From an uncultured Clostridia bacterium (GTDB taxonomy: Bacteria; Bacillota; Clostridia; Christensenellales; Borkfalkiaceae): a DNA stretch of 40,862 bases. Shown in pieces: positions 1 through 40,862 of this stretch. The stretch is from contig CALVRO010000013.1 in the NCBI GenBank assembly GCA_944358655.1, positions 1-40,862 of the forward strand, in the 5' to 3' direction. Position numbers and translations under genes: made by a program. A model generated the notes under the pieces. That model made no database searches and was not told where the DNA came from. It worked only from the letters and a program-made list of their open reading frames with translations. Within the stretch, counting starts at the first letter, position 1. Every line of letters starts with the position of its first letter.

Positions 1-1010
1 ACAACGCAAAGGACTGGGTCAACATAACCTACAACGGCCAAAGCGCTAAGCGCGAGACTACGACCATGCCCGGCTCGGCGGGGTCGAGCTGGTACTTCCT
101 CCGCTACTGCGATCCCCACAACGACGCAAAGTTTGCCGACTACGAATTATTGAAACACTGGATGCCCGTGGACTTCTACTGCGGCGGCAAGGAACACCTT
201 GTGGGGCACCTGCTGTATTCGAGGTTCTGGAACAACTTCCTCTTCGACAAGGGCTATGTGCCCTGCAAAGAGCCCTTTAAGAAGCTCTTCCACCAAGGCA
301 TGATACTCGGCGAGGACGGCGAAAAGATGTCCAAGTCCAAGGGCAACGTGATAAACCCCAACGACGTAGTGCGCGACTACGGCGCCGACGTGCTGAGGAT
401 GTACGAGATGTTCATGGGCCCCGTGGCCGACACCAAGCCCTGGAACACCGCCAACATAGAGGGCGTTAAAAAGTTTGTGGACAGGATACACAGACTGTAC
501 TTCGAGAGCGGCGCAATAAGCGACGAGGCCAACCCCAACCTTGAAAAGATCTACAATCAGACGGTAAAAAAGGTGGGCGAGGACTACATGGCCCTCAAGG
601 TCAACACGGCAATATCGCAGATGATGATATTCGTAAACGCCGTCTACAAGGAGATTGGCGAGGGCAGGCCCTTCCCCCGCGAGTACGCCGAGGGACTTTG
701 CAAGCTTTTAAATCCCCTCATCCCCTTCCTTACCGAGGAGATATGGAACGAGGCGCTCGGCCACAGCGGCACAATGGCCTATGAAAAATGGCCCGAGTTC
801 GACGAGAGCAAGTGCGGCGAGGACATGTTTGAATACGCCGTGCAGGTCAACAGCAAGATAAAGACAAAAATTTCACTGCCCGCCGACATGCCCGCCGACG
901 AGATAGAAAGCAAGGTGAAAGCCCTGCCCGAAGTGGCGCCCCTCATCGAGGGCAAGACGGTAAGGAAATTCATACTCGTGCCCAAGAGGCTGATAAATAT
1001 AATTGTATAG
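1..1010 (+). CDS. leuS: Leucyl-tRNA synthetase, C-terminal part (5' end outside window)
   Basis: Class I aminoacyl-tRNA synthetase that charges tRNA-Leu in the cytoplasm. The open frame enters from the left edge (codons begin at base 3), and about 335 C-terminal residues are visible. The segment TMPGSAGSSWYF is a LeuRS signature following the editing domain. The class I catalytic lysine motif KMSKSKGNV lies about 110 residues into the visible part, followed by the alpha-helical anticodon-binding domain. The C-terminus FILVPKRLINIIV matches the usual LeuRS ending. The ATG at base 66 is internal and not the real start. The gene converges on the minus-strand GNAT gene, with a shared terminator hairpin just after the stop. 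Identity is certain; only the 5' half is missing. Confidence 0.97.
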   Translation, partial: NAKDWVNITYNGQSAKRETTTMPGSAGSSWYFLRYCDPHNDAKFADYELLKHWMPVDFYCGGKEHLVGHLLYSRFWNNFLFDKGYVPCKEPFKKLFHQGMILGEDGEKMSKSKGNVINPNDVVRDYGADVLRMYEMFMGPVADTKPWNTANIEGVKKFVDRIHRLYFESGAISDEANPNLEKIYNQTVKKVGEDYMALKVNTAISQMMIFVNAVYKEIGEGRPFPREYAEGLCKLLNPLIPFLTEEIWNEALGHSGTMAYEKWPEFDESKCGEDMFEYAVQVNSKIKTKISLPADMPADEIESKVKALPEVAPLIEGKTVRKFILVPKRLINIIV

Positions 1011-1038
1011 CCGATAAATTTTATTGTCGATAGTTTAA

Positions 1039-1068
1039 GGGCCTGCCCGCAAAATTGCGGGCAGGCCC
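1039..1068. terminator. Bidirectional hairpin between leuS and the GNAT gene
   Basis: A perfect 12-bp stem (arms 1039-1050 and 1057-1068) closes the loop AAAATT. It lies between two convergent genes. The run after it is CTCTTC on the plus strand and TTAAACT on the minus strand, so the U-tract is weak in both directions. A terminator role is inferred from position and stem strength. Confidence 0.7.
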
Positions 1069-1072
1069 CTCT

Positions 1073-1597
1073 TCATAGAATGTATTCAAGCTGAACGTCG
1101 AAGGGCTCGGCCTCGGCATGTCGGGCGTTTATGCGTGCGGCGTGCACGCACCCCATGGCGCGGTAGAAGGCCTGACTTTCGACGGCCGAGTGGGCAGAAA
1201 TGTACAGCTTCCGGGCGCCGAGCCCGCGCGCAAACCCGACGGCGCGGCCAAAGAGCTCGCGGCCAATACCCATCCTTCGGCAGTCGGCAGAAACGTGCAG
1301 TTCCAACAAATCGGCGTACTCCCCCCAAAGGCTTCCCGAAATTGCGGCAAAGCCCTTTAAACGGCCTTCTGCAAAGGCGCCCACCACCGCCCCGCCATCT
1401 TCGAGGAGGGAGGTGAGCGAGCTAACGAGCTTTACATAGTCGGCCGCAGACCAATCGTCGACAAAGGGGTGATACTCCTCCACCCGGCGCCCGGCCCTGA
1501 GGCGCAGACAGTAGCCCACCTCCTGCCTGCGGACAAATCCTTCGAAGAGCCCGGGGCAGATATCGCATTTGTTGAGATTTTTATATACGATATTCAT
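1073..1597 (-). CDS. GNAT-family N-acetyltransferase
   Basis: Predicted acetyl-CoA-dependent N-acetyltransferase of unknown substrate, 174 residues from the ATG at 1597. The acetyl-CoA pyrophosphate-binding motif (Q/R-x-x-G-x-G/A) is visible as RRMGIGREL, preceded by the beta-strand LLELHVSADC. The C-terminal part SAVESQAFYRAMGC is the usual GNAT helix ending in F-Y-x-x-x-G. The frame can be extended to a TTG at 1609, but that codon lies inside the terminator hairpin of the upstream acpP. No good Shine-Dalgarno is seen for either start. The gene lies downstream of acpP on the same strand and may depend on read-through from it. The family is clear; the function is unknown. Confidence 0.8.
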   Translation of the reverse strand: MNIVYKNLNKCDICPGLFEGFVRRQEVGYCLRLRAGRRVEEYHPFVDDWSAADYVKLVSSLTSLLEDGGAVVGAFAEGRLKGFAAISGSLWGEYADLLELHVSADCRRMGIGRELFGRAVGFARGLGARKLYISAHSAVESQAFYRAMGCVHAARINARHAEAEPFDVQLEYIL

Positions 1598-1607
1598 AAT
1601 ACCAAGC

Positions 1608-1635
1608 AAAAGGCCCGCGCTGCCGCGGGCCTTTT
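1608..1635 (-). terminator. Intrinsic terminator of acpP
   Basis: The arms AAAAGGCCCGCG (1608-1619) and CGCGGGCCTTTT (1624-1635) enclose a 4-nt loop. Read on the minus strand, the stem runs into TTTTGC 16 bases after the acpP stop. The hairpin covers the alternative TTG start of the GNAT gene. Confidence 0.8.
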
Positions 1636-1650
1636 AATGCATGACAAAAA

Positions 1651-1872
1651 TCAAAGAGTGTTGAGAACTTCAACGAGGTCGCCGACCGTCTTGATCTGGG
1701 AGACTTTGTCGTCGGGAATGGTCTTGCCGGTGTTGTCCTCCAAGGTCATGAGCATCTCGACGATGTCGAGGCTGTCGGCGCCGAGGTCGTCGATAATGTT
1801 GCTGTCGAGAGTGATCTTGGAAACGGGGATATCGAGCTGCTCTGCGAGCATCTTTGCAATTTCTTCAAACAT
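1651..1872 (-). CDS. acpP: Acyl carrier protein
   Basis: Small acidic carrier protein (73 residues, normal length) that holds growing acyl chains on a 4'-phosphopantetheine arm during fatty-acid synthesis. The attachment motif is DSLD at residues 33-36, with Ser34 as the modified residue inside the conserved context LGADSLDIVEM. The start is an ATG preceded by AAGGAG about 10 bases upstream. It has its own near-consensus promoter and terminator, so it is probably a single-gene transcript. No other fatty-acid synthesis gene adjoins it. Confidence 0.97.
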   Translation of the reverse strand: MFEEIAKMLAEQLDIPVSKITLDSNIIDDLGADSLDIVEMLMTLEDNTGKTIPDDKVSQIKTVGDLVEVLNTL

Positions 1873-1903
1873 GGTGTTTGTACTCCTTTAGTTTTCTACT
1901 AAA

Positions 1904-1932
1904 ATTTTACAATAAACTTGGCAAACTGTCAA
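1904..1932 (-). promoter_or_regulatory. Sigma-A promoter of acpP
   Basis: On the minus strand, -35 TTGACA (1927-1932) is separated by exactly 17 bp from -10 TAAAAT (1904-1909). The predicted transcription start near 1897 gives a 5' leader of about 25 nt. The promoter sits just past the tex stop codon. Confidence 0.85.
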
Positions 1933-1941
1933 GCCCTTTTT

Positions 1942-4095
1942 TTAATTTGCCTGTTTTTTGACCTGTTTTAACGAAAGGCCTATGCGCTGCTTTTTGACGT
2001 CGAGCGTGATGATGACGGCTTTGACGCGCTGACCGACCTTTAAAACGTCGGAAGGATGGCGGATATACTTGTCGCTTATCTCCGAAACGTGGACGAGGCC
2101 GTCCTGATGGACGCCGATATCGATAAAGGCGCCGAAGTCGATGACGTTGCGCACTACGCCCTCCACCTCCATGCCGACGGAAAGATCCTCAATGCCCATG
2201 ATATCCCTGCGCAGCTTGGGGGCGGGCAGGCTGTCGCGCACGTCGCGGCCGGGCTTCATGAGCTCGGCAATTATATCGTTCATGGTCGCCTTGTCGAGGC
2301 CGCAGTACTCGGCAGCTCTGTCGGCGCCGTACTCCTTTACCTTTGCGGGAAGTTCGGCAAGGTTGTTGTTCTTTACGTCGTCGGTGGTATAGCCGAAGAG
2401 AGAGAGCAGCTTTTGCGCCTTTTCGTAGCTTTCGGGGTGGACGGCGGTGTTATCCAGAATGTTGTCGCCGCCCGGCACGCGCAAGCAGCCCGCGCACTGC
2501 TCGAACGCCTTGGCGCCGAGCTTGGATACTTTGAGGAGCTGCTTTCTCTGGGTGAAGGCGCCGTTCTCCTCGCGGTAGGCCACTATGTTTTTGGCTATGC
2601 CCGAATTGAGGCCGGCCACAAACCTTAAAAGGGAGACGCTGGCCGTGTTGAGGTCGACGCCTACGGAGTTTACGCAGTCCTCGAGCACGCCGCCCAACAC
2701 GCTGTCGAGCCTCTTTTTGTCCATGTCGTGCTGATACTGCCCGACGCCTATCGACTTGGGGTCTATCTTTATCAGCTCGGCGAGAGGATCCTGCAGTCTG
2801 CGGGCTATGGAGATGGCCGAACGCAGAGTGAGGTCGTAGTCGGGGAACTCCTCCACGGCAAGCGGGCTGGCCGAATATACGCTGGCGCCTGCCTCGTTGA
2901 CGACGGCGTAGCTGACGTCGGCGTCGACCTCCTTCAACAGCTCGGCGACGAAGATCTCGGTCTCCTTGCTCGCCGTGCCGTTGCCTATGGCGATGACGTC
3001 TACCTTGCAGCGGGCGATGAGATCTTTGACAACCTGCTTGGCCTCCTCCACCCTGTTGTTGTGGGTGGGATAGATGACGGAAGTGGCCAGCACCTTGCCC
3101 GTGGGGTCGACTACGGCCACCTTGCAGCCCGTGCGGTAGCCGGGGTCGAGGCCCATGGTGACCTTGCCCTTTACGGGCGGCTGCAGAAGGAGGGGACGGA
3201 GGTTGACTTCGAACATCTTTATAGCCTGCTCGGACGCCCTGTCGGTGAGGATGGCGCGCACTTCGCGCTCTATAGAGGGCTCTATCAGCCTGTCGTAGCC
3301 GTCGTCGGCGGCCTCGGTGATTATATCGGCGCACGCGCCCTTGGTATGGACGTACTTGGCCGCGCAGACGCGCTTGGCCATGTCGGGATTGAAATAGAGT
3401 TTGACTTTTAAGTGTCCCTCCTTTTCGCCCCTGTTGACGGCCAGCACCCTGTGGTTTTTGATCTCGGGAACGAGCTCGCTGTAGTCGGCGTACATGGCGT
3501 AGGTGCCCTTTTCGTCGTCCTCCACCATCTTTACCTGCACTTCGCCGTGGTTTTCGAAGAGAGCGCGCAGCTTCTTCCTCAGCTCGGCGTTGTCCGAAAT
3601 TACCTCGGCGATGATATCGCGCGCGCCTGCAATGGCCGAGGGGACGTCGGGCACGCCCTTCTCCTCGTCTATGTACTTTTCGGCCTCGGCGTAGGGATCG
3701 CCGTTCTGCTCCAAAATGAAATCGGCAAGCGGCTTGAGCCCCCTTTCGGCGGCGACGGAGGCCCTCGTCTTTTTCTTCTGCTTGAAGGGGCGGTAGACGT
3801 CCTCTATTTCGGTGAGGGTGGCGCAGCCGTCGATGGCGGCCTGTATCTCCTCGGTCATCTTGCCCTGTTCGGTGATGGCCTTTGCCACCTCCTCCTTGCG
3901 CTTGTTCAGCCCCTGAAGGTACTCGTACCTGTCGGCAAACTTTCTTAAGACCTGATCGTCTATGGCGCCCGTCATCTCCTTGCGGTAGCGGGCGATGAAG
4001 GGAATGGTGTTGCCCTCGTCCAAAAGGTCGACGACGTTTTTTGCATGTTCGGGGCGAAGTCCGAATTCGGTTGTGAGCTGCTGTAAAATTTCCAT
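1942..4095 (-). CDS. tex: Tex-family RNA-binding transcription accessory protein
   Basis: Cytoplasmic nucleic-acid-binding protein of the Tex/YhgF family (717 residues, typical length) implicated in transcription and RNA processing. The order is an N-terminal helical region, a YqgF/RuvC-like domain around residues 308-345 (GLDPGYRTG), a helix-hairpin-helix region around 485-545 (GLNSGIAKNIVAYREENG) and a C-terminal S1 RNA-binding domain around 638-712 (GVVRNVIDFGAFIDIG). It is the last gene of the collinear run that starts with uvrC, four bases after the AlkD-like gene. The start ATG has only a weak AGAGATAAG ahead of it, so translation is probably coupled to the upstream gene. Confidence 0.95.
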   Translation of the reverse strand: MEILQQLTTEFGLRPEHAKNVVDLLDEGNTIPFIARYRKEMTGAIDDQVLRKFADRYEYLQGLNKRKEEVAKAITEQGKMTEEIQAAIDGCATLTEIEDVYRPFKQKKKTRASVAAERGLKPLADFILEQNGDPYAEAEKYIDEEKGVPDVPSAIAGARDIIAEVISDNAELRKKLRALFENHGEVQVKMVEDDEKGTYAMYADYSELVPEIKNHRVLAVNRGEKEGHLKVKLYFNPDMAKRVCAAKYVHTKGACADIITEAADDGYDRLIEPSIEREVRAILTDRASEQAIKMFEVNLRPLLLQPPVKGKVTMGLDPGYRTGCKVAVVDPTGKVLATSVIYPTHNNRVEEAKQVVKDLIARCKVDVIAIGNGTASKETEIFVAELLKEVDADVSYAVVNEAGASVYSASPLAVEEFPDYDLTLRSAISIARRLQDPLAELIKIDPKSIGVGQYQHDMDKKRLDSVLGGVLEDCVNSVGVDLNTASVSLLRFVAGLNSGIAKNIVAYREENGAFTQRKQLLKVSKLGAKAFEQCAGCLRVPGGDNILDNTAVHPESYEKAQKLLSLFGYTTDDVKNNNLAELPAKVKEYGADRAAEYCGLDKATMNDIIAELMKPGRDVRDSLPAPKLRRDIMGIEDLSVGMEVEGVVRNVIDFGAFIDIGVHQDGLVHVSEISDKYIRHPSDVLKVGQRVKAVIITLDVKKQRIGLSLKQVKKQAN

Positions 4096-4099
4096 ATTC

Positions 4100-4768
4100 T
4101 TATCTCTTTAAATTATTTAAATATATTTTTTGTTCAGGCGTCAGCCTGTAGCTTTCTCTTGCCTTGGAAATGGCCTTGTTGTGCGTGGACGGAGTAAGGA
4201 ATTCCTGTTTTAGGAATTGCACACCCTCGTCGAAATGCTTTGCAAGCACTTCGGCCACCAGCCACGCGACGGCCATGTGCACATAGTACATGGAGGTGTC
4301 CGCCGAACGGCAGCACGAAAATATGAGAGGAAGATAGTTTTTATCCACATAAAAGGAAAGGAGCGTTGTCAGCGCGTATCTTTGGTAAAACTCCTTCGGC
4401 GAGGATAAAAACCTTTTTATGTAGGGTATGAAATCGTCGCGGCGGCGGGCAATGCAGCGCGCCGTGAAGCCGTCGCACGTCGCCCAGTTGTCGATGAGGC
4501 TGACGCACCTTTCAACTCTTTGGCAAAATTCGTCGTACGGCATGGCGGCAACGGCGGCGAGCTTTATAAAAGTCACCTCGTACCACTCGTCGGGAAAGGA
4601 CATAAGTTCGTCCTCGCTCCCCTTGAAGCGCTTGGCAAGCGCCCTCAGAGCGGGTATCCTCACGCCCATTACGTTGACGGCGTCGTTCTTTAGGAGCGAG
4701 CGGTGAAAGTCGCGATAAGTCGGCTCGGAGAGGGAAAAAAGTTCAGACAAAAGTTCTTCGTAATTCAT
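4100..4768 (-). CDS. DNA alkylation repair protein, AlkD-like HEAT-repeat glycosylase
   Basis: Member of the DNA alkylation repair family (222 residues). Characterised members are HEAT-repeat glycosylases that excise bulky or cationic N3/N7-alkylated purines without base flipping. Family landmarks are NWATCD in the middle and the ending MYYVHMAVAWLVAE...THNKAISKARES. The frame is open 20 codons further upstream, but I chose the ATG at 4768. It is preceded by AAGGAG at a 7-base spacing, and the extra upstream residues are low-complexity and lie inside the UDG gene. The gene overlaps the UDG gene by 26 bp, which suggests translational coupling. Whether it is catalytically active cannot be judged from the sequence. 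Confidence 0.85.
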   Translation of the reverse strand: MNYEELLSELFSLSEPTYRDFHRSLLKNDAVNVMGVRIPALRALAKRFKGSEDELMSFPDEWYEVTFIKLAAVAAMPYDEFCQRVERCVSLIDNWATCDGFTARCIARRRDDFIPYIKRFLSSPKEFYQRYALTTLLSFYVDKNYLPLIFSCCRSADTSMYYVHMAVAWLVAEVLAKHFDEGVQFLKQEFLTPSTHNKAISKARESYRLTPEQKIYLNNLKR

Positions 4769-5222
4769 CAAACCACTCCTTGTCCTTGGGACGGGCGTTG
4801 GCGGGGCTGGTGGACGGGAGGCAGACATACTCTACGGGGATATCCCCGTAGCTTTTAAGGAAAATTTTATATGCCGTTCCGCCATTTAAAATTATCTTCT
4901 CTATCGGACAGTCGTTCAGCACCTCGCCAAGGTCGGCCACAGTGTAGTTTTTAATTGTGCTGTCGGCGCTGCCGACTATCTCGCACGAAGTGACTATATC
5001 CCAGAGGGCTATGCCGTGACGGGTAAGGAATTCCTTTTTCTCGTCTGTATCCGACGGAACACTCTCGCCGAAATAGTCGGAGAGTATCCGCCAGAAGGCG
5101 TTGCGGGCGTTGCCGTAGTAAAAGTTCTGCTGCCTGCTCTTTACCGAAGGAAAACTGCCCAGAATGAGCACCCTGCTTTCCTTACCGAAGAATGGCGCAA
5201 AGCCCTGCACCCTTTGGCTCAC
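4743..5222 (-). CDS. Uracil-DNA glycosylase superfamily, probable deoxyinosine (hypoxanthine) glycosylase
   Basis: Base-excision-repair glycosylase of 159 residues. Its motifs fit the UDG family 6 / hypoxanthine-DNA glycosylase group: ILGSFPSVKS at 20-29, FYYGNARNAFW at 34-44, LWDIVTSCE at 73-81 and the late active-site loop LPSTSPANA at 135-143. That group removes hypoxanthine from deaminated adenine; the substrate here is inferred from motif similarity. The start is a GTG at 5222 overlapping the stop of the M16 peptidase gene (GTGA). The gene is one of several repair genes in this run. Confidence 0.85.
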   Translation of the reverse strand: MSQRVQGFAPFFGKESRVLILGSFPSVKSRQQNFYYGNARNAFWRILSDYFGESVPSDTDEKKEFLTRHGIALWDIVTSCEIVGSADSTIKNYTVADLGEVLNDCPIEKIILNGGTAYKIFLKSYGDIPVEYVCLPSTSPANARPKDKEWFDELRRTFV

Positions 5223-6451
5223 AGGTGTCTGTCGACGCGGCCGACGAGAGACGTGGCCCTGTAGGTATCGTCGAAATTGTATTCGACGGCCTGCAGCACG
5301 TCGGCGAAGGTGACGGCGTTTATCTGCCTTACGCGCTCCTCGAAGTCGTAAATCTTGCCGCTGTACACAAGCTCCTTGCCGTAGAGGAGCATCTGCGAGC
5401 TCGTGCTCTCCTGCGCGAAGATCTGCGAAGAGAGCAGCTGTTCCTTGCCGCGCTTGAACTCGTATTCGGTTATGTTCTTTTTCTTTATATCGGCTATGCA
5501 GTCGTAGATGGCCCCGACCGAGTCAAGGTAATTTTCGGCGTTGACTCCTGCGTAGACGACGAGCGAGCCCGTGTCCTTATACGAGGTGAGGTAGGAATAG
5601 ACGGTGTACGCCAGCCCCCTCTTCTCCCTCACCTCCTGAAAGAGGCGGGAGGACATGCTTCCGCCGAGTACGGCGTTGACTATCATTGTGGCGTCGGCGA
5701 GCGGCTCGTACCTCTTCATGGAGGGATAAGCTATGCCTATATGCACCTGCTCGATATCCTTCTTTTTGACAAGGTTTTTGGACTGAAGCCTGACTTCTAT
5801 CTCGCGCCTGCGGCCGTCCCCCCTCTTTACCGACGAAAAATATTTTTCGACCAGCCCCTGTGCCTCCTCTATGGAGATGTTGCCCGCCATGGAGATGACT
5901 ATATTGTCGGCGGTGTACCTCTCGTCCATATAGGCGAGAATGTCGCTCTTTTTGAAGGAGCGCACGTTCTTTTTGGGGCCGAGAATGTTTCTGCCGTAAT
6001 TTTTATCGCCGAAAAAGGCCTTTGAAAGCAGGTCGAGGCAGAGGTCGTCGGGGGTATCCTCGTTCATGGATATCTCCTCGATTATAACGCCCTTCTCCCT
6101 CTTTATCTCCTCGGCGGGGAAGGTGGAATTTAAGAAGAGGTCGGCAAGTATGCCGAAGGCCTCCGCCGCGTGATCGGAGGTGGATTTGGCGTAGTAACAG
6201 GTCATGTCCTTGCCCGTAAAGGCGTTCACCTGCGCGCCTATCGCGTCCATCTCGTCGGAGATGTTGAAGGCCGTGCGCGTGGCCGTGCCCTTGAACATCA
6301 TGTGCTCTATGAAGTGTGAAATGCCGTCCTCTTGGTCGGACTCCACGCAAGCGCCCGTTCCGACGAGTATGCCCATAGTTACCGAAAGCAGTCCGCTCAT
6401 GCGCTTGACGATGAGGCGTATGCCGTTATCCAGCTGTTTGTAATGTACCAT
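5219..6451 (-). CDS. M16-family zinc metallopeptidase (MlpA/YmxG-like)
   Basis: Predicted processing-type metalloprotease (410 residues, typical for the single-chain bacterial members). The inverted zinc motif HxxEH is present as HFIEH at residues 46-50, and the distal glutamate region VIIEEISMNED follows about 75 residues later. The C-terminal half carries the R-Y pair typical of the M16 domain (EVREKRGLAYTVYS). The start ATG overlaps the stop of the upstream deacetylase-like gene by one base, with AGGAG ahead of it. In Bacillus subtilis a homologue (mlpA/ymxG) follows ylxY, the same order as here. The substrate is unknown. Confidence 0.92.
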   Translation of the reverse strand: MVHYKQLDNGIRLIVKRMSGLLSVTMGILVGTGACVESDQEDGISHFIEHMMFKGTATRTAFNISDEMDAIGAQVNAFTGKDMTCYYAKSTSDHAAEAFGILADLFLNSTFPAEEIKREKGVIIEEISMNEDTPDDLCLDLLSKAFFGDKNYGRNILGPKKNVRSFKKSDILAYMDERYTADNIVISMAGNISIEEAQGLVEKYFSSVKRGDGRRREIEVRLQSKNLVKKKDIEQVHIGIAYPSMKRYEPLADATMIVNAVLGGSMSSRLFQEVREKRGLAYTVYSYLTSYKDTGSLVVYAGVNAENYLDSVGAIYDCIADIKKKNITEYEFKRGKEQLLSSQIFAQESTSSQMLLYGKELVYSGKIYDFEERVRQINAVTFADVLQAVEYNFDDTYRATSLVGRVDRHL

Positions 6452-7155
6452 TATTCTCCTAAGTTTTGCGAAACGGTGACGAGCTCCAGGCCCGCCGTCC
6501 GTATTGTTGCTATAATCTCATCCAGCGCCGAACACGTTACGTCCATGGGGTGCATGAGCACGAATTCTCCCCGCTCTATCCCCTCGGTCGCCCGCCCGAC
6601 GACGAGCGATCTGTCTGCGTCGCGCCAGTCGACGGTGTCCCTCGACCACATTACGGCCTTGAGCCCGAGAGATGAGCAGGCCGAAAGCGTTGCCTTAGAA
6701 AAGGCGCCCGAGGGCGGCGCGAAAAGACTTATTTCGCCCCCCGTTATGGCATTTAACAGCCTGACGCTCGGCGATATCTCCTCGCAGTTCTGTTTAAAGT
6801 CCATTTTTGAATGGTCTTTGTGGAAGTAGCCGTGCGAACCTATCTCGTGCCCGCGCGCGGCTATTTCGCGCACGCAGTCGACGTTGTCGTCCGCCCAGCA
6901 CCCGCCGAGAAAGAAGGTGGCCTTGGCCGAGCAGTCATCCAATACCTCAAGTATTTTATAGACGTTGGAGGTGTGCTCGTAGACGTTGAACATGAGCGAA
7001 ACGCCCCTGCCCCCGTCGCCCGCCGAGTAGTACGGCCCGCTGTCGCCTGCCGACACCTCCACGGCGCTTCCGCCCGAAAAGCCTACGGCGCATGTGGCGG
7101 CTATAACGGCGCAAAGGATGAAATTTACTATCAAAGTTGCAGCTTTGTTCTTCAA
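6451..7155 (-). CDS. YlxY-like polysaccharide deacetylase-fold protein with altered active site
   Basis: Secreted or membrane-anchored protein (234 residues) with an N-terminal hydrophobic segment at about 7-26. It has the NodB deacetylase fold, but the usual metal and base aspartates of motif 1 (TFDDG) are replaced by MFNVYE (55-60). Motif 2 is intact (SHGYFH, His108 and His112). The arginine of motif 3 is alanine (FAPPSG, 145-150), and motif 5 is LMH (200-202). The order deacetylase then M16 peptidase matches Bacillus ylxY-mlpA, and YlxY-type proteins also have an N-containing motif 1. The start is TTG with GGGGG 10 bases upstream; no better start exists. It is probably not a conventional deacetylase, and the spore link is by analogy only. 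Confidence 0.72.
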   Translation of the reverse strand: MKNKAATLIVNFILCAVIAATCAVGFSGGSAVEVSAGDSGPYYSAGDGGRGVSLMFNVYEHTSNVYKILEVLDDCSAKATFFLGGCWADDNVDCVREIAARGHEIGSHGYFHKDHSKMDFKQNCEEISPSVRLLNAITGGEISLFAPPSGAFSKATLSACSSLGLKAVMWSRDTVDWRDADRSLVVGRATEGIERGEFVLMHPMDVTCSALDEIIATIRTAGLELVTVSQNLGE

Positions 7156-7223
7156 AATAAGTTTGCCCCCGATAGATAAAACTTATTATTATTTTATTGG
7201 GGCAATGCCTTATTTTTGCTTAT

Positions 7224-9590
7224 TTATTTGAGAGTAATTATAGTTACCCCCGTTTCGCCCTCGCCATAGCGGCCGAGGCGGAAACTTTTTACGTTTTTAT
7301 GCGACCTTAAGCGGTCGGCGATGGCCGAGCGCAGTTTGCCCGTGCCCACGCCGTGTATTACCTTTATCTCTTCGAGGTTGTCCATCACGGCCCTGTCGAT
7401 AAAATTGTCTACTTCGTACAGCGCCTCGGGCACGGTCATGCCGAGCACGTTTATCTCGAGCATGGGCTTGGACGGGGCCGAGGCTCCCGCCGAACGCACG
7501 CGCACCTCGTTCTTTTTCGGGGGCGCGCCGCCCACCATGCTCAGTTCGCTTATCTTGCAGCGCGTCTTTATGCTGCCGCAGGCTATTTCGGCCTCGCCCT
7601 TTTTGGCGTTTACCGACAGCACGCGCCCCACCGACTGGAGCTTTGCGAAGAATACGCTGTCGCCCTCTTTTAGGTTTTGGGGAGTGGCCTGCTCGTAGTC
7701 GGTCACCCTGCCCTGCACCTCCTCGCCGCCGTATGCGGCGTCGCTGAGTTTATTTTTGAGTGTGCGGGCCTTTATCAGGTCGGACTGGCTGAGCTCCTCC
7801 TTTTTGAAGAGCTCCTCCATTTCGCCGAGCAGTTCCTCGGCTTCGGCGGTGCGTTCGTTTATTATCCTCCTGCTCTCCGCCCTTGCCGTGGCTGCCAGCT
7901 TTTCGCGCTGTTTGTTGAGGCTGTCTATCTGCCTGTTGACTTCGGCCAGCTTTTGCTTCCACTGCGCCTGAAGGGCGTTGGCCTCCTCAAGTTTCTTTTC
8001 GGCCTCCACCCTGCTCTCCTCGGCGCGGCGGACGATATTTTCAAAGGCTCTGCCGCCCTCCGAAAGGAAGGTGACCGCCCTGTCGAGAATGTCGCCGTCC
8101 ATGCCCAGTCTGCGGCAGATGGCGAGGGCGTTGCTCGCGCCCGGAAGGCCTATCTTTATGGAGTAAAGGGGCTTGAGCGTAGACGAGTCGAACTCCATAG
8201 AGGCGTTCTCTATGCCGTCGACGGTGTATGCGTATTCCTTTAAAGGGGTAAAGTGCGTAGTTATTATGCCGCGGCAGCCGACCGCTAAAAAGTGTTCGAC
8301 AACCGCCTTGGCGAGGGCCTGCCCCTCGTCGGGATTGGTGCCTCCGCCCAGCTCGTCGATGAGCACGAGCGAGCCCGCCTCGGCCCTGCGGCACATATCT
8401 ATAACGGTAGTTATGTGGCTGGAGAACGTGGAGAGGCTCTCCTCTATGCTCTGGCTGTCGCCGACGTCGCAGAAAATGTCGTCGAAGGCGCATACGGCGG
8501 TGCCCTCGGCCGCGGGCAGATAGAAGCCGCAGGCCGCCATAAGGCAGAACAGGCCGCACATCTTTAAGGTGACCGTCTTGCCGCCCGTGTTGGCGCCGCT
8601 TATGAGCAGGAAGTTGTAGTCGCCGCCAAGTTCCAGACTGACGGGCACGACTTTATTTTTATCTATCAGTGGGTGTCTGCCCTTGATTATGTTGACATAT
8701 CCCCGCTTGTTGACCTGCGGCGCGACGCACTTGAGCGAATAGCAGTACTGCGCGCGGGCATAATAGCTGTCTATCTCGGCGAGCACCTGCATGTCGCACG
8801 TCAGCCTTTCGGCCATGTCGCCCACCCTTGAGGAGAGCTCCTTCAATATGCGCTCTACCTCCTCCCTCTCGTCTATCTGAAGGGCGACGAGCTCGTTGTT
8901 GAGTTCGAGCACATATTCGGGCTCTATGAAGAATGTCGCGCCCGACTGCGATCTGTCGTGCACAAGTCCCTTGACGCGCGAGCGGTACTCGGCCTTGACG
9001 GGAATGACAAACCTGTCGCCGCGCATGGTGACAATGCCGTCCTGCAGGTACTTTGCCGTATCGCCCGAAACGTATTCGCCGAGCTTGGCGCGAATACGCT
9101 CGTTGAGGCTCTTTATTCTGGAGCGTATGGAGTAGAGCGCCGCGCTGGCGTGGTCGGAGAGTTCGTCGTCGGAGATGACCTTTTCGGTTATGTCGTCCTC
9201 AAGGCGCTTATCGTAGTAGATGCGGGCGCTGTCGCCGCGCAGAAGGACTATGTCGTCGTCGGCCACGCCGTTTATAGAGGTATAGGCCAGACGGGCCGAG
9301 CGCAGCAGCGCGCAAACCTGTCTGAGTTCGGCGCACGACAGCGTGGAGCGCTTGGAGGCGCGGCCTATGAGTTCGGAAACGTCGTCGAAGTATTCTATGC
9401 CCGCCGCGCCGTGGGTGAAGAGCAGCTTTAAACTCTCGCCCGTGCGGGCGAGCATGTCGCGCACGGCAGCGAGATCGGACGAAGGCTTCAGATCGGCTAT
9501 GACGGCCTTTGCTCCGCCGAGGCAGGCATAGTCCGCGCAGGCGGACAGCACTTTATTGAGTTCGAGCCGCGAAAGGCTTTTTTCGTCCAT
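7224..9590 (-). CDS. mutS2: MutS2 ATPase with C-terminal Smr domain
   Basis: MutS-family ATPase of 788 residues, the usual length for MutS2. It lacks the mismatch-recognition domain of MutS1. The Walker A motif GANTGGKT is near residue 331 and Walker B LVLIDELGGGTNPDEG near 405. A long coiled-coil segment follows (about 500-640, rich in E, K, A and Q), and the C-terminal Smr nuclease domain occupies about 715-788 (VIHGVGTGKLR). Family members act on recombination intermediates, and in Bacillus on collided ribosomes (RqcU). The start ATG lies eight bases past the U32 peptidase stop, with AGGA ahead of it. Confidence 0.97.
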   Translation of the reverse strand: MDEKSLSRLELNKVLSACADYACLGGAKAVIADLKPSSDLAAVRDMLARTGESLKLLFTHGAAGIEYFDDVSELIGRASKRSTLSCAELRQVCALLRSARLAYTSINGVADDDIVLLRGDSARIYYDKRLEDDITEKVISDDELSDHASAALYSIRSRIKSLNERIRAKLGEYVSGDTAKYLQDGIVTMRGDRFVIPVKAEYRSRVKGLVHDRSQSGATFFIEPEYVLELNNELVALQIDEREEVERILKELSSRVGDMAERLTCDMQVLAEIDSYYARAQYCYSLKCVAPQVNKRGYVNIIKGRHPLIDKNKVVPVSLELGGDYNFLLISGANTGGKTVTLKMCGLFCLMAACGFYLPAAEGTAVCAFDDIFCDVGDSQSIEESLSTFSSHITTVIDMCRRAEAGSLVLIDELGGGTNPDEGQALAKAVVEHFLAVGCRGIITTHFTPLKEYAYTVDGIENASMEFDSSTLKPLYSIKIGLPGASNALAICRRLGMDGDILDRAVTFLSEGGRAFENIVRRAEESRVEAEKKLEEANALQAQWKQKLAEVNRQIDSLNKQREKLAATARAESRRIINERTAEAEELLGEMEELFKKEELSQSDLIKARTLKNKLSDAAYGGEEVQGRVTDYEQATPQNLKEGDSVFFAKLQSVGRVLSVNAKKGEAEIACGSIKTRCKISELSMVGGAPPKKNEVRVRSAGASAPSKPMLEINVLGMTVPEALYEVDNFIDRAVMDNLEEIKVIHGVGTGKLRSAIADRLRSHKNVKSFRLGRYGEGETGVTIITLK

Positions 9591-9597
9591 ACAATTC

Positions 9598-11775
9598 CTA
9601 TAATACCGGATTTTTGGAGTGACCGGTGGTGTATTGCACTAAAATTTGTTTCAATTCGCCGCCATTGCGCACGGCGGGCAGGATGCGCTCCACATCGGAG
9701 AGAGTGCAGTCGGCAAGCGCGCCCGTAAAATTCTGGGCGGCCGCGAGGGGCAGACAATTGTAGAGTTCGAAGGCGCACCCGCCCATATTGTATCTGACGA
9801 GGGGAAATACGCGCCCGTCCTCGTCGGCGAGCGAATATCTCTCCCTCCTGTCGCAGGAAGAGCAAGTCCTTTCAAAGGGACAGTAGAGTATGTCCATTAC
9901 CTTTATGTCGCCCGCCGTTAAAAGGAAGGTGTCGGCCCGTGCGAGGGGTTCGGCCTCGCGGAAGGTGAGCTCCTTTGAAAGGCAGACGTATTCCGCCCTG
10001 ACCATGCCCAGCGAAATGCCGTCGGCTATGTTGAAGCCGCAGCCCGCAAAGAGGGGCACTCCCTCCCTCATGCAAAATTCCTCGGCCCACACCCCGTCGC
10101 AGTAGACGCCGTTAAAGAGATGCAGTTTGTCCCTTATGCTCTCCAGCCGTTCGCCGTCGGCAAAGGGCGGGATATATAAAAACTTTCTGCCGCCGAATGT
10201 GGATAAAGAGTCGCAGTCGATATTGTCGTAGTCGGCGGGCTTGAGTATGCCTATATCGGCTGTAAGCCCCGAGAGCGAGCGTGCAATGACGGCCGTCATG
10301 GTATTTTTTACGGGCGAAGGCAGCGGCGGAACCTGAGGGCACGTCATCCTCTCCCTTCCGACCATGCCTGTTTTATTGAAATAGGAGGCGTAGACCTGCC
10401 GCCTGAACTCGTTGAGGGCGGACGACGGCACGAAGGGGGCTCCGACAATGTCTATGGCTCCGAACTCGACTTCGAAGGGGTATTTGTCGACCTTGGAAAA
10501 GGCCTTAACGATATCTTGGGCGGTGACGGCGCGGCTGGCCGCCTCGGCGGGAACAAACGCGCTTTCGAACTCCTCGCCGTCTATCGCGGCCGAGAGGGGA
10601 CTTCCGCACTCCACCTTTGCCGAAAGGGTTATCTTTTTCAGCTTTCTCCCCCCGAGCAGCGAGGCGTTGAGGGAGACGTCCGTAGTTATAAAGGCCTTGT
10701 CGCCGTTCATCAGGCGGGTAGCCGACGAGAGGTAAAAGCCTCCCTTTGCGGCGCCCGAAAAGCGCGCGCCGGCAACTTCGCGCCCGCCCCTGAGTATTTT
10801 GAAGGAGTCGCCCTCGCCGCACCTTTCGGCGCTCTGACAGAGGTATCTGCCGCCGATCACCTTTATAGTGCCGCAGTACTGCCCGATATGGCCCTGTACG
10901 GCGGGTGAGATGAACGACTTGTCCTGCCCGAAGGCCAGACCTTTTGTATAGTTACCGCGATTGTAGGTGCGTTTGAGCGCGCCGAGATCGTCCTCCGAGG
11001 GTCGGCCGTCGACAATATGGCGGTAATAGCTCACGGCCGCCGCCACATATTCGGGGCGGCGCATGCGCCCCTCTATCTTGAAGGAGTACACGCCCGCGTC
11101 TATCAGTTTTTGTATGTCCCTGCCCACCGAGAGGTCGGAAAGAGAGAGGGCGTACCTCCTCTCCTCGAACCCCTTGCGGTCGATGGAATAGAGTTTGCGG
11201 CAGGGCTGTTTGCAGCGGCCACGGTTGCCGCTGTTTCCACCCGCGAAGGACGAGAGGTAGCACTGTCCCGAAAAGCAGGTGCACAGCGCGCCCTGTATAA
11301 AGACTTCGGTTTGGATTATCTTTGTTATCTTTGCTATCTCCCTAAGGGGCGTCTCCCTTGCGAGGATGACGCGCGAAAAGCCGTAGCGCTTGGCCTGATA
11401 CGCGCCGTAGACGTTGTTTACTCCCGCCTGCGTGGACAAGTGGAGCTCAATCTTCGGGAAGCGCTCCTTTAAATACGCCCCCAGATAGATATTCTGTATT
11501 ATGAGCGCGTCGGCGCCCGCGTTGTAGGCGGCGACGGCGGCAGACATGAAGTCGCTCAGTTCGTCCTGCTTTACGAGCGTATTGAGGGCGACGTGCACCC
11601 TCACCCCCAGAGCGTGGGCATAGGCGCACAGCGACGACAGCTCGTCCTCGCCGAAGTTGCCCGCCGAGGCCCTCGCGGAAAAACTTTTGAGCCCGAGGTA
11701 TATGGCGTCCGCCCCGCTGTTGATTGCGGCGTACGCGCAGTTTATGTCGCCCGCGGGAGCAAGTATCTCACTCAT
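9598..11775 (-). CDS. U32-family peptidase-like protein, probable tRNA/rRNA hydroxylation factor
   Basis: Two-domain U32 (collagenase-like) protein of 725 residues. The N-terminal TIM-barrel part contains the family signature EVFIQGALC...FSGQCYLSS near residues 155-175, followed by a cysteine-rich CKQPCRKLY. The large C-terminal region has another cysteine cluster (CPFERTCSSCDRR) typical of the long forms. In enteric bacteria and Bacillus, U32 proteins (TrhP, RlhA) are needed for prephenate-dependent hydroxylation of tRNA or 23S rRNA. A similar role here is inferred; proteolysis is not supported by known active-site chemistry. Its ATG lies within the end of the HAD gene (8-bp overlap). Confidence 0.87.
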   Translation of the reverse strand: MSEILAPAGDINCAYAAINSGADAIYLGLKSFSARASAGNFGEDELSSLCAYAHALGVRVHVALNTLVKQDELSDFMSAAVAAYNAGADALIIQNIYLGAYLKERFPKIELHLSTQAGVNNVYGAYQAKRYGFSRVILARETPLREIAKITKIIQTEVFIQGALCTCFSGQCYLSSFAGGNSGNRGRCKQPCRKLYSIDRKGFEERRYALSLSDLSVGRDIQKLIDAGVYSFKIEGRMRRPEYVAAAVSYYRHIVDGRPSEDDLGALKRTYNRGNYTKGLAFGQDKSFISPAVQGHIGQYCGTIKVIGGRYLCQSAERCGEGDSFKILRGGREVAGARFSGAAKGGFYLSSATRLMNGDKAFITTDVSLNASLLGGRKLKKITLSAKVECGSPLSAAIDGEEFESAFVPAEAASRAVTAQDIVKAFSKVDKYPFEVEFGAIDIVGAPFVPSSALNEFRRQVYASYFNKTGMVGRERMTCPQVPPLPSPVKNTMTAVIARSLSGLTADIGILKPADYDNIDCDSLSTFGGRKFLYIPPFADGERLESIRDKLHLFNGVYCDGVWAEEFCMREGVPLFAGCGFNIADGISLGMVRAEYVCLSKELTFREAEPLARADTFLLTAGDIKVMDILYCPFERTCSSCDRRERYSLADEDGRVFPLVRYNMGGCAFELYNCLPLAAAQNFTGALADCTLSDVERILPAVRNGGELKQILVQYTTGHSKNPVL

Positions 11776-12598
11776 TTGCGTATCCGAATTTTTCTATGAC
11801 CTGCGCGACCGCGCCCTGCTCGTTGGTGATGGCGATGAAGTCGGCGCGCTCTTTGAGCTCCTCCACGGCGTTGCCCACGGCCACGCCCGTGCCCGCCGCC
11901 TCTATCATGGAGAGGTCGTTGAGGTTGTCGCCCACGGCGACGGTCTTTGTCATATCTATGCCGTAGTGCGAGGCGAGGAACTTTAAGGCCTCGCCCTTGG
12001 TGTCGCCTGCAGGGGACACCTCCACCAGCACGTCGGCGCTGCAGGTGACGTCGTACTTGCCCGCAAACAGCGAGGACAGCCCGTCGTATAATTTCTTGCG
12101 CGACGACGGCGTGCACAGGCTGGCCACCTTCTGGCAGACAAGTCCCTTTTCGAGCACATGGCGGGAGACGGGAATGTCAGTGTGCGAAGCGGTGACGCCC
12201 GTTATCTGCTCGTATTTTTTAAGGTAGACGTTGCCTTCGGGGATGTCAGTGACAAATCCGTCGCCGCAGTATGCGTTGACGTGCTCGCCGAGGCCCTCTA
12301 TGGCGGCGCACACTTCGGCCGCCTGTTCGGGGGTGAGCCCGTCGCGGCGGATATATTCGCCCGTGGCGATATCGGCTATTACCGAGCCCTGACAGGCCAC
12401 CACAAGGCCGCCAAGACCGAGGGCGCGCACGCGGGGGAGGATGGACGAAAGTATCCTGCCCGTACACACGGCAAAGATGCCGCCGTCGGCAATGTATTTT
12501 GAAATGGCCGACTGAACGACGGGAAGTATGCGCCCGTCGGAGGTTATCAAAGTGCCGTCAAAATCGGAAACTATCAGTTGTGCCTTTAATTTTGTCAT
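11768..12598 (-). CDS. HAD-IIB (Cof-type) phosphatase
   Basis: Soluble sugar- or nucleotide-phosphate phosphatase of the Cof subfamily (276 residues). Motif I is DFDGTL, with nucleophile Asp12 and general acid Asp14. Motif IV is GDNLNDLSMIEAAG near residue 222, and the IIB cap lies between them. The metabolite substrate cannot be predicted, because Cof-type enzymes are promiscuous. The ATG follows the uvrC stop by three bases with AGGA upstream, and the end overlaps the U32 gene, so it is firmly inside this operon. Confidence 0.92.
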   Translation of the reverse strand: MTKLKAQLIVSDFDGTLITSDGRILPVVQSAISKYIADGGIFAVCTGRILSSILPRVRALGLGGLVVACQGSVIADIATGEYIRRDGLTPEQAAEVCAAIEGLGEHVNAYCGDGFVTDIPEGNVYLKKYEQITGVTASHTDIPVSRHVLEKGLVCQKVASLCTPSSRKKLYDGLSSLFAGKYDVTCSADVLVEVSPAGDTKGEALKFLASHYGIDMTKTVAVGDNLNDLSMIEAAGTGVAVGNAVEELKERADFIAITNEQGAVAQVIEKFGYANE

Positions 12599-12601
12599 GT
12601 C

Positions 12602-14440
12602 CTACTTAGAAAAATACTCTTTTATGGCCTTTGCCACATTGATGCTTATGCCCGGCGTTTTGGCTATGTCCTCGGCGTCGGCGTCCATTATCTTGTCTAT
12701 GGTAGAATACCTCTCCATCAGCGCTATCCGCCTGCGCTTGCCCACTCCCTCTATCTTTTCGAGTTCGCTCTTTAAAATGTTTTTGGAGTGAAGGCTGCGG
12801 AAATAGGTTATGGCGAAGCGGTGCGCCTCGTCCCTTATCCTCTGCACCATGCGCAGCGAATAGTCGCGGCGGGGTATCTTTATGCCCTCGTCGCCGCCGA
12901 GAGTGAATATCTCCTCTTCCTGCTTGGCTATGGAGATGAGCTCGATATCCTCCACTCCCGCCTCGCGGAATATTTCGGCCACGGCCGACAGCTGGCCCTT
13001 GCCGCCGTCGATGACTACGAGGTCGGGCTTGGGAAAGCGCTCCTCTTCGTCGGTGCCGAGTTTTGCAAGGCGGCGGCGGAGCACCTCCTGCAGGGAGGCG
13101 AAGTCGTTGGCGCCCTCCACCGTCTTTATCTTGAAGCGGCGGTACTGATTGCGGTCGGCCTCGCCGTCGATGAACACCACCATGGAGGCGACCTTGTCCA
13201 CGCCCGACACGTTGGAGATGTCGTAGCACTCCATCCTGCGCGGGTAACGCTTGAGCCCCAGCTGTTCCTGCAGCCGTCTGCAGGCGTTTATGGTCATGTC
13301 GTCGCGGTGCTTTATCTTGTCGACAGACTTTTCGAGATAGTCGGCGGCGTTGCGCTCGGCCATCTTTAAAAGCTCGGCCTTTACGCCCTGCTTGGCGGCC
13401 GTTATCTCCACGCTCCTGCCTATCTTATCCTTGAAGAAGGCGCGCACGAGCTCTCCTTCGCAATAGGACGGAACGATGAGCTCGGCTGGCGGTTCGTGGG
13501 CCGAATAGTACTGTGTGATGAACGAGGTGAGCGCCTCGGCGTCGGACATGTGCGCTTCGTCGAGGGCGAACGAACTCGCGCCCTGCATTATGCCCTTGCG
13601 CGTGACGAGCACGTTGACGGCCGAGTAGAGGCCGTTGGAGGCATAGGCGATGATGTCGGCGTCGATGGGCTTGTTTATGGAGGTTATCCTCCTTGCCTCG
13701 AGCTTGGAGAGCATGGATATCTTGTTCTTGTAGTCCATGGCCAGCTCGAAGGCCTCGTTTTCGGCGGCGGCGAGCATCTTTTGTTCGAGCACGCTCTGCG
13801 CGGCGGCGTAGTTGCCGCCCAGAAATTCGAGCGCAGATTTTACCCTTTGGGCGTACTCCTCCCTCGTTATCTTGTGCGCGCAGGGGGCGGGACAGCGGCC
13901 GATATGGTAATTGAGGCACTCCTTTTTTGGTTTGGACGTTATGGACGTGCGGCACAGCCTGACGCCGTAGACGAGCTGAATGGCTTCCAGAATGTCCTTG
14001 CAGTTTATGCCGCCCATAAAGGGCCCGAAGTACTTTGCACCGTCCTTCTTTATTTTGCGCGTTATATAGAAGGACGGAAACTCCTCGCGCATGTCCGCCT
14101 TGATATACGGGTATGTCTTGTCGTCCTTTAAAAGTATGTTGTACTTGGGTTTGTATTTCTTTATCAGATTGTTTTCGAGCGCGAGGGCGTCTATTTCGCT
14201 GTTGGTAATAACGTAGTTGAAGTCGGCGACGTTGGCCACCATCTGCATGACTTTGGCGGGCTTGGGCGTGTTGTGAAAATACTGCCTGACGCGGTTTTTG
14301 AGGACGCGAGCCTTGCCGACGTAGATGACGTTGCCGTACTTGTCGAGCATTATATATACGCCCGGATTGTCGGGCAGAAGTTTTAGTTTTTCCCTTATTA
14401 CGTCCATTTCGCCGAATGTGCCCAAACTTTGGGCACCCAT
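12602..14440 (-). CDS. uvrC: Excinuclease ABC subunit C
   Basis: Dual-incision nuclease of nucleotide excision repair, working with UvrA and UvrB. It is 612 residues from the first ATG. The GIY-YIG domain occupies about 20-100 (NPGVYIMLDKYGNVIYVGKA), a UVR motif lies near 205-240, a UvrC RNase-H-like endonuclease domain in the middle, and tandem helix-hairpin-helix repeats at about 560-612 (EKIEGVGKRRRIALM). Two starts are possible, ATG at 14440 and ATG at 14407 (MDVIREKLK, which fits homologue N-termini better). Neither has a Shine-Dalgarno sequence. The upstream -10 box places transcription start almost on the first ATG, so the message may be leaderless. The gene heads the repair-rich run. 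Confidence 0.96.
   Translation of the reverse strand: MGAQSLGTFGEMDVIREKLKLLPDNPGVYIMLDKYGNVIYVGKARVLKNRVRQYFHNTPKPAKVMQMVANVADFNYVITNSEIDALALENNLIKKYKPKYNILLKDDKTYPYIKADMREEFPSFYITRKIKKDGAKYFGPFMGGINCKDILEAIQLVYGVRLCRTSITSKPKKECLNYHIGRCPAPCAHKITREEYAQRVKSALEFLGGNYAAAQSVLEQKMLAAAENEAFELAMDYKNKISMLSKLEARRITSINKPIDADIIAYASNGLYSAVNVLVTRKGIMQGASSFALDEAHMSDAEALTSFITQYYSAHEPPAELIVPSYCEGELVRAFFKDKIGRSVEITAAKQGVKAELLKMAERNAADYLEKSVDKIKHRDDMTINACRRLQEQLGLKRYPRRMECYDISNVSGVDKVASMVVFIDGEADRNQYRRFKIKTVEGANDFASLQEVLRRRLAKLGTDEEERFPKPDLVVIDGGKGQLSAVAEIFREAGVEDIELISIAKQEEEIFTLGGDEGIKIPRRDYSLRMVQRIRDEAHRFAITYFRSLHSKNILKSELEKIEGVGKRRRIALMERYSTIDKIMDADAEDIAKTPGISINVAKAIKEYFSK
14418..14436. promoter_or_regulatory. 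Perfect 19-bp palindrome over the uvrC start region
   Basis: GTGCCCAAA (14418-14426) and TTTGGGCAC (14428-14436) flank a single central base. The palindrome lies between the two candidate uvrC start codons and just after the predicted transcription start. It could be an operator or an mRNA hairpin limiting translation. It does not resemble the Gram-positive LexA box (CGAAC-N4-GTTCG). Confidence 0.5.
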
Positions 14441-14445
14441 TTTGC

Positions 14446-14475
14446 ATTATACCATTTTATTTTACCACAACGCAA
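14446..14475 (-). promoter_or_regulatory. Promoter of uvrC operon
   Basis: A perfect -10 TATAAT (14446-14451) has a weak -35 TTGCGT (14470-14475) at 18-bp spacing. The predicted start falls near 14439-14440, at the first uvrC ATG. Confidence 0.6.
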
Positions 14476-14539
14476 TATTTTTTGCAATACTTACAATGTG
14501 AGTTTTACATAAAATAAGCGCGAAAAGAGCGCAAAGGCG

Positions 14540-14571
14540 CGCGCCGCGCGGGGCATGCCCCGCGCGGCGCG
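14540..14571 (-). terminator. GC-rich hairpin after the PlsC-like gene
   Basis: A perfect 32-nt palindrome (two 16-nt arms, centre between 14555 and 14556) composed almost entirely of G and C. It starts 12 bases after the minus-strand stop at 14583. No clear U-tract follows on the minus strand, so termination is inferred from position and stem strength. The remaining bases up to the uvrC promoter show no gene. Confidence 0.6.
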
Positions 14572-14582
14572 TTAAAATCAAG

Positions 14583-15314
14583 TCAGTTTTCCTTTATGTA
14601 GTCGTTGAGGAGGGCGTTTACGTCCTGTCTGAACAGTTCGGCTATGGCGTTGCGGTCGAGCCCCTCCTCCTTTAGCTTGTGCGCATGGCGGGGACGGCCT
14701 ATTACCATTTTATTGTAGCCTGAGTGATAATAGACGGGATAGACGGGCACATCTTTGCCCGTCCTCTTATAATAGCTTTCGGCAAGCATGACAAAGCCCG
14801 GGAAGAATTTAGCCATCTCCTCCCTGTAGCCGCCGTCGGAGTCCTCGGGGAAGATATACAGCGACACCCCCTTATCGAGCACGTCCATGCTCATGGAAAG
14901 CGTTTTTGTAAGGCGGGCGTCGGGGTAGGTGGGCATTATGTTCATGCCGCGGTAAAATCCTATCGAAAAAAAGGCCTCGAAGAAGGATTTGAAGGAGGAC
15001 ATAAACTTACCCATGCCCTGCTTTTTACGGTAGAACACGTCGCGCAGATATTTGCGGCGGGTGTTGTAGCCGCACAGCATTTCGTATGCTCCCCACTTGG
15101 CCGTGCGCACGGGGAAGTAGACGTCGCTGACTACGGGCCCCCTCTTTGCATCGTGGTTGGAGACGAATATGGCGGGTTCGGTTATGGGCTCGAGAACGGT
15201 TATCTTCGGCTTTTTGTAGAAGGGCTTCATTATAAAAGTCCTTGCAAACCAATGTACGGGATGTCTGAGCCTCAGTTTAAAAGGTTCGGGCTGTTCGGTA
15301 TTCTTCGCGCTCAT
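14583..15314 (-). CDS. PlsC/LPLAT-like acyltransferase-fold protein
   Basis: 243-residue protein resembling 1-acylglycerol-3-phosphate acyltransferases. An N-terminal amphipathic region (HWFARTFIMKPFY) precedes the block IFVSNHDAKRGP (50-60), which corresponds to acyltransferase motif I. Motif III is recognisable as YIFPEDSDGG (153-162), followed by FFPGFVMLAE (170-179). The canonical H-x4-D is not intact: His54 is followed at +1, not +5, by aspartate. Either the catalytic geometry differs or the protein is not an active acyltransferase. It overlaps degV by 4 bp (ATGA). DegV proteins bind fatty acids, so a lipid-related pairing is plausible, but this is inference. Confidence 0.6.
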   Translation of the reverse strand: MSAKNTEQPEPFKLRLRHPVHWFARTFIMKPFYKKPKITVLEPITEPAIFVSNHDAKRGPVVSDVYFPVRTAKWGAYEMLCGYNTRRKYLRDVFYRKKQGMGKFMSSFKSFFEAFFSIGFYRGMNIMPTYPDARLTKTLSMSMDVLDKGVSLYIFPEDSDGGYREEMAKFFPGFVMLAESYYKRTGKDVPVYPVYYHSGYNKMVIGRPRHAHKLKEEGLDRNAIAELFRQDVNALLNDYIKEN

Positions 15315-16207
15315 GCCTTATACGTTACCTCGTCGCCCCAGAAATAGACCGCCATGGTGCCCGGGCCGACGGTGGCGCCGACTATGGGGCCTATGTAATT
15401 GATGAGCATTTCGACATTCTTGTCGGGCATTATCTCCCTGACGCTCTCGGCGAGTTTTTGGGCCTCCTCCGGGCTGTCGGCATGGGCGACGGCTATAATC
15501 TGATAGGGGAAGGACGCGTCGTAGTGCTCTTCAAACAGCTGCAGAAGGCGCTTTTTGGCCTGCATGCCTCCCTTCACCTTTTCAAAGGCGACGTTCTGGC
15601 CGTTGGCGTCGGAAATTATTATGGGCTTTATTTTGAATATACCGCCGAAGAAGGCGCTTGTGGGCGCCACTCTGCCCGCCCTCTTGAGATAGACGAGGTC
15701 GTCGGCATAGGCCACCTGATGCATTTTGAGTTTGTTGGCCTCGATGAAGGCGGCCGTTTGGTCCACCGACTTGCCGTCGGCGCGCATCTTAGAAGCCGTT
15801 ATGCAGATGAGCCCGAGGCCCGAGCAGGCGTTGAGCGCGTCGATGGTGTATATCTTGGCTTCGGGATATTTTTTGATGACCTGTTCGCGCGCCTTTGCGC
15901 TGGCCGCGTAGGAACCCGAGAGAGCCGACGAGCAGGAGATGGATATGATATCCTTTCCGTCCGCAATATATTTTTCAAAGGCCTCGACGTATTCGTCGCA
16001 GGTTATCTGCGCGGTGGTGAAGCGGGTGCCCTGACGCATCTTGTCGTAGAAGGTCTTTGCGGGCAGGAACTGCCAGTCGAGGTCGGCGGGCTTATCCACC
16101 ACTCCCTCGATGACGCGCATGCAAAGATACTCTATATCGTACTTTTTGCGAAGCTCCTCGCCGAGATCCGAACATGAATCGGTGACTATCACATAACTCT
16201 TTTGCAT
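15311..16207 (-). CDS. DegV-family fatty-acid-binding protein
   Basis: Cytoplasmic DegV-fold protein (298 residues, typical length). Family members bind a fatty acid between two domains, and in Gram-positives the FakB proteins present it to the kinase FakA. Conserved features are VTDSCSDLGEEL at the N-terminus, ISISCSSALSGSY around residue 90 with the fatty-acid-contacting serines, and RAGRVAPTSAF further on. The start ATG has AAGGGAG upstream, and a 17-bp-spaced promoter lies further up. No fakA is visible in the window. Function beyond fatty-acid binding is not resolved. Confidence 0.93.
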   Translation of the reverse strand: MQKSYVIVTDSCSDLGEELRKKYDIEYLCMRVIEGVVDKPADLDWQFLPAKTFYDKMRQGTRFTTAQITCDEYVEAFEKYIADGKDIISISCSSALSGSYAASAKAREQVIKKYPEAKIYTIDALNACSGLGLICITASKMRADGKSVDQTAAFIEANKLKMHQVAYADDLVYLKRAGRVAPTSAFFGGIFKIKPIIISDANGQNVAFEKVKGGMQAKKRLLQLFEEHYDASFPYQIIAVAHADSPEEAQKLAESVREIMPDKNVEMLINYIGPIVGATVGPGTMAVYFWGDEVTYKA

Positions 16208-16263
16208 TATTTTTCTCCCTTTTTAAATTGTATGTAAGTATTTTAGCAGACCCACATAAAATT

Positions 16264-16292
16264 ATTATAAATTAAAAAGACATTTTTCACAA
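16264..16292 (-). promoter_or_regulatory. Sigma-A promoter of degV
   Basis: -35 TTGTGA (16287-16292), 17-bp spacer, -10 TATAAT (16264-16269) on the minus strand, about 57 bases upstream of the degV ATG. A second possible -10 (TAAAAT, near 16240) has no good -35. Confidence 0.65.
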
Positions 16293-16347
16293 TCAAATTG
16301 AGCCCTCAACAAAAATTTTCGGCAAAATTTTCTTTCCCGGGACAAAA

Positions 16348-16385
16348 TTTTGCGCGCGGGGCGAAATTTCGCCCCGCGCGCAAAA
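16348..16385 (-). terminator. Terminator of RNase P RNA
   Basis: A 19-bp perfect stem centred between 16366 and 16367 (core GCGCGCGGGGCGAAA and its complement). On the minus strand it is followed by TTTTGTC. It lies just past the 3' end of rnpB. Confidence 0.75.
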
Positions 16386-16393
16386 AATAATAT

Positions 16394-16748
16394 CCGAGTC
16401 GGGCCTGTAAGCCGAGTTCTGTCGAGTGCGGTCATCTATCTACGCCTGCGGTCGCCCGCAGGCTCAAGCGATGTTAACGGACGCCGGCGGACGGGCAGCC
16501 CCGATATTTAAATCAGCCGACGCCCCAATCTTGCATCCGGTGGGGTTTGATTGGCTGGCGACGTTACCGCCGCCACGGTGAGCTCTTACCTCGCCATCCC
16601 ACCCTTACAGGCTTAAAAAGCCTGCGGTATATTTCTTTTCACTTTCCTTGAAGTCGCCTTCACCTGTCGTTAACAGGCACCGTTGCCCTGCGATGCTCGG
16701 ACTTTCCTCACGCAAATTTCTTTGCCCGCGACCGCACGGCCCGCTCGG
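16394..16748 (-). ncRNA. rnpB: RNase P RNA
   Basis: Catalytic RNA of RNase P, which trims the 5' leader from tRNA precursors. On the minus strand the conserved 5' core GAGGAAAGTCCGAGC is present at about 16700, and the conserved 3' core ACAGAACTCGGCTTACAGG lies near 16410-16430. The ends pair as helix P1 (CCGAG-C-GGGCC with GGCCC-GA-CTCGG), which sets the boundaries near 16748 and 16394, about 355 nt in total. The internal segment GTAAGAGCTCACC resembles the P10/11 region of the standard bacterial (type A) form. It has its own promoter, divergent from pyk. Confidence 0.93.
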
Positions 16749-16756
16749 ATACATAT

Positions 16757-16786
16757 ATTTTAGCACATTTTACATTTTGTACACAA
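16757..16786 (-). promoter_or_regulatory. Promoter of rnpB
   Basis: -10 TAAAAT (16757-16762) and -35 TTGTGT (16781-16786) at 18-bp spacing on the minus strand. The start is predicted within a few bases of the P1 helix. It lies back to back with the pyk promoter. Confidence 0.65.
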
Positions 16787-16804
16787 CTATTTTTGATATA
16801 TAAG

Positions 16805-16833
16805 TTGCTTTTTGATTTATTTTGGGGTAGAAT
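16805..16833 (+). promoter_or_regulatory. Sigma-A promoter of pyk
   Basis: -35 TTGCTT (16805-16810), 17-bp spacer, -10 TAGAAT (16828-16833). The predicted start near 16840 gives a leader of about 30 nt containing AGGAG ahead of the pyk ATG. Confidence 0.7.
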
Positions 16834-16870
16834 ATATACGGATAAGTTTGCACAGGAGCAATTTACAGGT

Positions 16871-18292
16871 ATGAAAAAAACAAAAATAGTATGTACTCTC
16901 GGCCCCGCGAGCGAAAGCGAGGAAGTGCTCACCAAAATGATAGCGGCGGGCATGAACGTTGCAAGGCTCAACTTTTCGCACGGCACGCACGAGGAACACC
17001 TTAAAAAGATGAACACCGTTAAGAAGGTGCGCGACAAGCTGAAGGTGCCCGTGCCCATCATGCTCGACACCAAGGGCCCCGAATTCAGGATAGGCACCTT
17101 TAAAAACGGCAAGATAATGCTGCACGAGGGCGACACGTTCACCTTCACCACCGATGAGATAGAGGGCACCAAGGATCGCGTTACCGTATCCTTCAAGGGC
17201 ATCTGCGAGCAGATGAACCCCGGCGACAAGATACTTCTCAACAACGGCCTCATCATATTCGAAGTCGTTAAGGTACAGAAGCCCGACGTCACCTGCAAAA
17301 CGCTTGTGGGCGGCGAGCTTTCAAACAGAAAGTCGATGTTCTTCCCCGACAAGGAGCTCGACATGACCTTCCTCTCCGAGCAGGACAAGGCCGACATAAA
17401 GTTCGGCGTTGAGCAGGGCGTCGACTTTATAGCCTGCTCCTTCGTCTCCCGCGCGCAGGACGTTATAGACGTCAGAAACTGGCTGAGGGAGTGCGGCGAC
17501 GTAAACGACGAAATAGACATTATCGCCAAAATTGAAAACCGCGCGGGCGTCAACAACATTCAGTCGATAATGGAGCATTGCCAGGGTATAATGGTCGCCC
17601 GCGGCGACCTCGGCGTAGAGGTGCCCTACGAGGAGCTCCCCGCCATACAGAAACAGATAATCAGAATGGCGCGCATAAACGGCAAGCGCTCGATTACGGC
17701 TACAGAGATGCTCGAGTCGATGATACACCAGCCCCGTCCCACAAGGGCGGAGATCTCCGACGTTGCCAACGCCGTGTACGACGGCTCCTCCGCCATCATG
17801 CTCTCGGGCGAGACGGCGGCGGGTGAATTCCCCGTAGAGGCCGTGGCCGCAATGGCAAAGATAGCCCAGCAGGCCGAGGAGAACACGCAGTATATCGCCT
17901 ATATCGACGATTCGCAGTACCACATCAACAACCTTGCCGAGGCGCTGTCGCACTCGGCGTGCACGCTGGCGCACGACATAGGCGCCAAGGCCATAGTCGT
18001 CTGCACCCGCACGGGCGGCACGGCGAGAATGGTTTCGCGCTTCCGCCCCATGATCGACATTATAGGCATGACCACCAACGCAAGGGCATACAGAAAGCTC
18101 GGCATGTCGTGGGGCATCATCCCCATAATGAGCGAGGAGTTCTATTCGGTGGACGTCCTCTTCCACTACGCCAAGCGCGCTGCGATAGAGTCGGGTCTGG
18201 TCACCCACGGCGACAAGATAGTCTTAACGGGCGGCACGCCCAACGGCAAGAGCGGCAACTCCAACCTCATCAACGTAGAGACGATACAATGA
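16871..18292 (+). CDS. pyk: Pyruvate kinase
   Basis: Glycolytic enzyme converting phosphoenolpyruvate and ADP to pyruvate and ATP. It is 473 residues from the ATG at 16871; upstream codons in frame overlap the promoter and are not coding. Visible motifs are KIVCTLGPAS at the N-terminus, ARLNFSHG for the substrate loop, VARGDLGVEVP, the catalytic-lysine helix TATEMLESM and SGETAAGEFP. The length matches the core enzyme (A, B and C domains). The extra C-terminal PEP-utilising-like domain of Bacillus and some Clostridium enzymes is absent. The gene is monocistronic, with its own promoter and terminator, and feeds pyruvate to the PFL system encoded later in the window. Confidence 0.98.
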   Translation: MKKTKIVCTLGPASESEEVLTKMIAAGMNVARLNFSHGTHEEHLKKMNTVKKVRDKLKVPVPIMLDTKGPEFRIGTFKNGKIMLHEGDTFTFTTDEIEGTKDRVTVSFKGICEQMNPGDKILLNNGLIIFEVVKVQKPDVTCKTLVGGELSNRKSMFFPDKELDMTFLSEQDKADIKFGVEQGVDFIACSFVSRAQDVIDVRNWLRECGDVNDEIDIIAKIENRAGVNNIQSIMEHCQGIMVARGDLGVEVPYEELPAIQKQIIRMARINGKRSITATEMLESMIHQPRPTRAEISDVANAVYDGSSAIMLSGETAAGEFPVEAVAAMAKIAQQAEENTQYIAYIDDSQYHINNLAEALSHSACTLAHDIGAKAIVVCTRTGGTARMVSRFRPMIDIIGMTTNARAYRKLGMSWGIIPIMSEEFYSVDVLFHYAKRAAIESGLVTHGDKIVLTGGTPNGKSGNSNLINVETIQ

Positions 18293-18300
18293 CATCTTTG

Positions 18301-18327
18301 TTTGCCCGCGTTCAAGGCGCGGGCAAA
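18301..18327 (+). terminator. Terminator of pyk
   Basis: Arms TTTGCCCGCG (18301-18310) and CGCGGGCAAA (18318-18327) with a 7-nt loop, followed by ATTTTGC. It lies nine bases after the pyk stop. Confidence 0.75.
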
Positions 18328-18369
18328 ATTTTGCAAATTTTACCAAAATAGCAGATTGCCCTCATTTAT

Positions 18370-18398
18370 TTGATTTTTTCTCTATGGGGTGGTATAAT
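18370..18398 (+). promoter_or_regulatory. Sigma-A promoter of 6S RNA
   Basis: -35 TTGATT (18370-18375), 17-bp spacer, perfect -10 TATAAT (18393-18398). It places a transcript start at about 18405, exactly where the 6S-like fold begins. Confidence 0.8.
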
Positions 18399-18404
18399 AA
18401 TATA

Positions 18405-18577
18405 AAGTCTGCTGTGTGCGTGGTATGGGAAATTCGTAATCCACAGCTATTTTTAGGGAGCGAATCGTTCGCGGGAATAGGCAAGGTCTGTATCATTTTT
18501 TACGGAAAGTCCGAATAATTTCCGCTTCGGCGCACCCACCTGCGAGAGCGGGTTAATACTTTTTCATAACACGGCAT
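18405..18577 (+). ncRNA. ssrS: 6S RNA (RNA polymerase regulator)
   Basis: Small RNA that mimics an open promoter and sequesters sigma-A RNA polymerase. The ends form a closing helix: TGCTGTGT (18410-18417) pairs fully with ACACGGCA (18569-18576). The long-rod fold continues with an apical stem GCGGGAAT/ATTTCCGC and an inner TCTGTA/TACGGA. The 3' side of the central bubble contains CGCACCCACCTGC with the small GAGA-capped hairpin (CCTGC-GAGA-GCGGG), a recurrent feature of Firmicutes 6S RNAs. The length of about 173 nt is normal. There is no good ORF and a strong dedicated promoter. The exact 3' end is uncertain; the first downstream repeat hairpin could be its terminator. Confidence 0.8.
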
Positions 18578-18611
18578 AAGCGGATTTATTTTGTGCAAAT
18601 CCGCGTTGAGC

Positions 18612-18960
18612 GGGAATTACGGCGGGCGGCGCTTCTGCGACGACCGCCGTTTTTACAAGCTTTAGCGCACCATGTTTAAAGCTTATAGCGAGAATTCGGC
18701 GGGCGCAAGAAATTGCGACCGCCGTTTTAATAAGCTTTAGCGCACCATGTTTAAAGCTTATAGCGAGAATTCGGCGGGCGCAAGAAATTGCGACCGCCGT
18801 TTTTACAAGCTTAGGCGCACCATGTTTAAAACTTATAGTGGGAATTACGGCGGGCGGCGCTTCTGCGACGACCGCCGTTTTTATGAGCTTGGGCGCACCA
18901 TGTTTAAAGCTTATAGCGGGAATTACGGCGGGCGCAAGAAATTGCGACCGCCGTTCTTTT
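18612..18960 (+). repeat. Five-unit tandem array of 75-78-bp hairpin repeats
   Basis: Units start at 18612, 18690, 18765, 18840 and 18918, with spacings of 78, 75, 75 and 78. Each contains a strong GC hairpin (CGGCGG paired with CCGCCG, then a G-A mismatch) followed by a T-run. A second hairpin between units pairs AAGCTTTA with TAAAGCTT. The hairpin tips come in two versions. Units 2, 3 and 5 have CGCAA-GAAA-TTGCG. Units 1 and 4 have CGC-TTCT-GCG. The last unit ends in CTTTTTTT, a good terminator. The pitch is a multiple of three and part of the array (from 18747) is open for 85 codons, but units 1 and 2 contain in-frame TAG and no ribosome site is seen. I treat it as non-coding. Confidence 0.85.
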
Positions 18961-19000
18961 TTTGCCTTACTTATTTTGCCTTAAAGGGCGCAATAATCGC

Positions 19001-19029
19001 TTGATTTTTGCGCGCAATTAAAGTAAAAT
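19001..19029 (+). promoter_or_regulatory. Sigma-A promoter of aspS
   Basis: -35 TTGATT (19001-19006), 17-bp spacer, -10 TAAAAT (19024-19029). The leader of about 78 nt to the ATG at 19114 is too short for a T-box riboswitch. Confidence 0.8.
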
Positions 19030-19113
19030 TGTTGTTGAAAATAAATATGTTCCGGCAATGGCAGTATGGGGCGCCTGCGCCCCGTTTATGCCGCCGGTAA
19101 AGGAGATCTTTCC

Positions 19114-20445
19114 ATGCAGGAAATGACAGGTTTTGTCCCCGTTACGAGCATGCCCTACTCTCAGTTCAGAGATCATGTGGGCGAGCAGGTGACCATTAAG
19201 GGCGCCATACACAACATAAGGGACATGAGCGACTTTGCATTCATTATCGTGCGCACGGCGCGCGAACTCATACAGTGCGTCTATTCGCCCGAATTTTCCG
19301 ACTACAGGCTGACCGACGACGTTATGGAACAGTGCTCGGCCAAGGTGACGGGCAAAGTTGTGCCCAGCGAAACGAGGGACGGCAGCGAGAGATACGAACT
19401 GCAGATAAGCAATATTGAGATACTCTCCACTCCCGCCGCAATACCCCCCGTTGTCATCTCCAAAAAACAGGTGACATGCGACCTTGCCACCGACCTCGAC
19501 TTCCGCCCCGTAACGCTCAGAAACCCCAAGGAGCGCGCTATATTCAAGATACAGGAGGGCATCCAGCGCGGCTTCAGGGAGTACCTGATGAGCCAGAACT
19601 TCACCGAAGTGCACACTCCCAAAATAAACTTTGCGGGCGCCGAGGGCGGCACAAACGTGTTCAAGCTGGACTACTTCGGCAAGACCGTGTTCCTTGCGCA
19701 GAGCCCCCAACTGTACAAGCAGGCCCTTGTACCCGTCTATGAGAGGGTGTTCGAGATAGGCCCCGTGTTCAGAGCCGAACACCACGACACCTCGCGTCAC
19801 CTCAACGAGTACATTTCGATGGACTTCGAGATGGGCTTTATAGATAGCTTTACGGACATTATGAACACCGAGACGGGTGCTCTTCAGTATATAATGAACT
19901 TGCTCAAGACGGAGTACGCCGCCGAGGTCGACCTTTTAAAGGTGGACATTCCCGACGTTACTACCATCCCCTGCATCCGCTTTAAGGACGCCAAGGAGAT
20001 GTGCGTGAAGAAGCTTAAAAACATTACCGACATGAAGGACTTCGAGCCCGAAGAAGAGGCCTTCCTCGGCAAATGGGCCAAGAAGCAGTACAATTCCGAC
20101 TTCCTCTTCGTCACCCACTATCTGAGCGCCAAGCGCCCCTTCTACACGATGGACGACCCCGAAGATCCCGAAGTGACGCTGTCGTTCGACCTTCTGTTCC
20201 GCGGCCTTGAGATAACGAGCGGCGGACAGAGAATACACGACTACAACATGCAGGTTGAAAAGATGAAGAGGCTGGGCATGGATCCCGAGCAATTCGAAAC
20301 CTACCTCATGCTCCACAAATACGGCGCTCCTCCCCACGGCGGCCTCGGCATAGGCCTCGAGAGGCTGACAATGCATCTCCTCGGCTTTAAAAACGTGCGC
20401 TACGCTGCAATGTTCCCGAGGGATATAAACAGAGTGACACCGTAA
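19114..20445 (+). CDS. aspS: Aspartyl-tRNA synthetase, archaeal/eukaryal type (possibly non-discriminating)
   Basis: Class IIb synthetase of 443 residues. It is much shorter than the bacterial AspRS (about 590), because the GAD insertion domain is absent. The N-terminal OB-fold anticodon domain (QVTIKGAIHNIRD) is followed by the catalytic domain. Motif 2 is FRAEHHDTSRHLNEYISMD and motif 3 is GGLGIGLERLTMHLLG, and the ending PRDINRVTP separates it from AsnRS (which ends in R-x-P-G-x-x-x-F). Enzymes of this type often also make Asp-tRNA-Asn for amidation by GatCAB; that activity is inferred. The start at 19114 was chosen because AAGGAG lies 9 bases upstream. Confidence 0.92.
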   Translation: MQEMTGFVPVTSMPYSQFRDHVGEQVTIKGAIHNIRDMSDFAFIIVRTARELIQCVYSPEFSDYRLTDDVMEQCSAKVTGKVVPSETRDGSERYELQISNIEILSTPAAIPPVVISKKQVTCDLATDLDFRPVTLRNPKERAIFKIQEGIQRGFREYLMSQNFTEVHTPKINFAGAEGGTNVFKLDYFGKTVFLAQSPQLYKQALVPVYERVFEIGPVFRAEHHDTSRHLNEYISMDFEMGFIDSFTDIMNTETGALQYIMNLLKTEYAAEVDLLKVDIPDVTTIPCIRFKDAKEMCVKKLKNITDMKDFEPEEEAFLGKWAKKQYNSDFLFVTHYLSAKRPFYTMDDPEDPEVTLSFDLLFRGLEITSGGQRIHDYNMQVEKMKRLGMDPEQFETYLMLHKYGAPPHGGLGIGLERLTMHLLGFKNVRYAAMFPRDINRVTP

Positions 20446-20450
20446 GATTA

Positions 20451-20500
20451 TTAACGCAAATCTCGCCTTGGGGCGGCTGCGATTTGCCGTTAGTTGAGGG
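20451..20500 (+). repeat. 50-bp direct repeat, copy 1
   Basis: Matches 20647-20696 with one mismatch. Each copy is itself an imperfect hairpin (AACGCAAATC against GATTTGCCGTT). Between the copies, GCGGGCGCAAT (20511-20521) pairs with ATTGCGCCCGC (20547-20557). This copy follows the aspS stop directly and may serve as its terminator. Confidence 0.8.
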
Positions 20501-20646
20501 CGCTGCCCTCGCGGGCGCAATCTTTATATCGCCCTACAGTTATAAAATTGCGCCCGCTTCACCTGCTGAGGTTGCTTGCGCAACAAATGTAGTCGCGCTT
20601 AACGGCGGAATGAATCCGCCTTGCGCACGTTTATTATTTTGAATTT

Positions 20647-20696
20647 TTAACGCAAATCTCGCCTTGAGGCGGCTGCGATTTGCCGTTAGTTGAGGG
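20647..20696 (+). repeat. 50-bp direct repeat, copy 2
   Basis: Second copy of the 20451-20500 repeat, differing at a single G/A position. The 196-bp offset between the copies contains only hairpin sequence and no plausible gene. Confidence 0.8.
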
Positions 20697-20715
20697 GCTC
20701 CGCTACCTCCTCCCC

Positions 20716-21045
20716 ATGTCATGCCGAGCAGCGCGCCTCGTCGCCGCAAGGCTCGTTTTGCAACAAGGCAGGTGTAACCTGCCTTGTTTGCATTTTGCGC
20801 CTGCGGCTCCTCCTTCGCGCAAAAGTCACGGTTTTGCGCGAGGCTGTGGTTAAAATTCCTGCACTCTGTGAAAGCAAATTCGCCCTTGCCCGCCCCCTCT
20901 ACGCGGGTGCGGTGCTTTAGCGATTTGCTACAAGCCTTTCGGAGGGTGCTCGCGGGGCTGCGCACGCTTCGCGGAGTGGTACAAAGTGTATCTGAAACGT
21001 AGCCGGGGGAGATTTCTCCGCTCGCTACGCTCGGTCGAAATGACA
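20716..21045. repeat. Repeat element A with inverted TGTCAT-type ends
   Basis: Begins ATGTCATGCCGAGCAGCGCG and ends in CGCTCGGTCGAAATGACA, so the ends are imperfect inverted repeats (TGTCATGCCGAGC against TGTCATTTCGACCGAGC). The left 26 bp (20712-20737) recur exactly at 21210-21235. The right 62 bp (20984-21045) recur with a few changes at 21316-21376. No transposase or credible ORF lies inside. It resembles non-autonomous dispersed repeats common in gut Clostridia; mobility is inferred. Confidence 0.6.
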
Positions 21046-21213
21046 TTCCTTTTACGAGAAGATTTCTCCGTGCGCTCGGCTTGATAGCCTCGCTTAGTTT
21101 CGCATCCTGTTCGCGTTCATCAAAAATTGCTTGCGTTCATAGCGAAAGCGGCGCTACGCTTGCCCGAAATGACATGCTCTCTCCCGAGGGCGCGCGCCTC
21201 CACCTCCCCCCCC

Positions 21214-21376
21214 ATGTCATGCCGAGCAGCGCGCCATATAAGTAGGATTAAAACCAAGCGTGTGCGCGCGTTGCCGAGGCATCTCAAAACGTTAGCGACG
21301 GACATACTGCGGTGGAAGTGTATCTGAAAAGTAATCGGGGAGATTTCTCCGCTCGCTGCGCTCGGTCGAAATGACA
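21214..21376. repeat. Repeat element B, shorter relative of element A
   Basis: Same left and right ends as 20716-21045 but only about 163 bp, with a different interior. Further degenerate right-end fragments (GATTTCTCCG..., GTCGAAATGACA) follow to about 21515. From 20446 to 21640 I see no protein gene, only these repeats and hairpins. Confidence 0.55.
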
Positions 21377-21538
21377 CTCCTTATTTTTACATAGGAGATT
21401 TTCCGTTTCGCTCGTTACACTCGCTACAGTCGAAATGACACGCTCTGCACGAGGAGATTTCTCGGGTATGATGGAAACGATATACTTATACCTAAGAAGA
21501 TCTCTCCGTTCACTCCAACGGACAAATCAACATACAAA

Positions 21539-21580
21539 TACGCCCGCGGGGGACGGCTTATGCCGTCCCCCGCGGGCGTA
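21539..21580. terminator. 19-bp perfect GC hairpin
   Basis: Arms 21539-21557 and 21562-21580 close the loop TTAT. It lies about 65 bases beyond the minus-strand flavoprotein stop, after a nearer terminator, and may block transcription from either side. Confidence 0.6.
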
Positions 21581-21589
21581 CTATATTGA

Positions 21590-21623
21590 AAATGTTGGAG
21601 TGACTTTCCTCACCCCAACATTT
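21590..21623 (-). terminator. Terminator of the flavoprotein gene
   Basis: Arms AAATGTTGG and CCAACATTT with an inner GTGA/TCAC pair. On the minus strand the stem runs into CATTTTC, 21 bases after the stop. Confidence 0.65.
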
Positions 21624-21643
21624 ATTATGAAACCGAAAATTCT

Positions 21644-22267
21644 TTAGCGGATAAAATTCGTCATAGCCTTTTTGATGATTACGGGCCTTTCGAGCTCGGT
21701 GCCTTTGGCGCTGTCCAGAAGCTTTAAAAGCCATGCCATGTTTGAACCTATGGCGCGCATTATGGTCACGCCCTCCTCGTCCTTCAGAACGTCCTCCGCC
21801 CTGCTGCCGTGAACGCCGTTCCAATATGTGGAGGGCACCTGTATCATCGACGAGATGCCTATGTACTTGTTGAGCACGTCGTACGAGGCTGTAGTGCCCG
21901 CCCTCCTTGCCGAAACTATTGATGCAGCGGGTTTATACTTAAGATACTTGCCGTGCGAATAGAAGAGCCTGTCGAGCACGGCGACAAAGGCGCCCGCGGG
22001 CGAGGCATAGTGCACGGGGGAGCCGAACACAAAGCCGTCGGCCTCCTTGCAAAGCTGCCCGAGTTGGTTGACGATATCGTCGTCGTACACGCACTTGCCT
22101 GCCGTGCGGCAATGGCCGCAGCCGAGGCAGGAATGGACGGCGCCCGTCCCCACCCAGAATATCTGAGTATCCACGCCCTGAGCATTGAGCTCGTCGCCCA
22201 CGACTTTGAGGGCCGCGTTTGTACAGCCGTGCTCGTGCGTGCTGCCGTTGATGAGTAAAACTTTCAT
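21644..22267 (-). CDS. NADPH-dependent FMN reductase / iron-sulfur flavoprotein-like
   Basis: Flavodoxin-fold oxidoreductase of 207 residues. The N-terminal strand and FMN phosphate loop are KVLLINGSTHEHGCT, and GSPVHYASPAGAF is the second flavin contact. It carries a compact cysteine motif C47-x2-C50-x2-C53-x5-C59. This fits the 4Fe-4S ligand pattern of archaeal and clostridial iron-sulfur flavoproteins. Electron partners and substrate are unknown. The start ATG has a strong AGGAGGT five bases upstream and a near-consensus promoter, so it is a monocistronic gene isolated between repeats and a convergent terminator. Confidence 0.87.
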   Translation of the reverse strand: MKVLLINGSTHEHGCTNAALKVVGDELNAQGVDTQIFWVGTGAVHSCLGCGHCRTAGKCVYDDDIVNQLGQLCKEADGFVFGSPVHYASPAGAFVAVLDRLFYSHGKYLKYKPAASIVSARRAGTTASYDVLNKYIGISSMIQVPSTYWNGVHGSRAEDVLKDEEGVTIMRAIGSNMAWLLKLLDSAKGTELERPVIIKKAMTNFIR

Positions 22268-22292
22268 GTCGTACCTCCTATGTTACGGCAAT

Positions 22293-22322
22293 ATTATACT
22301 ACTTGCCTCCCCCTTCCGTCAA
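22293..22322 (-). promoter_or_regulatory. Sigma-A promoter of the flavoprotein gene
   Basis: -35 TTGACG (22317-22322), 18-bp spacer, perfect -10 TATAAT (22293-22298) on the minus strand, 26 bases upstream of the ATG. Confidence 0.75.
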
Positions 22323-22349
22323 CACGTTTTTTAAAAATTCGCGCTAAAA

Positions 22350-22383
22350 GGGCCCGAGCCCGCCTTATGGCGGGCTCGGGCCC
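22350..22383 (-). terminator. Terminator of the dgt-dnaG-rpoD run
   Basis: 15-bp perfect stem (arms 22350-22364 and 22369-22383, loop TTAT), followed on the minus strand by TTTTAGC. It begins eight bases after the zinc-ribbon gene stop. Confidence 0.8.
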
Positions 22384-22390
22384 CGATATG

Positions 22391-23089
22391 TTACTTATAC
22401 AAAAATCTGTGGCAGTTTTCGCACTCTATCACCTGCCCGCCCGAAAGCTTTTCGCGCTCGGCAAGCGACAGCGAAGTGCCGCACATGGGGCAGACGTCGT
22501 CCTTGAGTTTGCATAGGATGGGAAAGACCCTCTCGCTCCTCTTGGCCTGATATTTTTTGAGCACGTCGCCGTCGATATCCTTGGCGAGCACCTTGAGTTC
22601 GGCCGTGATGCCGTCGGCCTCGCGCTGGACTTCGTCCTTATATTTTTTGAAGGCTGCCTGAAGCACGGGGTACTCCTTCTGCGCGGCGATGACGCTCTTC
22701 TTTAACGCCTGATACTCCTCCGCCTGCTCCTTCATGCTCGTCACAAGGGAATTGAGCTCGGCTTTGAGCGCCCTCAGATCCTCGGCCAGACCCTGCGCGC
22801 TCCTCTTGTAGAAGGAGAGAGCGTTGCCCTCCCCGGCGAGCTCGTCGAGATTTTCAAAGTCCTTGAGCGTTTCGGCAAGCTCGGCATACCGCGCGTTGAC
22901 GCGTTCGGCAGCGTTTTTGAGCTCCTTGGCCTTGGCCTCTATCTGGTCGAGCTTTTCGGCCGCCTTGTTGAGGTAGGCGCGAGACTGCATATATTTTTTG
23001 CGCTCGTCGCTTGAATTGAGCTTTTGCTCGACCTTCAGAAGGCGCGAGTCGGCCTCCTGATACTTGAGTAGTTTTTCAACCTGTGACAT
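22391..23089 (-). CDS. Coiled-coil protein with C4-type zinc ribbon
   Basis: 232-residue protein made of long charged helices (about 1-180, coiled coil) and a C-terminal zinc ribbon with two C-x2-C pairs, CPMC and CENC (about 203-222). This is the architecture of the C4-type zinc ribbon / CdsZ family. These proteins are frequently next to Nif3-like genes, as here. The molecular role is not settled; a nucleic-acid or translation-related function is suggested by family work. The start ATG is preceded by AAGGAG about 10 bases upstream. It is the last gene of the run. Confidence 0.87.
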   Translation of the reverse strand: MSQVEKLLKYQEADSRLLKVEQKLNSSDERKKYMQSRAYLNKAAEKLDQIEAKAKELKNAAERVNARYAELAETLKDFENLDELAGEGNALSFYKRSAQGLAEDLRALKAELNSLVTSMKEQAEEYQALKKSVIAAQKEYPVLQAAFKKYKDEVQREADGITAELKVLAKDIDGDVLKKYQAKRSERVFPILCKLKDDVCPMCGTSLSLAEREKLSGGQVIECENCHRFLYK

Positions 23090-23104
23090 AAAAAAGTATC
23101 TCCT

Positions 23105-23896
23105 TTACATGAGTTGGGGATCTGCATAAACGCAGACGGGCACGCCCATGAGGGGCGAGAGTTTGTTTGCTATCATTTTGAAGCCGTAGACTTCGGAGGC
23201 GTAGTGCGTAAGCTGCAGCACGTTGACGTTGTTATAGTACAGCCCCGTGATCATATGGTGGGGGATGTCTGCCGAGACGAGCACGTCGGCTCCGCCGTCT
23301 ATGGCCATGCCTGCCGCCTCATCGCCGCAGCCCGCGCCGCAGAAGGAAGCAACCTTCCTGACTATCCTGCCCGGGTCGCCGTAGGCAAAGCAGCGCTCGG
23401 CGCCGAAGGTGCTCTTTGTCCGCCTTACGAACTCCCTGAAGGTGACGGGCTCGATAGGGTATATCCTGCCGTATCCTCCCGAGGAGAGGGGCTGCAATAT
23501 GCCCTCCTCCTTCTCCCCGCCGAGGCCCTTCATCAGGTAGTAGTCTATGCCCTCGGGCGCGCTGTCGAAATTGAGATGCATGGAGATGACGGCAATGTTG
23601 TGCCTTATGCACTTTACTATGGCGCGCGAAACGAGGTCGTTTGAAGGAGCTATGCGCTTGAGTCCGTGATAGATGGCGGGGTGGTGGGTGACAATGAGAT
23701 TGCACTGCCTTTTTATCGCCTCGTCGACGGCGTCGCAGGTGAGGTCGAGCGAAAAGAGCACGCCTATTATCTCGCCCGTGTTTTCGACGAGCACGCCGCT
23801 GTTGTCGTAGTGACCGTATTTTGCGCACAGTTCGTCGCTGAGCGCGACGGGCGCCGCGTTGTTTTCGATTACGGCGAATATGTCTTTATAATTCAT
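23105..23896 (-). CDS. Nif3-like dinuclear metal centre protein
   Basis: Member of the Nif3/YqfO family, labelled in databases as GTP cyclohydrolase I type 2-like (263 residues, the short form without the inserted PII-like domain). Metal-site residues are visible: Asp51 in FSLDLT, His71-His72 in IVTHHPAIYHGLK, and a late histidine in LTHYASEVYGF. It forms hexameric rings in known structures. The true reaction is uncertain. It overlaps the upstream trmK by 11 bp, the conserved Bacillota neighbour pair (trmK-yqfO). Confidence 0.93.
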   Translation of the reverse strand: MNYKDIFAVIENNAAPVALSDELCAKYGHYDNSGVLVENTGEIIGVLFSLDLTCDAVDEAIKRQCNLIVTHHPAIYHGLKRIAPSNDLVSRAIVKCIRHNIAVISMHLNFDSAPEGIDYYLMKGLGGEKEEGILQPLSSGGYGRIYPIEPVTFREFVRRTKSTFGAERCFAYGDPGRIVRKVASFCGAGCGDEAAGMAIDGGADVLVSADIPHHMITGLYYNNVNVLQLTHYASEVYGFKMIANKLSPLMGVPVCVYADPQLM

Positions 23897-24560
23897 GACA
23901 AGCCCCCTTTAAAAAATTTAGTCTTTTTGTGAGCTGCTCTCTGTTCTGCGGCGACATGGAGGCCTTTAAGTACCCCTCCGTCTTGGCAATTTCGGCGGCG
24001 ATAAACTCCCCGAACAGAGGATTTTTCAAACTATCTCTGCCGAAGGCGTATTCCTCCTCCGAATAGGCGGGAGTGCCGCCGACGTTGCTGCCGCGCATGA
24101 CAAAATAGAATTTTCCGTCGCCGCCATCCCTGAACAGATCGTCGACGTCGACGGCGCAACCGCCGGCGATAAGATAGCGCCTTACAAGCTGACTGTCGCG
24201 CATGGGCTGCAGGACGAAGCGCGGCGGGATGCCGCCCCTTTTCAATATCGACACTATCTCCTCCCCGCCCATGCCGGCGATGAGGACGAGGTCGGCCTCG
24301 GCCGCACCCCCGAGCCCGTCGCAGCAGACGGCGGTAACTCTGCCCTGCGCCGCGTAACCGCTCAAAAGTTTTTGCGCCTTGGCAAGGCTTTTGGCGCTGA
24401 TATCCGAGATTATTGCCCTGTCGCACAGGCCGGCGCGCAGCATGTACAATGTGCAGTAGCCGTGGTCGCAGCCTATGTCGGCAAAGACCGAGCACCTCTC
24501 CAAAAGGGCGCAGATGCGCGGTATCCTGCCCTGCGGGCCGCCGAAGGTCTTTGCCCTCAT
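23886..24560 (-). CDS. trmK: tRNA (adenine(22)-N1)-methyltransferase
   Basis: SAM-dependent methyltransferase making m1A22 in tRNAs (224 residues). SAM motif I is ADIGCDHGYCTLYML (about 32-46), preceded by RIPRICALL, typical of TrmK. AGMGGEEIVSIL and FVLQPMRDSQLVRRYL are further family blocks. The gene is translationally coupled to rpoD (TGATG, one-base overlap) and overlaps the Nif3-like gene. The rpoD-trmK-nif3 order is common in Bacillota and supports the assignment. Confidence 0.93.
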   Translation of the reverse strand: MRAKTFGGPQGRIPRICALLERCSVFADIGCDHGYCTLYMLRAGLCDRAIISDISAKSLAKAQKLLSGYAAQGRVTAVCCDGLGGAAEADLVLIAGMGGEEIVSILKRGGIPPRFVLQPMRDSQLVRRYLIAGGCAVDVDDLFRDGGDGKFYFVMRGSNVGGTPAYSEEEYAFGRDSLKNPLFGEFIAAEIAKTEGYLKASMSPQNREQLTKRLNFLKGACHEL

Positions 24561-25618
24561 CAGGTGTCGAGAAAGTCCTTCAAGTGCTTTGAGCGCGAGG
24601 GGTGGCGGAGCTTTCTGAGCGCCTTGGCCTCTATCTGGCGTATGCGCTCACGCGTGACGTTGAACTCCTTGCCGACCTCCTCGAGAGTGCGGGGTCTGCC
24701 GTCGTCCACGCCGTAGCGCAGCCTGAGCACCTTCTCCTCGCGGGGGGTGAGGCTGTTGAGAACGGTGAGCAGCGTCTCCTTGAGCATTGTGGAGGACACG
24801 CTGTCCGAAGGCGTGACGGCGCGGTCGTCCTCTATGAAGTCGCCGAGGTGGGAGTCCTCCTCCTCGCCTATGGGCGTTTCGAGCGAAACGGGATCCTGCG
24901 CTATCTTCTGTATTTCGCGCACCCTCTCTTCGGGCACGTTCATTTCGTGCGCTATTTCGGCGGGCGTGGGCTCGCGGCCGTATTTTTGCAGCAGTATGCG
25001 CGAAACGCGCGTCAGTTTGTTTATGGTCTCCACCATGTGCACGGGAATGCGGATGGTGCGGGCCTGATCGGCAATGGCGCGCGTTATGGCCTGCCTTATC
25101 CACCACGTTGCGTATGTGGAGAATTTGAAGCCCTTCTGATAGTCGAACTTTTCGACCGCCTTCATCAGGCCGAGGTTGCCCTCCTGAATGAGGTCGAGGA
25201 AGAGCATGCCGCGCCCGACGTACCTTTTGGCGATGGACACGACCAGCCTTAAGTTGGCCTCGGACAGCTTCTTTTTGGCCTCCTCGTCGCCCTCCTGCAT
25301 CTTGCGCGCGAGCTCTATTTCGTCGTCGGCGGACAGCAGAGGGACGCGGCCTATGTCCTTTAAATACATCTTTACGGGGTCGTCGAGGCCTATATCCGAG
25401 AGGGCCTGTTCGTAGAGTTCGTTGTCCCTTTCGGCCTCGTCGATTATCTGTATGCCCGCCTCGGCGATCGACTTATAGACATAGTCCATCTGGTTGGGAG
25501 TAGTTTCGTACTTCTCCATTATGTCGCACAGGCTGTTGGTGGTTATAGAGCCCTTGGCCTGATGGTCGTCGATTATCTTTTTTAATATGTCGTTGAGCTT
25601 CTGATCGGACAGATTCAT
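24560..25618 (-). CDS. rpoD: Primary sigma factor (sigma-A/sigma-70)
   Basis: Housekeeping sigma subunit of RNA polymerase, 352 residues, similar in size to Bacillus SigA. A short region 1.1 is followed by region 1.2 ([12 protein letters not shown]), region 2 with the -10-recognition helix ([15 protein letters not shown]), region 3 and region 4.2 with the -35-recognition helix ([20 protein letters not shown]). The canonical recognition helices agree with the many TTGACA-17-TATAAT-like promoters in the window. The start ATG abuts the dnaG stop, with GGAG 8 bases upstream inside dnaG. Confidence 0.98.
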
Positions 25619-27409
25619 TTATTGTGCTCCGTTTTTAAGTTTTTCCTTTTGTTTGAGCAGTTCGCCGATCTTCGCGGCGCAGCTGTTGCGCTCGGAGATA
25701 TCCTTGAGCGACTCTATTTTTTTCGACAGCTCCTGAATTTCGCCGTCGATAAGGTCTTTTTTTAATTTTACTACGCTGTCGGAAAAATACTTCGCGGCGA
25801 CCTCGCCCGAAAGCTTGGCGCCGTCCGAATAGTCGAGTATGCGCGTCAGTTCATCGAACTCGGGGCTGTCCTCTTCGAAAAATTCGAACACCTCGCTGAG
25901 GTGGATGTCCTCCTCCATCATCCTTTTGGAGAGCACATACTTTGCGAGTATGACGTGGATGGGGTTGACGAAGGGTATTCCGCGTATGTCGCAGTCGGCG
26001 GCGTAGTCGGCGCCGAATAGAAGGCTGGCAATTACAAAGCGCGAGGCCTTGAGCGAGGCGTTGGCGTTGTCCGCCCGCTCCTCCCTCTTTTCGCTCTTTA
26101 TCTCGAGCTGGCTGGGCGCGGCGGCGAGGTCGCGGTTGAGGCTCTCGTAGGTGTAGCCCGTTGCGTCGCGCAGTCTCTTTAAGAGATCCTCCTGCTCGGC
26201 GGCGCTGTCGGCCGTCTTGATTATGCGTATGGCCTCCGAAACATACCGCCGCTTGTCCTCCGACTTTGTCAGGTCGTACCCCCTTTCGAGCACGAGCAGC
26301 TTATAGTCTATGAGGGGCATGGCGGCGTCGAGGCAGCGCTTATAGCCCTCGGCGCCCTGCTGTTTTATGACGTCGTCGGGGTCGAGCCCCTCGGGAAGGG
26401 GCACCACCTTGACGTTGAGCCCCTCGCCCTTTAAAATATCCAGCCCGCGCAGGTTGGCCTTCTGGCCGGCGGCGTCGCCGTCGTAGGAGATGAGGACGGT
26501 GTCGGTATATCTCTTTATCAGCCTCGCCTGATCCTGCGTGAGCGAAGTGCCCATGCTCGCAACTACGTTTTTGAAGCCCGCCGAGTAGAGCGAAATGGTG
26601 TCCATGTAGCCCTCTACCACTATGACCTCTTTGATGGTCTGGCTGCGTTTGAGCTTTTTTAAAAGGTTTATGTTGTAGAGCGTCTTGCTCTTGTTGAACA
26701 CCACGGTCTCCTTGGTGTTCTTGTACTTGGCGAAGTCGGTCTTTTTGAGCACTCTGCCGCCGAAGGCAATAACTTCGCCGAGGGCGTTGATTATGGGAAA
26801 GATGAGCCTTCCGCCCTGCGCGTCGACCAGCCTGCCGTCTACCTCGTTGACGGTGCCGCTGTCGACGATGTCCTGCTTGGAATAGCCCTTTTTTAAGAGA
26901 AAGGCGGGCAGGTCGGTGAAGTTGAGGCTGGCGCCCAGACCGAAGGAGCGCACCACGCCCGAAGGTATCTTTCGGTTGAGTATGTACTGTATGTGCGCGT
27001 CGGCCTTGCCAGAATTGAGATTGTCGAGATAGAAGTGCGCGCAGTCGTTCATAATCTTTAAAATACTGTCGCGCCTGCGCTTGTTTTCGGCCGTGCGGCG
27101 GCTGTCGACGGCGCTTTTGGGCATTTCGAGCCCCGCCCTTTCGGAGAGCAGCTTGACGGTGTCCATGAAGTCGAGCGACTCCATTTCGGAGACGAGCTTT
27201 ATTACGTCCCCCGAGGCACCGCAGCCGAAGCAGTGATAGAACTGTCCGCTCTCGCTCACCGAAAAAGAGGCCGTCTTTTCGTGGTGGAAGGGACAGCAGG
27301 CCCAATAATTGGAGCCCCTCTTTTCAAGCGAAAAATAGCTGCCGGCAACGTCGACGATATTGAGTTTGTCCTTTAGTGTCCTTAAAAATTCCTGATCTAC
27401 GCCCGGCAT
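25619..27409 (-). CDS. dnaG: DNA primase
   Basis: Synthesises RNA primers at the replication fork (596 residues). The N-terminal CHC2 zinc finger is CPFHHEKTASFSVSESG...YHCFGC (about 38-64), followed by the catalytic core and the TOPRIM domain (VEGYMDTISLYSAG, about 265-280, with the acidic patch ISYDGDAAGQ). A C-terminal helicase-interaction region follows. No Shine-Dalgarno precedes the ATG at 27409; upstream is AACCAACCAATTTTGCT. Initiation may rely on coupling to dgt 48 bases upstream. The dnaG-rpoD pair is the conserved macromolecular-synthesis arrangement. Confidence 0.97.
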   Translation of the reverse strand: MPGVDQEFLRTLKDKLNIVDVAGSYFSLEKRGSNYWACCPFHHEKTASFSVSESGQFYHCFGCGASGDVIKLVSEMESLDFMDTVKLLSERAGLEMPKSAVDSRRTAENKRRRDSILKIMNDCAHFYLDNLNSGKADAHIQYILNRKIPSGVVRSFGLGASLNFTDLPAFLLKKGYSKQDIVDSGTVNEVDGRLVDAQGGRLIFPIINALGEVIAFGGRVLKKTDFAKYKNTKETVVFNKSKTLYNINLLKKLKRSQTIKEVIVVEGYMDTISLYSAGFKNVVASMGTSLTQDQARLIKRYTDTVLISYDGDAAGQKANLRGLDILKGEGLNVKVVPLPEGLDPDDVIKQQGAEGYKRCLDAAMPLIDYKLLVLERGYDLTKSEDKRRYVSEAIRIIKTADSAAEQEDLLKRLRDATGYTYESLNRDLAAAPSQLEIKSEKREERADNANASLKASRFVIASLLFGADYAADCDIRGIPFVNPIHVILAKYVLSKRMMEEDIHLSEVFEFFEEDSPEFDELTRILDYSDGAKLSGEVAAKYFSDSVVKLKKDLIDGEIQELSKKIESLKDISERNSCAAKIGELLKQKEKLKNGAQ

Positions 27410-27457
27410 AGCAAAATTGGTTGGTTTCTGACTGGTTTTGCCCCCGCGCGGAGGAGA

Positions 27458-28498
27458 TCAGTTGTCGATCTCGTCGAAAAAAGTCCAGCCGCGGGGGACG
27501 AAGATGCTGTTGAACATGTACACGGCGTACCTGTCGGTCATCGAGGATATGTAATCGCACACGGCGCGCTCTGCCCCCTCGCTTTGGGCTATGCCGCAGT
27601 ACAGCGGAGGCATCTTCTGCGGATTGCGGGTAAAGAAGGCGTACATCTCCGAGAGCATCCTTTCGGCCTTTTCCTCCTCGCCCATGGCGTAGCGCGTGCG
27701 GTACACCCTTTCGAACATGAAGGAACGCAGGGCCTCGCTGGCCTGCTTTACGTCCTCTTCCATCTCCACGAAGGGCTTGTCCGCGCTGTTGCGCCAGACC
27801 GAAGTCACGGCGGTGTTTATGCGCTCGCGCGAGGTGGAGCCGAGCACGGCGACAATGTCTTGGGGGACGTCCTCGGCCCTTAAGAGCCCGGCGCGAATGG
27901 CGTCGTTGAGGTCGTGGTTGATATATGCAACTCTGTCGGCTATGTGCACGCACATGCCCTCGAGCGTGGCGTGACCGCCGCTGTCCTTGTTGTTGTGGTT
28001 GACTATGCCCTCGCGCACCTCAAAGGTGAGGTTGAGGCCCGCGCCCTCCTTTTCGAGGACGTCGACTACGCGCAGCGACTGCTCGTTGTGCCTGAACCCT
28101 ACGGGGGAGAGCTTGTTGAGTATTCTTTCGCCGCTGTGTCCGAAGGGGGTATGGCCTAAATCGTGGCCGAGCGCTATGGCCTCGGCGAGATCCTCGTTGA
28201 GGGCGAGCGCCCGTGCAAGAGAGCGCGCTATCTGCGCGACGTCGAGCGTGTGCGTCAGCCGCGTGACATAGTGGTCGCCCTCGGGCGAAAAAAAGACCTG
28301 CGTCTTGTTTTTGAGCCGCGCAAAGGCCTTGCAGTATATTATTCTGTCGCGGTCGCGCTGATATTCTGTACGCATGGCGCAGGGCTCCTCGGCGCGCTGC
28401 CTGCCGCGGGTATCCTCCGAGCGGGCGGCATGGCGCGAGAGAAACTGCCTTTCATGCAGACATGTCCTTTGGCGCACGCACGAAAGCTTATCTTCCAT
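27458..28498 (-). CDS. dgt: dGTP triphosphohydrolase-like HD protein
   Basis: HD-domain dNTP triphosphohydrolase-like protein of 346 residues, splitting dNTP to deoxynucleoside and triphosphate in known members. The N-terminal block SRHAARSEDTRGR...EEP and RDRDRIIYCKAFARLKNKTQVF are diagnostic. Metal ligands are visible in RLTHTLDVAQIA and the HD motif GHDLGHTPFGHSGE. In many Clostridia dgt precedes dnaG-rpoD, as here, linking nucleotide-pool control to replication. The start ATG lacks a clear Shine-Dalgarno, but shortening the protein would remove conserved residues. Confidence 0.93.
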   Translation of the reverse strand: MEDKLSCVRQRTCLHERQFLSRHAARSEDTRGRQRAEEPCAMRTEYQRDRDRIIYCKAFARLKNKTQVFFSPEGDHYVTRLTHTLDVAQIARSLARALALNEDLAEAIALGHDLGHTPFGHSGERILNKLSPVGFRHNEQSLRVVDVLEKEGAGLNLTFEVREGIVNHNNKDSGGHATLEGMCVHIADRVAYINHDLNDAIRAGLLRAEDVPQDIVAVLGSTSRERINTAVTSVWRNSADKPFVEMEEDVKQASEALRSFMFERVYRTRYAMGEEEKAERMLSEMYAFFTRNPQKMPPLYCGIAQSEGAERAVCDYISSMTDRYAVYMFNSIFVPRGWTFFDEIDN

Positions 28499-28569
28499 AC
28501 AACATTTATATACGAATTTTTATTATTTTTTCCTTTTAAAAGGGCAAAATTGTTGCACCCTTCAAAAAA

Positions 28570-29295
28570 TCACTTGGAAAAGCCGCCGCCCACAGAGATG
28601 ACTTCGCCCGTGACGTACGAACAGCCCGCCGCGAAGAACACGGCCTCGGCCACGTCCTCGCCGCTGCCCAGCCTGCCGAGGGGGATCTGGTTTATCAGCT
28701 CCTCCATCTCCTCCTCCGAAAAGCAGTCGTTCATCTGAGTATCTATAACTCCCGGCGACACGCAGTTGACGGTGATGTGCGAGGGGGCAAGCTCCTTGGC
28801 GAGCGCCTTTGTAAAGGCGATGACTCCACCCTTTGTGGCCGAGTAGGCCACCTCGCAGCTCGCGCCGACCTCGCCCCATATCGAGGCTATGTTGACTATG
28901 GCGCCCCTCCCGCGCGACACCATGGAGCGAGCGGCCTCTCTGCAGCACAGAAAGACCCCGCGCAGGTTGACGCCCACCACCTCCTCCCAATCGGCGAGGG
29001 TGGTGTCCTGAATGACGTTGACTTTGGATATGCCCGCGTTGTTGACGAGCACGTCGATGCCGCCGAAGATGCGGTAGATCTCGGCGAACATGTCCTTGAC
29101 CTGTTTTTCGTCCGACACGTCGGCGCGCATGAGCACGGGGCAGTAGTCGAGGGAGTTGAGCTCGTTCTGGGCGGCGATGGCGGCCTCCTCGTCGTGGCAG
29201 TAATTGATGATGACTTCGTACCCCTCTTCGAGGAATTTTTGGGCTATGGCCCTGCCTATGCCCTTTGTTCCGCCCGTTATAAGCGCCTTTTTCAT
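28570..29295 (-). CDS. SDR-family oxidoreductase, FabG-like
   Basis: NAD(P)H-dependent short-chain dehydrogenase/reductase (241 residues). The Rossmann motif is TGGTKGIGRAIA at the N-terminus, NNAGIS follows near residue 87, and the catalytic Ser plus Y-x3-K are in IASIWGEVGASCEVAYSATKGG. It resembles 3-oxoacyl-ACP reductase. It is not in a fatty-acid cluster but at the end of the shikimate operon, overlapping aroK by 4 bp. The substrate is therefore open: an acyl-ACP, or something tied to the aromatic pathway. The 71 bases to dgt hold no obvious strong promoter. Confidence 0.88.
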   Translation of the reverse strand: MKKALITGGTKGIGRAIAQKFLEEGYEVIINYCHDEEAAIAAQNELNSLDYCPVLMRADVSDEKQVKDMFAEIYRIFGGIDVLVNNAGISKVNVIQDTTLADWEEVVGVNLRGVFLCCREAARSMVSRGRGAIVNIASIWGEVGASCEVAYSATKGGVIAFTKALAKELAPSHITVNCVSPGVIDTQMNDCFSEEEMEELINQIPLGRLGSGEDVAEAVFFAAGCSYVTGEVISVGGGFSK

Positions 29296-29801
29296 TTAAC
29301 CTTCCTCATTATGCTCATAATTTTTTCGGCCACCTCCCGGGGAGTGAGGCCGTCGGTGTCTACGATATAGTCCGCCGCGCCCTCATAAATTGCCGAACGG
29401 GCGGCGGAGATTGTGCGCACACGCTCCTCGAGCCCGCCCTTCAAAAGGGGGCGCGTTTTGTCGCCCGATATCCTCTTTATTATCTCTTCCGGCGAGGTGC
29501 GCAGATAGAATATGCAGCCGCTCTCCCTTAAAGCGCGGACGTTTTCGGCCCTAAGCACGCACCCGCCGCCGAGGGAGATGACGGCACCCCAATGTTCTTT
29601 GGCTATTTTTGCCGTGACCGCGCTTTCGATATTACGGAAGGCCTCCTCGCCGTATTCTTCGAATATCTTTGAGATGGGGCCGTGCTCTTTTACTATCTCC
29701 TCGTCGGTGTCGACCTTGTCAAGGCCGTACGCTTGGGCGAGACACGAGGCGACGGTGGTCTTGCCGCTGCCCATCATGCCGCTGAGAACAATGTTTTTCA
29801 T
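29292..29801 (-). CDS. aroK: Shikimate kinase
   Basis: Phosphorylates shikimate at the 3-hydroxyl with ATP (169 residues, normal). The P-loop is SGMMGSGKTT (7-16), the shikimate-binding acid lies in DTDEEIV, the central glycine loop is SLGGGCV, and the lid region contains TRPLL. It overlaps aroQ upstream and the SDR gene downstream by 4 bp each (ATGA), so the whole set is translationally coupled. Confidence 0.96.
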   Translation of the reverse strand: MKNIVLSGMMGSGKTTVASCLAQAYGLDKVDTDEEIVKEHGPISKIFEEYGEEAFRNIESAVTAKIAKEHWGAVISLGGGCVLRAENVRALRESGCIFYLRTSPEEIIKRISGDKTRPLLKGGLEERVRTISAARSAIYEGAADYIVDTDGLTPREVAEKIMSIMRKVK

Positions 29802-30226
29802 GACTGTGAAATGATAAAAGACTGCGCGGCGAGCACATAGCTTGCCATGCCGAAGCCCGCGACAACTCCCCTGCAGACGGGGGAGATGACCGACTCGCGG
29901 CGGAACGGCTCGCGCGCGTGCACGTTGGACATATGCACCTCGACGACGGGCGTTGCTATGGCGGCTATGGCGTCGCGTATGGCGTAGCTGTAGTGGGTGT
30001 ATGCCCCGGCGTTAAGAATGACGCCGTCGAAGCCCTCGCTTCCCGCCGCATGCAGGCGTGAACATATCTCCCCTTCGACATTGCTCTGATAAAATTCGCA
30101 GTCGTGCCCCGAAAGCAGGCGGGAAATTTGGGCATTGATCTCATCGAGCGTCCTTTCGCCGTAGACGCCCTTCTCCCTCTGCCCCGTCATGTTGAGGTTG
30201 ACCCCGTTTATAAACAAAAATCTCAT
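29798..30226 (-). CDS. aroQ: 3-dehydroquinate dehydratase, type II
   Basis: Converts 3-dehydroquinate to 3-dehydroshikimate by the type II mechanism. It is 142 residues from the ATG at 30226. That start was chosen because it gives the canonical N-terminus FLFINGVNLNMTG, overlaps the aroE stop as ATGA, and has AGGGAG ahead. A longer open frame exists upstream but runs through aroE. Other motifs are the catalytic tyrosine in GVYGERTL, LNAGAYTHYSYAI and VEVHMSNVHAREPFR. Confidence 0.96.
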   Translation of the reverse strand: MRFLFINGVNLNMTGQREKGVYGERTLDEINAQISRLLSGHDCEFYQSNVEGEICSRLHAAGSEGFDGVILNAGAYTHYSYAIRDAIAAIATPVVEVHMSNVHAREPFRRESVISPVCRGVVAGFGMASYVLAAQSFIISQS

Positions 30227-31020
30227 TGCCTTTCTCCCTGATATTTTTTGTACAGCGCGGCGGCCTGCCCGTCGTCGGGGCAGGCGCCGAAGAATATGCA
30301 CTCGGCATAGTAAGCCTGATAGAAGAGCATGGCCCCGCCGTTTACTGTCTTTTTGCCGAGACTTTCCGAAAGTTGCAAAAATGCGCTCTTTCGGGGCTCA
30401 TATATGAGGTCGACGGCCGTCCCGACATTGGTAAGAATATCCTTACCTACGGGTGACAGCCCGACCGTCCTGTGCATGCCGACGCCCGTGGCGTTTATGG
30501 CTATGTCGTAGGGGCGCGGCTCTACCGATATAAGGGCCGAAGCCCCCCTGCACTCCTTAGCGACGGTGAGAGCGCTTTGAGTGTTCTTATCGTAGATATA
30601 CACCTTTGCCCCCGCCTCGGCCAGCTTTTTGGCGACGGCGCGACCCGCTCCGCCCGCTCCGAGCAGCAGCACTTCGGCGCCGTCGGCGGAAATGTTATTG
30701 TTCCTGAGCATGAGCATGAAGCCGAGACCGTCGGTGTTGTGGCCCGTAAGATCGGCGCACCTTACCGTGTTGACCGCCCCGAACACGGCGGCGTCGCCGC
30801 AGATATGCTTTAAATGAGACATGACGGAGCGCTTGTAGGGTATGGTGACGTTGAGGCCGTCGTATTCGCCGAGCACCCCCTCTATCCGCCCTTCGAACTC
30901 CTCCTCGGGAACGGAGAGGGCGTCGTAGGTGATTTCGTTGCCCATGCTGCGCGCTATGAAGGCGTGCATGTCGGGGCTGAGGGAGGCCGAAACATCCCTT
31001 CCTATAACGGCAAGTTTCAT
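30223..31020 (-). CDS. aroE: Shikimate dehydrogenase
   Basis: NADPH-dependent reduction of 3-dehydroshikimate to shikimate. It is 265 residues from the ATG at 31020, which overlaps the aroB stop (ATGA). A frame ten codons longer is open but less likely. Substrate motif SASLSPDMH, catalytic lysine in NVTIPYKRS, catalytic aspartate in NTDGLGF and nucleotide motif GAGGAGRAVA are all intact. The C-terminal block GGAMLFYQA closes the fold. Confidence 0.96.
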   Translation of the reverse strand: MKLAVIGRDVSASLSPDMHAFIARSMGNEITYDALSVPEEEFEGRIEGVLGEYDGLNVTIPYKRSVMSHLKHICGDAAVFGAVNTVRCADLTGHNTDGLGFMLMLRNNNISADGAEVLLLGAGGAGRAVAKKLAEAGAKVYIYDKNTQSALTVAKECRGASALISVEPRPYDIAINATGVGMHRTVGLSPVGKDILTNVGTAVDLIYEPRKSAFLQLSESLGKKTVNGGAMLFYQAYYAECIFFGACPDDGQAAALYKKYQGERQ

Positions 31021-32081
31021 TTTGCTTTCTCCTTTATGGCTGCGGCGCACTCGCCTATCAAAGCGCAGTACCGTGCGACGGGCAGGGTGAGTTTTTGGGT
31101 CTGTCCGCGGCCGACGGGCACTATCATAGTGACCCGAGTGTTTTGCTCGTTCTTTTTATCGTAACGCGCCCTCGCCGCGGCCTCGGCCGCGTCGACGGGT
31201 GCGGGCACCCGCCCGAGCACGCGCGCGATGAGGTCGCGGAGCACGTCGGCGTATGCCCCTTCGCAGCAGCCCGACCTTTGGGCCAAATAGAGTTCGTAAT
31301 ACATTCCGATAAGCACAAACTGCCCGTGCGAGAGGCGTTTGTAGTAGAGCTCGAAGGCGTGGCCCGTGGTGTGACCTACGTTGAGAGTGGCCCTCGCGCC
31401 GCCCTCGTCGCGCTCGTCGGCCTCGACCACCCTCGCCTTGTGGGCTATGCAATCGTAGGTGATGCCCTCTAAAAAGGAAAGGTCGAAGATGTCGGAGCAG
31501 GCGGTCAGCCTGTCGAGGATGGCCCCGTTGAGCGCGCCGTACTTGACTATTTCGCCCAGACCGCACTTTATTTCCCTTATGGGGAGCGTTGAAAGAAAGC
31601 GGGGGTCGACTATGACTTCGCCCGGCTGATAGAAGGTGCCTACGGCGTTTTTGACTCCGCCGAAATCGACGGCCGTCTTGCCCCCGACCGAACTGTCGAC
31701 CTGCGCAAGCAGGGTGGTGGGTATCTGAACGAGCCTGACGCCCCGCATGTAGAGCGCGGCGGCAAGTCCCGCGATATCGCCAACCACTCCGCCGCCGAAG
31801 GCGACTACCGTGCAGGAGCGCGTGACGCCCGCTGTGAGCATTGCAGTAAGGATTTCCTTAAGCTTGGTAAGGTTTTTACTGCGCTCGCCCGCAGGCAGGA
31901 CGTAGACGGGTACCTGACCGAAGGTGTTTAAAATGAGGTCGGAATAGAGAGCATTGACGTTGGAATCGGTGACGACAAAGAGCTGTTGGCCCTTTAAAAG
32001 GGGCGCGCGCTCTTCGAAAGCGCCACGGCCGCAATAGATGACGCTGCGGCAGGACGGGGTATCTATCTTCAATGTCTTCAT
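31017..32081 (-). CDS. aroB: 3-dehydroquinate synthase
   Basis: Second step of the shikimate pathway: NAD- and metal-dependent cyclisation of DAHP (354 residues). The signature GGGVVGDIAGLAAALYMRG is near residues 93-111, followed by PTTLLAQVDSSVGGKTAVD and, further on, metal-binding histidines in NVGHTTGHAFE. The start ATG follows the aroC stop by one base. No DAHP synthase or aroA (EPSP synthase) gene is in this window; those steps must be encoded elsewhere. Confidence 0.97.
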   Translation of the reverse strand: MKTLKIDTPSCRSVIYCGRGAFEERAPLLKGQQLFVVTDSNVNALYSDLILNTFGQVPVYVLPAGERSKNLTKLKEILTAMLTAGVTRSCTVVAFGGGVVGDIAGLAAALYMRGVRLVQIPTTLLAQVDSSVGGKTAVDFGGVKNAVGTFYQPGEVIVDPRFLSTLPIREIKCGLGEIVKYGALNGAILDRLTACSDIFDLSFLEGITYDCIAHKARVVEADERDEGGARATLNVGHTTGHAFELYYKRLSHGQFVLIGMYYELYLAQRSGCCEGAYADVLRDLIARVLGRVPAPVDAAEAAARARYDKKNEQNTRVTMIVPVGRGQTQKLTLPVARYCALIGECAAAIKEKAK

Positions 32082-32082
32082 A

Positions 32083-33210
32083 TCACGGCAGGAGAGAATA
32101 TCTCTCCTCTACCTCCCTTAAATTGTCGCCGCCCAGCCTGTCGGCTACGGCCTCGGCTACGGCAAAGGCCACAACGCTTTCGACTATTATCTCGCAGGCG
32201 CATACGGCGGCTACGTCGCTGCGCTCCCCCGCCGCCCTTGCGGCGAGGCCTGTGGCCGTATCTATGGTGTTGAGCCCGCGCATGAGCGTTGGAATGGGCT
32301 TCATGGCGGCGCGGACGACTATCTCCTCGCCGTTGGACATGCCGCCCTCTATGCCGCCCGCATTGTTGGTGGCGCGGCAGGGTCTGCCGTCTTTTAAAAA
32401 TATTTCGTCGTGCACGGCCGAACCCGGCCTCTGCGCGGCGGCGAAGCCCAGACCTATCTCCACTCCCTTTATGGCCTGAACGCTCATTACGGCGGAGCAG
32501 ATGAGGGCGTCGAGCTTTTTACTGTACTGCATGCAGCTGCCGAAGCCGCTCTTTAAGCCCTTTACGCGCACTTCTATTACGCCGCCCGCCGTGTCGCCCT
32601 CCTCCTTAAGTCTGTCTATGGCGGCCATGGCCTCGGCCTCAATGCGGCCGTCGAGCATGAACAGCGGATGTTTTTTTGCTTCTTCAAGCTCTTCGAAGGC
32701 GTATTCTCCGTCGTCCCTTACGCCGCCAACCGACCTGACATACCCCGAGACGCAAACGCCCAGCCTTTTGAGATAGCACATGGCTATGCCGCCTGCGGCC
32801 ACGCGGACGGCCGTCTCCCTTGCGCTGGCGCGCTCGAGAATGTTGCGGGCGTCGTCGGTGTCGTACTTTATCATGCCCGTGAGGTCGGCATGCCCCGGCC
32901 TTACGCGCGTAAGGCGGCGGCAGGAGGTATCGGCGCCCTCGGGCGCCATGTAGGGCTTCCAATTTTCGTAGTCGCGGTTGACAACGGCAAAGGCGAGCGG
33001 ACTGCCGAGCGTTTTGCCGTCGCGCACGCCCGACAGTATCTCTATCTCGTCCCTCTCTATCTTCTGCCTGCCGCCGCGGCCGTAGCCGCTCTGCCTGAGC
33101 GACAGCAGACTGTTTATAAACTGTATATCGACGGGCATGTTGGAGGGCAGCCCCTCTATTATGCCCACAAGACACTTGCCGTGAGATTCTCCTGCGGTGG
33201 TCAGTTTCAT
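32083..33210 (-). CDS. aroC: Chorismate synthase
   Basis: Final step to chorismate, needing reduced FMN (375 residues). The N-terminal TTAGESHGKCLVGIIEG, RQSGYGRGGRQ, and the later RASARETAVRVAAG and NAGGIEGGMSNGE blocks match all three family signatures. The ATG overlaps the stop of the MBL-fold gene by 4 bp, making it the second gene of the operon. Confidence 0.97.
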   Translation of the reverse strand: MKLTTAGESHGKCLVGIIEGLPSNMPVDIQFINSLLSLRQSGYGRGGRQKIERDEIEILSGVRDGKTLGSPLAFAVVNRDYENWKPYMAPEGADTSCRRLTRVRPGHADLTGMIKYDTDDARNILERASARETAVRVAAGGIAMCYLKRLGVCVSGYVRSVGGVRDDGEYAFEELEEAKKHPLFMLDGRIEAEAMAAIDRLKEEGDTAGGVIEVRVKGLKSGFGSCMQYSKKLDALICSAVMSVQAIKGVEIGLGFAAAQRPGSAVHDEIFLKDGRPCRATNNAGGIEGGMSNGEEIVVRAAMKPIPTLMRGLNTIDTATGLAARAAGERSDVAAVCACEIIVESVVAFAVAEAVADRLGGDNLREVEERYSLLP

Positions 33211-34238
33211 GTGCGCTCCTCGCTTATGGTGTATTTTCCGTCGGCCGTCACCGTGACCGTTATATCTCCCCTCGTCTGTGTGGTCATGGGCGCCGACACG
33301 GTGTTGCCGATATCGGCAATGGCCTGCGCCGAAGGACAGCCCGAATAGTTTTCACCGACGGAGATTATTGCGTAATCGGCCGAAAGAGCGTCGTACCAGT
33401 CGGGCGACGAGCACTCCTCGCGGCCGTGCCCCGAAGCGGTGACGAAAGTGCACTCTTCGAGCTTTACCTCGTTGCCGCCCGAGGCGGCAAACTTATCGCC
33501 GAGCGACGACAGCAGCTTGTAGTTGTCCGCCACTTTCTTGAGTGCGTCCCTGCCCGCCGACGAGGACAGGGCAAAGGCCACTCCAGCATATTCCAGCCAC
33601 ATTACGGCGGACACGTTGAGAATGTTTGCCTCCTGAGCGGAGGAATCGAGTTCGGCGTATTCGCCCTCGGGGTTGTCGGGCGAAGAGGGCGAAAGAAAGG
33701 TCATAAAATACCCCTCGCCGCTCACGCCTCCGCCGTAGCAGGAAATTACCCGCTCGGCGTCGCTCTCGCCCAGCGCCTTTATAAAGGACGCATATGATGA
33801 CGTTATGTAGGTATTCTTTACGGCGGGCATAAACACCTTGCCGACTTTTTTATACTTTAATACCTCGGCAAGGCCGCCGCAGTATTCGCCGAGCACAGAC
33901 GAACAGACGAGGTAATCTATCCTGTCGATATCCCTCTCGTTGAGGGCGGTGATGACAGAAAGCGTGTTGGGATAGGCCCCGTCGCCGCCGTCGATCAGCA
34001 TGACTTTGCCGTCGGGCAGCTCGCATATGGTGCAGTCGCCGTAGCCGACGTCGACAAAGGTCACCCTGAGCACTCCCTCCTCCGCCCTCTCCCGTGGAAC
34101 GAGGTAGGCGGTGAGGTACTTTACGGGCACGAAGATATTGAGTATGACAAGCGCAAGCACGAGCAGCGCGACGAGCCCGACGGAAACCGCCGTCCACAGC
34201 CGCGCCCTTGAAATTTTTTTGCTCTTGTCTTTCGCCAT
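33207..34238 (-). CDS. Membrane-anchored MBL-fold protein lacking the metal motif (ComEC C-terminal-like)
   Basis: 343 residues. A basic N-terminus is followed by a single membrane helix (about 14-38) and then a domain like the ComEC/Rec2 metallo-beta-lactamase part (RVTFVDVGYGDCTICELPDG, then VMLIDGGDG). At the place where family members have H-x-H-x-D-H followed by GGL, this protein has SSVLGEYCGGL (113-123), so all zinc ligands are gone. It is probably a non-catalytic extracellular or membrane-bound domain. It heads the shikimate operon behind a consensus promoter and overlaps aroC by 4 bp, but no functional link is obvious. The rest of ComEC (multi-helix channel) is absent. Confidence 0.75.
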   Translation of the reverse strand: MAKDKSKKISRARLWTAVSVGLVALLVLALVILNIFVPVKYLTAYLVPRERAEEGVLRVTFVDVGYGDCTICELPDGKVMLIDGGDGAYPNTLSVITALNERDIDRIDYLVCSSVLGEYCGGLAEVLKYKKVGKVFMPAVKNTYITSSYASFIKALGESDAERVISCYGGGVSGEGYFMTFLSPSSPDNPEGEYAELDSSAQEANILNVSAVMWLEYAGVAFALSSSAGRDALKKVADNYKLLSSLGDKFAASGGNEVKLEECTFVTASGHGREECSSPDWYDALSADYAIISVGENYSGCPSAQAIADIGNTVSAPMTTQTRGDITVTVTADGKYTISEERT

Positions 34239-34272
34239 CTTTCTTCCCCCTGCATAAAATTATACATTTTAT

Positions 34273-34301
34273 ATTATACTATATCCGCGCGCATTTGTAA
34301 A
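34273..34301 (-). promoter_or_regulatory. Sigma-A promoter of the shikimate operon
   Basis: -35 TTTACA (34296-34301), 17-bp spacer, perfect -10 TATAAT (34273-34278) on the minus strand. It lies 34 bases upstream of the MBL-fold ATG, whose ribosome site is GGGGGAAG. Confidence 0.8.
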
Positions 34302-34329
34302 TAAAATGGCGGCATATAGCGCCTCCAAA

Positions 34330-34367
34330 CAGCAAAAAAACCGCGGCACGCCGCGGTTTTTTTGCTG
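34330..34367 (-). terminator. Terminator of the pyruvate formate-lyase operon
   Basis: 17-bp perfect stem (arms 34330-34346 and 34351-34367, loop CACG) containing runs of seven A and seven T around a GC core. It would work in both directions and isolates the pfl operon from the shikimate operon. Confidence 0.88.
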
Positions 34368-34384
34368 GGTTGCGTAATATTTTA

Positions 34385-34615
34385 TCAGAAAGATTCGTGA
34401 ATGGTCCTTGAAATGACGTCGTCCTGCTGCTCCTTGGTGAGCTTGTTGAAGTTGACGGCGTAGCCCGATACCCTCACCGTAAGCTGAGGATACTTTTCGG
34501 GGTGGGCCTGAGCATCCAACAGCGTATTTCTGTCGAATACGTTTACGTTGAGATGATGGCCGCCGTCGGCGACGTATGCGTCGAGCATGTTAACAAGATT
34601 ATCAACTCTGGACAT
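34385..34615 (-). CDS. Stand-alone glycyl-radical domain of pyruvate formate-lyase (GrcA-like)
   Basis: 76-residue protein equal to the C-terminal radical domain of PFL. The radical loop is RVSGYAVNF with Gly51 as the predicted radical site, and the segments GGHHLNVNV and [10 protein letters not shown] precede it as in full-length PFL. It ends TIHESF, like the PFL terminus. The ATG has its own GGAGG 8 bases upstream and starts 46 bases after the stop of the catalytic-core gene, which ends exactly where this domain should begin. Unlike proteobacterial GrcA (about 127 residues, a spare part for damaged PFL), it has no N-terminal extension and appears to be the only radical domain in this operon. 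It probably docks into the core as a separate subunit. Confidence 0.93.
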
Positions 34616-34661
34616 GATTTATTCCTCCCGTAACTATTGATTTTTTTTGTAAGGCGCGGCA

Positions 34662-36704
34662 TCAGTCGTCCTTGCCGAGCGAGGCGGGCGTCACCGAGAA
34701 GGTGTTTGAAATGCCGTCGCGCGAGTACTCGTAGGGCAGTTTAGCCACCGACTCCAGAGAGGCCAAAGCGCCGCTCGAATCCCTGCCGTGCATGGGGTTG
34801 GCGCCGGGGGCGAGGGGCGTGCCCGCCCTTCTTCCGTCGGGGGTGTTGCCCGTCTTTTTGCCGTAGACCACGTTGGAAGTTATCGTCAGTATGGACATGG
34901 TGGGAACGCTCTGACGATAGGTATACTGGCTCTTTATCTTGGTCATGAAGGTCTTTACGAGCCATACGGCTATCTCATCCACTCTGTCGTCGTTGTTGCC
35001 GTACTTGGGATAGTCGCCCTCTATTTTAAAGTCGACGGCCAGTCCCTCCTCGTTGCGCACGGGGTAGACTTTGGCGTACTTTATGGCAGAGAGCGAGTCG
35101 ACGGCGCACGAGAGCCCCGCTATGCCCGTGGCGAAGAAGCGGCGAACCTCGGTGTCGTGCAGGGCCATCTCCAGCGCCTCGTAGCTGTATTTGTCGTGCA
35201 TGTAGTGGATGAGGTTGAGGGTGTTTACATAAAGGCCCGCCAGCCAGTCCATCATCTGCTCGTACTTGGTCTTTACCTCGGCATAGTCGAGGGGCCCGTC
35301 GCCGAGCACGGGGGCGTACATGGGAGATACCTGCATAGCCTTGCCCGTCTTTTTGTCCTTGGCTATCTCGTCCTTGCCGCCGTTGATGGCATAGAGCAGG
35401 CACTTGGCGAGGTTGGCCCTTGCGCCGAAGAACTGCATGTCCTTACCCACGCGCATGCAGCTGACGCAGCAGGCTATGCAGTAGTCGTCGCCCATTTCGG
35501 GGCGCATGAGGTCGTCGCTCTCGTACTGTATGGCCGAAGTTTCGATGGAGGTCTTGGCGCAGAACTTTTTGAAGCCTGCGGGCAGGTTCTTCGACCAGAG
35601 CACAGTGAGGTTGGGCTCGGGCGCGGGGCCGAGGTTTTTGAGCGTGTGCAGTATCCTGAAGGAATTCTTGGTGACGAGCGTTCTGCCGTCTACGCCCATG
35701 CCGCCTATCGATTCGGTCACCCATGTGGGGTCGCCCGAGAAGAGCTCGTTATACTCCCTGATGCGCATGAACTTGACTATGCGCAGCTTCATTACGAACT
35801 GGTCGATGAGCTCCTGCGCCTCCCTTTCGGTGAGCACGCCCCGCCTCAGATCGCGCTCGATATAGATATCGAGGAAGGTGGAGTTCCTGCCTATGGACAT
35901 GGCCGCGCCGTTCTGATCCTTTATGGCGCCGAGGTAGCCGAAGTAGAGCCATTGGATGGCCTCCTTAGCGTTTTCGGCGGGGCGGGATATATCTATGCCG
36001 TAGGCGAGCGCCATTTCCTTGAGGGCGGAGAGCGCCTTGATCTGCTCGGAGAGCTCCTCCCTGTCGCGTATCTTGTCGGGAGTCATCACTCCGTCCATGT
36101 GCAGTTTATCTTCCTGCTTGCGCGCGATGAGGTAGTCGACGCCGTATAAGGCCACCCTGCGGTAGTCGCCCACTATCCTGCCCCTGCCGTAGGTGTCGGG
36201 CAGGCCTGTGAGTATGTGCGCCGAGCGCGCGCGGCGCATTTCGGGCGTGTACGCGTCGTACACTCCGTCGTTGTGCGTCTTGCGGTATTTGGTGAATATC
36301 TCCTTGACCTGAGGATCTATTTCGTAGCCGTACATGTTGAGGGCCTCTTCGGCCATGCGTATGCCGCCGAAGGGCTGAAGGGCGCGCTTGAAGGGCTCGT
36401 CGGTCTGAAGCCCGACTATCTTTTCGAGCTCCCTGTCGATATACCCCGCCTTGTGGCTGTTGACCTGCGAAACTATTTTGGTATCCGCCTTGAGGACGCC
36501 GCCTGCGGCGCGCTCCCTGGCGGAGAGCTCCATTATCTCGCTCCACAGCTTTTTTGTGGCCTCGGTGGGGCCCTCCAAAAAGCCGTCGTCGCCCTCGTAC
36601 GGCGTGTAGTTGCGCTGTATGAAGTCGCGCACGTTGACCTCGTCGTCGCTCCACTTTCCGGGTACGAAATCTTCCCATGCAGTATATTTCATAATTGTGG
36701 CCAT
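34662..36704 (-). CDS. pflB: Pyruvate formate-lyase catalytic core without radical domain
   Basis: Anaerobic enzyme splitting pyruvate with CoA into acetyl-CoA and formate; 680 residues against about 750 usual. The adjacent catalytic cysteines are Cys412-Cys413 in [10 protein letters not shown], followed by the normal [19 protein letters not shown]. The protein ends [11 protein letters not shown], the linker just before the glycyl-radical domain, and then TGA. The missing domain is the next gene. Two starts are possible. The ATG at 36704 has AGGAGG only 2 bases upstream. The ATG at 36692 (MKYTAWEDF, closer to homologues) is 14 bases from it. The gene sits between a thioredoxin-like gene and the radical-domain gene. 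Confidence 0.96.
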
Positions 36705-36742
36705 GACCTCCTGTAGTCTTGCGTAAAATTTATCTTGAAAAT

Positions 36743-37024
36743 TTAATTGCCGTCACCTTTGCACTCTTCGAATTTGGACTCTATCCAAAGCGAGAGTATC
36801 TCCTCGGGCTGGTAGCCCGTGCATCTGGCTATCTCCCTGTCGCCGTCCCATAAAATGACGGTGGGCACGCGCGCGACGTTGTATTTTTCGACGGCCTCGG
36901 GCGAAGTTTCGATATCTATTCTCTCAAAAGGCACGCCCAGCCTTTCGGCTATGGCCGTCAGCTGAGGCAGCAGGGCATAACAGCCCGCGCAGCCTTCGCC
37001 GCTTATTTGGGTTATCTTCTTCAT
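36743..37024 (-). CDS. Thioredoxin-like protein in the pfl operon
   Basis: Small thiol-disulfide protein (93 residues, somewhat shorter than thioredoxin). The redox motif is CAGC (Cys12 to Cys15), the cis-proline is in [10 protein letters not shown], and YQPEEIL follows. The usual W-C-G-P-C is not present, so its redox potential and partners may differ. The ATG overlaps the pflA stop by 4 bp, making it part of the pfl transcript between activase and lyase. A role in keeping PFL cysteines or the activase cluster reduced is an inference from position only. Confidence 0.85.
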
Positions 37025-37746
37025 TTTATCGAGAGTATCTCCCTTGCGTTTTTTACCCTGTCGGGCTCGGGCGGCCTGACGCCTTCGAGGGCGTAGGGCA
37101 TGCCGAGTTTATTATACTTTACCTCGCCCATTGTGTGGTAGGGCAGCACCTCCACCTTCCGGATATTGGAAAGGGGCGAGATAAAGGCTTTGAGCCGCGA
37201 AAGACAGCCGTCGTCGTCGGTGATGCCCGGCACGAGAACGTGCCTTATCCATACCGGCTTATTTATTCGGGCGAGATATCCGGCAAAGGCCAGAATGTTT
37301 TTATTGGAGTGCCCCGTAAGCTTTTTGTGCTCGCCGTCGTCGATGTGCTTGATATCGAGAAGGACGAGATCGGTGACCTCGAGCAGCCCGTCGAACGCAC
37401 GGGAATTTTCTGCCGAAAACATTATGCCCGAAGTGTCGAGCGCGGTATGTATGCCCCTGGCCTTGAGGAGAGTGAAGAGCTCCCGTACAAACTCTGCCTG
37501 AAGCATGGGCTCGCCGCCGGAGACGGTTATGCCGCCTCCCCCCGCGAAGTAGTTTTTGTATTTGAGAACGCGCGAAGCGACTTCCTCAGCGGTGTACTCG
37601 GTGCCCGCCCCCACGGCCCATGTGTCGGGATTGTGGCAGTACAGACAGCGCATGGGACAGCCCTGCATGAACACCACGAAGCGTATCCCCGGGCCGTCGA
37701 CCGTGCCGAACGATTCAAATGAATGTATGTGACCGGTTAAAGACAT
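37021..37746 (-). CDS. pflA: Pyruvate formate-lyase activating enzyme
   Basis: Radical SAM enzyme (241 residues from the ATG at 37746) that uses a 4Fe-4S cluster and SAM to place the glycyl radical on PFL. The cluster motif C-x3-C-x2-C is CPMRCLYC, in the context DGPGIRFVVFMQG and CHNPDTW, with GGGGITVSGGEPMLQ for SAM. A longer frame runs upstream into the riboswitch leader and is not credible. Here it should act on the separate 76-residue radical protein rather than on a domain in cis. It is the first gene of the operon. Confidence 0.95.
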   Translation of the reverse strand: MSLTGHIHSFESFGTVDGPGIRFVVFMQGCPMRCLYCHNPDTWAVGAGTEYTAEEVASRVLKYKNYFAGGGGITVSGGEPMLQAEFVRELFTLLKARGIHTALDTSGIMFSAENSRAFDGLLEVTDLVLLDIKHIDDGEHKKLTGHSNKNILAFAGYLARINKPVWIRHVLVPGITDDDGCLSRLKAFISPLSNIRKVEVLPYHTMGEVKYNKLGMPYALEGVRPPEPDRVKNAREILSIK

Positions 37747-37793
37747 ATCCGAACCCTTTATCGCCCGCTTTGGCCGTTCCCGCCGTCGGGCGT

Positions 37794-37833
37794 AAAAAAA
37801 GGGCAAACGCTGACCATACGGTCATGATTGCCC
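37794..37833 (-). terminator. Riboswitch expression-platform terminator before pflA
   Basis: On the minus strand GGGCAA and TGACC pair with GGTCA and TTGCCC, and the stem is followed by seven T residues (37794-37800). The 5' arm shares bases 37829-37833 with the 3' strand of the ZTP aptamer, so forming one excludes the other. Ligand binding is predicted to turn expression on. Confidence 0.85.
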
Positions 37834-37905
37834 AGACGAACGACACTTCCCGCTTTTGTCGCGCTCCCCTGCGGTGCGTCCGCATAAATTCGTCAGTTGC
37901 GCGCG
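37829..37905 (-). promoter_or_regulatory. ZTP riboswitch aptamer (pfl RNA motif)
   Basis: Senses ZTP/ZMP, intermediates that accumulate when 10-formyl-tetrahydrofolate is scarce. Minus-strand features in order: P1 strand CGCGC (37901-37905), conserved CTGACG (37891-37896), P2 TGCGG/CCGCA (37880-37884 with 37870-37874), and GGGGA plus the P1 return strand GCGCG (37860-37869). The 3' conserved block CGTCTGGGC is at 37830-37838. The pseudoknot pairs GACGAA (37889-37894) with TTCGTC (37835-37840), preserving the family pairing with different bases from the common GGCG/CGCC. It lies in a leader of about 170 nt ahead of pflA. Confidence 0.9.
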
Positions 37906-37923
37906 GGATCTTTTTGTAGTGAC

Positions 37924-37952
37924 ATTGTATCACTTTTATCCGCCGTTGTCAA
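37924..37952 (-). promoter_or_regulatory. Sigma-A promoter of the pfl operon
   Basis: Consensus -35 TTGACA (37947-37952), 17-bp spacer, -10 TACAAT (37924-37929) on the minus strand. Transcription would begin near 37917, just upstream of the riboswitch. Confidence 0.88.
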
Positions 37953-38021
37953 TAGTATTTGCACAAAATATTGATTAAATATTTTTTTACCCATACCATA
38001 TATTGTGGTTGAAGGCCGATA

Positions 38022-38465
38022 TTACACAAAATAATATATAAGACCCGTCATGGCTCCCGCCGTGACGCCGAAAACTATGATGGCGCCTGCCACGGTAAAC
38101 ATTTTTGCGGCCATGCCGAATACGAGGCCCTCGGTTTTGAACTCTATGGCGGGCGAGGCAACGGAGTTGGCAAAGCCCGTTATCGGCACTATAGAGCCCG
38201 CGCCCGCAACGCGGCCTATCCTGTCGTACACTCCGAGCCCCGTTAAAAGGCAGCCGCCGAAGATGAGTATTACCGACACGGTGGCGGCGAGCTCGTCGCC
38301 AGAGAGACCGACGTAAGAGAGCACATACCTTAAAAACTGACCTATGCAGCAGATGAGGCCGCCCACCCCGAAGGCGGCCGCGCAGTTTTTGAAGTGGTCG
38401 GTGCGGGGCTGAAGCCTTTTGACGTATTCAAGATAGTTGCTGTTTGCTATCTTTGGGGAATTCAC
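38022..38465 (-). CDS. spoVAC: Stage V sporulation protein AC
   Basis: Inner-membrane spore protein (147 residues, typical). In Bacillus it acts as part of the channel for dipicolinic acid during sporulation and germination. Hydrophobic segments lie at about 27-50, 58-80, 88-110 and 122-146. The family core GLGVYDRIGRVAGAGSIVPITGFANSV (about 77-103) and SPAIEFKTEGLVFGMAAKMF are very well kept. The start is a GTG at 38465 with AGGGGGG seven bases upstream. The usual partners spoVAD and spoVAE do not follow; the next gene downstream is pflA under its own promoter. It is preceded by a sigma-G-like promoter. Confidence 0.93.
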   Translation of the reverse strand: MNSPKIANSNYLEYVKRLQPRTDHFKNCAAAFGVGGLICCIGQFLRYVLSYVGLSGDELAATVSVILIFGGCLLTGLGVYDRIGRVAGAGSIVPITGFANSVASPAIEFKTEGLVFGMAAKMFTVAGAIIVFGVTAGAMTGLIYYFV

Positions 38466-38542
38466 TTTACTTCCCCCCTCTTCTGCGGTTTTATAAAGCT
38501 TTCGCGCTCGTCGCGGCGCGTGAGATCTATCTCCTTCTTCAT
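38462..38542 (-). CDS. Possible 26-residue leader ORF before spoVAC
   Basis: ATG at 38542 opens a charged 26-codon frame (MKKEIDLTRRDERESFIKPQ...) whose TGA overlaps the spoVAC GTG. It lacks a Shine-Dalgarno, and the putative sigma-G start falls almost on its ATG. It may be just leader sequence; coding is unproven. Confidence 0.25.
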   Translation of the reverse strand: MKKEIDLTRRDERESFIKPQKRGEVK

Positions 38543-38547
38543 ACCGC

Positions 38548-38578
38548 TATTTTGGACGGGCGGAGGGAAATTTATTCA
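38548..38578 (-). promoter_or_regulatory. Sigma-G-like forespore promoter of spoVAC
   Basis: -35 TGAATA (38573-38578) and -10 CAAAATA (38548-38554) at 18-bp spacing on the minus strand. The consensus is about TGMATA and CATNNTA. It overlaps the stop of the ZIP gene. This is a motif match only. Confidence 0.5.
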
Positions 38579-39334
38579 GCCGAGGGCGATATCGAGTATC
38601 ATCATCAGCGCGAAGCCCGCCACCACTCCCGCCGTGGCGGCCGTCTTGCCGCGGGAAAAGCCCGCGGGGATGAGCTCCGAGCAGACGACGGCCACCATTG
38701 CGCCCGCCGAAAAGGAGAGCGCGAAGGGCAGCAGGCCGTTGAAGAAGGCGACGGCCAGCGCGCCCGCGACGCCCGAGAACACCTCCACCGCGCCCGACAG
38801 CTGACCCAAAAAGAAGCTCCTGCCACGCGAACAGCCCGAGGCGCGCAGGGGAAAGGCCACGCACATGCCCTCGGGGAAGTTCTGAACTCCTATGCCGAAG
38901 GCGAGCATGGCGGCCGCCGCCACTGCGGAGGGAACGCCGCCCGCCGCGCCGAACGCGACGCCCACGGCGAGGCCTTCGGGTATGTTGTGCACGGTGACGG
39001 CCGCGCAGGTGGCAAGGCAGGAGCGCTCCTCCGCGCGCTCAGCCCTGCGGGTGAGTAGATCGGTGAGTATTACCACCGCCCCGCCCGCGACAAAGCCGCA
39101 GGTGACTACGGCAAAGGCGCTCTCGCCGCCGCGCTCAACGGCGGGCACGAGCAGCGAAAAGCAGACCGAGGCGAGCATTATCCCCGCCGAGGCCGCCATG
39201 GCAAAGCACAAAGAGGCGCGGCCCGGCCTCTTCATGAACAGCACGAGCGACGCGCCCGCAGCCGTCATCGCCCAAGTAAAAGTGCAGGCTATCAGCGCCT
39301 GCAGCCAGCCCTCGAGGGCGCAAAACACTTGCAA
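38576..39334 (-). CDS. ZIP-family metal transporter
   Basis: Membrane importer for zinc or related divalent metals (252 residues, about eight hydrophobic segments). The two metal-site helices are VHNIPEGLAVG and QNFPEGMCVAF, the hallmark H-N-x-P-E-G of the ZIP family, here of the GufA-like bacterial type. A histidine-poor charged loop (RRAERAEERSC) sits before the first site. The start is TTG at 39334 with GGGAG eight bases upstream; the metal specificity is not readable. Between its start and the folA terminator there is no clear consensus promoter. Confidence 0.92.
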   Translation of the reverse strand: MQVFCALEGWLQALIACTFTWAMTAAGASLVLFMKRPGRASLCFAMAASAGIMLASVCFSLLVPAVERGGESAFAVVTCGFVAGGAVVILTDLLTRRAERAEERSCLATCAAVTVHNIPEGLAVGVAFGAAGGVPSAVAAAAMLAFGIGVQNFPEGMCVAFPLRASGCSRGRSFFLGQLSGAVEVFSGVAGALAVAFFNGLLPFALSFSAGAMVAVVCSELIPAGFSRGKTAATAGVVAGFALMMILDIALG

Positions 39335-39398
39335 TATTTTATCTCCCGTAAAATGGCATATATTCCAAAATATGCATCGCGGGAAAATATGGTGAAAG

Positions 39399-39438
39399 GC
39401 CGCCCGCGGCGGGACGGCAAAGTCCCGCCGCGGGCGGC
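39399..39438 (-). terminator. Terminator-like hairpin after folA
   Basis: 17-bp perfect GC stem (arms 39399-39415 and 39422-39438, loop GGCAAA), five bases after the folA stop. The minus-strand tail CTTTCACC is a poor U-tract. Confidence 0.65.
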
Positions 39439-39443
39439 GAAAG

Positions 39444-39944
39444 TCAGGGCAGCGGCCTGACGCAGGTATTTTTGTAGGTGCAGAACTCTATGGTGTATCC
39501 GTTGGTCTGCACGGGGGCCGAACGGCTTTCGAGCACGAAGGAGGCGTCGCCGTCGAGGTTCGGGAAGAAGGCGTCCGCCCCTCCATCGGCCATCACCTTG
39601 GTGACGAGGGCGGCCTCGCAGTAGGGAAGGAGCAGAGTGTATATGCTCTCTCCCCCTATTACATACACCTCGCCCGCGCTGTCCTTTATGGCAGCGAACA
39701 GTTGGGCTTCGCTGCGGACGACCGTGCAGTCCTCCCTCTCCTCCATTGCGCGGGAGAGCACGATATTCTTTCTGTCTTTTAGCGGCCTGCCGCCCGGGAA
39801 GGAGCGCAGCGTGTTGCCGCCCATTACGACTACGTTGCCCGTAGTAGTCTGCTTAAAAAATTTCATGTCCTCGGGCAGGCGGAACATCAAGGCGTTGCCC
39901 CTGCCTATGCCCCAATTCTTGTCGACGTGTACTATAGCTTTCAT
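39444..39944 (-). CDS. folA: Dihydrofolate reductase
   Basis: NADPH-dependent reduction of dihydrofolate to tetrahydrofolate (166 residues from the ATG at 39944). Motifs are IVHVDKNWGIGRGNALMFRLPEDM, with the catalytic acid in LPEDM, then VVMGGNTLRSFPGGRPL for NADPH, and VIGGESIYTLLLPY. The chosen start has GGAG five bases upstream and follows the thyA stop by two bases. The frame is open 14 codons further, but those codons lie in thyA. It recycles the dihydrofolate made by ThyA. Confidence 0.96.
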   Translation of the reverse strand: MKAIVHVDKNWGIGRGNALMFRLPEDMKFFKQTTTGNVVVMGGNTLRSFPGGRPLKDRKNIVLSRAMEEREDCTVVRSEAQLFAAIKDSAGEVYVIGGESIYTLLLPYCEAALVTKVMADGGADAFFPNLDGDASFVLESRSAPVQTNGYTIEFCTYKNTCVRPLP

Positions 39945-39946
39945 TG

Positions 39947-40777
39947 TCACTCCGCCACGGGTATGTCGTATTTGGTCTTGTTGCACTCGTACCCCTCGAG
40001 CCTGAAGCTGTCGACGGTGAAGTCGTAGAAATTTTTGACTTCGGGGTCGACTATGAGTCTGGGCGCGGGGCAGCGGGGCTTGGTGATTATCTCCTTTACT
40101 ATGGGTATGTGCCTGTCGTATATGTGCGCGTCGGCTATGACGTGGACGAGCTCGCCCGCCTTGAGTCCCGACACCTGCGCCATCATAACGAGCAGCACGG
40201 CGTACTGCACGACGTTCCAGTTGTTGGCCGTGAGCATGTCGTTGGAGCGCTGGTTGAGTATGGCGTTGAGCGTATCGCCCGACACGTTGAAGGTCATCGA
40301 ATACGCGCAGGGATAGAGGTTCATCTCGTGCAGGTCGGCAAAATTGTATATGTTAGTCATTATGCGGCGGCTGGAGGGGTTGTTCTTGAGGTCGTATAGC
40401 ACTCTGTCCACCTGATCGAAGTCGCCCTCCCTGTAGTGGTGCTTGATGCCCAGCTGATAGCCGTAGGCCTTGCCGATAGAGCCGTTTTCGTCCGCCCACT
40501 GATCCCAGATCTTGGAATGGAGGTCGCGGATGTTGTTGGACTTCTTCTGCCATATCCACAGCAGCTCGTCTATGCAAGACTTAAAGGCCGTGCGGCGGAT
40601 GGTGAGGATGGGAAATTCCTCCCTGAGATCGTAGCGGTTGACAATGCCGAATTTTTTAACCGTGTGCGCGGGCGTGCCGTCGCTCCAGCGGGGACGGACG
40701 GGGAGATCGGTGTCCCACACGCCGTTAGTCATTATGTCGTTCATGTTGGCGACAAAGATATCGTCTGCCTTGCTCAT
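39947..40777 (-). CDS. thyA: Thymidylate synthase
   Basis: Makes dTMP from dUMP using methylene-tetrahydrofolate (276 residues from the ATG at 40777, GGAG seven bases upstream). The catalytic cysteine is in NLYPCAYSMTFNV, dUMP contacts are in QRSNDMLTANNWN, and HVIADAHIYDRH follows. The ending DPEVKNFYDFTVDSF resembles the Bacillus ThyA/phage phi3T subgroup more than E. coli ThyA; the usual PCH is PCA. It is co-transcribed with folA from a near-consensus promoter. Confidence 0.96.
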   Translation of the reverse strand: MSKADDIFVANMNDIMTNGVWDTDLPVRPRWSDGTPAHTVKKFGIVNRYDLREEFPILTIRRTAFKSCIDELLWIWQKKSNNIRDLHSKIWDQWADENGSIGKAYGYQLGIKHHYREGDFDQVDRVLYDLKNNPSSRRIMTNIYNFADLHEMNLYPCAYSMTFNVSGDTLNAILNQRSNDMLTANNWNVVQYAVLLVMMAQVSGLKAGELVHVIADAHIYDRHIPIVKEIITKPRCPAPRLIVDPEVKNFYDFTVDSFRLEGYECNKTKYDIPVAE

Positions 40778-40803
40778 CTGTGTTCTCCGTAAATTTTTAT
40801 TAT

Positions 40804-40832
40804 ATTTTAGCACAATGCCCCGCGCCCGTCAA
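40804..40832 (-). promoter_or_regulatory. Sigma-A promoter of thyA-folA
   Basis: -35 TTGACG (40827-40832), 17-bp spacer, -10 TAAAAT (40804-40809) on the minus strand, with the start predicted near 40797. The -35 lies in the loop region of the 40817-40845 palindrome. Confidence 0.75.
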
Positions 40833-40845
40833 CCGGGCGCGGGGC
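40817..40845. terminator. GC hairpin upstream of thyA
   Basis: 12-bp stem (arms 40817-40828 and 40834-40845, loop TCAAC). It may end a transcript entering from the right edge; it overlaps the thyA promoter spacer and -35. Confidence 0.55.
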
Positions 40846-40862
40846 AAATATTCAGAATACAT

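Follow-up and report, generated by a model that had tools for sequence, protein, structure and literature searches.

A putative two-subunit pyruvate formate-lyase, with its glycyl-radical domain encoded by a separate gene, recurs in several bacterial groups

Introduction

Pyruvate formate-lyase (PFL) is the textbook example of an enzyme that is destroyed by oxygen through cutting of its own backbone. In E. coli the fused enzyme, PflB (TIGR01255, structure 1h16), is one chain of 759 residues. The locus considered here has the same active-site residues, the same radical motif and a pflA gene nearby, but carries the radical domain as a second gene. It lies in the window, the whole stretch of 40,862 nucleotides from an uncultured Clostridia bacterium that was analysed. 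A first-pass annotation of this DNA described a catalytic core that stops at LGKDD, followed after 46 bp by a gene for a 76-residue radical protein with its own GGAGG, which was said to encode exactly the residues missing from the core, and proposed that this trans arrangement is the normal state of the enzyme. The locus raises the question of whether it represents a broken gene, a spare part or a PFL that works as two subunits.

Results

Anatomy of the locus

The arrangement of the genes (Table 1) bears out the description of a split PFL. The core aligns with positions 1-663 of the 744 positions of TIGR01255 (1086.7 bits), matches PF02901 with 701 bits, is identical to E. coli PflB at 439 of 671 residues in the alignment and ends at a point corresponding to about residue 678 of the E. 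coli chain. Its Cys412-Cys413, Arg176, Trp328 and Arg429 align with C418/C419, R176, W333 and R435 of E. coli PFL, all of them active-site residues. The small protein aligns with positions 666-743 of the same model and matches PF01228 with 81.7 bits. Its residues 5-75 align to residues 683-758 of the E. coli chain, so that it includes the helix preceding the radical domain, and by this alignment the small gene does supply exactly the missing 76 residues. Measured against the TIGR01255 family, the locus thus has a core with the Cys-Cys, Arg and Trp residues of the active site and a dedicated PflA, encoded by the next but one gene upstream of the core; the radical glycine is not in cis, the core chain stopping at model position 663.

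Since the two genes are separated by 46 bp and lie in different reading frames (offset 1), stop-codon read-through cannot join them. The Shine-Dalgarno sequence of the core is placed only 2 nt before the first ATG, and translation may for this reason start at Met5 (36692), giving a core of 676 rather than 680 residues. The thioredoxin-like protein encoded upstream of the core matches PF00085 with 34.8 bits, above the cut-off.

Table 1. Features of the split pyruvate formate-lyase locus in the window
Feature	Position	Strand	Remarks
PFL catalytic core	34662..36704	-	680 aa, CC pair 412/413, end LGKDD-TGA
Glycyl-radical subunit	34385..34615	-	76 aa, RVSGYAVNF
Intergenic gap	34616..34661	-	46 bp, core to radical gene
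Shine-Dalgarno GGAGG of radical gene	34624-34628		reads CCTCC on +
Thioredoxin-like gene	36743..37024	-	93 aa, CAGC motif, between pflA and core
PflA, PFL-activating radical SAM enzyme	37021..37806	-	TIGR02493 322.7 bits, above cut-off
Terminator-like hairpin, CCGCGG..CCGCGG + T run	34334..34363	-	just after radical gene; identified by eye

The small protein as the sole PFL radical source found

A search of the whole genome with PF02901 gave a single match, the core, and PF01228 gave three matches, namely the two PFL halves and one frame of 727 aa that we take to be NrdD. The full-length PFL that the first-pass annotation had suggested looking for was not found by these profile searches of the draft genome (66 contigs, 92.63% complete). 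Both the small protein and the GrcA/YfiD and phage T4 Y06I proteins are small radical proteins that correspond to the C-terminal domain of PFL, are expected to act in trans and have phage relatives. E. coli GrcA, a protein of 127 aa whose long N-terminus is disordered, repairs oxygen-cut PFL. The radical protein of the window is shorter, at 76 aa, retains the helix that precedes the domain in PFL and is the sole PFL radical source found. It scores 96.7 bits against the GrcA/YfiD model TIGR04365 (cut-off 170), aligning with positions 64-125 of 126 only, and no fused PFL beside which it could serve as a spare part was found in the genome. Another match is the NCBIfam model NF038360 (GrcA3; 78 aa, type 'exception'), which resembles the small protein in length and sequence and aligns over positions 4-77 of 78; the score of 156.7 bits falls 1.3 short of the cut-off of 158, and relatives above this cut-off occur in 14 of 296 genomes of the Anaeroplasma class and 12 of 146 of the Gastranaerophilales class. 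The model names a cofactor and its description, as far as shown, omits the split core. That the small protein scores against the GrcA models would fit a mere GrcA-type spare accompanying a core without PFL function. Nevertheless, we consider this very unlikely, given that no other PFL to repair was found, that the small protein is without the long N-terminus of GrcA, and that the catalytic residues checked are conserved in the core, whose dN/dS is low (below).

Recurrence of the split junction

The first-pass annotation had proposed looking for the same split in relatives, and it recurs: 105 loci, 100 of them distinct, have a core and, after it, a free radical gene. They come from Clostridia, Acholeplasmatales/Mollicutes, Erysipelotrichaceae and Gastranaerophilales, and the cultured species Anaeroplasma bactoclasticum is one of the organisms named in the hits. 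For each of these loci both genes were in hand; the set includes the window and the viral contig L208 and leaves out L203, L204, L210 and L219. A Shine-Dalgarno core precedes the small gene in 99 of the 105 loci, compared with 18% in shuffled sequence. Taking the core stop as reference, the small gene begins in frame 0 in 40 loci, in frame 1 in 38 and in frame 2 in 27. The median gap between the genes is 43 bp (range -1 to 661 bp). Many of the loci come from a similarity search with the core, from which the best 80 of at least 576 contigs (L035-L114) were taken, a sample that is biased since the query was itself a split core: 69 are split, with the free radical gene after the core, and nine are fused. 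L080 and L085 end before the place of the radical gene; both halves are near contig ends.

For the core, dN/dS lay between 0.01 and 0.10 in 14 hand-picked pairs, and for the small gene between 0 and 0.13; synonymous changes are near saturation in several of these pairs. By this measure both genes are under purifying selection. TIGR01255 was run on 17 split genomes; each gave one core above the cut-off, and none a fused copy. Further, the core tree of 119 rows places the window in a starred clade of 13 rows, all of them split, which excludes the case that could have undone the reading of the locus, namely an otherwise fused gene that a nonsense mutation interrupted only recently.

Taken together, these data leave little room for a single-chain product. 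The 105 loci rule out an assembly error or a fresh nonsense mutation, and small-gene starts in all three frames together with gaps of up to 661 bp rule out a fusion by stop read-through or frameshift. With the split present in many assemblies, with ribosome-binding sites before nearly all small genes, with the window inside a split clade and with purifying selection, we regard a recent nonsense mutation, an assembly error or recoding that would yield one chain as extremely improbable. The split PFL looks like a real, old design and not a broken gene. Trans action as the normal and sole state of the enzyme, as proposed, is thus well supported by the absence of a fused PFL from the window's own genome and the 17 others, by the recurring junction and by selection on both genes. 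For this analysis we defined split-type PFL as a core that ends at the LGK junction (with a tail or none), a free radical gene and a genome without fused PFL; the locus of the window shows the first two, and no fused PFL was found in its draft genome.

Distribution across taxa

To separate split from fused genes in genome surveys, the open-frame length of the NF038360 match was used. Among 200 genomes of the window's own order there were 73 matches at E < 1e-27, six of them split; five of these (G000, G045, G154, G181 and G218) are confirmed by sequence and G061 by frame only, and genomes with intermediate frames (G113, G118 and G185) were not counted as split. Three further samples were each centred on a genome picked for being split. 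The class of an Anaeroplasma genome (296 genomes) gave 104 matches, 40 split and 61 of fused length, with the ambiguous G271, G257 and G485 kept out of the split count. The class of a Gastranaerophilales genome (146 genomes) gave 12 matches, all with short frames, and cores were seen in seven of these (G239, locus L112; G558, G624, G634, G676, G680 and G683). The phylum of a Ruminococcus genome (398 genomes) gave 119 matches with two split, G885 and G714 having intermediate frames that were not counted. When picks were fetched, all 20 chosen as fused proved fused, and the 40 with a short frame comprised 34 with core and small gene together, four without a core nearby and two that look like broken fused genes. 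The latter, L203 and L204 (from G271 and G257), had been candidates for the split state on account of their short frames; they resemble fused genes with a broken frame and were rejected.

Within the window's genus, 20 of 37 genomes are split, nine are fused and eight have neither. In these eight congeners, some of which are incomplete (G005, G006, G008, G013, G014, G017, G033 and G034), the sole glycyl-radical match is NrdD-like; judged from these matches, PFL is lost or missing there. Given that nine congeners are fused and eight are without a PFL-type match, neither the split nor PFL itself is indispensable in this genus.

Core types and the thioredoxin-like gene

Split cores fall into two types according to how they end. 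Type I cores, among them L105 and L182, stop at LGKD(D) or a few residues from it. Type II cores have a tail after LGKD(D) with a shared G-[DE] stretch, for example FVGDLDIDL, which was found in seven of ten tails compared (L113, L114, L166, L170, L176, L185 and L200; L165 was incompletely displayed in this comparison). C-terminal tails were seen in L109-L114, L165-L172, L176, L177, L185-L191 and L200, several of them with cysteines.

Among loci with 900 bp or more of upstream sequence, a thioredoxin-like gene lies between pflA and the core in 60 of the 90 split ones and in none of the 29 fused ones; three of the 90 are viral and some genomes are counted twice. Where pflA lies upstream of a split core, the gene is present in 60 of 65 loci, being missing in L052, L055, L096, L097 and L263. 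It is likewise missing where pflA lies downstream or was not found; such loci include the type II loci, L070, L082, L173 and L182-L184. The encoded proteins have a C-terminal YQPEEI motif in the relatives compared. Among tree rows the gene accompanies 55 of 83 split and none of 21 fused cores; covariation with the split state on the tree was not significant (four independent pairs, p 0.5). As there are only four independent contrasts, the association may reflect shared ancestry.

Second and unlinked radical genes

The core is close to the radical gene in 29 of 30 radical-gene loci from the Anaeroplasma-class survey. The exception is G381, in which the two genes are ~99 kb apart on the same contig. 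We read the in-frame UGA codons of its core as Trp and G381, accordingly, as a putative UGA-recoded bacterium. Its radical gene (L268) adjoins genes for a radical-SAM protein, which by likeness would be PflA, an AdhE-like protein and a methionine sulfoxide reductase (MsrA). Second radical genes with no core in the stretch fetched were found in G432, G490 and G240. That of G490 (L266:5463-6755) is located directly before genes for a Fur-family regulator and rubrerythrin, and the extra gene of G240 has Crp-like and HxlR-like regulators nearby; the flanks of the second gene in G432 were read and no regulator or rubrerythrin was recognised beside it.

Such arrangements raise the possibility that the split serves dosage control, PFL activity being set by the amount of the radical subunit independently of the core. 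The separate Shine-Dalgarno sequence of the radical gene, the regulators beside the extra genes of G490 and G240 and the unlinked gene of G381 next to a radical-SAM protein are all consistent with this. We nevertheless consider it unlikely, since close linkage of the small gene behind its core is the rule in the 30 loci surveyed.

Evolution of split and fused states

In both the 119-row tree and a second, careful 61-row tree, the main split clade contains ten nested fused rows. The fused relatives in the genus are therefore not simply unsplit ancestors of the window locus, and the state has switched several times. Parsimony on the 119-row tree requires five switches when both directions are allowed and 17 fissions if re-fusion is forbidden; the 61-row tree gives six switches. 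The nested fused genes have a linker of seven residues, the same length as in most never-split genes. Either the halves would have re-fused or fission would have recurred at one linker.

The groups compared in AU tests were named after the tree had been seen, which makes the p values optimistic. With this proviso, a single clade of all split rows was rejected (p 3e-69), as was a clade of the main split rows without the nested fused rows (p 1e-67). One clade of all split rows plus the nested fused rows was weakly rejected (p 0.0145), and L182-L184 and L198 may on this account be separate fissions. For the nested fused rows as one clade the test gave p 0.03 with all ten and p 0.44 with nine, L057 being left out. 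The radical-domain tree (71 columns) is hardly resolved, with 2 of 106 branches starred.

This history bears on the possibility of neutral fission, by which chance broke the gene at a linker that tolerates it and the two chains bind tightly, with no advantage from a replaceable part. The coexistence of both states in one genus, the position of the junction within a variable linker of seven residues, the five or six switches on the two trees and the presumably strictly anaerobic hosts all favour it. Set against it are the long maintenance of the split in several phyla and the extras that go with it, namely the thioredoxin-like gene in nearly all operons with pflA upstream, the tails of type II cores and the second or unlinked radical genes. 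We regard neutral fission as a distinct possibility, if on balance somewhat improbable.

Viral contigs

The small radical protein is encoded on 16 IMG/VR contigs (L207-L222), and matches 1539 of 50,697 phage records. Phage T4 carries Y06I, which is longer. A split-type radical gene is found on contigs as large as those of L209 (332,864 bp) and L214 (230,252 bp). A core lies in the same fetched stretch on three contigs, L208, L210 and L219. L210 (3225-5258) and L219 have a complete split PFL with identical cores, the radical gene being located before the core. UGA codons of these cores align with Trp18, Trp54 and Trp328 of the window; UGA at three tryptophan places suggests that both derive from UGA-recoded phage. 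The flanks of six contigs were read (L207, L209, L210, L211, L212 and L214), and in L209, L210 and L214 the radical gene adjoins nrdD and an NrdG-like gene. PFL-derived formate feeds NrdD. Some neighbours of the radical gene match phage families (an RNA ligase and a polynucleotide kinase in L214, an RNA ligase in L212), and other neighbours gave no such match.

Relation to known structures and earlier work

The first-pass annotation knew of no enzyme built only in this way. This stands in so far as no description of a split PFL was found among the open-licence PMC literature matches listed; it needs qualifying in that the GrcA3 model and two PDB entries already exist. Both entries are named 'Formate acetyltransferase': 38la ends at LGKED and, over 256 residues, is closest to split cores, with up to 83% identity versus at most 76% to fused ones (296 genomes), and 38lb continues beyond LGK into a type-II-like tail. 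Neither was among the radical-domain matches in PDB, and no small partner chain for them was found in the PDB search. From their sequences we infer that 38la and 38lb are natural split-type cores and not truncated constructs, in which case another group has probably met the system.

E. coli PFL truncated after residue 733 or 695 and supplied with YfiD in trans had a kcat like that of intact PFL, but truncation to 695 prevented rescue by YfiD because it hindered the activation of YfiD by PFL-AE (PMC8683613). As the natural core ends even earlier than 695, the small protein described here must be activated differently.

Discussion

We consider it very probable that the locus encodes an obligate two-subunit pyruvate formate-lyase. 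The anatomy of the locus, the finding of one copy of each half and no fused PFL in the draft genome, the recurrence of the arrangement, selection on both halves and the proximity of pflA all support this assignment. The distant halves of G381, the reversed gene order on two viral contigs and the biochemical precedent of truncated E. coli PFL working with YfiD in trans point the same way. In such an enzyme the small protein would dock on the core at the site occupied by the C-terminal domain of fused PFL, PflA would place the radical on the glycine of RVSGYA in the small protein, and the radical would pass between chains to Cys413 of the core, so that the two-chain enzyme would convert pyruvate and CoA to acetyl-CoA and formate. 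The small protein would itself supply the helix and strand, and there would therefore be no damaged remnant to displace.

A possible consequence is that an oxygen cut at the radical glycine would lose the small protein only, and that its exchange would let the core be reused. Hints of such a strategy are the spare radical gene of G490 beside the genes for a Fur-family regulator and rubrerythrin, and the thioredoxin-like gene in the operon. The hosts of split PFL are presumably strict gut anaerobes, and the advantage of oxygen repair is therefore less obvious than in E. coli. On present evidence we would give this role close to even chances, leaning slightly against it. A broader view would be that there is a class of PFL that normally consists of a core and an exchangeable radical subunit and that gut anaerobes from several phyla have kept as a strategy against oxygen damage, with a dedicated thioredoxin, spare radical genes under oxidative-stress control and phages that ship the radical subunit, some together with nrdD and nrdG, to maintain the formate supply of the anaerobic ribonucleotide reductase while they infect the cell. 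As a whole this picture is conceivable, though rather doubtful.

The split PFL bears on how such genomes are read, as annotation may label the core a truncated PFL and treat the small gene as a spare cofactor. It also raises the question of how the activase recognises a free radical domain, and, being separable into its parts, lends itself to EPR and structural studies. With the vulnerable glycine on a tiny separate subunit, it becomes testable whether exchange of the radical domain is a repair strategy, and the arrangement may offer a route to repairable glycyl radical enzymes.
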